Shown in pieces: positions 1 to 64,000 of a DNA stretch of 64,000 bases. The translations under genes and the position numbers were made by a program. A model generated the notes under the pieces. It had not been told where the DNA came from. It saw only the letters and a list, made by a program, of their open reading frames with translations, and made no database searches. Location of the stretch: positions 31,597,501 to 31,661,500 of the forward strand of contig NC_068557.1 of NCBI RefSeq assembly GCF_022201045.2, written 5' to 3'. Source of the DNA: Citrus sinensis (lineage: Eukaryota > Streptophyta > Magnoliopsida > Sapindales > Rutaceae). Each line of letters begins with the position of its first letter. The first letter of the stretch is position 1.

Positions 1-294
1 AAGAGTAGAATTCAATTAATAGATCGAAATCCCAATAAGATCTGTAGTTTAGCATATGTCAGAGTAGTTCTCTTCTCTTCTAGGCCTTGCAAATATTATC
101 CTCTAATCAGCAATTTTAAAAGCATCAAAAGGCACAAGTGTAAACCCTGACAATTATCTTCACATTTTATGATACTGAAACAACAAATGAATACTCCAAA
201 TTGAGCAACAACAAGCTAATAGCCTATTATTCAATACAAAACAGAATCAAAACAAATGATTTGCGAATAAAACAAAGCGAACTAAAACACATAC

Positions 295-738
295 AGGAAG
301 TAGAAGAAAGCAGTGGGGGGTTTCTTGGGCATCTTAGAATCAAGCTTCTCGTGTTTCTTCTTCAGCTTCGTTGTCACTCTCTTTGCTGAAATGGATTTCC
401 CCTCTTTCTCAATACCAACAGCAGCAACTACACTGTGTCGTGTCGGCCTCTTTCTCAACACCATTTTCCTAGCCCAATTGCAAAGTAACACCCAATTCCG
501 TCACCATCGTTTTGTTAAAATTTCGTTTTATTAAAGTGAAAACTACAGAACCCTTAGGCCAACTGTGTCTAATAGCTCCTTTCAACATAAAAAGTAAATA
601 AATGAAGGATTATAAATATATCTGAAATTTTGAAAATTTATGCTTATCATACAAAGAGAATAAGATTAGAGAAGAGTACAGATTGGAAGCTGATGAAGAC
701 TGCGATTCCTTCGATTCGTTTGCTGCTTTCTTCGCCAT
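295..738 (-). CDS. HMGB14: HMG-box protein, HMGB14-like (5' part only)
   Basis: Two exons are visible on the minus strand: 738-680 (starts MAKKAANESKESQ) and 468-295, joined in phase (59 nt plus 174 nt). The second exon is rich in Lys and Arg and ends at the residues PKKPPTAFFYFL, which is the start of a plant HMG-box; a GTATGT donor follows at 294. The rest of the box must lie beyond the left edge, and bases 1-294 look like intron. HMG-box proteins are nuclear and bend DNA non-specifically. The subfamily call rests on the basic leader before the box and on neighbours that match those of Arabidopsis At2g34450 (from memory). The gene is head to head with KAS1. The upstream ATG at 738 was chosen because it splices in frame; ATG 464 within exon 2 is an alternative start. 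Confidence 0.62.
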
Positions 739-2422
739 TTCTCCTCTCTCTCTTCTTCACTCTGAGAGCTCTGCGTTAACGAGGAGAAACTTTCTGAACC
801 GCGGCGTATAGAGGAGAAACTAACTATCAATCCAAAACGCGGCGTTTTATCATTTTAGGATTTTTTTGACAGAAATGGCTTAAAAATTAGGTCTAGCTAC
901 CCCCTATTTTGTCTTCTTGTGTTTTCACCGTTAGATTTAATGTGCGAGTAGATTCAACTATAGGATTCTGTAGTTTGGTAATTAACGCTACAAATTGTAT
1001 CCTGAAAATTTAAAAAAATCAAATGTTTCGAAATTCTGAATCATAAATCCAGATTGTATTAAATTTGTAAATAATTTAAACAATTAGAAAATGGGTAAGC
1101 CGTCTCAAGTTAAAAAAATTAGACATAAAAATAAATATCAATATCTAACTCTATTTTTTTAATTTAAAAAGTGAGATAAGTAATGATTTCACATTAAAAT
1201 TCAATTAATAAATTAGCTTATAAAATAAAACTAGCATGACATTACTAAAATAAAATATTAAATGAATAATTATAAAATCTTTGTATTTTATCTTCTTTTC
1301 TTACACTAGTCGCCGCTTTAAAATGTATGCAGACTAGACTTTAAATAAAAAATAACTACAATACAATTTAATTTCAAAGTTATTAGTTATTCAAAAATAA
1401 CAAAACTTAAGCTTTATCTATAGATTTAAACCAATATGACATCAATGACTTATAGCTGAAAAATTTGATTTGTTATTTTAATTTATTCAATTGCCATGTC
1501 CTCACAATTGTCATCCAGATATTCAAATCAAATTGCTGCAGTTTGTTTTGGTTGTGATGTGAAAAATAATTGAGATCATTAATTAGTCAATGATATTTTA
1601 ATTTGAAAGGAGTTGCTGACTAATGATTGATTAATTATCTAAGTAGAGAAAAAGAAACATAATATTTGAATATAGAGGAGAGGAAAGAAGAATGAAAAAA
1701 TAAAATTATCATAAATTTATAAATAAACTATAAATAAAAAAGAAAGTATGGAGTCCAGTGATAAAAGACAAAATTGGGCACCGTTCAAAAGTTGCACCAC
1801 ATTTTTGTCCAAAAAATTAAGGTCAAGTTATAAAAATTGTCCACTGAAAATATATTTTTTAAGGGCAACGGCAATTCGCCGAAATTAGATCTCTTACAAT
1901 TATATATAAGATAATATTATTCATTATTCAATTTTTTTTTTGAAGTCCATTATTCAATATATTAGTTGCACATAATATTAACATTCTAAGTTAAAATCGC
2001 TAATAATAGCGGATCGTAAATTCAAATATTAAAACTTCTAATATTATTATTTCTAAAATAGATCACCCTAGTTTTCTTGTTTTGTAAGCATTGGAAAATT
2101 ATTTAGCCCACTAGGAAAAGAAATTAATAAAAGAAAACATAGGAAGAAACGGATATCGTGGGAGTGTATGATATAATACGTGGATTACGTAATATATCGT
2201 ATGTGCTACAGTCCACAGGAGCTCACCATTTGCTCAACCACCAGCAGCCAAACCCAGCTTAGCACGGGGGCTGTGGCTTCTGCTTTCAAGCGTTTCATTT
2301 TTAATTCAATTTCCCACTCACTAGTTAACAACTACTAACAGGACTCTCATCGTTTGCATCGCCCACCTTCTTCTTCATTCATTCATTGTTGGCTCACTGA
2401 GGCATAACCTCAAACAGAAAAC
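739..2422. other. Intergenic region between HMG-box gene and KAS1
   Basis: This AT-rich stretch separates two divergent genes and should hold both promoters. I see no ORF with recognisable content, no RNA gene and no clear transposon ends. The 5' leader of KAS1 just before 2423 is pyrimidine-rich (TTCTTCTTCATTCATTCATT). Confidence 0.6.
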
Positions 2423-5340
2423 ATGCAATCTCTTCAATCCTCTTCTCTCCACGCGTCTCCACTAAACCCACTTCGCAGCAAATCCAACTTCAATCTCCCC
2501 AACAATGCGAGACCGACCGCAAGGAGAGTCTCCTTCATCACTGCTTCTTCAACCAAATCCGCTCCCAAGCGGGAGAAGGACCCCAAGAAGCGCGTGGTGA
2601 TCACGGGAATGGGCTTGGTCTCCGTGTTTGGCAATGATGTCGATGCGTATTATAACAAGTTGTTGGATGGTGAAAGTGGAATCACTATGATTGACCGGTT
2701 CGATGCTAGTAAGTTCCCGACCCGGTTCGGCGGCCAGATCCGGGGATTTAGTGCCGAGGGTTATATTGATGGCAAGAATGATCGCAGACTTGATGATTGT
2801 TTGAGGTACTGCATTGTTGCTGGCAAGAAGGCTCTCGAAGATGCGGATCTCGGTGCCGATATTTCTAAGAAGGTCAGTTAAACTACTTCGTATTTGATGG
2901 AATAGTGATTTTGCATTTTGCTTTGTGATTATCGATCCATGGCCATGTTTGGTGATTTTTAATCACTGGCTGTCAAGTATCAATATAAGCGCATGGTTGG
3001 GTGCAAAACATGAGCAGCCAATAAAGCGAGTAACAATGAGCGTTTATTAAATACTTTTTGCTGCCATGCTTTTAAAATTAAGCAGAAAGTTACCCTTAGA
3101 AAATTTTCATTTGCTTGATTTGTGCTGGAAGTAATTCATGCATGTATGAATTCTTTGGATGGCTTATATGTTTGTTTTTCTATTATTTGTTCAAACTAAT
3201 CAGTGGTCGTCTATCGAATTAGGAATTCAACACCATTTTAACGACCATATTGAAACTCGCTGCATTCTGGTGTGACTTCTCAGTAATTGAGGATATTGAG
3301 GTCTCCCAGCTGAATATGCCCAAAACGCATTAGTTTCCAACTCCTCTAACCCCTCGCCCTTTCTTTGAGTAAATTTTGACCAGCATTTTATATACTCATT
3401 GCAGATTGATAAGGAACGGGCTGGGGTTCTTGTGGGAACAGGAATGGGTGGTCTTACAGTCTTTTCTGATGGAGTCCAGGCTCTAATAGAAAAAGGTCAT
3501 AGAAAAATAACCCCGTTCTTCATTCCGTATGCTATAACAAACATGGGTTCTGCTTTGCTTGCAATTGACCTTGGCTTCATGGGTCCAAATTATTCAATTT
3601 CAACTGCCTGTGCAACCTCCAATTATTGCTTTTATGCTGCCGCCAATCACATCCGTCGAGGAGAGGCTGATTTGATGCTTGCTGGTGGAACTGAAGCAGC
3701 CATTATTCCTATTGGATTGGGTGGTTTTGTTGCATGTAGAGCATTGTCTCAGAGAAATGATGACCCACAAACTGCTTCTAGGCCATGGGACAAAGATCGG
3801 GATGGCTTTGTCATGGGAGAAGGTGCTGGAGTATTGGTAAGCTCGCATTGTTACCACACTAAGGGTAGAGTGTATACATATTTGTTCTTGTACTTCTGCT
3901 TAGAGTTTGTGGGTCAATTACATTTTTCATTCTCGGCAGAGAAGCTGTTTGTGAGCTGCTTGTTGACATATGCATATATTTTTTTTGACAGGTGATGGAG
4001 AGCTTGGAACATGCAATGAAACGAGGTGCACCGATCATAGCAGAGTACTTAGGGGGTGCTGTTAATTGTGATGCTTATCATATGACTGACCCCAGAGCTG
4101 ATGGACTTGGAGTGTCTTCATGCATTGAGAGCAGCCTTGAAGATGCTGGTGTGTCACCTGAGGAGGTGAACCCTTTTTTTCTATAAACCAGTCTTGTTGC
4201 ATGGTGTTGTTTGGCATAACATTGTCTTAGTGTGCAGTATCAGGGTAAGATGCATTTGAGTCTTATTATCTGATTTGAACTTAATTCGGCTGATTACATA
4301 TTCAGGCAAAAATAAGAAAAAAGAAATAATTAGGCAAAAGAACACTCGATTATAATTGTGAAGTAGTTTGTAAGCACACATTGGTTTGATAACCTGAAGA
4401 AGTGTTGGGCCCTATGGACCATAAGCGATGTTGCGGTGGAATGCTTTTGTGCTTTGGCTCTCCCACTAACACTGATCTTTGTTAGTGAACATGTTTGTAT
4501 CATCTTAAGTTGTGTTAATCATTTCCAAGCCATAAAGCAGCAAATTGAACCACTCTTTTTCAGGTCAACTACATAAATGCTCACGCAACTTCCACTTTAG
4601 CTGGTGACCTGGCTGAGATAAATGCTATTAAAAAGGTGTTCAAGAACACCACAGGGATCAAAATCAATGCCACGAAGGTATTCACTCTTTCTTTAGCACT
4701 TGAGCAGGCTAAGGTGTTACAATACTCTCTTGTCATCGGCTGGCTTCTCTTTCATCTGACTAGTTTTCATTATATTTCAGTCTATGATAGGGCACTGCCT
4801 TGGTGCAGCTGGGGGTTTGGAAGCAATTGCCACTGTCAAGGCAATAACCACGGGATGGCTGCATCCTTCCATTAATCAATTTGTGAGTGTTACCTTTTTG
4901 TGCACACCTTTTTTTGCTTTGGGCAATTTACATAATTTGCTTTATGTAGTACAAACCCTAAAATTTGCAGTTATTAATTCTTCAATGCAATGAGGATAAT
5001 TTCTATTTTTAGTAAATCAGAACAATATTTCAAACATTTTACATCATTTTTTTTATCTAAAACATTTCCCACCATCATAATGTTTGATATTTTCTTTTCC
5101 ACGAATTCAGAACCCTGAACCTTCAGTTGAGTTCGACACTGTCGCCAACAAAAAACAGCAGCATGAAGTGAATGTTGGTAAGTTGCTGGAACATTTTAAT
5201 CCCATGTCACTCTCATTTTCAATTTCTTTTTTGCTGGCATCCAGGATTACTCACTTAGCTAATCTATTTCAGCCATCTCTAATTCATTTGGATTTGGAGG
5301 GCACAACTCTGTCGTTGCATTTTCTGCATTCAAACCATGA
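2423..5340 (+). CDS. KAS1: 3-oxoacyl-ACP synthase I (KAS I), plastid
   Basis: KAS I condenses malonyl-ACP with C4-C14 acyl-ACPs in plastid fatty acid elongation. Seven exons read in phase: 2423-2872, 3405-3836, 3992-4165, 4564-4677, 4781-4882, 5111-5177 and 5273-5340. They give a 468-aa protein, close to the ~470 aa usual for plant KAS I. A Ser/Thr-rich N-terminus of about 45 residues looks like a chloroplast transit peptide and is followed by the thiolase-fold core starting KKRVVITGMGLVS. The nucleophile is Cys219 (STACATSN). The catalytic histidines are His359 (NAHAT) and His395 (GHCLGAAGG), with Lys390 in INATK. The glycine-rich end FGFGGHNSVVAF is intact. No frameshift is seen. MCM3 follows in the same direction, and this KAS1-MCM3 adjacency also exists in Arabidopsis (At5g46290/At5g46280, from memory). 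KAS I rather than KAS II is inferred from overall similarity. Confidence 0.95.
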
Positions 5341-6554
5341 ATCATCCAGCCTGTTCATAAGTCTAGAAGATCTGGTCATTAATTGGCCAAGGAGCCGCAT
5401 CATCCTGTCTATTGAGTTGCTGCATATTTATTTTGAGGCTTTTGTAACAGTTATGTAATAATTGTAAGTTGGATTTTAGTTCAGGATAATGAGCCATTTT
5501 CTCCTTTCAACCATTGGATTTATGAGGCTAGTTGAGAGGGCATGAAATTTTGTCAGATTTTTAATTATGCTGTGGACAGAAGAATGAGCCGCCGAGGTCT
5601 AGCATTAATATCACTCGTGGCTCTGTTCTTCATTGTTTGTTATGTGGGAATTTCAGATCTTAGCTGATGGGCTATGGTTTATTTAAGTTAACCCGCATAT
5701 TTGGATTGCGGACACGGATATCTTTATTTTAATATTAATTTTTTACAATTATTTTCAATATAAATAAAAAAGAAAAAAATAGCCGCATTGCCCTAGTGCG
5801 TAATTCACATTTTCCTGATTTGAGACCTCATAGCCGTGGGCCGCCAACCATTTCCTCTTCTCTTCATCAAAGCAAACCATCGTCTTCATCGCTTTAACCG
5901 CCGTTTCCTCTGTTCTGTGTTCATCATCATTATCTGCCGCTATGTTTCTCTTCTTTGCGTTGCTGCAACTCCCAGCTCCGCTACCAGTTGAACCTTGGAC
6001 ACCACCTTAGCGATTGTGCCTGTGTTCATCATCATCATCTAGTCATATTAAATCTAACTGTTTTTTCTCTCAAAAAAAAAAAATGTAACTGTTTTTAAGT
6101 TCTATATTTCAAAATCTTGACTATGGTTAGGGATGGCAAAATACCGACTTGGGCTTTCACTTATTTTTCAATTTTTTTTAAATAAGTTCTCTCCTATAAT
6201 AGAAAAGCATTTAATTAGAAATTAAAAAAAAAATCAGCCCCCCTTAAAAAATATTGATAGCTTTGCCACAATGCCACTGATCGTTTTCATTTCACCTTAT
6301 AGCAAGTAGAGTAGCATACAAAGGGGAGGAGGGTAAAACTCAAGGACCTAGACGGAACTACATGAAAAGCTAAGCAAAGGCGAGTAACTACGGAAATTAA
6401 TGACGCAAACTAAAAAAAAATGGGTTAATAAGATAATTTGCGCAAGTCAAGTATCATTACTGACAAAAATAAATAAAAAAGAAGAGATAATTCTGACCCA
6501 AAATAAAAAGCCCACTTAATATTGGGCTCATTTATGGGGATTGGTCCAACAATT
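5341..6554. other. KAS1-MCM3 intergenic region
   Basis: The first part is the presumed KAS1 3' UTR. The rest is AT-rich with homopolymer runs and no recognised gene or element. A short GC-richer, CT-rich segment around 5820-6010 was read in all frames without a convincing product. Confidence 0.5.
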
Positions 6555-6567
6555 GTCCCGCCAAAAC
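6555..6567. promoter_or_regulatory. E2F-type site 1 upstream of MCM3
   Basis: The bases GTCCCGCCAAAAC contain the core CCCGCCAAAA, the reverse of the plant E2F consensus TTTSSCGC family. The site lies about 160 bp before the MCM3 start codon. Function is inferred from the motif and from known E2F control of MCM genes. Confidence 0.6.
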
Positions 6568-6583
6568 AGGGCCGTCTTCATCA

Positions 6584-6597
6584 TTTTCCCGCCAAAA
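6584..6597. promoter_or_regulatory. E2F-type site 2 upstream of MCM3
   Basis: The bases TTTTCCCGCCAAAA form a near-ideal, two-sided E2F site about 130 bp before the MCM3 ATG and 29 bp from site 1. Paired sites like this are typical of G1/S-induced replication genes. Confidence 0.75.
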
Positions 6598-6723
6598 CCA
6601 CAGCCACGGCTGAAAGTAAAGGTACACATTGGCCCCCTCGCCGTCATTCTCTCGCTAATCTAACAATTTTATTTACTCTCCACCCCCAGCTCCGAAGTCA
6701 GAACCATATCCGGTAGTTACAAA

Positions 6724-11452
<4,729 letters not shown>

Positions 11453-12930
11453 TCTGTTAAGAGGAGCATCCATGATGGAAAAATTTTATAAGGTTTGTAG
11501 TTCCTTTAAATTATGAGATTGAATAGATCTGGTTCTACTTTGCTCCCATTCAATCGATTCCCTTCATTTTAACAAAACACTTTTTGCATTTTTGGATTAG
11601 GAAATTGCCAACGGAGCTCATTGTCGGAGGGAATCAACAAAATCTCTCTTTTCTTGAGGAAACTGGAAGCTCAAAGCTGGAACAGAAAATTACAGTTTAT
11701 TGAAGTCGCAGTTCTTAGATACCCCAAAGAGAAGCAATGTATATTTAATTTATCTTTAGTATCTTGTATTGCAAACTTCCTGCAACATCTGGTATGTTCC
11801 ATGCTTGGTAGGTTATTTGTTTTTGTCTTGGTCCCAGCTAGAGGTGAACGAAAGATGAGAAAAGATTGACCCATCCATATCCATATCTTTTTCAGTTATA
11901 TTTTTCCTTTCTGTTCAAGTGTTGGGGCACATTCTGAATTGTGATTCTTTGCCAGACTGTAAAATCTTGCTTGCTGTGTAAGTCTAGAATGCGCTTAAGG
12001 TTCTTATGCATGTCTTGTTTATATGGATTACGAACGAGTTGAGAATGTGAATGCCCTGGGAAGTGGGAAGAGTCAATCGTTTGCCTTTTGTTTTAATAAT
12101 AAACAAATCCATGCTTCTTGATTACCCATAACACGTAGATACATAGCATTGTGGGAATTTGCCTTGAAAGGATCCGCACCATCAAGTTTAGATGAGAATA
12201 TTTCTTCTTTTATAAAATATTCTTATATATATTTAGATGAGAATTTCCTATCCACTAGTTTGTGGGTGGAATCTAAATTTTTAAGAAATTTGTGAACATT
12301 AATTTTGAAGTATATTTGTGAGTAATGGTAATATTAATGTAAAGATAATTCTCATTAAATTCAAAAGAGATATTATAATTAGAAAAGAAGATCTTATATA
12401 TAAATATTATTTTTCTTTCCACCTCCATGGTCATAATTAAGCTTCCATTCTTTTAAATTTCATCTCAAAATCAAGTGATGTCCATTCTTATAAGATTATA
12501 TAAAATTAAAAAAAAAAAGGATTTTTGTTCTTGACATTTGTAAAGCTCTTGGATTTTATTTTTATTTTTTATAATCATCTCCGTTTTGGAGAAATTAAGA
12601 TTGAAAATGAGTGTTATCGTGAAAAATGAGAATTCTGGAGTAGGTATTTGAAAATGGGAACAGAAATTATAAAAGTGTTCATCTTTTTTTTTCTTAAATA
12701 ATAATAAAGCAATCACAGGGGAACAATGCTTTATAATTTGACTCAATCAAATAAAAACTTCAATTTTTAAAAAAGAAGCACAATTTTCATGGAACAAAAA
12801 CTGATTTCATCACTAATAAAAATTAAATTTTTGCCTCATCAAAAGATTTATCGTCGTTTTATCTCTTTATCTTTTCAGGTAACTTTACTTGGGTTAAAAA
12901 TATAAATTCTAGAAAAGGAGTTTTAAACAG
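11453..12930. other. MCM3 downstream region
   Basis: The stretch to about 12000 is the likely MCM3 3' UTR, possibly with a 3' UTR intron since AG|GTTTG and TTAG motifs occur at 11490-11600. The remainder is AT-rich with no recognised gene. Confidence 0.45.
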
Positions 12931-12948
12931 GTCTATTGTAAATTTAAT

Positions 12949-13622
12949 TACAGTAATTAACATATACCATTTACCCCTCTGCTGTTTTTATAATTGCCAA
13001 AAACCCCCCTGACAACATAAGTTTATAATATTACTCTTATTTTTAATTACTCTTTTATTTACATTTATTATAAATTAAATAAATTAGATGAATAGAAACT
13101 AAATAAAAAAATTAAGTATTAAAAACAAGAAATATATGTTTTGATATGAGCAAAAAAATTAATAATAAATTTTTTTTCTTGTAATTATTTATTTTGTGAA
13201 CATTTTCTTATAATAAACATTTTGTAATATTTTAAAATTAAATGTAAAAAGTATAGGCAAAATATTTTATTATTTATCTTATAATAAATTTTTATTTGTC
13301 ATTCAAATTTTCTTTTAATAATTTTTTTATCATTTTATAATAACTTTCTTATATATTTATTATAAGAAAATTTTCACAAAATAAATAAGTACAAGAAAAC
13401 AATTTTATTATTAATTTTTTTCTCATATCAAAACATATATTTCTTGTTTTTAATGCTTAATTTTTTATTTAGTTTCTATTCATGTCATTTATTTAATTTA
13501 TAATAAATATAAATAAAAGAGTAGTTGAAAATAAGGATAATATTGTAAACTTATGCTATCAGGGGAGTTTTTGGCCATTATAAAAATAATAAGAGAGAAA
13601 ATAATATATGTTGATTACTGTA
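12949..13622. mobile_element. Fold-back (inverted repeat) MITE-like element
   Basis: The two halves are long imperfect reverse complements of each other, about 330 bp each with the centre near 13285. The ends read TACAGTAATTAACATATA on the left and, in reverse complement, TACAGTAATCAACATATA on the right. Inner matches include the ATATATGTTTTGATATGAG type segment near 13133, which reappears inverted near 13425. Similarity extends weakly outside the marked ends (CTATTGTAAAT versus GATTGTCAATT). No ORF and no clear target duplication are visible. It lies about 270 bp upstream of the Rossmann-protein gene. Confidence 0.8.
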
Positions 13623-13722
13623 GGGGGGCAATTGACAATCTCCCTTTAATTTTGCCTACACAATATTGGACCATTTCCGGTTTGTAAATATTTTACTTTA
13701 TTTATTCATTTATTCTGCGAGA

Positions 13723-13726
<4 letters not shown>

Positions 13727-13778
<52 letters not shown>
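13727..13778. repeat. (AT)26 microsatellite
   Basis: An uninterrupted run of AT dinucleotides about 115 bp upstream of the start codon at 13893. ORFs reading ...YIYIYIY... on either strand are artefacts of it. Confidence 0.98.
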
Positions 13779-13782
<4 letters not shown>

Positions 13783-13892
13783 AAGAAAGAAGAACATATT
13801 GGAAGCGAAGCAACGTGGCAAAGCCATGGCTTTGTAAAATTGAGAGGAAGCAAAATCCCGAAAACTAAACAAACAAATCGAGTGAGTAGTCT

Positions 13893-15630
13893 ATGGCCAC
13901 TCCTCTGATTCTGAGAAATTGTCCCACTCTCTGCACTCTCAACTCTAACCAACCCCCTCTCCGCACTCTCACATTAACTAAGCATTTCTCCGTTTCCACC
14001 ACCAAAACCTGGTCGCATTCAATCAACTCCACCAAGGTGACTCTCAATTTCTTTTTTTTTTTTTCTTTTGGGGCTTTAGTTAGTAAATTTCCTATTCTTG
14101 ATGTACTACACAACGCTCTCATTGTTTTAGATGGGAAAAAGTGAAATAACTGAGGAAGCAGAAGAAAATGTAAGTGTGAAGCAGAAGAAGATATTTGTGG
14201 CTGGAGCAACTGGCAGTTCCGGGAAAAGGATTGTTGAGCAGCTTCTAGCAAAGGGTTTTGCTGTCAAGGCCGGGGTTCGGGATTTGGACAAGGCTAAAAC
14301 TACTCTTTCCAAAGACAACCCATCTCTTCAAATTGTTAGCATCTCAAACTTTCTCAAGCACAGTCAGTTTGTGGGAATTGAAATTTAATTGGGGCTTTTT
14401 CTTTTTGTTAATTTTAGGAATTGTATTGAATTCCTTTTTGATAGGTGAAAGCAGATGTGACAGAGGGTTCTGCCAAACTATCAGAAGCTATAGGCGATGA
14501 TTCAGAAGCTGTGGTGTGTGCCACAGGGTTTCAGCCTGGTTGGGATTTGTTTGCTCCTTGGAAGGCAAGTTGGTTTTGTATCTCTTCAGTAGATAATCTG
14601 TACTTGTTTTGATTACGTAGACTCATATCCATGTTGAAAGACAACCATTTTGCAATTGCTGGTACAACTATGCCCACACCTTTTCTCTTGTCAGTCGTTG
14701 CTCTAAAATTTCAATCTGTTCTTGTGTCAATCCATGGACAAATGCACCCATGTTGTTGTACAGGGATGCACATGATTAATCTTACCTGTGTTTATCTTAC
14801 TTGCTTACATCTTTGTTTATGACTTCAGAAGTGTATTACCAAACGATTATTGGGTTAGGGGTTATAGTTTCATATTTGGTATTAATTCTTGAAATCATGA
14901 AATCCGTTGTTAGTCTAGTGGAGTTATGTATACAGCCTTTCATATTAAGTTCCACGGTTTTATCGTTAACATGCATGATGCATCCCAGAATTCAATCCTC
15001 CATCTTGATTGGATGCATGAAAGTTTGTTGTTTCATATTTTCATCTTCCGGACTATTTGGTAGATTATGCGCTGTAGTTTTATGTAGCTTATGAATTTCA
15101 GGTTGATAATTTTGGCACAGTAAACCTTGTTGAAGCATGCCGGAAAAGAGGCGTTAACAGATTCATTCTTATTAGCTCCATTTTAGTCAATGGAGCTGCA
15201 ATGGGGCAAATACTAAATCCAGCTTACATTTTTCTGAATGTGTTTGGCCTCACCTTAATAGCAAAGCTTCAGGCAGAGCAATACATCAGGAAATCTGGTA
15301 TTAACTACACGATCATAAGGCCTGGTGGATTGAGAAATGAACCCCCAACTGGAAACATTATCATGGAGACAGAAGTAAGGGCATTTATTTAAGAACTTCC
15401 AGCTTTCAGATTTCTTTTATGCTTGCATGTGTACCACAAATTTGATTCTTGCATTCTCTCTTTAGGATACTCTTTATGAAGGTACCATTTCCAGAGATCA
15501 GGTCGCAGAAGTTGCTGTTGAGGCACTACTTCATCCCGAATCATCTTACAAAGTTGTGGAGATCATTTCTCGTGTGGATGCTCCTAAGCGTTCATATGAG
15601 GATCTTTTTGGTTCCATAAAGCAACGATGA
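13893..15630 (+). CDS. Plastid NAD(P)-binding Rossmann-fold protein (At2g34460-like)
   Basis: Five exons read in phase: 13893-14036, 14131-14334, 14445-14564, 15102-15374 and 15466-15630, giving 301 aa. The first exon encodes a Ser/Thr/Pro-rich plastid transit peptide. The atypical SDR (NAD(P)-binding) domain follows with the dinucleotide motif GATGSSG (73-79) after IFVA. Downstream blocks include VVCATGFQPGWDLFAPWK, FILISSILVNGAAMGQ and YTIIRPGGLRNEPPTG. As I recall, the Arabidopsis relative is found in plastoglobules and its substrate is unknown, so no reaction is claimed. Intron 3 uses a GC donor (AAG|GCAAGT at 14565); the in-phase reading WK|VDNFGTVNLV supports it. Donor GTTAGC at 14335 is also weak but GT. 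The fold-back element and (AT)26 tract lie just upstream. Confidence 0.9.
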
Positions 15631-16269
15631 CTTCATAATCAAAATAAATATGCAGAGGCTAGTGATATTTTTATTTTTATTATTATTTTTTTTGGGTTGG
15701 TAACATACGAAATAGCATTCCAACCTCATCTTTCATATGCTGAATGCTCTGATTAAGATTTCTTTCGAGTATTCTATGGCCAGTGATTTGTCTGCCAGCT
15801 CAGAGTTCTGAATCTTCGTACATTTGGATTTTTGTCGTTGGTTTCATGAGTTCCAGATCTTAGGAAGATTAAATTGTGTATCAGTATAACTCTGATTCTT
15901 TTGAGTTACTAAAAAGAACAATAATTAATTATTCTCTGGTCTCTGATGCATCAGGTAATCAAAACTTCAGTGGCTAATACGGACTAATAGAATTGGACAC
16001 CATGCGAATCTGTGTCAGTAGTAATACTAATTGAAAACGATAGGCGGGTCCTAATCTCTTTATTGGATATAAAAGATATAACAGGATAATTCAGAAGCTC
16101 TGGATAATGAGCATTCAAATTCTCAAAAAATAAAAGTCGCAGGAATGAAACGCAAACCTTATGCAAAGAAAGAGGTAAACTAGTCAGGAAGTAACCAAAA
16201 ACCAAGCTAGAAGAGAAGCCATGGCTGCAACAAGCAAAACAGGAACACCAAAATAGCAAGTGAAGAAAT
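15631..16269. other. Convergent 3' region, Rossmann gene and arabinogalactan peptide gene
   Basis: The two flanking genes point at each other here, so this should hold both 3' UTRs. A partial copy of the arabinogalactan peptide C-terminal coding sequence sits at 16201-16249. No other gene is seen. Confidence 0.55.
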
Positions 16270-16326
16270 TTACAAGAACCAAGCCAAAAGAGAAGCCACG
16301 GCTGCAACAGGCAAAACAGGAACACG
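16201..16326 (-). repeat. 77-bp-offset duplication of the arabinogalactan peptide tail
   Basis: About 49 bp at 16278-16326, coding for VPVLPVAAVASLLAW of the peptide, recur at 16201-16249 with few differences. The copy would encode VPVLLVAAMASLLAW but lies after the stop codon and in a shifted frame (offset 77, not a multiple of 3). Confidence 0.85.
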
Positions 16327-16467
16327 AAGAGCTGCTCCAGTGCTTTCCATTGGTGCTGGTGCGATTCCTCCCAAATCTTCGGCCGCGTTCGTGGCCACAA
16401 AAATGCCAAAAGCCGAAAGAACCATAATGTAGATGGTGAAAGCCATGCTCATTTTGCTACCCTCCAT
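16270..16467 (-). CDS. Arabinogalactan peptide, GPI-anchored type
   Basis: A single-exon, 65-aa ORF. Residues 1-29 form a signal peptide ending TNAA, followed by a very short mature segment with the APAP motif (36-39), which is a site for proline hydroxylation and type II arabinogalactan. Residues from about 47 to 65 form a hydrophobic tail (VPVLPVAAVASLLAWFL) fitting a GPI-anchor signal. This layout matches plant AG peptides of the cell surface. A TATA box (CTATAAAA) lies at 16591-16598 on the same strand, about 125 bp upstream. The start at 16467 was chosen as the first ATG that leaves a normal signal peptide; codons further upstream are an open leader. The C-terminal coding segment is duplicated in the 3' UTR. 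Confidence 0.75.
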   Translation of the reverse strand: MEGSKMSMAFTIYIMVLSAFGIFVATNAAEDLGGIAPAPMESTGAALRVPVLPVAAVASLLAWFL

Positions 16468-16590
16468 TCTCTCACTAAGTACTCGAATGGTTAAGAACAA
16501 AATGGAAACTGATCACCTAGTGAGAAAGTTGCGGAAGTGATATTCTATGGACTCTGCGAGTAGCCGAGTATAATGGAGACTGCGTATGGG

Positions 16591-16598
16591 TTTTATAG
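16591..16598 (-). promoter_or_regulatory. TATA box of the arabinogalactan peptide gene
   Basis: CTATAAAA on the minus strand, about 125 bp before the start codon, is a good match to plant TATA boxes. Confidence 0.6.
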
Positions 16599-17613
16599 TA
16601 CTGTTTTAGCGTAAAATTAAGAATCTGCCAACTATACTATGTTGGTTTAACCACAAACAAAATGATTTGAAGATGATGCGCTGTCAGTCGTATAATTTTT
16701 CGTTTCTCACTCCATTAACCTCTAAAACCAGCCTGGATTTAAACTGTTCAATGGCACGTAACCACTTTCCAATCATGCAAATGCCCTAAATACTATTGTT
16801 TCCAGCTTCCAGCCATGTTTTTGATAGTTATAGTGAGGATTAAGGTTGCAGCATGTGATGGTTCAACATTATATAAATAGTTTTTGGTGAATATGTGTAA
16901 TCTTATAAGAAACTTTGCTGTCTATGATATTTATCATGATTTTGATAGCAAAAAATTACGAGAAAAGTGACCTGTAAACGTAATCAATTGAAAGCCTGCT
17001 TTTTCGGCACAGGGAAAGTATCACCAAGCTGATTTTGGTACCGATATACAGACATAAAATGGGCAATGTTTATTAAATCTGGCATGTGGTCAGCGGAGCA
17101 AAAATAATGCATACGTAATTACAATATATGATTTATTCAGCCCCGTATATTTATAGATAACTTGGGTATAAAATGGGCTGAGAATTTGGTTTGGCATTCC
17201 TACTCGACTTATAGATTCTAAAGAAATAACATCTTTCTGCTAGATGATTGTTTTAACTTTCGAGAATTTTAGAACCAAAATGATCATCGATAAAACCTGA
17301 TCCGCTACTGAAATGGATTTTAAGTACAAAATGAATTCGATGGCACTTAGCAGTTGAAAGACATCAATAGTTCATAAAATCAGCCAGAAACATTAATGAG
17401 ACGTGCAAAATTGTTCCTTCTACGATCTATCATCTATTTCATGTAAAACATGACTACACTGTACAATATTAAATAACTGTTAGTATACAAAGCAAGAGTT
17501 CAAAGATTGAAATATACATTTAGCTCCAAAATTATGGCATTAGCGTGATTGGGAAATGATTGATCTGGTAAATCAATGCCAACTTCGGGAAAAATATTGT
17601 CATCACTTTCGAT
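16599..17613. other. Intergenic region
   Basis: It lies between the arabinogalactan peptide promoter and the 3' end of the CCDC174-like gene. It is AT-rich, and I see no gene, RNA or transposon ends. Confidence 0.5.
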
Positions 17614-19601
17614 TCATGTCTGTTCCATATTTGATGCTGCCTTTTGCTTTTCCAACAATTTGCGAAGATAGGCCTCTCTTAGTTTCTCCCGGCGAGCTTC
17701 TGCTTGTTCTTGCCTGCGCAATTTCAGCTCAAATGCCTTTTCTCTTGCTTGGTTTACTTCTTCATGAACTTCCCTGAAATGGAAAGAAAACCACTAATCA
17801 ATCGTTGTATGGATCTCAGCGGCATGATGTACAGAGCCTAGTATGTAATAACTGCAATCAGATAAAATAAAATAAAAGCAAACAATAAAAGAAGAAGAAC
17901 CAAATTTTATGTACGAAAGCTGTTATATAAAATAATTTTATGAAATTTACTGTTCTTACAATCGAATTTTGAACAATTATTCAATTTTCATTGGCTCTGT
18001 TCTTCTTTTGCATGATATTATATGTTAGCATATTGTTTGTTTGTCTCAGGATGTTAGTCAAGTACACCACCATCAGGAGATAATACAAAAGGAATATCCT
18101 CTTTCCAAATTACTCTCTGGTTCTCTCATTTTATAATTGCTCTACTTGTCCTACTTTCCCAATTTTTTCCAGTTTTCCTATCACAAATACTTATTTACAT
18201 TCTTTCTATTGTTACCTACTTACAAAAATGACAGTCCTCAGGCTTGTCAATTATGGCCATATTCTCCTGTCACCCCTCCAGTTAATTCTTTTTATTTTTC
18301 CTTCTACAAGGTATACCTTGTACATCAACCTAAGAAAGCCTACAGCGGGAATGTACCCTTGTTTCTTCAATTGACAATATATAGTAGCTTAATTGCACAA
18401 TATAGAGATATATTACTACATAATTTCTGTTGCATGAGCTAGCGGCTGTTCCACCAAGGTTCACAAGCAATTCTAAGTCCACTGAATGGTATCTTTAGAT
18501 AAAATATAAGCAACAATCCATATATTAGACTCCTACCCACAAATTTAACAGTCAGAACCTGTGCCATATAGACTATTAAAATTGCGAGTCAAAACTCCCA
18601 CATCATGTTTACCTTCACAGTATGCCCAATACCAAATGTCATACAAACAGAGAGAAAGATAGAGGAGAAAAGAAGAAGAAGAAGAAAAGAATTAAGCTTT
18701 ACCTCACAAAACGCTTGTGTTCACTGTTGTCCATTGTTCCAGATGTTCGCCCAGGTGCAACAAACTTCATGTTGAAAAGCATAGAACCATTGTCCTCGTG
18801 TTCATTATTGTCTGATGGTGCAGCAGAAGAAACATCAGAGCCATGTGGCTGCTGCGATTCCAGCTCTGTACTCTTACGGAAAAAGTCAACACAATACTTC
18901 TCCTTGTCTTCCTCATCTGATAGCTCTCCCCTCTGCAGTTTCTCATATAACTCAGCCTTCTTCTCTAATGCAGCATAGCTGGCTGATCCATCATTAGCTG
19001 CTTTCAACTCAAGCTTGTCCCTAGATGTATATACACAAGCAAGCATGATTAATCTTAGTAAAAGAATCAAACAGGCAATCGCTTAATACGCCAAAGTCCA
19101 AGCCAATTATTGGGGCAGTTTATTATTAACTGAAAACCACCACTGAAAATTGAATGAAAAAAAAAAATCAAAATTTTAAGTGCTCAAACATTAAACGAAA
19201 TTAGGGTTCTAACTGATAATCCTCATTTATGCCAAGTCCTAAATAATTAAATCTTGAAACTTGAAAAAAGAAATAACTAAATAAATAAATAAGAAAGAAG
19301 AGGGCAGGTACTTGAGAGAGCGGGCGTCGACGCCGGAGTTCTTGAGGGAGAAAGAATCGCGTGGAGCGATCTTCTTCTTGGCGCGAAGGAACTCAACATC
19401 AGGGCCATTCAACTCCTTGGATTTTCTAGATTCTTCTTGAGACTGATAAAGCTGGGCCTTGAGTTCCAAGATGGAGGAGAGACCCACTCCTTCTATCGAC
19501 CGTTGCTTTTTCGGCATTATTGATGATTCCGTCAGCCATCCCAGTGATTCCACCACCACTCTCTTCTTCCTCTCCTGTTCCTGATCCTGTTCCTCACCCA
19601 T
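17614..19601 (-). CDS. CCDC174: CCDC174-like coiled-coil protein
   Basis: Three exons read in phase on the minus strand: 19601-19312, 19020-18703 and 17773-17614, giving 255 aa. The N-terminal block LSSILELKAQLYQSQEES and the block ALEKKAELYEKLQRGE followed by acidic LSDEEDKEKYCVDFFRKS match the conserved parts of CCDC174 as I remember the family. The C-terminus is a highly charged helix rich in Glu, Arg and Lys (from REKAFELKLRRQEQAEARR). Animal CCDC174 is longer (~470 aa), is nuclear and is linked to the exon junction complex; the plant role is unknown. The protein has no signal peptide or membrane segment. Residues 1-28 before the second Met are acidic and basic low complexity, so the start could instead be MPKKQRS. 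It is upstream of, and in the same direction as, the arabinogalactan peptide gene. Confidence 0.75.
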
Positions 19602-20634
19602 TTTTTGCTCTTGATTTTGATTTTGATTTGTCTTCTTTGAGATTCACGATTGGGGTTTCATAGAGATGAGATGAGATGAGAGCCACTGCTGCTGCCTGAT
19701 TCTCTCCTTTCTTGTTAATTTCACCGCCGCCCTCTGTAAACGACTTGTCGTTTGTTTTGTACGAATAAAGCCACGTCGGCCCTCGTAAATTCAAAAAATT
19801 ATTCTAAATTAACACTCTGACCTATTTTTGACTTATAAAAAATATAAAACTAATATTTGAGTTTTATTAAATTTTAACTTTTTGCAGTTGGCTGAGTGAT
19901 TTTTAAGTTATTTAAAAAAATTATTGTATTTTAATAATATTTTAATTAAAAAAATGAGTTTTGAAGGTTGATTTTTTAAGTGTATATAACCCTCACCTAT
20001 TTTATTAAATAATAAGAATAAATGTGTTGCGAATAAGCGTTCAACCTATTGATTTGAGAAAAAGAGTTGCTATCATTTTATTAATCATTTATTCTCCTTA
20101 TATATTACGGAAAATGATGGGATTATTTACACTTTAAACATTCTAATTTTAGTAGAAAAATCTATTATAAATATATGAATTATTATTAAAGATAATTTAT
20201 TATAAATTAGTATTATATAATTATTTTGAACACCCCTATAACATATTTAATATATAATTCTCATGCCCTAAATCTTAAAATTTTTATTTCCAGCATAGTA
20301 ATCAATACTTAAATAAACAATAAGGAAATCAATATTTAAAAAAAAAAATTGACTATGTATCATTGCTTTCTATTAAAGAATTATTAGAGTACACTTTTTG
20401 GGCTTAAATCTAGTTGTCCGCATAGCAAGAGTATCCTGGAAACATTTATTGGAAAGGACAAATATAAAGCTAATTAACGAAGCTACGAAACTACAAGAAA
20501 TTAATTGGGGGAGCTACTTATTCTCAAAATGGAGAGCCAAAAAGTTGACTCTAAGATCTCTAGCTCCAAGAAATCTAGTTGCACGTTTTTATGATCATCC
20601 GCTTCAACACTCTTGGTCTTTCGCCAAGAATTAA
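19602..20634. other. Intergenic region
   Basis: About 180 bp of GC-richer 5' region of the CCDC174-like gene are followed by AT-rich DNA up to the terpene synthase stop codon. A plus-strand ORF near 20398-20634 has no recognisable content. Confidence 0.5.
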
Positions 20635-23100
20635 TCAAAGATTGATTAAAGAAACGGGATGAACAAGTAATGGCAATACACGATTTTTACTTTTGTGCTG
20701 AATGGTATGTCCATCTCCATTTTGGTACGTGCATTGAGCCATTCTTGCTAGATTAATCGCAAACCGGATAAAATTGTTGGACAATAATAAGTGATCAGGA
20801 TTTTCATCTCCATCTTTACTGTTCATCTTCATCCATGTTGCTGTGATCAAATCTCTGATGTGTTCACGAGCATCGCTTTCTGAAGCTCCAGTTTCATGCA
20901 TGTAACATTGAATCGCTTTAGGAACATCACCTCGTTTCACCTCATCCTAAGATAAATCAAGCAAGAAATTAATATTAATTCATTAGACTATATATTATTA
21001 TATACACGCATATATTATATGAATCATAAATTAATTCTTTGGAACATATAATCTAATAGAACAGAATGAAAATCATTAAAAATATATAAGATGATGTAAC
21101 GTACCGATGATGTTGCCAAATCATTTGCAAGTCGAAAAATCATCGATGGCCAACGAATTATGTTGGGGTATTCTTCTAAGAATTGCAAGGCCTCCTTTGT
21201 TGGTGGATTTGCAATCAGAGTATAAGCATGCAGCAGAATTACAGGTCCTGATACTGAAATCCAAGCATTGTCCATGTATTCCTCAAGGGTTGGGATGTAT
21301 CCGCTGCTGTACCATTTGGCCTCCAACAAAAAGGATTTGCACATATCTGCCCACTGCAATACAAGTATTATTATAATTATCATCATCATCATCAGTAGCA
21401 AAACATAAAAATGAAAAAAAAAAAAATTACATCGAAGATTAATTTATTAAAATTAATTAATTACCGCTTTCTTAAGGTAAGGAATGATATGAACTCCTTG
21501 CTTCTTGAGAACATCAAAAGCCATTTCGTTTGTGGAATTATGGAGAACAAGAAAACACAGCTTCATATAGTATGGAAGTTGATCCATTGCGTTGACATCC
21601 CATCTGAAATCAAATTAATTAATTACAAACCCAATTATATTTTAATTAATTGATGAATATTTATGATAGAACTAGCTAATTTAACTGCAGAGAGGGAGAG
21701 AGAGTTTGATAAAAGTAAAGACTCGTGTAGTGTACTAACCTCTCAACAGCATTTGTGAATAGCTCAAGTTCATCCAAGGTACCATACACATCATAAACAT
21801 CGTCAATAGTCGTAATTAATGCGTTCGCCTTTGTGGACATCCTTCTGCAATATCCGAACTGAGGCTCCCATACCTCCCCCAAGGCCCAGAAGAAATTCTC
21901 CATTATCCTGTCCCTTGCAAAATGCAACTCTCCAAGACCCGTCTTCCTCCACCACCTCGACACATACTTGAGCTCTTCTTGGTGCTCTGCTTGCACAGCA
22001 TTAAAGTCCAATTTAGCAAGCTCTACCAAGACTTGGTTCACGTCTGGCCCTCTTTGGTACATATCAATGAACCACCTTGCCTCCAATCTTACCATCCTCC
22101 AATGTAATGGAAGTTCCAACGCATGCTCCACTAATGTTGAAAGATATCCATCGTCATCATTGTTATTGTGCTTCACGTATTCTTTGAGATGTGTGGTTGT
22201 GAAATTTATAGCTTCATTGAAGATATTGCTCTCTTCTTCTACCAGAAGATATGCAGCTTCATACAGTGCTAAAATTCCTTTGATATCGTCACCGAGGCAT
22301 GACTTCAACTTCCCCTTCTCGTCCATGAAAAGAGAGAGAGTTCCTACAGCAACACGTACATCTGAATCACACACACACATATATATATAGATAAAACAAA
22401 AATAAAATATAGAACAAAAACTTCCATTGGATTTGGGTACGTACCTTGTGCATGCATATCAAAACCATGCTGTCTTAGGAGTCTAAATTCAAGAGCTACG
22501 GCATATAACGAACTTTCTTGTTTTTCCTTGGCATGGTAACTGCTGCGACTGTTTCTCTCGTTATATATCCTACTGAGAAATCTTTTAATTTCGTCCTCAA
22601 AGTGATAGGATACTCCAAGTCTTTGCAAATTATCAACAATCTCCAGTTGATGTAACGCATCCACGTAATCAACCTCTTTATTCTCAAGCATTAACCTCAC
22701 TTCTCCCTTCAGCTTTTCGATCCTTTGGGCATATGATTCTACCTACAAAGATTATCAAAAGACGAACACCATTAGTTTGTTTTAGCTTCACATGCAGATC
22801 CCGTCAATTCCAAATAATTAATTGAATCATCACTATAGTTATTAAGCATACCACATATTCATTTGACAGAGACTGAAGGTAATCGTAGCCCCACATAGAA
22901 GGCTGATAATTGGCAGATCGCCTATTACTAATTGCCTTCTCACACACGCTGGTAGCATTAGCAGCCGTGCATTGGACCGGAGATGCACGAAAGCCATTGC
23001 TATTGCTGATGTTGAGTGATCCGACTGATGAGATGCAACTTCTAGGCTGCAATCTCGTGAAGTTAGCAGCAGGCACTGAAGCAATCAGTTGATGAGCCAT
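20635..23100 (-). CDS. Monoterpene synthase, TPS-b subfamily
   Basis: Six exons read in phase on the minus strand: 23100-22852, 22742-22445, 22361-21740, 21603-21465, 21353-21105 and 20946-20635, giving 622 aa. A plastid transit peptide (about 1-59) is followed by [11 protein letters not shown] (Arg60, Arg61, Trp70), the RRx8W motif of cyclising monoterpene synthases. The metal-binding motifs are intact: DDVYD (369-373) and NDLATSSDE (513-521). The enzyme should convert geranyl diphosphate to a monoterpene in plastids; the product cannot be read from sequence. Overall similarity is to Citrus pinene and limonene synthases as I recall them. Exons of 139 and 249 nt match the fifth and sixth exons of the usual seven-exon gene, while the 622-nt third exon equals the usual third and fourth exons fused, so one intron appears lost. 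Nested transposons lie about 120 bp upstream of the ATG. Confidence 0.93.
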
Positions 23101-23203
23101 TAATTAATTTATTAAAAAAGTAATTCTCCTGAAACGTCTTTTCTCTCTCGCTTTCTCAATTTATTTGTATGCTTCGTATGGTCCAAATTCACTGGGTGCC
23201 ACA

Positions 23204-23211
23204 ATTTATAG
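23204..23211 (-). promoter_or_regulatory. TATA box of the terpene synthase
   Basis: CTATAAAT on the minus strand, about 105 bp before the ATG at 23100. Only about 6 bp separate it from the target duplication of the inserted element, so the core promoter survives but all upstream promoter DNA is displaced by about 3.2 kb. Confidence 0.55.
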
Positions 23212-23255
23212 AGGGACCTTGCTATGTTATAGACTCTGTATGTAACATAGCAATT

Positions 23256-23768
23256 TGTTAGGAAATTGATGGGTGAAGCAGTGCCGTAATTAAAATAAAA
23301 TTAGAAGAAAATAAAGAAGAAACATAAAAAAGATAGCAGGAAATTACGTGGTTCGGCTTTTAGTATACGTCCACAGGCGAAGATAGAAAGAAAATATTTT
23401 ACTAGTGAAAATGAGTTACAAGTATTGTAATATTTTAGCTCACTTTCCAAAATCCAAATATACTCAAACTCTCAAAACACTAAAACAAGAGCTTTATTAT
23501 TTAAGCTCTACAAAATTCTCTGCTCTCTTAAATGCAGGAATTGCTTCTCACAAAAACTGAATGCTAAAACCAAAATGGGGGGCTTCTTTTATATAGTCAA
23601 AATTGGCTATTATTTTAATAATTTCTTTTTTTCCTTCTTGTGGCTTTTTCAAAGTCATGTTCTATCCTTCTTTTTTTTTTAATATGGTTGGCGCCGCCCT
23701 TAGCAAATGTCAAAAAATGGATGTGAAGTTCTTGCTCCTCTAGAAAGAGTGGCCCACCGCATTTGACA
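23256..23768 (-). repeat. 3' LTR of the Copia element
   Basis: Complete 513-bp LTR, bounded by the polypurine tract on its right. It matches 25891-26323 along about 430 bp with scattered substitutions, which suggests an old insertion. Confidence 0.85.
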
Positions 23769-25890
23769 TTCTCCCACTTGGAGATTAGATTGAGGACCGA
23801 TCAATCTCCACACCATCCTTTATGCTTCGTCATTGTCATGTTGCCTATGTTTCTGCTAGGCCACAAGAGGATATACTCCAAATAAACTTGTCAGCATTGA
23901 TTGGCTTGGTTAAAACATCTGCTAGATTTTCCTTGGTATGAATTTTTTGTAAATCCACACTTCCGTCTTCCGCTACTTCTCGAACGAAGTGATACTGAAC
24001 TCCTATATGTTTTGTCCTAGAATGAAAGGGTGGATTCTTTGCAATATGCAAGGCACTCTGACTGTCACAAAACACAAAAATTTTCTCTTATTTGTGCCCG
24101 AGCTCATCCAATAACCTTTATTATTTGTATCTAAATAGCTTCCTTGCAAGCTTGTGTAGCTGCCATGTATTCTGCTTCTGTTGTAGATAAAGCCACAACA
24201 GTCTGTAGTTTTGAAATCCAGCTTACAGCTTCTCCTGCAAGTGTAAACACATAGCCAGTAGTGGATTTTCTTTTATCAAGGTCTTCTGCAAAATCTGAAT
24301 CCACGTAGCCCCTAACAGTAAATTCTGATCCTCCATAACATAATGCAACATCTGAGGTTCCTCTGATATATCTCAGAATCCTCTTTACAATTATCCAATG
24401 CTCTCCACAAGGATTTGCCATGTATCGACTGACTGCTCATACTACTTGTGCAATGTCCGGTCTAGTACATATCATAGCGAACATCAAACTTCACACCGCT
24501 GATGCATATGGTACTTGAGACATCTCCTTCCTCTCTGCTTCATTGCTAGGACACATACTTGAAGATAATTTGAAATTAACAGGAAGTAGGGTAGAAATTG
24601 GCTTATAATCGTGCATGTTGAAGTGTTACAAGATTTTCTTCAAGTAGTTCTTCTGAGAAAGCCAAATCTTCTTGTTATTTCTGTCTCAGTAAATTTGCAT
24701 CCCTAAAATCTTGTTTGCTGGTCCCAAGTCCTTCATTTCGAACTCCCTAGCCAACTGTGCCTTTAATTCTTGGATTCGATCTTTGTTAGGGCCTGCTTAC
24801 AATATGTCATCCACATACAACAGTAAAATGATGAAATCATTATCTTCAAATCTCTTGTAATATGCACAATGGTCTTAACTGAGTCTGTTGTATCCAAGGC
24901 TCATGATGATGGAATCAAATCTCTTATGCCAACACCTCGACACCTGTTTGAGACCGTATAGAGATTTGTTCAACCTACAAACTAAGTTCTCCTTTCCTCT
25001 TTCAGAAAAATCTTCTGGTTGGAGCATATAAATTTCTTCTTCAAGTTCTCAATGAAAAAATGCAGTTTTCACATTTAATTGCTCTAGATGTAGGTCAAAT
25101 GTAGCATACATTGTCAAAACTATTCTGACTGTTGTGAGTCGAACCACCGGAGAAAATATCTCGTTGAAGTCAATACATTCTTTCTAAGCATATCATTTCA
25201 CCACTAATCTTGCACGATACCGCTCCACTTAGTCATTGTCATCACGTTTGATCTTGTAGACCCATTTATTTCCAATAGCTTTTCTTCCATGTGGTAATGG
25301 TACAAGTTCCCATGTCTTATTTTTGTGTAGAGCTTCAATTTCTTCCTACATTGCTGTCATCCACAAAACAACATCTGAGTTGTTTAAAGTTTCATGGAAA
25401 GTTAATGGCTCTCCATCATCTGTTAGAAGACAGTACGCAACATTGATCTCTTTGACATACTCCGAGTGTCACGCCGACGGTCGTCTCTCACGAGTTGATC
25501 GACAAACTTCTGGAGCCTCGGACTCGACTAGTTCTTGTTGCTCGTGCTCTGGTGCTGCTTCAGAAGAATCTGAATCTTCTCCCCCCAAATTATTTTTTAC
25601 ATATACCGGTACAGTCTCTGATTTTTCTTTTATAGTGCTATCATCCTCATATCTCCTTTGTAGTTGATCTTCTACAAAGATAACATCTTTGTTGATGACG
25701 ATCTTGTGGGCAGTAGGGTCCCACAGACGATACCCCTTTACTCCATCAGCATATCCCAAGAAGGTACATCTTCTAAATTTTGGATCCAGTTTTGTTCTTT
25801 CTTGGGCATTGTACATCACGTACACATGACATCCAAATGCATGTAGGTACGAGTAATCAGCTGGCTTTCTAGTCCATACAAAAAGGAAAT

Positions 25891-26323
25891 CAGGAAATTA
25901 CGTGGTTTGGCTTTTATCCTACGTCCACGGGCGAAGACAGAAGGAAAATATTTTACTAGTGAAAATTAGTTACAAGTATTGCAGTATTTTAGCTCACTTC
26001 CCAAAACCCCCAATACACCCAAACTCTCAAAACACTAAAATAAGAGCTTTATTATTTAAGCTCTACAAAATTCTCTGCTCTCTTAAATATAGGAATTGCT
26101 TCTCATAAAAACTGAATGCTAAACCCAAAATGGGGGGCTTCCTTTATATAGCCAAAATTGGCTATTATTTTAATATTTTCTTTTTTTCCTTCTTGTGACT
26201 TTTTCAAAGCCGTGTTCTATCCTCTTTTTTTTTTTAATATGGTTGGTGTCGCCCTTAGCAAATGTCAAAAAATGAATGTAAAGTTCTTGCTCTTCTAGGA
26301 AGAGTGGCCCACCTCATTTGACA
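25891..26323 (-). repeat. 5' LTR of the Copia element, truncated
   Basis: It matches the other LTR from CAGGAAATTACGTGG to the terminal ACA. It joins directly to integrase coding sequence at about 25890, with no primer-binding site between them. Confidence 0.85.
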
Positions 26324-26572
26324 CAAATGAAGAGCATCCACGCATTGCAGGAGAGAGGAAAAGTTGTTGGAACTCACCCGATACAAGGTCAATTTACACT
26401 GGGTTGTTACATACAGAGTCTGTAACGTAGCCTTGTCCTTTATAGAGGCCATAAACCGTTGCGTATTACACTTGCCTCTTCCTTGACTCTTGTACCTATA
26501 ATTATTATAAAATAAGACTTTACCTATCTGATTATTACCTAATCAGAAACTTATTGGCAACAAGCAATAATA

Positions 26573-27722
26573 GTTAATGGTCATAGTTTCATGTTTATTG
26601 GTCCATTAAATAAATAATTTTCAGGGTTGTAAGTTAATGATCTCATGTTTCATGTTTATTATCCTAAGTTTCAAGTTTATTAATTAAATGATTTTCATGG
26701 TTGCAAGTTAATGGTTTCATGTATCATGTTTATTGCCCTAAGTTTCAAGTTCATACTTTTCAAATTTAATGGTTTAGATATCAAGTTAATGGTCATGGTT
26801 TCATGTTTATTGATCCATTAAATAAATGATTTTCAGGGTTACAAGTTAATAATCTCATGTTTCATGTTTATTGCCCCAAGTTTCAAGTTCATTAATTAAA
26901 TAATTTTCATGGTTGCAAGTTAATGGTCTCATGTATCATGTTTATTGTCCTAAGTTTCAAGTTCACACTTTTCAAGTTTAATAGTTTATATATCAAGTTA
27001 ATGGTCATGGTTTCATGTTTATTGGTCCATTAAATAAATGATTTTCAGGGTTGCAAGTTAATGATCTCATGTTTCATGTTTATTGCCCTAAGTTTCAACT
27101 TCATTAATTAAATGATTTTCATGGTTGCAAGTTAATGGTCTCATGTATCATGTTTATTGCCCTAAGTTTCAAGTTTAATAAGTTAGATATCAAGTTAATG
27201 GTCATGGTTTCATGTTTATTGGTCCATTAAATAAATGATTTTCAGAGTTGCAAGTTAATGATCTCATGTTTCATGTTTATTACCCTAAGTTTCAAATTCA
27301 TTAATTAAATGATTTTCATGGTTGCAAGTTAATGGTCTCATGTATCATGTTTATTGCCCTAAGTTTCAAGTTCACACTTTTCAAGTTTAATGGTTTAGAT
27401 ATCAAGTTAATGGTCATGATTTCATGTTTATTGATCCATTATTAAATGATTTTCATGATTGCAAGTTAATGATCTCATGTTTCATGTTTATTGCCCTAAG
27501 TTTCAAGTTTATTAATTAAATGATTTTCATGGTTTCAAATTAATGATAACATATTTTATGTCTATTGCCCTAAATTTCAAGTTTCATTGGTTTCATGTTT
27601 AATGGCTGAGATATCAAGTTAATGGTCATTATTTTATTTTTATTAGTCCATTAATTAAATAATTTTCATGGTTGTAAGTTAATAATGACATGTTTCATGT
27701 TTATTGACCTAAATTCCACGTT
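26573..27722. repeat. 212-bp higher-order tandem array
   Basis: The landmark GGTCATRGTTTCATGTTTAT or a close variant starts at 26579, 26791, 27003, 27200, 27412 and 27624, giving periods of 212, 212, 197, 212 and 212. The 197-bp copy lacks a 15-bp TTCACACTTTTCAAG segment. Each unit holds three related ~70-bp monomers sharing TCATGTTTATTG and CAAGTTAAT. There are about 5.4 copies. It is non-coding. Confidence 0.92.
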
Positions 27723-29883
27723 CCTTTAGTTTCAAAACAAAACCCATCACAGTACTTACGAGAAACAAAGTCTTCCAAAACTCAAGACCAGTCTTTGGAG
27801 GCTCCGCAATTCTGGTAGTCCATGAAATCAACATCATCAACGACCCACAAGGCAGGGACAGAGTTGAAGTCCACCAAGGATAGGGAAGATCAGCAACCCC
27901 GCCGTTGATCGTTGCCGAAGAAGGAGATCAGCCCGTGCTTGTGCCGCCGTTGATCGTTGCCTAGGAACTCCTTCAGTCGCCGCCGTTAATCATTGCCGAC
28001 TTGCGGCGCTGTTGATGGCCGTGGTGAGGCGTTTGGCGTGTGAGTGAAGCGGGAGACAGTGGAGATGGAGACGTGAGCTGAGGGTGAGCTGTGATCGCGA
28101 GGTGAGGAGTGAGTGGTGAGGACTTTTTGTTTGTTTCATTTACCGATTTTACAGGTTCCCTTTCCTTGTAAATTTTTTATTATTTAATACTAAAATGAAT
28201 CTCAGCCATTGGATCCACTCCACTTAATCCAACGGTAATTTTTCATGCATGTATCCGATATATGCAGGTATTGTAGCATCAGCCGATGAAAGTGCATGAA
28301 GCGAGCAGGTGATGAAGGGACGTTTCAGGCGGTTTCGACTTTCGTGCATTATTACTAACAACAATAGTTAAGAAAGATTAATTATTGTGGGGTGTGTGCT
28401 TGTGTATGTATATATTAGTGAAACATTTATTATAAACATAAATTGATAGTATACATATATATTATCATGAGACACTAAGGAACGAGTTAGGTCGAGATTT
28501 GCCAAAAATTAAAAAGAAAAAAAAATTATAACATTTATATTACCAGGCAAGTTCTAATAGCATTAATATTACACAAGCTAAAGTCATAGTCATCCTCATC
28601 TATACGGGCATAAACATATACTCGATTAAAAATTACAGTTTTCTTATGTGGCTTTTAAAATGAATTATATTATATGGTTGGTTATACAAGCATATATGTT
28701 CAGCTCCATTAACATGCATACAATATTAATTATGAGGGGTAAGACATCTCTCCTCACCTCACAAGTTGGAGAAATTTTAAAATACATCAGAAGTACTATA
28801 TCAATCATACAACAAGTAAATGATGTTGTGACATGTGTGCATTTATTTTGAAAAATCATCATGCTAGTGGTGGTTATATTAAATTCAATTACACATGTAT
28901 GTATACATCAATTGGTTGCAATATATAAGATGTATTCCAGAATTTCTCCACAAGTTGGCATACCACCTAAAATATCTAATTTGCATTATCATCCTTCCAT
29001 ATGTTAGTAGGCGATTGGCCTGCTTAATTATTTGAAATAATTCTAGAAAACCTTATCCTATTTATACATACATACGTACATATACACACACACACTACAC
29101 TCTGTGAGGGGGGACGATTTATCATATCTATGAGTGCAAAAAGAGAAATCAGAACTAATTGCGTACTAATTAGTTGTATGTATAAAACCAAAGAGATAAT
29201 TTGAAGTTTTGAACAAATGGAACTTGCCACGCTATTCATAGAGTTAGCCCAGCAATTATTTCTTGCCACGTCACAATGGGAGCTAAATAAGTTCACACAC
29301 CTGATTTGCTCTTTAGCCATGATGGTTTCTCAAGCTACTTTGCTAAGATAGCTAAATGGCCAATCAGAGCAGGCGGCTTGCGTACTTCTCCGTCCCATTG
29401 ACTCCACATGTTTGTCTTTTAAAACATGAGAGATTATCATGTTTCCAAAGACAATTTAATAACTACCAGCATTATAGATTTTAATGAGTTAATTAAGACA
29501 AGGATTATCATATTGGACATGCCTCACATGATCAGGGGTCGCTTGCCTAGCTTTTTAATAGCTCCAACGTTTATTCGCCCACGCTTCAATATTGTCAAAT
29601 AAATTGAATGAAGAATGTTTGTCTCGTCAAATAACGGGACAGCCACATCAAATCCGGTCTGGGGTCATCAAGAATCTTCACAAACTACGAGATTTCCAAG
29701 TGGCAGGAGCATGCACCGTGCGAACAGATCAAGCAGCCACTTCAATTGTTAAAATCATTGAGAATAAAAAGTTATCAGATGAGTTGAAACCAGAAACCTG
29801 ATAAAAAATTTTGACGAGGACGGTTTGTGCTGAAACTAATAAAATACAAGACAACAAACTAAAACAACTTCAGAGAAGTGGTA
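27723..29883. other. Intergenic region with a GC-rich segment
   Basis: Bases 27880-28120 are unusually GC-rich, with repeated GCCGTTGATCGTTGCC-like text and a GTGAG-rich tail; they may belong to the same mobile element as the tandem array to the left. The rest is AT-rich. A 69-codon ORF at 29592-29801 contains ACTVRTDQAATSIVKIIENK, which I do not recognise. No RNA gene is seen. Confidence 0.5.
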
Positions 29884-32551
29884 TCAACGCCGCTTCTTCC
29901 CTGTTGATGCTTCCCAAGCCTGTAAAATGTGATTCACTATTTCCTCCACACCAAGCCCATGCTTGACCTGTAGGCTTATAATTCACGCAAATCATTAACA
30001 AGGAAAATATGTTGAGATCACGTAATCTTACAGGCATCCAACTGTGTTTCAGATCAAGAAAAGGAACAATCTAACAGTTCAAGAAAAGCTCATCTCATAA
30101 ACTACGAGATTATCAGAACATATAGCGAACTTGATATCATCAGATTGGGTGGGGCCTTTGCCGACAATTTGCTATAGGTCTCTCTTCTTAGAAAATATCA
30201 TTACCTCTTGTAAACATTCATGTAATCATTTGGGGTTAACTTGACGGTAAGCAGAATTTCATTGCACATAAAATCATATATGACACGAAGAAGAGAGTAT
30301 GCACAGTTCAACAATTTGTCCAGATTATGCACGGTTCACAATTTGTCCAGAAGAGACTTCACGAAACTATGTAATGAGTTATGCTTAATGTAAAAATGAT
30401 ACCAATGACCCAACCCACCTGAGCGAAGATAAAAGGCCCTCCATCACGCATCCGGAGTGCATCACGCTCCATTACTGCTAAGTCAGCTCCTATTGCTGAA
30501 GCAAGGTCAGTTTTGTTTATCACCTACGACAAGATGCAACAACTCATTCTCATTGACAAACAAGGGATGCCATAGCAGCAATAAAAACTGCTACTGATTT
30601 ATGGAATCATACCAGAAGGTCAGCTTGGGTGATGCCTGGGCCACCTTTCCGAGGAATTTTATCACCACCAGAAACGTCTATTATATAAATGATATAGTCT
30701 GCAAGTTCCCTGCTGAAGTTGGCAGCTAAATTATCTGCATGCACACAAATTTTGTTATCTATGAATCTTCTCATGCTTAGTTGTAACTGAGATTAACATT
30801 CATGACACCTTACAAAAATTTTTGGAAAAAGCAGTTTCTACGACTTAAGCATATTATATCATGAGCATTACAAATATGTTCGGATACAAGCACCTCTACC
30901 AACTGGCACATAAAGATGAGCCAACTTCCTCAATAGTTTTCATTGGTTCAATTTAAAGTTTAGCCAGATTGCCCGAACGAAAAAACGCAGATTGGAAATG
31001 TATTTACTACAAATTACCTCCCCCAGATTCGCAAAGAAGTAGGTCTGCTTTGAACAAGTTAGAAAGTTCCTCGAGAGGGCCCAGATTGATGCTGATGTCT
31101 TCACGAATTGCAGCATGAGGACATCCACCTGTTTCCACAGCACGTATTCTCTCCTCAGGCAGAGCACCATTCCGCATCAGGAATTCACCATCTTCTTTTG
31201 TGAAAATATCATTTGTGACCTGAAGTATAATATACGCTTCTTAATCTATCATTCAACTTCAATTAGTCATTGGAATGATAAAATTAACAGGAGAAAATTA
31301 TCAGGGATGATTATTAACCCATTTTTCAGTAAGTTCTTGGGAGATTGTGGCTGATCTCAAAGAAACAATTGTTCTTAAAATGTGCAAACAATTTTCAAAT
31401 TGAGTTACTGGACAGTGAAGTACACCAGTTCCTCTCTGCCTCTCAAATACAACAGAAAAGAAGCTGAATTAGAACAGAGAATCTAAACTTAAATTATGTG
31501 TCCAGACTCGTGAAGCTAGCAATTCCGCTACGGATATAAAGGAACTCAGTAGGAACATAAAAAGTTCCATATGCTTCAGTATTGACATCATTTTCCTTCT
31601 TTTTAGAACTCATTTTTTCCGGATGTCACTTCATCATTTCTTCTTCAAATTGGAATGGAATAATAAGCAAGCTATATGGACACGATAATTGAAATGAATC
31701 CCAAAAGTTCATCAGTACTTACAGCTGCAAGACTGTACTTGTCCCGCAAGAATTTACACAAAGCCAGCATTAAAGCTGTTTTCCTGCAAGGCATGACGCA
31801 GCAATACCCATATATTTTATTTCTTTCTTGAGACTAGCAACAATAATCACAAACTCACAAGAAAGACAGCCAAACAAAATAGAAAAATTTACAAAAACAA
31901 AGAATAAATAACAGTTGCCCACAAATCCAATTAAATACACTTTGAAATTCTACATTCGGGGTTAACAGATCAACAACATTAAATCAATTTCTAAACATGT
32001 GCAAAAATTTTTTTTTGAAAAAACTAATATCAGCAACAGTAACCCAGACGATATTATGATTCAAGAGAGTAAACAAAACCATTTTGCAGCGGAAGTTTCA
32101 GTTTTTTTTTTGGGGGGGGGGGGGGGGGGAAAAAAAAAAAAAAAGTCAAATTAAAAATTTGAAAGAGAAGGTGAAAATACCCAGTACCAACAGGGCCACC
32201 AATGCCAACGGTAAAAGCTCTCTCATTGAAATTTCTGCTGAGAATAGGCGGAGCTCTTCTGCTGAAATAGCCTGGAGAGTAAATGGGTTCGTGCGAGTGT
32301 GGCGCCAGTCCATCATGGCTATGATACACCCTCCCCTCTGACCCCACCCATGATGTTGCTGTTGAATCACCATGATTTTTTCTGTTAAATGAAACTATTA
32401 GTAATATTTTCCACGAAGAGAAGATATAAATGAGGAAAAAAATCAAAAGAAATCAAATCTGAGAGATGAGTTACTCATGGGTATGATCATGATCATTGTC
32501 ATGATGATGATGGTGGGCGTGGTCATGCGTATGATGATCATGTGAAGCCAT
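29884..32551 (-). CDS. UREG: Urease accessory protein UREG
   Basis: UREG is a GTPase that, with UREF and UREH/UreD, delivers nickel to urease. Seven exons read in phase on the minus strand: 32551-32475, 32381-32181, 31783-31723, 31219-31018, 30734-30613, 30523-30419 and 29967-29884, giving 283 aa. The N-terminus is His- and Asp-rich ([20 protein letters not shown]), a metal-binding extension typical of plant UREG. The P-loop GPVGTGKT spans 88-95, split by an intron inside the glycine codon. Further conserved blocks are [14 protein letters not shown] with the CPH nickel motif, [12 protein letters not shown], and VINKTDLA for guanine recognition. All catalytic parts are intact. The Arabidopsis counterpart At2g34470 lies next to relatives of genes in this window (from memory). 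Confidence 0.96.
32101..32145. repeat. T/G/A homopolymer tract in UREG intron 2
   Basis: A run of T, then about 18 G, then about 15 A. Lengths in such tracts are error-prone in sequencing. Confidence 0.85.
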
Positions 32552-33059
32552 TGACTATGAAAGCTTGCAGAGTCTGACTGTGAGGGTGAGTGATCTAGTG
32601 GCAGATTGCCAGATTGTTTTATCACCGCTCATGTCAATGGCGATGGAACTGAAGTTACAAAATTACCCTTAAAAAAATATGCTCAAAATGTACGCGGAGG
32701 TGGACTGTCATGTCCAATTAGTTTATCCTTTTGCTATGCATTATTATTACATTAAAAATCAATCGGTTGGTGCATTTTAAAAATATGAAATCATTGTAAG
32801 AGCTAAGGTTTTTAGGTTGGATAAAAAGTAAGATTAGGCTAATTTAAAGAATAAAAAAATTAGGACAATTTAAAGTTATGTTTTACTGTAGTTTAAATTT
32901 TAATTCAATATTAATAAGTTTATTAATCCTATTTTTACTACTAATATTAAATTTTTATTCAATAATTTTTTTAAAATTAACTTGGTTTAAATTTAAGATT
33001 AAATGTCAAAATTTTAATTCAACAATTTATTTTAACTAATTTGTGAACTGTGGGGAATG
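32552..33059. other. UREG upstream region
   Basis: AT-rich promoter region of UREG. No gene or repeat is recognised. Confidence 0.5.
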
Positions 33060-33245
33060 TGATTAACAAGCATTGATACCGAGCCATCCTCACTACAGTC
33101 GTCATAATTTCATTGAACGTTTTGGACAATGAGGGTATTCAAATCAGTCTTTGCTCCCCTTAATTCATCCATGTTTCAGCAATCAGTTCTCGTATGTGGT
33201 CATGAGCTACTTCTTGGGAAGCTCCAATTTCATTTATGTGTGTGT
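33060..33245 (-). pseudogene. Terpene synthase last-exon relic, inverted
   Basis: On the minus strand, 33240-33165 reads EIGASQEVAHDHIRELIAE then TWMN, matching [18 protein letters not shown] of the intact gene's last exon. Farther on, about 33125-33070, FNEIMTTVVRMARYQC matches the C-terminal region [18 protein letters not shown] stop and a frame change separate the two blocks. It points opposite to the relic that follows at 33312. Confidence 0.7.
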
Positions 33246-33258
33246 GTGTGTGTGTGTG
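33236..33258. repeat. (TG)n microsatellite
   Basis: A run of TG dinucleotides between the two terpene synthase relics. Confidence 0.85.
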
Positions 33259-33916
33259 TAAGTGTGTTTGTAATGCGGGCACTAAAAAGATGTGAGGACG
33301 ATGGTGGATGCGAATCCTTTAAATCAACTTGACTTGAGCTCATTGATACTCTGCAAAGACTTGAATTATCTTATCACTTTGAGGATGAAATAAAAAGAAT
33401 CTTGAATAGGATATACAACAATCATCGTAGCATTTATAAGCAAAAACGATAAGGGTTATATCCATACAGTATACCTCAAGGTAAGGGCCCTGGTTATCAT
33501 TAATTTCATTACTCATAAACTACATCAAAGTATGGGTATTAATTAATTAGCTACATGTTGAATAATTGATTAACATTTCATCTCGTAGAAATTTGCAGTG
33601 GCTTCAGGGATGGGATGAGGAACTCGAAGTCATGCCTGATGAGTAGCGATGACTGCAAAGGAATTTTGGCTCTGTACGAAGCTGCATACCATTTGGAAGA
33701 AGGAGCAGATATCTTCTTCCATGAAGCTATAAAATTCACAACCCGATACCTCAAAAAGTTACATCAAAAGACATGACGAGGATCAATATCTGACCACACT
33801 GGTGAATCATGCATTGGAGAATGCTAAGGTTGGAGGCCAGCTAGTTCATTGTTGTTTACGAAAGAGGACCCGATAAGAACCCTTTCCTGCTCCAGCTTCT
33901 TAATTTGGATTTCAAC

Positions 33917-34746
33917 TAGGGATGGCAAATATCCAATTATGGATGGATAATATCCATCCAAATATAAATCCATAATTATCCATAATGAATATATCTATAT
34001 CCATATTCAATATTTAATATTGGACATGGATATATATTTTATCTATATAGCTATGGAGATCCATGCATATCCATAGATATTTTATTTTATTATATAAAAA
34101 TAATAATATAAAATAGTTAAAATTCTAATATTAAATTTGTCTATTAAACTATTTATATTAGTAATAATATATATATATATATATATATAATAAAATGGCG
34201 GTTCGGTGGTAGGTGGCGGCGGTCCGGCAACTTTCCGGAAAAGCCGACGGTATTCCGGCGACCTTCCGGCAAGGTTCGGTGGTGGTCCGGCGAGGTCTGT
34301 CGGTAATTCCGGCGACATTTCGGCGATATCCGGCGAGGTCCGGTGGTGGTCCGGTGACTTTCCGGTGGTGGTCCATTTATAATATTAAATTAATAAAATA
34401 AAATAATAATTATTAATAGTATTAAATAAGTTAAAAAATTAAAGGGTAATTTTAAAAATTTTAGTTTTAATATAAGATGAATTTAAATTTTTCACTAGTT
34501 AATATAATATTTTTACAATTGTTTGTTTATTATATTTTTTATTTTTTATTTTATAAAATTAAAATTTTTTAAACTTGTGTTGGGTTAAACGGATATCCAT
34601 TGGGTAAAAATAATTATCCATATCTATCTGAATATAATTTTAAAATATCTATTTCAAGATCCAAAAAATTTTGGATGGATATTATCCGATCCAATTAGAT
34701 GGATATTGTGGATATCCATTATGAAGCGATCCAGTTGCCATCCTTA
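33917..34746. mobile_element. hAT-type non-autonomous element
   Basis: The 830-bp insertion is flanked by an exact 8-bp duplication ATTTCAAC (33909-33916 and 34747-34754). Its terminal inverted repeats are TAGGGATGGCAA on the left and, reverse-complemented, TAAGGATGGCAA on the right. Eight-base duplications and TAGGGATGGCAA-like ends are typical of plant hAT elements. No transposase ORF is present. It contains an AT-rich body, an (AT)n run near 34168-34190 and a GC-rich CCGGCGA-type repeat at 34197-34375. Confidence 0.88.
34197..34375. repeat. GC-rich TCCGGCGA-type minisatellite
   Basis: Degenerate short repeats built from TTCCGGCGA and GGTGGTCCGG lie inside the otherwise AT-rich hAT-type element. 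Confidence 0.8.
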
Positions 34747-35220
34747 ATTTCAACAGAGTGCAAGCGACGCACCAAGAAGATCTTAAGTATGCTGCCAGGC
34801 GCAATCAGCGCACCTTGTATATTTGATGATTAGTTTGCGACCTTAATTACTTAAAGAAGCACAACGAATTAAAGCATTGTACTTAATTATGCAATACAAT
34901 AATTACAGTTAAATATCAATTAATACGGTTGTTGTTTGAGTTATTGATTCTTACCTATTATCGGCGTAAACTCAACGGCTTTACTAACAGCTACTTTCAT
35001 ATAATTAATAAAGTGGCGGAGGAAAACGGGTCTTGGGAGAAATTTTAGCAAGGAACAAGCAAATGGAGAATTCTTCTGGACATTGGGGGTGATTCTGAAC
35101 CTCAATTTGGATATTATAGAAGGATATCTATGAAAGTCAATTCCTTAATAGCAATCATTGATGATGTTTATGATGTTTACGATACCTTGGACGAATGTGA
35201 GTTATTCACAGATGCTGTTG

Positions 35221-37639
35221 GTGGATATCCGCGAGGTTCTCTCGCGGATTTTTCCTCTATACCAAACCAATCTGCAACTTACAATAGATTTAAATTTGAA
35301 ATAACAAACCCGTATACAACCTGTAAAATTTTCCATAATTGATAGATTTTTGTAGGTCAGTTTGAACGGATTTACAAGTTCGCAAGTAATTTTGTTATCC
35401 CTACACATAATTATGAGTCCCTACACATAATTATGAGTATAAAAAATACTATTTTTCTTAATTTATGACATGTATATTGGTTGGTGTAATTTTCGAAGTC
35501 CATATCGCAGATATTTATATTTTTACCCATAAATTGATTGATTTCAACATAAATCATAATCATAAATTGATAACCATAGCATATGACCTAGGGTGGGCAG
35601 ACCTTTTCCAATTCAACGAACTTGATCAATTCAATCTAACTTTGATAGGTTGAGTAGATTATTGTAGGTTAATTAGGTCAATTTTTTTTAACTCAATTAA
35701 TAATTAGGATGGCTTTGGTTAATCATACCCACCTCATGTAAATACTAATACTAATAATAACGATATGTTAATCCTCAATTGTAAAACCCCAAAGACCTAA
35801 ATGGCTAACCTAATTTTTAGTTTTTTTTTTAATAAAAAATGTATCTACTTCTCTAAACTCTATTTCCAAAGGTATAATCATTTCCAAAGGTATAATCACT
35901 CTCTCATATAAGTAAATTTATTATTTTAGAAGTTTAATTTTAAAAATATGCTGGTTTCAATTTCTTTTTAGTTTTTAGTAAACACTTAACAAATCATAAT
36001 TATATAACACTTTCATTTTGTTATTAGACACGATGGTAACTAATTATCTAAAAGTTTTGGATTTGGAATTCAAAAAGGAGACATGGGAAGCCGAGAATAA
36101 TGTCTAGAAGTTCATTGTCAAAATTCTCTTAATTTTAAGATAATTAGGTTTTTAATTTTTTTTGTCGAACACTAGACAATGAATAGAATTTTCATGCTAT
36201 AATAGATTTATATTTGATTTTAATAAGTTTTATTTCAAATTTATATATTTCCCTTTATTTAATTTTTAATTTTGATTTGACTTTTAATCCGATCAACACA
36301 ATCCAACCCGATAATTTAAAGATTGGATTGGATTAGGTTAAACATATTCATTTAATTGAGTTAGGTTGATTTTATCTCAACTTATTCAATAATGGATTAA
36401 TTTGAATTTTCACAAATCCCATCCAACCAAACCCATGCCCAGCCGCATATGTTCCATATGATACGGGATGGGAATTTAGTGAGCAGACTGGATAGACAAA
36501 CTTCGATCGATCCCACAAAATATACACTCCACTCTATGCATTTCCATCACCATTTATGTCTATATACAGGTTCCGTATTTCTGAATTCACCTTCACACTA
36601 CGTACACAGCTTCTCTAACTTAATTCGAATTCTCAGTTATGTAGCTCTTAGAGGTTTAATAGTTCTGAACAATTCTATTAGGTTCTGTAATTACATACTA
36701 AAATTCAGAAATCAAAATCAAATGATCTTTCTTATAAATAGAGGCCATAAGGTGTAAACAATGCAAAATTTTCATTCCGCTAAAGAATTCAATACTTTGG
36801 CTCCCTTTCAAACTTCATAGTCACATATATATTTCATTTCTGTACTTATACAACTACAACCTCTCTTTTTTTTTAAGTGTTTGATGAAATGCTAAACTTC
36901 TATTTTGCAGCTATTAACAGATATCGGGTAATTTCATTTCACAGAGTTAAAAATTAACCCAGACCTCCTCAATCTCAAACATCCTTAGATATAATCATTC
37001 ATACTTACATTTTACGATGCAATAAGAACCAGGACTGAAAATTTTTCCTCAAATCTTGGCATTGATTAGCAATTTACATGAACAAAATCCAACTGCAGAA
37101 GCCACAGCAATACCGCATATATTTATTAATTATTAAATAGAAGAAAAGAGTAAAAGTAGTAGCAGCAAAGACAATACCATATATCTTTATATATATAATC
37201 ACACGCCCCATTAATTCTTTTAATCATTGTGAAATGACTATACTGAGTAGTATTACAAACTTGAAAATATTTTCACACTTTCAACTACACAACAAGGCAA
37301 ATTCCTATTGGCCAGAAATACCCATTTTAAACAACGGCCATTGCTAGATAGTAGATACTAGATACATATCATATGTGATAAGTATGTCCCCTGTCACCTA
37401 AAAAGAAATCCAAGTTTCCCACAGGCAATAAAGTGAGGCCGGTCAGCTATATATATATATAGTCCACTTTTTGATGCATGTTCCATCGTTGGTACTGTAG
37501 ATGAAGAAAAGGCATCAAAAACTGGACCATGAAATTAAAACCAGGTAACGTACGTACTACATCAGCTAGCTAACACATTAAAGATGAAATTGAACCATAT
37601 ATAAAATTAATAATCCGAGATTAATTAGCAGCCAGGTAG
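35221..37639. other. Intergenic region
   Basis: The stretch 35221-35402 ends, in reverse complement, with TAGGGATAACAAAAT and has a hairpin CCGCGAG...CTCGCGG near 35230; it may be a truncated transposon. Small tandem duplications occur at 35400-35437 and 35866-35898. The rest is AT-rich with no recognised gene. Confidence 0.45.
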
Positions 37640-39421
37640 CTAGTCGAACAAATTCCTGAGAGCATTTCGTTTTGCACACGGCTCCCCCGGCAACATCACC
37701 TTTCCGCGTTCTCCGTCTGTCAAATTCACATGAGGTAGAGTGGTACCAGAACCGACCGCTGGTTGCCCATGATCATGGCCTAAGATCACTCCTTGCTTTT
37801 GCAAATAATGCCATTTGTCTTGAAACAGGTAAAAGAAAGCTATCAAGGAGATCTGAACTGTGAAGAGTATAGTCCAAAGCGTAGTGCTTCTTGATGTTTT
37901 ATTATGGTAGGCTTTTAAGCCCGTGTAAATGTTGATAATCCCCACAAGAGAAATTGCTGTTCCTAATAACCAGTGCACGACGTACCACATACTTCTTCTT
38001 TTATTTCCTCTGCGCGCGCCAGAAGATAAATAAATAAATTGATGATGCCAATTGCCATCTGAGATCTGAAATTAATTAAGTGAGAGTTAATCTTGACTCG
38101 GATGGATTACGCACGTACATACCTCGGAGGCTTGAAGAATCCAATTGAGACCTGCAGCCACAAGGCGCCATAAAGTGCTAGACCTAAACGTTGGTGGTTA
38201 TTATTGAATGAATTCTCGAAATTCCTAATGGACATTATAGCTCCAACTGTTGCTAGAACCACCGAAAGCATCTGTACATCGAAAATTGAAATTCACACAA
38301 TTAGTTCACTTTTTCTTTCTATATTTAATTATCACAATAAGGTTGGTTAATTACATTGGTTTTTTGTTATTTATATCAAGTAATAATTGGAAAGACTATA
38401 GTATAATGTTAGAGATACCAACATTTTGAGCCCTAACTTAATATTATGTATTACCCATTTATTATATTAGGAATGTAAAACTACTTATTACTCTATTCTA
38501 CCATCCAATTGAGATTTAAGTTGAGACACAAATATTAAAATTTCAGCATTGTTATTTTCAAAAATTATAAATATTTTGAGTCCTAACTTAATATTATCTA
38601 TTACTCATTTATTAGATCAAGAATGTAAAATTACTTATTATTCTATTCTACCATTTAATCGAATAATGCAACATTAATTGATATTTAAGTTGAGATCGAA
38701 ATATTGAGATTTCGCCATTGCTATTTTCAAAAATTGTAAACAGAATGTTGTGGATGCAATCATTAAAAGCTAAAGTGTCTAAAATGATGATGAATAAGTG
38801 CAACAGATCAAGATTTATGATAACATCTTGGGATTCTATAAAAGAGAGAATGGTCTTAAGTAAATTAAATTTCCGAACAATATTAATTTTTCCTCCTTTT
38901 AATTTATTCTCGTCTCCTTGGAATGATAAGAACAGACCATACCACTTTTGCAGAAGAACAGAGAAGATGATCTACCTGCAAAATAATATGTAGGTAGAAG
39001 AAAACTCTGGCCTTTATCACACTATCCACTTTATTGGACATTCGTATTGTTAATATCCCAACAGGCGTCAAGAATCCCATCGAAGCCCACAAGAGAAGAC
39101 CATGAACTGCAATATGAGATGCCGTCTGAGGACCCATCTGCAAGAAAAAAAAAAAAAAGAAGTAATGTTTAAATGCATAAACCCTAATATTCCCCCCCCC
39201 CCCCCGGGAAAAAAGAAAAAAAAGGATTGTACATTTGAAGAGAAATTTAACTGATAAACTTGACAAAATTAAAGTTCGGTTACCTTGTATAAATTTTCTT
39301 GTATGCTCTTGTGATTCCTGGATTTGCTAAACTCGTCATTGGAAAGGCATCCAACAAACGGTAGAAAAATAACATAACATGAAGGGACGATGAAAGCTGC
39401 TACAAAACGAAAAATTTTCAT
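37640..39421 (-). CDS. Cytochrome b561 domain membrane protein
   Basis: Four exons read in phase on the minus strand: 39421-39284, 39137-38976, 38271-38123 and 38009-37640, giving 272 aa. A hydrophobic signal-like N-terminus is followed by a b561 core with several membrane helices. The candidate haem ligands are His58 (AVHGLLLW), His96 (YLHIILQ), His126 (NNNHQRLG) and His162 (VVHWLLG). The C-terminal tail is soluble and polar. Proteins of this family move electrons across membranes, often with ascorbate as donor. No DOMON domain precedes the core, so this belongs to the short plant b561-only group (At2g30890/At4g18260 type, from memory). Donor and acceptor of this protein are unknown. Intron 2 holds a ~155-bp tandem duplication. 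Confidence 0.88.
38422..38740. repeat. ~155-bp tandem duplication in b561 intron
   Basis: Two diverged copies starting ATTTTGAG(C/T)CCTAACTTAA at about 38422 and 38574 share CTACTTATTACTCTATTC-like and GATATTTAAGTTGAGA-like blocks. The second copy has an extra 15-20 bp. Confidence 0.8.
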
Positions 39422-41543
39422 TCTCTCTCTCACCTCACTCAGTCACACACTCACAGAGACACAAGCATTTAGCTTTTCATCATTCTTTATGTAGCAGAGA
39501 GACTTTTAAAATATAAGAAACTTTATTGGGTGGTAATAAGAACATTTCAGATAAGTTAATAAAGTATTAAAATGCATCTTCTTTTTGCATAAAGAAGCTG
39601 AAGTGCTATGATTGCTGCATTCAAAAAGCTACATGCTAAAACTCTGCCCCTGTTTCTTTTTGCTACGATAACAATTTACAATTCTGTGCGATTTATAAAA
39701 TTTCTAGGTATGTATGAATGTGACCATTCTGAAAAGGGAGTAACGAAACAAGTGGGAGGTTATGAATAGTCAATGCAGATTTTCAACGATGTGGGGTTGA
39801 CATTGCTATGCTTTTTGCTTTCATAAAGAGGAATGTGAGATGGCAAATCGAACTAGGGTCAGAGTTTCAATGGAGTGCGGATTGACAAGGAAGTCAATTA
39901 AAGCGTTTTTTTTTTTTTGACAAATGTGATTTGATGAAAAGAAAAAGAGACCTACGAATGAAGTTGCCCGATTGAGAAGAAGTTGATGTTGAAGAACTAC
40001 TGAAAAAGACAACAAAATGAGAATTAAAAAGGAGTAGTGCTAAGTGTAGAGAAGCACGAGAGAATTTTGTCATCTCTCTCTACCCACTCACTCTCTTTCT
40101 ACCATTTTCTTTTTTATTTCTCTCGTATTTCTCTCGTTCTTCTCTTCACCAAGCATTTTCCATTAAAAAGACATGAGCATCACTACTTTATTTATGATAC
40201 GTCTAAGGCTTAGCTTGGATTTTGGAGAGAAATGAACATGCACTACTAGCTAGCTAAGATTGCTTGGATTGCTTTAGCATTCGTCAAGATCTTAACGGTA
40301 CCAACATGATAATGATGGTGAAGAGAAAAGTTTGCATGGATGGGTACAAACACCTGTAATTGCTGCCTAGCTTCAAAGTGTGGCTACTGGACCCATGTGA
40401 CCCTTGTCGTCGAGTTAGCTCCCCTAATCATTTTGTACAGCAAATATTGATTTGCCGTGGTGAGATTTATACAACACCAATGCCCGGGACATGATTTTAT
40501 TGAGAGTTTATACTTATTAAATACACTTTCGAGATTGATTTGCTAGAGGCATCAGCCATGCCTTGCTTGTTCACATTACAATAGTGATCAGGAGCTAGCT
40601 AGGTTCATCATGAATCATAGAAAGTAAATAAATTGCTGGTGACCGACATGTGGGCTAATTACAACATGCACAATCTCGATCCAAGGTCCCATTTGCAATC
40701 GAGCACAAGCTATTGATTTCTTCATTTTCATGATAGGGACACTGAGCTTGAAAGCTTGAAAGACACAGATAGATCTCCACATCCCTCATGCCTATTGATT
40801 TTTCCCTTCAATTGCATGATAGTTTACTTTCACCGCATCATTGAAAATGCATCGTTTTGACCTTTTGTAATCAATATTTAGTTAACTGCACAAAAGGATT
40901 ATCTAAATGCAAGACCAAAAGATTAATAGCGAAAAGTGTTAAAGAAACATAGATGGTCGGTATCTGTAATCCGATTGTTTGATGATCAAAAGGATCATAA
41001 CAAATATTATAAAGTCTTGGTCATCATTGTAGTTGTAATATACTTAATTCAGGAACTTTTTGATGGTCCAAAAGTAATAATAACAGGTTTGGTGGGCAGT
41101 CAACATCTGTCTGATCGATTTTAGTACACTAACAATACAAATTCTCTGTTTGTTTTCCCCTTCCAAACTCTAGTAATTGTAATCTCTAATTGTCGAAAAC
41201 GCAATGAACGTATTCATCCAGCAGCTAGCAGATAACACATCTGATTGATCGGTCAGAGTCACATGATATTTTAGAGTGTCGGAAACACGAGCTCCAAATA
41301 AAATTTTACTATTTATTTAAAGGTTATATTAGCATAAGGAATTGAAAAAGACATTTTTTTTAAAAAAAAATATATTTCTTTTTATATTAAAAAAATTTTA
41401 AAACCTTTAATTAAATATTATATTATTTTTTATATCATATTTCAAAAAAATTAAAAGAATTAATTTTTCCACACTTCTTATTTACGAGCTACTTTTATTT
41501 TAAAAAAGAGCTAAATTAGAAGAGTCGCTCCACAAATAAAGAT
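39422..41543. other. Intergenic region
   Basis: It covers the b561 promoter and AT-rich DNA. I read it in both directions and found no recognised gene or element with clear ends. Confidence 0.5.
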
Positions 41544-42605
41544 TTAAGGTGGCGTTTGGTTTTCAGAAATGGGAGGAGAGGAGAGGAGAAAAAAGGAGAG
41601 GACTTGAGAGGTGATGAGAGGAGAGGACTCCAAAATTAATTACTATTGTTTGGTTTCACATTAAATTTGAAAGGAAAAGAAATTACATGTTTTTTATTTG
41701 GATAAATATACCCATTATCTTTAATGTTCATATTGTTAACAAATAAAAAATAATGAATTAATTTAATATAGAAAATAACTTAATAAAAAAACATTTAATT
41801 TTATATTATATTTTTAATTAATTCATTATTATTTTATAACCAAAATAAGTAACATTGCATAGTTAGTTATATGTTTAATTTAGTTTGTAAATATTTATAA
41901 TTATTGAAAACAATAATACGTTATCATATTGAAATTACCTAGTTAAATAGAGAATTTTATTTTTTAAAATAAAAATTACGCCGCCGTTGACCGCCATCTT
42001 TTATCACGTTAAATAGATAATAATGATTAGAATTGGACGATTTACTCATTGGAAGTGTTAATTTTTGAAGAAAATGCACTATATAGTTGGAAATATGAGA
42101 GTTACAATTTTTCCAAACATTTAAATAAGATTTGAGGTGAATAAAAATGTATATTAGTACTTCTAACTTCATACAGTTGTAGATTGGCTCATCGGTTCAT
42201 GAAGATTCCATTAGTACCGAATTTTATGGTAAAATGCATCTCCAGCGAAACTCCGGGGAAGTCCAACAATTCACCTTAATACTTTTTCTTTTTTCAAATA
42301 AATTATCCTATTATTTTAAGAAAATGAATAAAATTATTTACACTTTAACTTATTTAAAATTAATTTTATTAGAGGATAATATTGAAATTTTTGTATTCCA
42401 ATAGATGAGGAATTTGAAATCCTTATCCATTGATAAGAAATACAAATTCTTCAATTTGATAGAATTGAATTTGAAATCTTACCCATTGATAAGAAATACA
42501 AAATTTGATAGAATTGAATTTGGTCCAACCAAACAGTGAAAAGTGGGAAAGAAATCAAATTCTTTTCCTCTCCCCACTCCTCTACCCCAAGCAAACATGG
42601 CCTAA
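41544..42605. mobile_element. Possible Harbinger-type TIR element
   Basis: The left end reads TTAAGGTGGCGTTTGGTT, and the right end in reverse complement reads TTAGGCCATGTTTGCTTG. Both resemble the GGCC.TGTTTGGTT ends and TTA target of plant PIF/Harbinger elements. Inner sequence by both ends is purine-rich (GGAGAGGAG type) on the end-proximal strand. No transposase is seen. The ends are imperfect, so this is tentative. Confidence 0.5.
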
Positions 42606-43088
42606 GAGTAGAGCTAGTCAATTCTACCATGCTCCACCATTTAATGCAAAGAATAATATTAAAAAAAATAATTTCGAACTTATCCATCCTCTATTTTTTT
42701 TTTGGAAAAAAAAATATAAGTGAATATAAAACATGTAACCAGCCTCTAATTGCCTATGGCGGTCTTCTGAAATTTGACAAATATACCAAAAAATAAGAAG
42801 ACAATAATATAAACAAGCACAAAAAATTAAATTAAAAGGTAACCTAACTGGAAAACCAAACATTTAATAGCATCCAATAGCAACATAAACGGTAACAAAA
42901 ACATAAATTTTGCAATCCCAAAGATCAGGTTCGCTAGTCTCAACACCTAATATTCTCAACATAAAAACAGGTCTCCGTTGAACAAAAACAACTGACATAA
43001 AGGTAACTACCAAAAATATTCTTAGAAAAATAGATAGATATCCACTGTTAAACCCTCTTGAAGTCTCAATTATCAAATGATAAGAGAG

Positions 43089-44897
<1,809 letters not shown>

Positions 44898-44937
44898 TTT
44901 CGAGGAAATACAAGATGTGACGATCTCCGCAGCGTAA

Positions 44938-44939
<2 letters not shown>

Positions 44940-44968
<29 letters not shown>

Positions 44969-45028
44969 TGTTGTGGAGGAAGATGAAACTAGGGTTTTCT
45001 TTTGGTTTTATAGCGAGGAAAACCCTAA
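44940..45028 (-). promoter_or_regulatory. RPL18A core promoter: (GA)n, telo boxes, TATA
   Basis: On the minus strand, reading towards the gene: telo-box AAACCCTA-type motifs at 45020-45028 (opposite orientation) and 44997-44990, a TATA box CTATAAAA at 45013-45006, and a (GA)n tract at 44962-44940 in the presumed 5' UTR. Telo boxes are common in plant translation-related promoters. Confidence 0.65.
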
Positions 45029-45429
45029 ATGAATAGTTGTTAAAAGTGACGCCGTTTGGTCCCCGAGTTAAATGAAACCCGGTTTTTAAAAAATACACGT
45101 GGCGTAACGAAAATATTTACGACTATTTCTTAAAATCCTAATTATTTATTATTCGAAAAACATCCAATTACTTATTCCTTTCTAAAATTATTTATTGAAT
45201 AAAATTTTTTTATGTAATATTCTGTTCTACTAACATATACGCTTTGCATTCAAAATTTAGAATGAAGAATATAATGTAGGTTTATTAATAAATTGAGACA
45301 TTTTTTCGATTTTCAAATACCATTGTGAATTTTTTATGTAATATTATTTGTCTAAAGAGATTCAATATTTATATCGTTCATGTGGAAGAAAACAAATATA
45401 TTTGTTGGGATGCTTTTTTTTTTTTTTGA

Positions 45430-45800
45430 AATGATACATATAGACTTTGTTTGGTATTAAAATATTGTAACTTTTAAACCACATTAAAGAAAATCTGTAA
45501 TTAAATAATTTTGACAACATAATAAAAATATTATCAGTTTTTTGACATACAAATGTGGAAAATGATACATATAGACTTTGTTTGGTATTAAAATATTGTA
45601 ACTTTTAAACCACATTAAAGAAAATCTGTAATTAAATAATTTTGACCAACATAATAAAAATATTATAAGTTTTTTAACATACAAATGTGGAATCGAATCT
45701 AACTTAAGTCTCCAAAGTATAAAAATTAGTATTTACTTTTAATACAATAACTTAAAAACTACATATGCCTAATTTCAATACCAATCATGGCCTTACAGAT
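45430..45800. mobile_element. MITE-like element with 131-bp tandem duplication
   Basis: Two nearly identical 131-bp copies start with AATGATACATATAGACTTTG at 45430 and 45561. The far end (about 45740-45798) in reverse complement reads TAAGGCCATGATTGGTATTG, which pairs with GACTTTGTTTGGTATT of the left end, as in Harbinger-type MITEs. The left terminal region therefore appears duplicated in place. Confidence 0.65.
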
Positions 45801-46286
45801 GGTGAAAGGAAATTGGGCAGCCGTGGTGGAGGGCTGTCAAACTCTGGAAATTGCTCTTCATTTCGTTGTTTAGGCTACTACTACTAGATTGGGCAATTGG
45901 GCTAAATTGTGCACTTGGGCTGACATCACAAGAACAAACATGCAATTTCCTGCAGAAGACAGCAGGGCACGAGCTAAACGCTAATAGGCTTCCACATACA
46001 AATTAACTTATATACCAGTTCGACAGCCCAACCCCCCCAACCAAAAAAAGAGCAATTGGATGTGAAACAAATCTCACATTAGTTTGAAATATACATCCGT
46101 TCTCCTTTGTGTAGCAATACTAGACATGACTGGTTGCAATTCATAAGAACACTAGCTCTATGCCTAACCATGAATACCCAATGATTTCAGTTGCCTTTAC
46201 ATGTCAAAGATATAAGAACAAATACAATAACCAACCAATATTATTCTGGAAACCATTAGATGAATTTGCAATTGTGGCAAACCATG

Positions 46287-48257
46287 TTAATCTCCCCAGG
46301 TATGAGCTCCCTTAGTTACTCCGAGAGTTAAAGCAATCATTGTAAGAACCGACTGCAGAAGGCAGGAAAGATAATCAGAAAATCAAAAGATGAAAAGAAA
46401 ATAATGTTTAAGCACAAGTAAAGGCAACAGCAGAAAGAAGTTATCCAGCTGAAAAGTTACACATCAGCATCTTGGGATTTCCAAGGGCATAGTTCAGTCA
46501 ACCATATAATGTTGCCTACAATATATAAACAGCATTACGCCAACAACTAACTCCATCCATCACTAGTGATAACGTGCCTAAAAATCCTGCGCCCTATACT
46601 ACACATGCTTTCTAGAGAAAAACAAACAGAATGGTTTGGACCCATTAACATGACCAAGCAGTACAATGATAGCACATGTTTTGGCTAGAGAGAAGTGGAA
46701 AGGCAAATAAAGAGAACTTACAGCAATTGCACATGCTATGTATCCAGGTTTTTCTCGGTAATCCACTTGTGCACAGAGAGCAATAAAAGCTCCAACGTAC
46801 CAGGGAATGCCACCAAGGAAGAATCCAATTATAAACCTGGAATTCAAATTTCAAATTTTTTATTCATTAAGCATGGGCAAGACTGCAATTCAAGTTGAGC
46901 GCAATGTAAAATTGGTTCTGGGACAACATCTTTGATTATAACACGGTTGATAAGAGTACAGTTCTCCTTTATCTTCTTTCATACATTAATTGTTCGAGAC
47001 AACCTTAAGTTCAACTGTTCAAGTCATTCCCTTTGGTCTTTTCTTTTCTATGTTGCTTTCCCCTTTTCTAAAGTTTCTACTTGTGTGGGTTGATTGGAGC
47101 AGAGAAGCTAGAGGAAACAAACAAGAAAGAAAGCTAAACAATGCCTAAAATATACTTGAAAAGATACATAAAAGAGAAGAGAGAAAAGTAAGAAAGCAAA
47201 GATAAACAGACATCCAAGAAAATACAATCCTTGAAATGAGTTCTATATAGCTTGTGTAACAGAAATCTGCATAAATCTATCATATTCCAGTGCCATTGAT
47301 CTGATGATCTAACTAGATCCTAAATTTCGATAAAACTTGACTTGTTGCCAAAGGGAAATGGCCACAATTATGCAGTATCAACAAAAAAATTTAAAAAAAA
47401 AATTGCACAATTCTAACACGGACTAGAAGCCGAATTAGAGTTACAGCAATGGGAAAAGCAGTACTCATATAAAGCTTTCCAATATCTTCCATCACAAAGA
47501 AGAAGGACCAACTAATAATGGTCACCCAACTTCTGCCTCCAATCTGCTAAACTGACAGTGATAATGCAAACATAAACATGTATATCTAGACTTTTCCATG
47601 AGACACCAAAAGAAAACATGTAACCAAATAACCATGTGAAGTTTCTTTTACTATTTTCTTAGAGTATATGCTGCATCTTTGGAGAGTGACAACATATTCA
47701 AGTTCTTGTGAAGAAATTAATAAAACATACAAAAACCATACCAATTTTATGGCCAGTGGTACGGAAAAAATAAAATAAACAAATAATGAATGGGGAACTT
47801 ACAAGAACCAGCCCATGCCAATGCCACAGCAAGGAAGGCGATATTCTCCCAAAGGCCTTCCCTCGACAACAGCATAACCTTAAACCCCCCCATTGAAAAA
47901 ACAAAAATCATCATTAAAATAAAATTAGACACCGATTTAACATACAATAAACAGAGGCATTCATTTACATATTCACGTTTAATGAAATAGTTGATATATT
48001 AAAAGGGATTAATAATTTTTAACCAAATTTATCTATCAAAATCTACCTGGGATGGTTTGGTAGCCGTGGCCATATAACAAGGGATGGTTGGAAATACCAG
48101 GTCCGGGAGGAGGAATGGGCTGCGGCAAACCGACAACCTGCTGGGGCGGTGCCTGAGGGAATGGAGGATAGTAATTCACAACCCCTTGAAACGTGCCGTA
48201 GTAATTTTTATTCTGCGGGTTACTGATCAAACCTCTTCCCTTCTGTTCGTCGTTCAT
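46287..48257 (-). CDS. RPL18A-like membrane protein
   Basis: Four exons read in phase on the minus strand: 48257-48047, 47878-47803, 46836-46722 and 46352-46287, giving 155 aa. The N-terminal half is Pro-, Gln- and Gly-rich (YYPPFPQAPPQQVVGLPQP). It is followed by the conserved block YAVVEGRPLGE..LPCCGIGMGW and two hydrophobic helices (FIIGFFLGGIPWYVGAFIAL, and IACAIASVLTMIALTLGV). The family is named after RPL18A, but this protein lacks the ribosomal fold and looks like a small membrane protein of unknown function. It lies directly upstream of genuine RPL18A, a pairing also found in Arabidopsis (At1g29965/At1g29970, from memory). Confidence 0.88.
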
Positions 48258-49686
48258 TGTCGTTTGTTTAATTTAGATAATTTAAGGTTAGGATTCGCAA
48301 CGGCGCCGTCAAGCCGTTATTCTTTCCACCTTATTCTCTCTCCTCCGCGATGGCGCGCACAATGACGGAGCCACGGGCGGAAGAGGCCGTCAAAAATTTT
48401 GTTATTTCCTTTTTGAGTTTTTCTTTTAGGTAGATATTTTTAGCTTTTGGGCTCGGGGAGTGGACGTGTCAAATCGTAAGTCGGCTAAATTAGACCCAAT
48501 AGATCCGAAACCCAACTCGAATTCCAGTTGGGTATTGTTAGACTGCTGGGCTGGGCTGGGCCTTTCGGCTTCGTGTGAGATTTGTGGACTTCCGGAGTTT
48601 CAGTCAATAAATCCCCTTTGTTGAAGGACTCGTATATTTGATGGGTGCTAGCGGCGCCACATTCTGTTTTATATTTTTCACAGGAGACAGACTCGAATTA
48701 TGTATGTAATCTCTGAAACTTAGAAGATAAATGGGACTTGAAAAGATAAAACTGAGAGGACAAACAACCAGAAAAAAAATCTTAGTTCATTATCTCCTAA
48801 TTTGATTTAAATTTTATTCCAATTCTCGACAATTTAATAGATATTAAGAAAAGTCTCAACCATTTAAGTTATTGATTAAAATAAAGTGATAAAATACGTA
48901 ATGATCTAATGAAACTTAAAATTGATTGGAGAAGCCTGATGGCCGAGAGTGCCAAGTAAAATATTTTACTTTTTTTTTAATAAGTAAAACTTTACTTGGA
49001 TGCGATATAAGCAATTTATTTTAGCTCCTTTTTATAATTAAGCACAGCCGAACTAGAACATTGTTTAGGACCTTACACAGCGGCCGTCTAGGAGGTGATC
49101 CAATGGTTGGTTTAAGTTTTAATGTATCCAGGTGGGGTGGACTGGTAAAAGACCTGAGAGAAGAGGAAAATGCAGTTGAGGACGATACTCGCTAGTGCTT
49201 CGAAGGACAAGTTAGTGGAGTATTAAAGGAGAAAAAGATAGAGCTCACATGAACCTAAAATTTAATTCTCAAAGTGGAGTACAAAAATGTGAAAGAACTT
49301 ACTTCCATGAGTTTGACCGAACCTTCATATATTGGGAATTTGGGATGCGCTCCAGGGCGTCTGTTGGTCCTTGTGGACGTATGGCCTGATCCGATCAGCC
49401 ACACTCCTTCTCAAATAGGGGCATTCTTATATCTTAGATGAGGGTCCAAATATCTAATGACTTTTTCGCTAGGTCGGATTTGCATGTAACGCACCTTTAC
49501 CGGTAGATCGGCTTGGGATCACATGGTTGTCCTTAGGTTTTCATGCATTGGCCTTCGATTGGCACCCTTAATGAACAAACAGAGCTCAAGTGTGCCACAG
49601 CTCTCTAAATGAGGCACTCTTTGCTGGATGTGCTTCCATCCGCACTTCCCCTTGCAAATGACCTTTTTTATGAAGAGTTCTTATGA

Positions 49687-49719
<33 letters not shown>

Positions 49720-50824
49720 CATTATCATCATCGTCGTCATTAATAATATGCTGAGTTTTTTACTTATATCAATTTTAACAGTATGGCCTTAACAATTAAG
49801 TAGATATTGTCTGCTTTGTGTACATAGTCTGTTACGATTTTGTTATCCAACTTTATAACCCAAAACTCATAAGCTTAGTTAGGAGAGTCCATGACTTACA
49901 AATCAGTAAAGGAACTCACTTGCTAACATATATGTCTATTTAGTTAGGAGACCTCATAAGATATTCATCCAGAAATTAGGTCACAAATCAACTATAATAT
50001 CAATTATAACAACCCAAGCCCAATAGTCAAATAAATATTGCATGTTTTGGGCATATAGCCCATCACAGTTTTATTATTGGGCTTGCAACCCAAAACGCGT
50101 TTGTTTAGTTTAAAAAACCCAGAATTTATAAATTAATCCATAAATTCACTCGCTAGAGATATGAGATATTACATCAATAATATGACAATTCGTTGATGGA
50201 ATCCCTTCTCTTTCAATGATGCCCCCACTTTGGCGATGTGGATGCTCCCATTAAGAACTAAGAAACATCTATGAATTATACAATCCTAGGGCGGCTCTAA
50301 TTGCTTATCTCTTTAATTTTTTAGGTTTATCCTTCACAATTCCATTGTTTTCCTTATCATGGACGATTTACGTACTCTTCATTGAGTATTTGGGAATGGT
50401 ATATTTATGCTCAAAATATTTTTTAGGTAAATGAGAAATTGTTACTCAAAGCACAATTATAGAGTTGAAAAAATTAAAAGAAAATACAATTGTCCCACAA
50501 GGGAAAGAAAACTGAAGCATGAAACGTCTATATATGGCTACTCATGTTCATATGGGTAAGAATATGAGTATAGAAGCTCTCTCTTGTGCGAGCTTGATTC
50601 TTGAGCTGATTGGAATTAAAAGCAACAGACAAACTAATTGTAATTTTAAACTTTTAAATTAAACTTTTAACTAGCGAAGAAGACCATTTGAGAATATAAA
50701 TTGACTTGCTCCATTTCTTTTTTTAAAGAAAAAAAATAACTTATTCCCTGCATGTTCATTAGCGAACACAAATAACCGTACAAGACATACAAAACCATGC
50801 AAAAACCTACAATAATAATAGTAT
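48258..50824. other. Intergenic region with diffuse repeats
   Basis: It contains the promoter of the RPL18A-like gene, an (ATT)n tract at about 49690-49720, and moderately complex DNA at 49080-49680 that looks like old repeat sequence. Around 49800-50160 two diverged copies of one ~220-bp segment occur (GCATATAGCCCATCACAG versus GTACATAGTCTGTTACGA). No gene is recognised. Confidence 0.45.
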
Positions 50825-51059
50825 ATAAAAAATGAGTCATCATATAGTACCGCGCTGTATGTAATACAGCTGCTTCAACAGTGAAAAAAAAACTTGAACA
50901 ACCGGTATTTTACCGGTTGTTCATCTAATAATTTTTAAAAAATTTATTTTTAATGTGAAAAAAATAAGGAAATTTATAAAAAATTAATATTAAAAAGATT
51001 TGAGTGAGAAAAATATTTTTAATTTAAAAAAAAGTTAAAAAAAGAGTAAAATAATCATG

Positions 51060-53230
51060 TTCCAATTTTTTTGGTTAAATATCAATATATTAGGTGGACG
51101 TTTCAAATTAATTTCACATGTCCCTAATTTTCGTTAAACTTTCTCAATAATTGGTTTATTTGTTTCCACTTCTCAATCCACTAGTTTCATGTATAATATT
51201 CCTACTAAATTCGTTAAATACAAATTTTTTAGGTTAGATTCCAAGTAAATTCATTTCTCGTTAAATAAGTTCCTAAATTTGGTTACACTTTCTCCCTTTT
51301 TGGTTTATATGTTTCAACTATTATTTCACAAATTTTACGTTCAATATTCCAATTTGCTTGGTAAGATTTCATTTATTTGGGTTAAATACCGAAATAATTT
51401 TTTTTTGTTAAACTAGTTCCCAATTTTGGTTAAGCTTTTTCATATTTAGGTTCACATGTTTCAAATTATTAGTCCACTAGTTTTGTGTTAGGTATTCCTA
51501 CTAAGTTCGTTCAATACCAATATTTTGGGTTAGATTCTAAGTAATTTTCATTTCCCGTTAGATGAGTTCCTAATTTTCGTTAGATTTTCTCGCTTATTGG
51601 TTCAAATATTTCATCTAATTACTCCTCTAGTTTTGCGTTGAATATTCCCATTAACTTGGACAGATTCCAATTATTTGGGTTAAGTGCCGAATTTATTTTT
51701 CGTAATTTTATTTTTGGTTAAATAAGTCCCTAATTTTGGTTATATTTTCTCCCTTGTGGGGTTATATGTTTCAATTATAATTTCATTAGTTTTGTGTTCA
51801 ATATTCCAATTAACTTGGTAATATTTCATTTATTTGGGTTAAATACCGAAATAATTTTTTTTGTTAAATTAGTTCCCAATTTTGGTTAAGCTTTTTAATA
51901 TTTAGGTTCACATGTTTCAAATTATTAGTCCACTAGTTTTGTGTTAGGTATCCCTACTAAGTTCGATCAATACCAATATTTTGGGTTAGATTCCAAGTAA
52001 TTTTCATTTCCCGTTGGATGAGTTTCTAATTTTCGTTAAATTTTCTCGCTTATTGGTTCAAATGTTTCATCTAATTATTCCTCTAGTTTTGTGTTGAATA
52101 TTCCCATTAACTTAGATAGATTCCAATTATTTGGGTTAAGCACCGAATTTATTTTTCGTAATTTTATTTTTGGTTACGTATGTTCCTAATTTTGGTTACA
52201 CTTTCTTCCTTGTGGGTTTATATGTTTCAATTATTATTCCACTAGTTTTGTGTTCAATATTCCAATTAATTTGATAAGATTTCATTTATTTGGGTTAAAT
52301 ACCGAAATAATTTTTTTTGTTAAATTAGTTCCAAATTTTGGTTAAGCTTTTTAATATTTAGGTTCACATGTTTCAAATTATTAGTCCACTAGTTTTGTGT
52401 TAGGTATTCCTACTAAGTTCGTTCAATACCAATATTTTGGGTTAGATTCCAAGTAATTTTCATTTCCCGTTGGATGAGTTCCTAATTTTCATTAGATTTT
52501 CTCGCTTATTGGTTCAAATGTTTCATCTAATTATTCCTCTAGTTTTGTGTTGAATATTCCCATTAACTTGAACAGATTCCAATTATTTGGGTTAAGTACC
52601 GAATTTATTTTTCGTAATTTTATTTTTGGTTAAATAAGTCCCTAATTTTGGTTATATTTTCTCCCTTGTGGGGTTATATGTTTCAATTATAATTTCACTA
52701 GTTTTGTGTTCAATATTCCAATTAACTTGGTAAGATTTCATTTATTTGGATTAAATACCGAAATAATTTTTTTTTGTTAAATTAGTTCCCAAATTTGCTT
52801 AAGCTTTTTCATATTTAGGTTCATATGTTTCAAATTATTAGTCCACTAGTTTTATGTTAGATATTCCTACTAAGTTCGTTCAATACCAATATTTTGGGTT
52901 AGATTCCAAGTAATTTTCATTTCCCGTTGGATACGTTCCTAATTTTCGTTAGATTTTCTTGCTTATTGGTTCAAATATTTCATCTAATTATTCCTCTAAT
53001 TTTGTGTTGAATATTCTCATTAACTTGGACAAATTCCAATTATTTGGGTTAAGTACCGAATTTATTTTTCGTAATTTTATTTTTGGTTAAGTAGGTTCCT
53101 AATTTGGGTTATATTTTCTCATATTTACTTTTATATGTTTCAACTATTATTTCACTAATTTTGCGTTCAATATTCCAATTAATTTGGTGAAATTTCAGTT
53201 ATTTATGTTAAATATCAAAATTACTTGTAT
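51060..53230. repeat. 456-bp higher-order tandem array inside the Mutator-like element
   Basis: The landmark GGTTCACATGTTTCAAATTA or a close variant recurs at 51449, 51905, 52361 and 52818, giving periods of 456, 456 and 457. Each unit is made of three diverged monomers of roughly 150, 160 and 146 bp, each with a GTTYAWATGTTTCA start and a CTAGTTTTGTGTT core. Partial monomers extend the array on both sides. No ORF is present. Confidence 0.92.
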
Positions 53231-56200
53231 TACCGGAAACAATAATTTTAATAAGTTGAATTATGTTTGAACCCTTACTATTTTATAAAATATCAACTTA
53301 CCATATAATACTAAAAAACATTTATTGTAACCCTTAATCTTTTCCAATATTTTGGGTCCTTAACCTAATTCCCTTTTATATATATCATGAGATCTCTTGA
53401 ACTTGATTGTATATATACTTGAGCTTTTAGTCTCTATACATATTTATTCTCATTTTATCATTTTAGTTGATTATTTTTAGTTATTGTTAAAATAAATTAA
53501 TGCATTTATTTTCATCTCTCTCTTTACTTTTTAAAATAATTTCTTTAATTTTTCAAAACTTCGACAGTAAATAAAAAATAACATGTAAGAGCGCATGCAA
53601 TTGCTATGCTTCTCCAAAAAATTATTTTTAAAAATTATGATGGCATAAGTTATAAAAAATATTTAAGCTAACAAAACTTGAAACTTTCTTAATCTATTTG
53701 TGTTGAATTTTCTTTTTTCTTTTTTTGGGATCAATTGACTTCAGGAGATTTCTTGAACTTGAAATTATTTATACTTAACTTTTGATCTTTATAAATGTTA
53801 TGCCCATTTTATAATTCAATTAATTATATTTATTTATCTTTAAACTAAAATAAATCAAGAATTAAGATTTTTTTAATTCAAATTAAATTTTTACCACTGT
53901 TTTCTTTTCAAATTATTTTTCTTAATTTCTTATTACTTCAACCAAAAATTTATGCTATTAATTATAAATATTAATATATTATACTTGTATTATTATCACT
54001 ATTATTATTTTTTTTACTCTTACTAAAATTTTTATTATTACTATCTTGCCCCATGAGATTTGTTAACAATTTTTTTTTAATAATGAGTATCCTTCTTTTT
54101 CGTTTTTAAGTATGGATATAATTTTTAATTTATAAAATAAGTTCTTAAATTTTCAAGACTTAACTAAAATAATTTTTAAGAGTTTATTATGACTAATATG
54201 GTTATGAACATTTATTACTATAGTAGCAACACTTTATACCATACCATTTCATATTTATTACTATACCAAAATTTGTTTATTTATTTTATGATTATCCCAT
54301 GAACTGTGAAAATTAACTTTTATATTAAAATTGAAAAATTTCTAAATTTGTATTACATTGATCCAATTCTACTAAGCCGCAATTTATTTATCTTTAATTA
54401 ATGCTTTAAACACAGTAAACGCAATTCAAATTCAACAATATTTTGTAAAATAAAAAAATAAAAAAAATCAATGCAATCAAGAAAGAAGAAAATATATTAA
54501 ACATTAATTTTTCTTCCTAAATTAAATATTGAAAGGATATTTTTCTCTAATCGGTAAATTCAACACCGCAATTTAACAATAATGTCGACTTTTATTTTTA
54601 AACTATTTTTTTATTACTCCGAATTGCAATACATTTTTATAGGTCATAAAAATTAATAACCAATAATGAAAGTATCTTTATTTATTCAATATCAATATTC
54701 ATTACTTCAGGAGATATGATCATAAATTTGATTATCCCTTGTACAAACAAAATAAGTTAATCATTTTTCACGACTTAAACAAAAATGATCTTAGTAGCTA
54801 AAATTATTTTTTAAAAGCTTAATATATTTGGATGGATATTCCAACTAATATGATGTTACAACATAACACTATGGTATAAGAAACAACATTCACTGATACG
54901 ATTTTGGTCTGCACTTAATAATGGAGTTTCACATTAATAATTTCACTCAAATTCCAAGAGTACAATTGAACCTTTAGATATACTAAAAAGTAAAAAAAAA
55001 TACACAAAAATAAAAAAAAAACACAAAAATCTCTCATTTCAACTTTTCAATGCTTGCTTGCTCTTTGAAGATGGAGAAATCATAGAATACCTGTAGAATA
55101 AGAACTCAATTTATAGATTAAAAGAAGTTAAAGAGAATTGCTCAATTGGAGGATGAATTAAACAAAAATTAAGTTCATTTACAACCGAATTAGATGGTAG
55201 CCAATTCTTGTTCATTACTCAACTATATAGCATTAGTCCATTCAAAAACTTATAATTTTTAACAATATTTTTTTTAATTGAGTATCATTCTCGTTTAAAT
55301 ATCCCTATAATTTTCCATTTACCAAAATAAGTTATTCAATTTTTAGGACTTAACTAGAAATACAATTATTTAGGACTCAACTAAAAGAGTTCTTCAATTT
55401 TTATCATGACTAATATGGCATTAAAAAAATATAACCCAGCAGTTATAACATAAGATTATAATTTTGGCGTATTTTTATTATTTTTTAAATGGTTTGTTGG
55501 CATTTGTTTGTAAATGAAATTACAATGCCCTATTAATTTATCCAGTGCATAAAAATATTAATCAAATAAAAACTTCCATTCATCCAAATAGGTATATGAG
55601 AACTTTTTACAAGCTTGCGGGAAAATAATTTTAAAAACTTTTAGCATCAAATAAAACCAATACAAAACTAAATCAATTTACAATTTTCAAAAGCTAGATT
55701 TCAGATGCTGTTAGATCATAAGGGTCTCTGCATGTATAAAAGAAAACCAAATGATATTAGAAAATAATTCTGCGAAGCAATAAACAATATTCAAAATTTC
55801 AAATGCTGATACATAGGACCGTAATGGGCGTAGGAATGAAGACGGCGGCAACTGCTCGCTTGTTGGCTTGTGAGGGTTTGACGTGAGTGAGCGTCTTTGA
55901 TGGTTTAAGGAGAGCGGCTAGGGTTTCCAAAGAAATGTCATAATGTGAGTATTTATATTATTAGTAGAAATTGGAAAAAAAATATGAAAGTTTTCAAATT
56001 AATAAAAAAGATAATAAAAGTTTGATGAATAATAAAACTTCCATAGATAGATTTGTTGTAACCATTCAAAATCTCAAAATTCATTTTTGTAATTTGGTAA
56101 ATAATATTTTCATTTTTACCCGCCAAGATAAAACTTTTTTATGTGAAAATTTTACATAATACATATATATATGTATGTATGTATGTATATATATGTATAT

Positions 56201-57840
56201 ATTTTGTTGATATAAAATTAATTATTTACAACTATATTAATAATTTAATATAGATGAGATACACTACTATGTAAATATATTAATAATCAAATTATGGCTA
56301 TCAGTTAATTTAGTTGTAAATCATTTGAGTTCAAAACAAAACAGTTGAGGTTTGAATCTATGGGCGCAAATTTAGTTGTTATTAAGCTATACTGAAAAAA
56401 AATCATATTCAAATTCAATTCCTTTTACCACTAGAATAAAATTATATATATATAATTTAGTTAGAAGTACAACGAAAACATTTTTCATTGCGCATAAGAT
56501 AAGATTATAACAAGTTCAACATGCACAAATAAAAATAGATTCATAAGATTATATTTCTCTCCAATAGAATAGAGAGTTTCAAAAGTAAATTTAGTCAAAC
56601 ATACTACTTAATATGAAAATGGATTTATAATTTTTATATTTTTATATGGTTTTATATAATTTTATTATTTTTAGTTGTTATATAAATTAACTTAATTTTA
56701 GAAAAATATGGATATAAATGTAAGATTGAACAATTTTTGTGATAATTGCGCATCATTCATTATACCAAAATACAAATCATGTAACTATCTAGTGAGTGCA
56801 GTATTACTCAAATAATTTGATTTAATTTAGAAATATAATTGCCATGCTTAAATTATATAATTGTAAGTACAATATAATATAACATTATTCAATATTAGTT
56901 GCATTTAAATTGTAATTATCCATGTCATGTACCATTATGAATTTGGTTAATGTTTAACAAAAAAATTATTATAACAAAAAAGATTAAATAAAGTAATTAA
57001 TTTTACATAAGTTTGTATGAATTAATTTGCATAAAAGATTGTTTGTGAGTTTTATTTAAAAGTATCAAATATTAGATGCTTTAAATTTGTGGTATATATA
57101 AAACATATTAATGTTAGCCTCTAATAATAACAACAACAATATTTGAGGGGTAATTACATGTTTGGAATCATAATAATTCGATAGTTGGATGAACATTACC
57201 CTCATTTTAGTAGGTAGAGATTTAAATCCCTATATGTGTATCATGAGATAGTAAGATTGATTTCTTCCAAATATTTAGAAATAAATTGATTTCATTATAT
57301 GTTTAGATATTTAGATATTTAGATTGTAATGCAATTAAAGATGATAAAATTGTTTTGATAGTTTCTTAAGCAAAATATCATTACATTTATAACATAATAA
57401 TAAAAATAGCTTAATTAATATATAATTTATTTTAATTTATTATATTTAAATATTATTCTCATTAGTACATAAGTTGCGTTTTTTAAAGCAAAATATCATT
57501 TAATTTATAACATAATATTAAAAAAATAATATAATTATATTTTTAAATATAGTAGCCTAATTATTTAATTATATTTTTTCATTAGTACATAGTTTAAATA
57601 TATTAACTATATTTTCCATAAATTAAAAGAAAAAAGAAATATTTTCATTTTTTAAAGTTGAGGGGGTCTTTGATAGTTTAATAATTTGGAATTGATTTTC
57701 TTAATATTTACCTAAAATGAGGGATCTGTGTGATAGTTACCTTTTAATTTTGGCCTCTTTAACGAATTAAAACGATGGTACCAGTGGCCGGTTACGTGCT
57801 GAATTAAAAAAATAGAAAAAAGCAGCTGTACGAGATACAG
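53231..57840. other. AT-rich interior of the Mutator-like element
   Basis: It is very AT-rich with many stop codons. Exceptions are a GC-richer patch at 55830-55930 (GACGGCGGCAACTGCTCGC), an (ATGT)n run near 56165-56200, and a ~118-bp tandem duplication starting near 57368 and 57486. No gene is recognised. Confidence 0.55.
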
Positions 57841-57862
57841 CGGCTGTATTTTAAGCGGACCC

Positions 57863-58025
57863 ATAAAAAATTGGATACGATTAGGTAGATTCGGTATATA
57901 ATTAATTAACTAGCTATACCGTACAAGACATGCAAAAACCTAAAACAATAATAGTAAATAAAAAATTGGATACGATTAGGTAGGTTCAGTATATAATTAA
58001 TTAACCAGCTAGATAAAATATAGGG
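57863..58025. repeat. ~95-bp direct duplication flanking the Mutator-like element
   Basis: The text ATAAAAAATTGGATACGATT then GGTAG is found at 57863 and about 57958, and ACCGTACAAGACATGCAAAA is found at about 57916. That second block also lies left of the element at about 50777. So the target site held two tandem copies of a ~95-bp unit and the element landed in the first. Confidence 0.8.
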
Positions 58026-58553
58026 AAAAGGCGAGGGTTAAGAATCCAAAATCATATCCCGCACATTCCAATCGAATCCCGAGCATGGAATTGACATATT
58101 TTGGTATAAATAATTAAAATCAATTAAAAAAAATAAATCAATCGTTTTCGCCAATCCCGTACACATGGAACTGACCCTCCGTCCACAAACAATCAATTTT
58201 CGTGCGGCACAAGCGACAGCTATTTTGATCGTCTATTTTTAAATAGACAGCAGCCTCCGTGTTCGTCTTCCGCGTCAAACGTTCCTCCCTGGACGGTCAC
58301 CAAATTCAATTAGTTAAGTACATTTACCGAATGTTGACAAAAAGTCCACGACGGGATCAGATATAAAACTAAAATATATCCCATTGGAACGAAACTTCTT
58401 TCCACTTAGATATCGCAGAATCATATGGCAACCAATTTTTGACCTTTGGTCCGTGGGGCAACTGTTGCGCCATACAACACGTTTTATCGCAAGTAGCCGT
58501 TGGATTGAAATTAAAGTGATCTGACGGTCAAAAACTTCACACGTTGTAATTAG

Positions 58554-58770
58554 ATGACGCTGGTCAACCCGGTTACATCACCAGATTCTCCAACTCAGTT
58601 GCCCTGGGCACAAACAATTACATCACCACGGAGCAAGTCACGTCGGGCGCTGGAACAAAGCCCTGCCACGCCAGACGCCACAGAGCAAAGCTGCTACTTT
58701 CCAGAAGAGGGCCACTTACTCAGCGCGTTCCCTCCCTCTAGACCGAACGGAGTGCAAAAATTGGATAGGG
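58554..58770 (+). other. Unrecognised ORF cut by a Mutator-like element
   Basis: An ATG at 58554 opens a Pro/Ser-rich reading frame (MTLVNPVTSPDSPTQLPWAQ start) that reaches the insertion at 58768. Across the empty site the frame would end eight bases into the right flank (GGATATGGTGATCTGA). The region 58050-58760 is GC-richer than its surroundings. I do not recognise a family, and it may be non-coding. Confidence 0.25.
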
Positions 58771-59909
58771 TAATTTTTAAGGACCTCTCTTGAGGTTTAG
58801 TGTATTAATATCTAAATAAAATGTATTATCGTAATTATAGATATCTTTTCTACCGTTAGTATAAAAATACATAGAGCGTTAACCGTTAGTATAAAAATAC
58901 ATAGAGCGTTAATATAAAAGGATAAATGTGTAAAAGTATATTTAAAATTAAAAAAATATTTTATCCGATCAATAAAAAATTTGACCAACTTGCTTGCTTT
59001 TAACCCAGCCTTGACCAGCCGGCCACGGCTCCACCAACAGCTGGTGGTGGTGCTTTGCCATTGCCGGAGTACCCTCCTCACGCTGGCAACCAACCTCATT
59101 TACAGCAGCCTCTGAATTAGCTCCATCCACCACCAAGTATTTACCCAAGAGCATGACTTTTGTCTCACAACAACTAACACGTCGCCGCTGCCCCTTTGGC
59201 CATCGCCGACGCTGCCCAACTGCCGTTGCCATCACCCTTGAGCCATCGATACCATGTAGCAACCTTTGAGTCCCAAAACCCAACTGCACAATCTCTCAAA
59301 ACCCTTGCTCGCGGCTTGTGACTCCATAAACCAATGTTGCAATTTTTACCGCCGGTGATAGTTCCATATCATCGTCGTCTATCTCCTCAACCAATCCACA
59401 TGCAACCCCAACCTCAATAACATCTTAACAACCATAAACGCACAAATTTTTTTCAACCTGCAATTGCGGCCACTTTCAAGCATCAAGCATCAACAGCCAT
59501 TTCAAGCATCAACAACTATTTCAAGCATCAAGCATCAAGCATCAACAACCATTTTCATTTTGAGGCCGTTGATTGAGTTTCACTGCCAACGAAATCCTCT
59601 TTATACCCAACACACCATCAAGCATCAACAACTATTTTATTGAAGTGCGTTTTCAAAGATTTTGTCTCTGCTTAGACACAATCAAAGATTTTGTGGACAC
59701 GAGTTTTCAAAGATGGTTCTAATTCGATTTTGTTGATTCTAATGTAGTTTATCATTTTTGCGAGAAGGTAATTTTAGTGATTTTAAGAGTCCACTAACGG
59801 TCAAACTAACTGATAACTAAAAGGTAAGGGAGGCATTTGTAATTACAGCAATACATTTTATTTAGGTATTAATACACCAAGCCTTAAGGGAGGTCCCTAA
59901 AAATTACCC
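58768..59909. mobile_element. Mutator-like element with ~70-bp inverted ends
   Basis: The left end reads GGGTAATTTTTAAGGACCTC and the right end in reverse complement reads GGGTAATTTTTAGGGACCTC. Pairing continues for about 70 bp through GTATTAATA and AAATAAAATGTATT. The flanks AAATTGGATA (left) and AAACTGGATA (right) form a 9-10-bp target duplication with one mismatch. The interior has a GC-rich segment (about 58990-59300) that may be captured host DNA, and a CAAGCATCAA minisatellite at 59475-59549. No transposase is seen. Confidence 0.82.
59475..59549. repeat. CAAGCATCAA minisatellite
   Basis: Irregular repeats of TTTCAAGCATCAA and CAAGCATCAAGCATCAA. Confidence 0.85.
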
Positions 59910-62720
59910 AAACTGGATATGGTGATCTGATCATCTCTCTTTTAAATTCTAAACGGTTTCAGGAGTTTGGTGGAGAATTAATTGAGAATTTTGACCATTG
60001 ACTTAAATTGATTGTTGTACTGGTATTCGTGTTTGTGGTCTCAAGGATTCAGATGCAGGAGTTTGATTCAGTTTACCTTGTTAATGAGAGCTGGTGCATG
60101 CAAATATTCATCTGTTCTTAATTGTTTTGTTTTTAGTTAAATTAGTTGCACGAAGGAACAAAAAGCTGAATCTGACGCGTGGTGCCCATGGTTTTGTCGG
60201 TTGCCCATAAATCATTTAATTATGTAATAGATATTTCCAGCCGTTAGATTAAGCAAAGATTCATCCAACGGGCTTGTCTAATACAATAAAAAAGTATGGT
60301 ATGGTCAACAGTTGCACTACAGCTGGGTGCTTGTTTAATAATAAATTTTTCTTATTTATTTATTTATTTTAAGTGTTTAATAATAATGTTTAAATTATCA
60401 TAACATAACTACATAAGTTTAAAAAAAAATTCATAATATACGTTAAATTAAATGTGAAAAGAACTAAGGATGAGAATGTGTGAGTTGAAAGTTGAAACTT
60501 TGACCTCAAATATATGAAATTTTGACTTCACGAAATATAAAATCAACACAGACATTCAAATATGTACGTTTTATTTCTAAAGTTATTTGATATGTAACAG
60601 GTCAAAAATAGATAATATATTTCCATGAAAACAAATATATAACATTGACATTTTTAATAATATTTATAATATAAGAACTAATTTAATAATTAACTTAAAT
60701 TATAGTGATCTAAAAGAACATTTGCACACCGTGTTACATGGAATCAAATCTTTATATAAAATTAAAGAAGGGAATGTTTCGAGAACTTAACCAGTTGTAT
60801 CACCCCCATTGTCTAAAAAGACAAGAATAAAAGTTACGTGATAGTGTATTTGTTACATTTCTTTTTCTTTTTCTTTTTTTAATAAGTATCTTAAGCTTTG
60901 TATAGAATTAAAAAAAAAAATTGTAGGTGCACAAGAATTTTAAAAATTTAAATAAAATCGCGGTTGATTGCACTGTACATGGCTGTGCGGTAGTCTTGCC
61001 CTTGTCTCGGAACACTAGCAAGGTACAAGAATCACACGTCTTTATGACATGTTTGATTTGAAAAAATAAATTGAGAGGAGAGGAGAGGAGAGGAGAGGGG
61101 GAAAAAAAAATGAGTGAGAGATGAATTAACAGGTCAATCAAGCAATAAAAATAATATTGACCATTTTTTTCTCTAATTTTGTATCTTTATCTCTCCTTAT
61201 CAGTGTTTTCACTCTTCTCTTTTCGTCTCATCCGATCAAAAGGGGACTTTTTAATTGGTCTTTAAAATTCTTGGGACTACAAGTGTACAGGATCATATAA
61301 ACGTATGTTTGACTATTTATCTCTCAACTTGCTCAACGTCCAAATGAAAGTAAAATTAAAAGGCCAATCAATGAAATTGAAAGGGTCGAGACCAATTGAG
61401 CTGCCTTATTTTGATGAAAGATCAAAATTTTACTTTACGTCTTGAAATGTCATACATGCATTGCTTGCATGAACGTTTTTCACGATAATCGAAGCCAATT
61501 TTCTATTTTCAGCTCCTATTGGCTGCTACTTTCTGACCATAATCTGCAGATATTTGCCAATTTTGACCAACAAATTGGGTGGATCTATTCAGAATTTCTG
61601 CCCATGTGTGATAAAAAATGGTTTGCTTCTGGAATTTTCTGTTGAACAATCTTCTTTCGGTTGAGAGTCGCGCTTTCTAGAATCTAACAATAAGTCTGCT
61701 GTGGTAATAGATAATTGGGTTATGTTTCTTTAGTTAATTTTTTCAACCTCCATGACATTTTTTTTTTAATTTTTTATAACAAAACACTGATATTTTAAGC
61801 GGAAAAATCCAACAGAGCGATAACTTTAAAATCATAAGGGTTAATGGTTACCACATTATTTGATTATTTTTAACTAATATAAATGATAACTTCGACCAAT
61901 TTTATAATTAATTCCATTGCCCCTTATCAATCTTCAGTTTCTATCAAAATTTTTTTTTTGCATCCCCACTTTTCCAAATCGATGAGCATTAAATGCGCAT
62001 AAAATTAGGCTGGAAATAAAATAGTTAACATGAGGTGCACAACCCCTCCCCCCCCCCCCTCCCTTCAAGGGCACGTCTACTGTATCACTTTAATGATCGT
62101 TCACTTCTCGAATTAGGAAAAAAAAATTAAAATTTGAAATTGAAATTATTGATAACATTTTTTTTCACAAAATATAGTCGAAAATCGGAATCGAAATCGA
62201 AATCGTGGAGCTTGTCTCAAACTTAGAAATCAGGAATGAGAGACTAATTCCTAAGAAGTGTGGAAATTAATTTCTCATTCTTCGGACAAACCATTTTCAA
62301 CCCCACAATTCAAAAAAAATAAAAAATCAAATGAAACATGATCGAATTTTTGCAGCATCAATTTGCAACCGACGAGCAGCAAAAGCCATGACTATCGCAT
62401 GCTGGTTGCCAAACGCAGCAAAGCCAATTGTCACGCTTCGTGGAAGTCGAACCACCAGTAATAACAGTTGTGGTGTTTCGATCTAATGATGCCGATGATG
62501 ATGATGATGGAGCTACCGCCATTGCTGCCGACGATTATTATTATTATTATAAATAATCACAATAATTAAAATATAAAATAATAATTATGAAAATAATTTA
62601 AAATAAACATATTAATGAAAATTCAATTCATTTCATTTCAAGTCTGATTTCTATAATTCAAATAAACAATTTATTTTGATTTATACCCCTCATTTTTAAG
62701 TAGTCTTTTTCAACTTTCTG
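59910..62720. other. AT-rich intergenic region
   Basis: No gene is recognised. It contains a (GGAGA)n purine tract at about 61074-61098, a poly-C tract near 62050-62060, and ATG and ATT trinucleotide runs at about 62487-62550. Confidence 0.5.
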
Positions 62721-62724
62721 TGTA

Positions 62725-62905
62725 GTGAATGCAGCATCAGGGTCTAGTCGGTGGAACCGGTGAACCACGCGAGCTGGTTAGATGCGTGGGGCAGAGGGCT
62801 CGTAGTACCCCCTTCTCTTGATCCAGCCTTTTCTTCGCTTCGGTAGTGAATCACCTACTATCTTGACTCTTATACAAGTTACAGACAAGATTTTCTGGTA
62901 AGTCG
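62725..62905 (+). other. Probable mitochondrial DNA fragment (NUMT), group II intron-like
   Basis: The GC-rich text around CCGGTGAACCACGCGAGCTG and GGTTAGATGCGTGGGGCAGA differs sharply from its AT-rich surroundings. It resembles domain I of plant mitochondrial group II introns as I remember them. The limits are approximate. Confidence 0.45.
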
Positions 62906-64000
62906 GGGAAATACAACAATTTTAAATTTGTTGGGTTCAATCCAGTAACATTGAGGTGAAATGACAGATAGTGATGGGTGAATTTCAAGGGAATCCCCGC
63001 ACACAACATCAGTTGTGAGATTTAAGTCTCGCCGGCACGGTAGGGGGGCTGGGGGCAATTTTCTTTAATGAAAAAAACCATGCAATTATGTCTAATCGGA
63101 TAATAAATCACCTAAAAAACAAATTAACGGGCCCATAAACAATTAATTCAATTTGATAGTATGACTCACCTAGAAAAGGCAAATTGAGGGACCCATTAAC
63201 AATTAATTCAATTTCATTAACCTACGAAAATTTTAACATCATAATCATTGACATTACAACGAAAAGAATGCCCACAAGCGAAGATAAAACTTATTCTCCA
63301 CCGTAATAAGCACATACAGTTAATGTGTTTTAACAGATATCGATCAGCTACAAGGAAATTTAATTTAATCTTTCTGTATGTAAATTAAGTATAAGCTAAT
63401 AAATGTTAGTTAAGTGCCCGCTCGATGCTAAATCTGTTAAATAAAAACAGTTTTAAAAAGACTTTTGTGGCTAGGTTGCAACCATATCGCCGGTATATGT
63501 ACACTCCATAAAAATTTAATGTATATGTCATACTTATTTTACCTATTGTTCAATCATTCATTTAAATAATGATTCAATAATTCATTTAAATACTGTCTAG
63601 GCAATTTGTTTTATTAACTTTTTCCTTTTAAAGAAAGACTTAAAATTGAGTTCTGGGTGTGTATCATTTTCAACCAATCCAAACTCAGGCAACTTAAAGT
63701 AAAATACGGACAACTGTACCCACAGAAACAGCAAGCAGGGGTTGTAATAACACATAAAAAAAAAAATAACTAGAAGGAAGAAAATTACGGGAACAAAGAA
63801 AATGACTTTTCTAGTAAATGGAATAACACTTATTCATTGATAGCCACTCTGCGCGATTACCAATCATCAATGTCTTAAGCTCAACACATCTTTTAAACCA
63901 ATTAAAAAAAAAAAAAGTCTTAACGCACTCAATTCCTTTTTTTTTTTTAATTTTCTAAATAATCCTGGCCGTCCATCAAATATATGCACACCCACTGCCA
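62906..64000. other. Intergenic region to the right edge
   Basis: AT-rich DNA with homopolymer runs. No gene or clear element is recognised. Confidence 0.5.

Follow-up and report, generated by a model that had tools for sequence, protein, structure and literature searches.

Mutator-like elements (MULEs) are flanked by target-site duplications of 8–11 bp, usually 9 bp, and the non-TIR MULEs have short degenerate inverted ends. MITEs are short non-coding derivatives, usually under ~0.6–0.8 kb, a Pack-MULE holds a captured host-gene fragment between its ends, and foldback elements carry tandem repeats inside both inverted ends. The nearest parallel to the array-bearing element analysed here is the Arabidopsis VANDAL/VANC system, in which motif-bearing tandem repeats are reported to be targeted by a transposon-encoded anti-silencing protein; like our element, VANDALs are MULEs whose tandem repeats are non-coding and abound in short motifs, and these repeats are described as quickly contracting, expanding and diverging between related families (PMC5735166, PMC10398659). 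Kaonashi (KI-) and Ulp1-bearing MULEs of grapevine, melon and rice are described with an Ulp1-like gene reverse to the transposase, as in the relatives reported below, and with degenerate or missing TIRs, and Ulp1 is known also from Jittery-like grapevine families (PMC2528002, PMC13317346); these MULEs differ in that no tandem array is described for them, and the main text of PMC2528002 does not use the word ‘tandem’. CitMule of clementine resembles the present element in being a Citrus MULE of ~6.9 kb with short degenerate TIRs, and its text reports perfect 9-bp duplications in three of four copies and a FAR1+MULE+SWIM transposase that the authors place near Jittery; compared by description, it differs in being predicted to encode a transposase and in the lack of any mention of a tandem array (0 occurrences of ‘tandem’ in PMC4334395). 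Hvu_Abermu of barley is likewise a large MULE (8,176 bp, mostly 9-bp duplications, GGG...CCC ends), but has TIRs of 138–145 bp, and neither ‘tandem repeat’ nor ‘satellite’ occurs in the text of PMC9168764. Tandem repeats near the ends are described for the Mutator elements Muta1 of Aedes and Tm1 of Meloidogyne, which have non-autonomous derivatives with 8–9-bp duplications (PMC5225508, PMC3169594), and internal ~220-bp tandem repeats, which can grow into satellite-like arrays, for the apparently non-autonomous DNA transposon Tetris of Drosophila virilis (PMC4079207).

The element under study occupies 7029 bp of a 64,000-nucleotide stretch of Citrus sinensis DNA, referred to as the window (Table 1). 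A sequence-only reading had described it as a 7-kb Mutator-like element, far larger than a MITE, with inverted ends, an exact 9-bp target duplication, no transposase and a satellite-like array; its boundaries prove correct to the base, with an exact ATAAAAAAT on either side, and the other features hold as set out below. The termini are imperfect 47-bp inverted repeats of the form GAGTC...GGACCC, identical at 34 of the 45 positions of the BLAST-aligned stretch, a score equalled by 1 of 20,000 random pairs of 47-bp segments drawn from the window with one of each pair reverse-complemented. The ends are nonetheless short and imperfect, so the element is not a long-TIR MULE; its length excludes a MITE. 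The insertion is demonstrated independently in the right flank, where a tandem duplicate of the target retains a single, uninterrupted ATAAAAAAT: when the two flanks are fused through one ATAAAAAAT, they align across the junction to this duplicate.

Table 1. Positions of the element and its flanking features in the window.
Feature	Position	Strand	Basis
Left target-site duplication ATAAAAAAT	50825..50833		Exact match to right copy
Mutator-like element	50834..57862		7029 bp
Left terminal inverted repeat (GAGTCATCATATAGTACCGCGCTGTATGTAATACAGCTGCTT...)	50834..50880	+	Alignment of 21 left ends
Subterminal palindrome GAACAACCGGTATTTTACCGGTTGTTC, candidate transposase-binding site	50896..50922		0–3 substitutions, 21 left ends
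Higher-order tandem array, 456-bp unit	51118..53223	+	TRF and monomer profile
AT-rich non-coding interior	53224..57662		Without transposase or Ulp1 match
Junction of 2.0–2.4 kb extra in L026, L027, L028	55805..55806		Alignment blocks
CCGGTT half-site of left palindrome, inside right end	57788..57793	+	Kept in 10 of the 13 right ends
Right terminal inverted repeat (...GCAGCTGTACGAGATACAGCGGCTGTATTTTAAGCGGACCC)	57816..57862	-	Inverted-end alignment
Right target-site duplication ATAAAAAAT	57863..57871		Exact match to left copy
Tandem target duplicate with empty site (bounds approximate)	57900..58030	+	Single ATAAAAAAT at 57958–57966

Many copies of the element are present in the 300-Mb host genome. 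The sequence-only reading had proposed to look for further copies with 9-bp duplications and shared interiors; such copies were found, with the ends and the array in common and 9-bp duplications of their own. Thirteen copies, the window's included, have both ends; eight of these carry an exact 9-bp duplication, each of a different sequence (the seven elsewhere being L025, L028, L036, L038, L041, L042 and L044), two have one mismatch and three have none. L029, L033, L034, L035, L037, L039, L040, L045 and L047 stand outside the 13, having a left end but no right end found within the fetched stretch. Most genome counts are lower bounds, with 40 of 65, 40 of 62 and 150 of 899 candidates scored in other searches. 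Copies at other loci with duplications of their own rule out chance repeats. A chance juxtaposition or nested-repeat composite, in place of one mobile unit, is very improbable as an account of the 7 kb: the host region is AT-rich, and nesting seems to occur in the family (L030 and L034 lie 54–66 bp from L048-type arrays), but at a separate locus, where it has its own 9-bp duplication, L025 shows the same ends and order along with most of the interior, and the uninterrupted target copy in the right flank also argues against it.

The array is built from a 456-bp unit of three ~150-bp monomers, with four full units, the first starting at element position 412, and additional partial monomers. TRF reports 456 bp × 4.3 copies at 51245–53221, and a monomer profile, trained partly on the window's own array, gives 14 matches at 51115–53219, all on the plus strand, and none over the rest of the window, with both strands searched at E up to 10; a 212-bp-unit array at 26572–27723 of the window is unrelated by the same profile on both strands. 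The array motifs GGTTA, TTTTGGTT and TATTCC are strand-biased. When both strands of the window and of 11 two-ended bodies are scanned with the profile, the array is confined to the left side and to a single strand in all 11 bodies, which excludes a foldback element. Muta1 and Tm1 differ in this respect, their repeats being described as 9–15 bp long and lying foldback-like inside both inverted ends as opposed to the one-sided ~150/456-bp repeats here, and Tetris, an animal element, is described as a foldback structure with repeats in its TIRs (PMC4079207). Two-ended copies hold 2 to 7 full units. An array match lies within 3.5 kb downstream in at least 28 of 40 left ends, 25 of these at 375–430 bp (positions hand-picked from the best 40 of 93 array matches); L045 and L047 also bear the array, though absent among the matches listed, which brings the left-end copies with the array on this side to at least 30 of the 40.

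The near-twin L025, on contig C7, has seven full array units against four in the window. Gap columns aside, the two copies agree at 283 positions with one mismatch before the array (10 gap columns) and at 4548 with 56 mismatches after it (141 gap columns). Window and L025 units pair by position (1-1 at 0.978, 2-2 at 0.976, 3-3/4/5 at 0.974 and 4-7 at 0.978), such that L025 has three units more than the window, the others being positionally matched. Units 3 to 6 of L025 score equally against the query, and three of them show the same closeness to window unit 3; L025 also contains at least one pair of identical units.

The window copy is non-coding, with a longest stop-to-stop frame of 68 aa within the element; a tblastn search of the whole window with the transposase of a relative (E 1e-3) returns no match, and no Ulp1 match is found in the window copy. 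L026, L027 and L028 carry 2.0–2.4 kb at a junction that is without this stretch in the window copy and L025, the alignment blocks stopping at element position 4973 and restarting at 4972. That this extra DNA is a lost transposase is unsupported: Pfam recognises no domain in three frames from it (L027, L028, L032), and tblastn with the L045 transposase returns no match at the L026–L028 loci. No clear parent gene of the L026–L028 interior is found in the host (31 of 31 candidates scored); stretches of it are common to at least six further places that resemble family members. L039, for which no right end was found in the fetched stretch, contains a LOB-domain fragment by Pfam.

Coding capacity is found in relatives within the same genome. 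The search for an autonomous relative with a MURA-type transposase, proposed by the earlier reading, leads to L045, in which the window's left end and array recur at 69% identity over 2.4 kb and which encodes FAR1 and MULE domains (PF03101; PF10551, 100.8 bits), but whose transposase is split by a frameshift and whose own right end is outside the 10 kb fetched. L045 also has an Ulp1-like fragment on the strand opposite the transposase: PF02902 scores above cut-off in L045, L047 and L049, each time on the minus strand, and a plus-strand transposase is found within L045 and next to L049. At least three loci have an 859-aa stop-free frame related to the L045 transposase (98 of 745 candidates scored), and in the one fetched an array of several kb lies upstream of the frame and an Ulp1-like gene is convergent with it; the 859-aa loci are absent among the best 40 of 42 GAGTC-terminus matches. 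A second gene reverse to the transposase, Ulp1-bearing or VANC-type in VANDAL and KI-MULEs, is a feature of the relatives only. In L045 the array separates the left end from the transposase gene, and in L048 it lies on the upstream side of the transposase gene; it is not specific to non-autonomous copies. The FAR1 DNA-binding domain (PF03101) of the relatives' transposase differs from VANDAL, whose VANA transposase is not known to carry a FAR1 domain. Further differences from VANDAL are the unit, here a 456-bp higher-order repeat, and anti-silencing, here a putative role.

Over the left 2.4 kb, L045 and L047 are just 69–70% identical to the window, and the palindrome GAACAACCGGTATTTTACCGGTTGTTC has one substitution in L045 and none in L047, with 0–3 across an alignment of 21 left ends that excludes L035 for its missing terminus. 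The CCGGTT half-site, kept in 10 of the 13 right ends, is absent from L025, L036 and L038. The subterminal ACCGGT palindrome is perhaps a transposase-binding site.

We conclude that the segment is very probably a non-autonomous Mutator-like DNA transposon mobilised in trans by a related transposase. It would consist of termini and a left subterminal array kept from an older two-gene MULE, whose relatives in this genome carry a FAR1+MULE transposase and an opposite-strand Ulp1-like gene, and the transposase of that lineage would cut and paste it by its GAGTC...GGACCC ends. The suggestion that it represents a new family of array-bearing, non-autonomous Mutator elements is fair for the host, as far as searched; since MULEs with motif-bearing tandem repeats are known from VANDAL, the element is a variant and not a new kind.

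A similar array is present in transposase-bearing relatives, and a function for the repeats within the element, as opposed to mere junk, is therefore quite plausible. Tentatively, and by analogy with VANDAL, we favour an array that acts in cis as a platform of repeated short motifs, TTTTGGTT(A) and TATTCCA, which a protein encoded by the element, most likely that bearing Ulp1, would read to counter host silencing, much as VANC does on VANDAL repeats. The window array and the very diverged array of L048 have nine enriched hexamers in common; under a null model of uniform substitution, none of 200 unconstrained arrays simulated for each of four levels of divergence reached that number, with the real arrays sharing ancestry and being T-rich. 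The individual L048 profile matches are weak (best E 3.5e-4, plus strand scanned). Such shared, strand-biased motifs are suggestive of function and do not prove it. Of the six GGTTA sites of the unit consensus (group consensuses built on 34, 10, 17, 8, 4 and 2 units), all are kept in groups G2–G4, four in G5 and one, near expectation, in L045; GGTTA is not the best-kept 5-mer in pairwise alignments, ranking 9, 2, 22, 10, 14 and 54 of 92–94.

The array could instead be a passive by-product, a functionless stretch multiplied by slippage and unequal exchange and carried along at each move, an explanation we regard as a real possibility though somewhat doubtful. The variation in unit number among two-ended copies and the equal-scoring, partly identical units of L025 are what slippage predicts, and repeats growing inside DNA transposons are described for Tetris (PMC4079207); against this stand the constant side of the array, transposase-bearing relatives included, and the shared hexamers, tested against a simple null model. 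Another role, as a transposase-binding or promoter region that aids assembly at the left end or drives the transposase gene, is unlikely. It would suit the position of the array ahead of the gene in L045 and L048, and short subterminal tandem repeats are described in the ends of the active MULE Muta1 (PMC5225508), but the profile matches only the left part of the two-ended bodies, the unit is 456 bp as against the 9–15 bp of Muta-type ends, and a promoter role alone sits poorly with arrays kept in copies without the gene.

Extending the cis-acting platform to the group, the FAR1/Jittery-type MULEs here might run a VANDAL/VANC-like, perhaps independent, anti-silencing system, in which their own Ulp1-bearing protein would target the kilobase-sized higher-order arrays ahead of the transposase gene, and non-autonomous copies such as the window's would keep the array to share the protection; we consider this broader scheme rather unlikely at present. 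If true, motif-bearing arrays would be a recurrent device of plant Mutator elements and not a peculiarity of Arabidopsis VANDAL. The genome also offers a natural experiment on how array length relates to silencing, to mobility and to the rise of satellites: it contains near-twins of four and seven units, copies with and without a transposase, and two diverged lineages of the array.

As to nested composites, the proximity of L030 and L034 to L048-type arrays was seen among the best 40 of 126 matches. The transposase near L030, at C2:20235650, probably belongs to something other than L030, whose matched right end at C2:20238684 precedes it.

The 7-kb non-coding Mutator-like element (MULE) that the sequence-only reading had delimited in the window keeps both of its boundaries, its exact 9-bp duplication on each side and its inverted ends, although the latter are short and imperfect, with 34 of 45 aligned positions identical. 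When 20,000 pairs of segments were drawn at random from the window and one partner of each was reverse-complemented, 1 pair scored as high. The strongest support for insertion comes from the window itself, where the target is part of a tandem duplication of ~95 bp and a second, uninterrupted copy of it is kept. Because the two flanks of the element, fused with a single ATAAAAAAT, align right across this uninterrupted copy, ATAAAAAAT is a genuine duplication of the target, and the 7 kb came in as one piece.

The window belongs to a plant assembly of 299.7 Mb in 11 contigs, in which the first 201 bp of the element have at least 40 matches (the best 40 of 65 candidates) and the last 200 bp likewise at least 40 (the best 40 of 62). 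Both ends were located in 13 copies, the window copy counted. As had been anticipated, other copies carry 9-bp duplications of their own: the duplication is exact in eight of the 13, each time with a different sequence, and has one mismatch in two (L027, L043), while no matching duplication was found in three (L026; L030/L046; L031/L032). For nine more loci with a left end, the right end was not found in the stretch fetched. Some copies are young: L041 and L043 share 99.4% identity from end to end, and the window copy differs from L025 at few sites (1 of 284 aligned before the array, 10 gap columns uncounted; 56 of 4604 after it, 141 uncounted). The left end in L031 and the right end in L032 belong to one subfamily and are separated by 39 kb; their flanks, TCTCTCCTC and CTCTCTCTC, are no exact duplication, and frames in L032 resemble a Gypsy-type polyprotein. 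Among the right-end matches listed (at least 40), 15 tie at 142 bits, with 79% identity over about 179 bp; one of them, L050, is 81% alike to the right 1.2 kb of the window element, and the 15 are perhaps a high-copy, recently active subfamily.

Positions of the element, its relatives and associated features
Feature	Locus or contig	Position	Detail
Window element	window	50834-57862	starts GAGTCATC, finishes GCGGACCC
Tandemly duplicated target	window	50740-58030	
Uninterrupted target copy	window	about 57900-58030	
Palindrome	window	50896-50922	GAACAACCGGTATTTTACCGGTTGTTC
Another higher-order array	window	26572-27723	212-bp unit, 5.5 copies, 74-bp monomers inside
Exact 9-bp duplication	window		ATAAAAAAT
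Exact 9-bp duplication	L025		ATATATATG
Exact 9-bp duplication	L028		TTAATAATA
Exact 9-bp duplication	L036		TTAATAAAA
Exact 9-bp duplication	L038		CCATTTAAG
Exact 9-bp duplication	L041		TAGAGTCTA
Exact 9-bp duplication	L042		TAATTAAAG
Exact 9-bp duplication	L044		TTATTTTAT
L031 left end to L032 right end	C1	19957938-19997230	
L050	C2	24946700-24948099	finishes CCCGACCC
L045	C3	34547433-34557432	
Adjoining right end	L045	27-500	
Stop-free 859-aa frame	C3	18680200	
Stop-free 859-aa frame	C9	2087535	
Stop-free 859-aa frame	C5	27425643	
AT-rich insertion	L048	about 430-1340	
LOB-domain fragment	L039	2365-2712	PF03195, E 5.8e-9
hAT-like frame	L035	5032-6789	PF14372, PF02892
Array pair	C1	10843250-10848828	
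Array pair	C9	13721963-13727538	

The element is a mobile unit with defined ends, a 9-bp duplication, multiple copies and a common array of variable unit number. Each 456-bp array unit consists of three ~150-bp monomers that are 70-80% alike; the monomer profile first matches about 275-300 bp inside the left end, the first full unit starts at about 410 bp from that end, and in all 11 two-ended bodies scanned, profile matches are confined to the left part and to one strand. Among the matches listed, with positions picked by hand, at least 28 of 40 left ends are followed within 3.5 kb by an array match, which in 25 cases lies at 375-430 bp, and the left ends of L045 and L047, outside that list, also have the array. 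Full units per two-ended copy range from 2 (L028, L038, L031) up to 7 (L025). Units 1 and 2 of the window pair with their counterparts in L025 at 0.978 and 0.976, window unit 3 pairs with L025 units 3, 4 and 5 (0.974 each), and window unit 4 with L025 unit 7 (0.978). Because of this pairing, L025 most simply acquired type-3 units after its split from the window copy, and we infer gain in L025 rather than loss in the window. In L039 a LOB-domain gene fragment, which may be a gene capture or a nested insertion, lies between two array pieces, and downstream of the L035 array a frame that combines a hAT-like RNase-H domain with a BED zinc finger is apparently a nested hAT element.

Relatives of the window element with transposase and Ulp1-like genes exist. 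L045 and the window element have left end and array in common, at 69% over 2.4 kb. Behind the L045 array, one frame encodes a FAR1 domain (PF03101, 52.7 bits) and a MULE transposase domain (PF10551, 100.8 bits), and an overlapping second frame has a SWIM match below threshold (15.9 bits, cut-off 19.6). Since the domains fall in two overlapping frames, this transposase is frame-shifted. A fragment of an Ulp1 protease (PF02902, 21.8 bits, cut-off 20.7) lies on the opposite strand. The close kin L047, 91.7% alike to L045 over left end and array, has an Ulp1-like frame (28.9 bits) and gave no match in the transposase search. Queried with the L045 transposase, the genome yields at least three loci with a stop-free 859-aa frame at 69-70% identity and near-equal scores; these are not among the best 40 of 42 matches to the L045 left end. 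At the C5 locus a FAR1 domain opens the frame, a convergent Ulp1-like gene lies downstream (PF02902; two frames, scoring 38.9 and 23.2 bits), and upstream stands a tandem array of period 316 bp and 3.8 copies, with degenerate repeats reaching further; the arrays of the other two loci are 99% alike to it. Head to tail, 3 bp from the L045 left end, lies the right end of another family member, which could reflect insertion beside another copy or a circle-junction-like arrangement.

A monomer profile built from nine window-type copies gave 18 weak matches (best E 3.5e-4) on the plus strand of L048, the stretch that holds the diverged C5 array. It matched nothing in 20 shuffled versions each of L048 and of the window array, in the window outside the element or in L046 or L032, and it matched strongly in L031, L045 and L047, all outside the training set. 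Five hexamers (TATTCC, ATTCCA, TTTTGG, TTTGGT, TTGGTT) are over-represented (z > 4) in the window, L041, L045 and L048 arrays, and nine exceed z = 4 in the window and L048 arrays alike. For each of four divergence levels, 200 arrays free of constraint were simulated, and none reached that number. Most top hexamers of each array are scarce on the opposite strand, although the arrays are T-rich. Of the six GGTTA sites in the unit consensus, three groups retain all six (expected 2.9, 2.2 and 3.8), a fourth retains 4 (1.6) and L045 retains 1 (0.5). Against constraint on this motif, GGTTA is well kept yet not the top 5-mer, ranking 9, 2, 22, 10, 14 and 54 of 92-94 in pairwise alignments. This suggests that short array motifs are under constraint, a reading tempered by the common ancestry of the arrays and by the simplicity of the null model. 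By eye, an AT-rich insertion, probably another mobile element, splits the L048 array. In L030 and L034, whose left ends have near-identical flanks, an L048-type array is only 54 and 66 bp, respectively, away from that end, and at a C1 and a C9 locus arrays of the window type and the L048 type are no more than about 2-3 kb apart; these are probably nested composites duplicated whole. The other higher-order array in the window, with a nearby frame resembling a Copia-type polyprotein, gave no match to the MULE monomer profile on either strand.

The transposase of the relatives' lineage would mobilise the window element in trans and, with less weight, the array may by analogy be a platform for an element-encoded protein. 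According to PMC5735166 and PMC10398659, VANC proteins of VANDAL elements bind short motifs in their own elements and bring about loss of DNA methylation, and these motifs form fast-changing tandem repeats in non-coding element parts. PMC13317346 says of the Ulp1-bearing VANC genes (Kaonashi) that they act upon their own kind. The second gene of the relatives here is likewise Ulp1-bearing, but their transposase is of FAR1 type, as in CitMule, whose authors put it close to Jittery (PMC4334395); Ulp1 genes occur in Jittery-like grapevine MULEs (PMC2528002). Among the papers listed, mostly open-licence, we saw no MULE described with a satellite-like higher-order array on one side only, in citrus or elsewhere. 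Since motif-bearing tandem repeats in MULEs are already known, the window element is a variant and not a new kind. Across the 21 left ends that were aligned, among them those of L045 and L047, the 27-bp palindrome has 0-3 substitutions, and a CCGGTT half-site occurs in 10 of 13 right ends; the palindrome may be a transposase-binding site.
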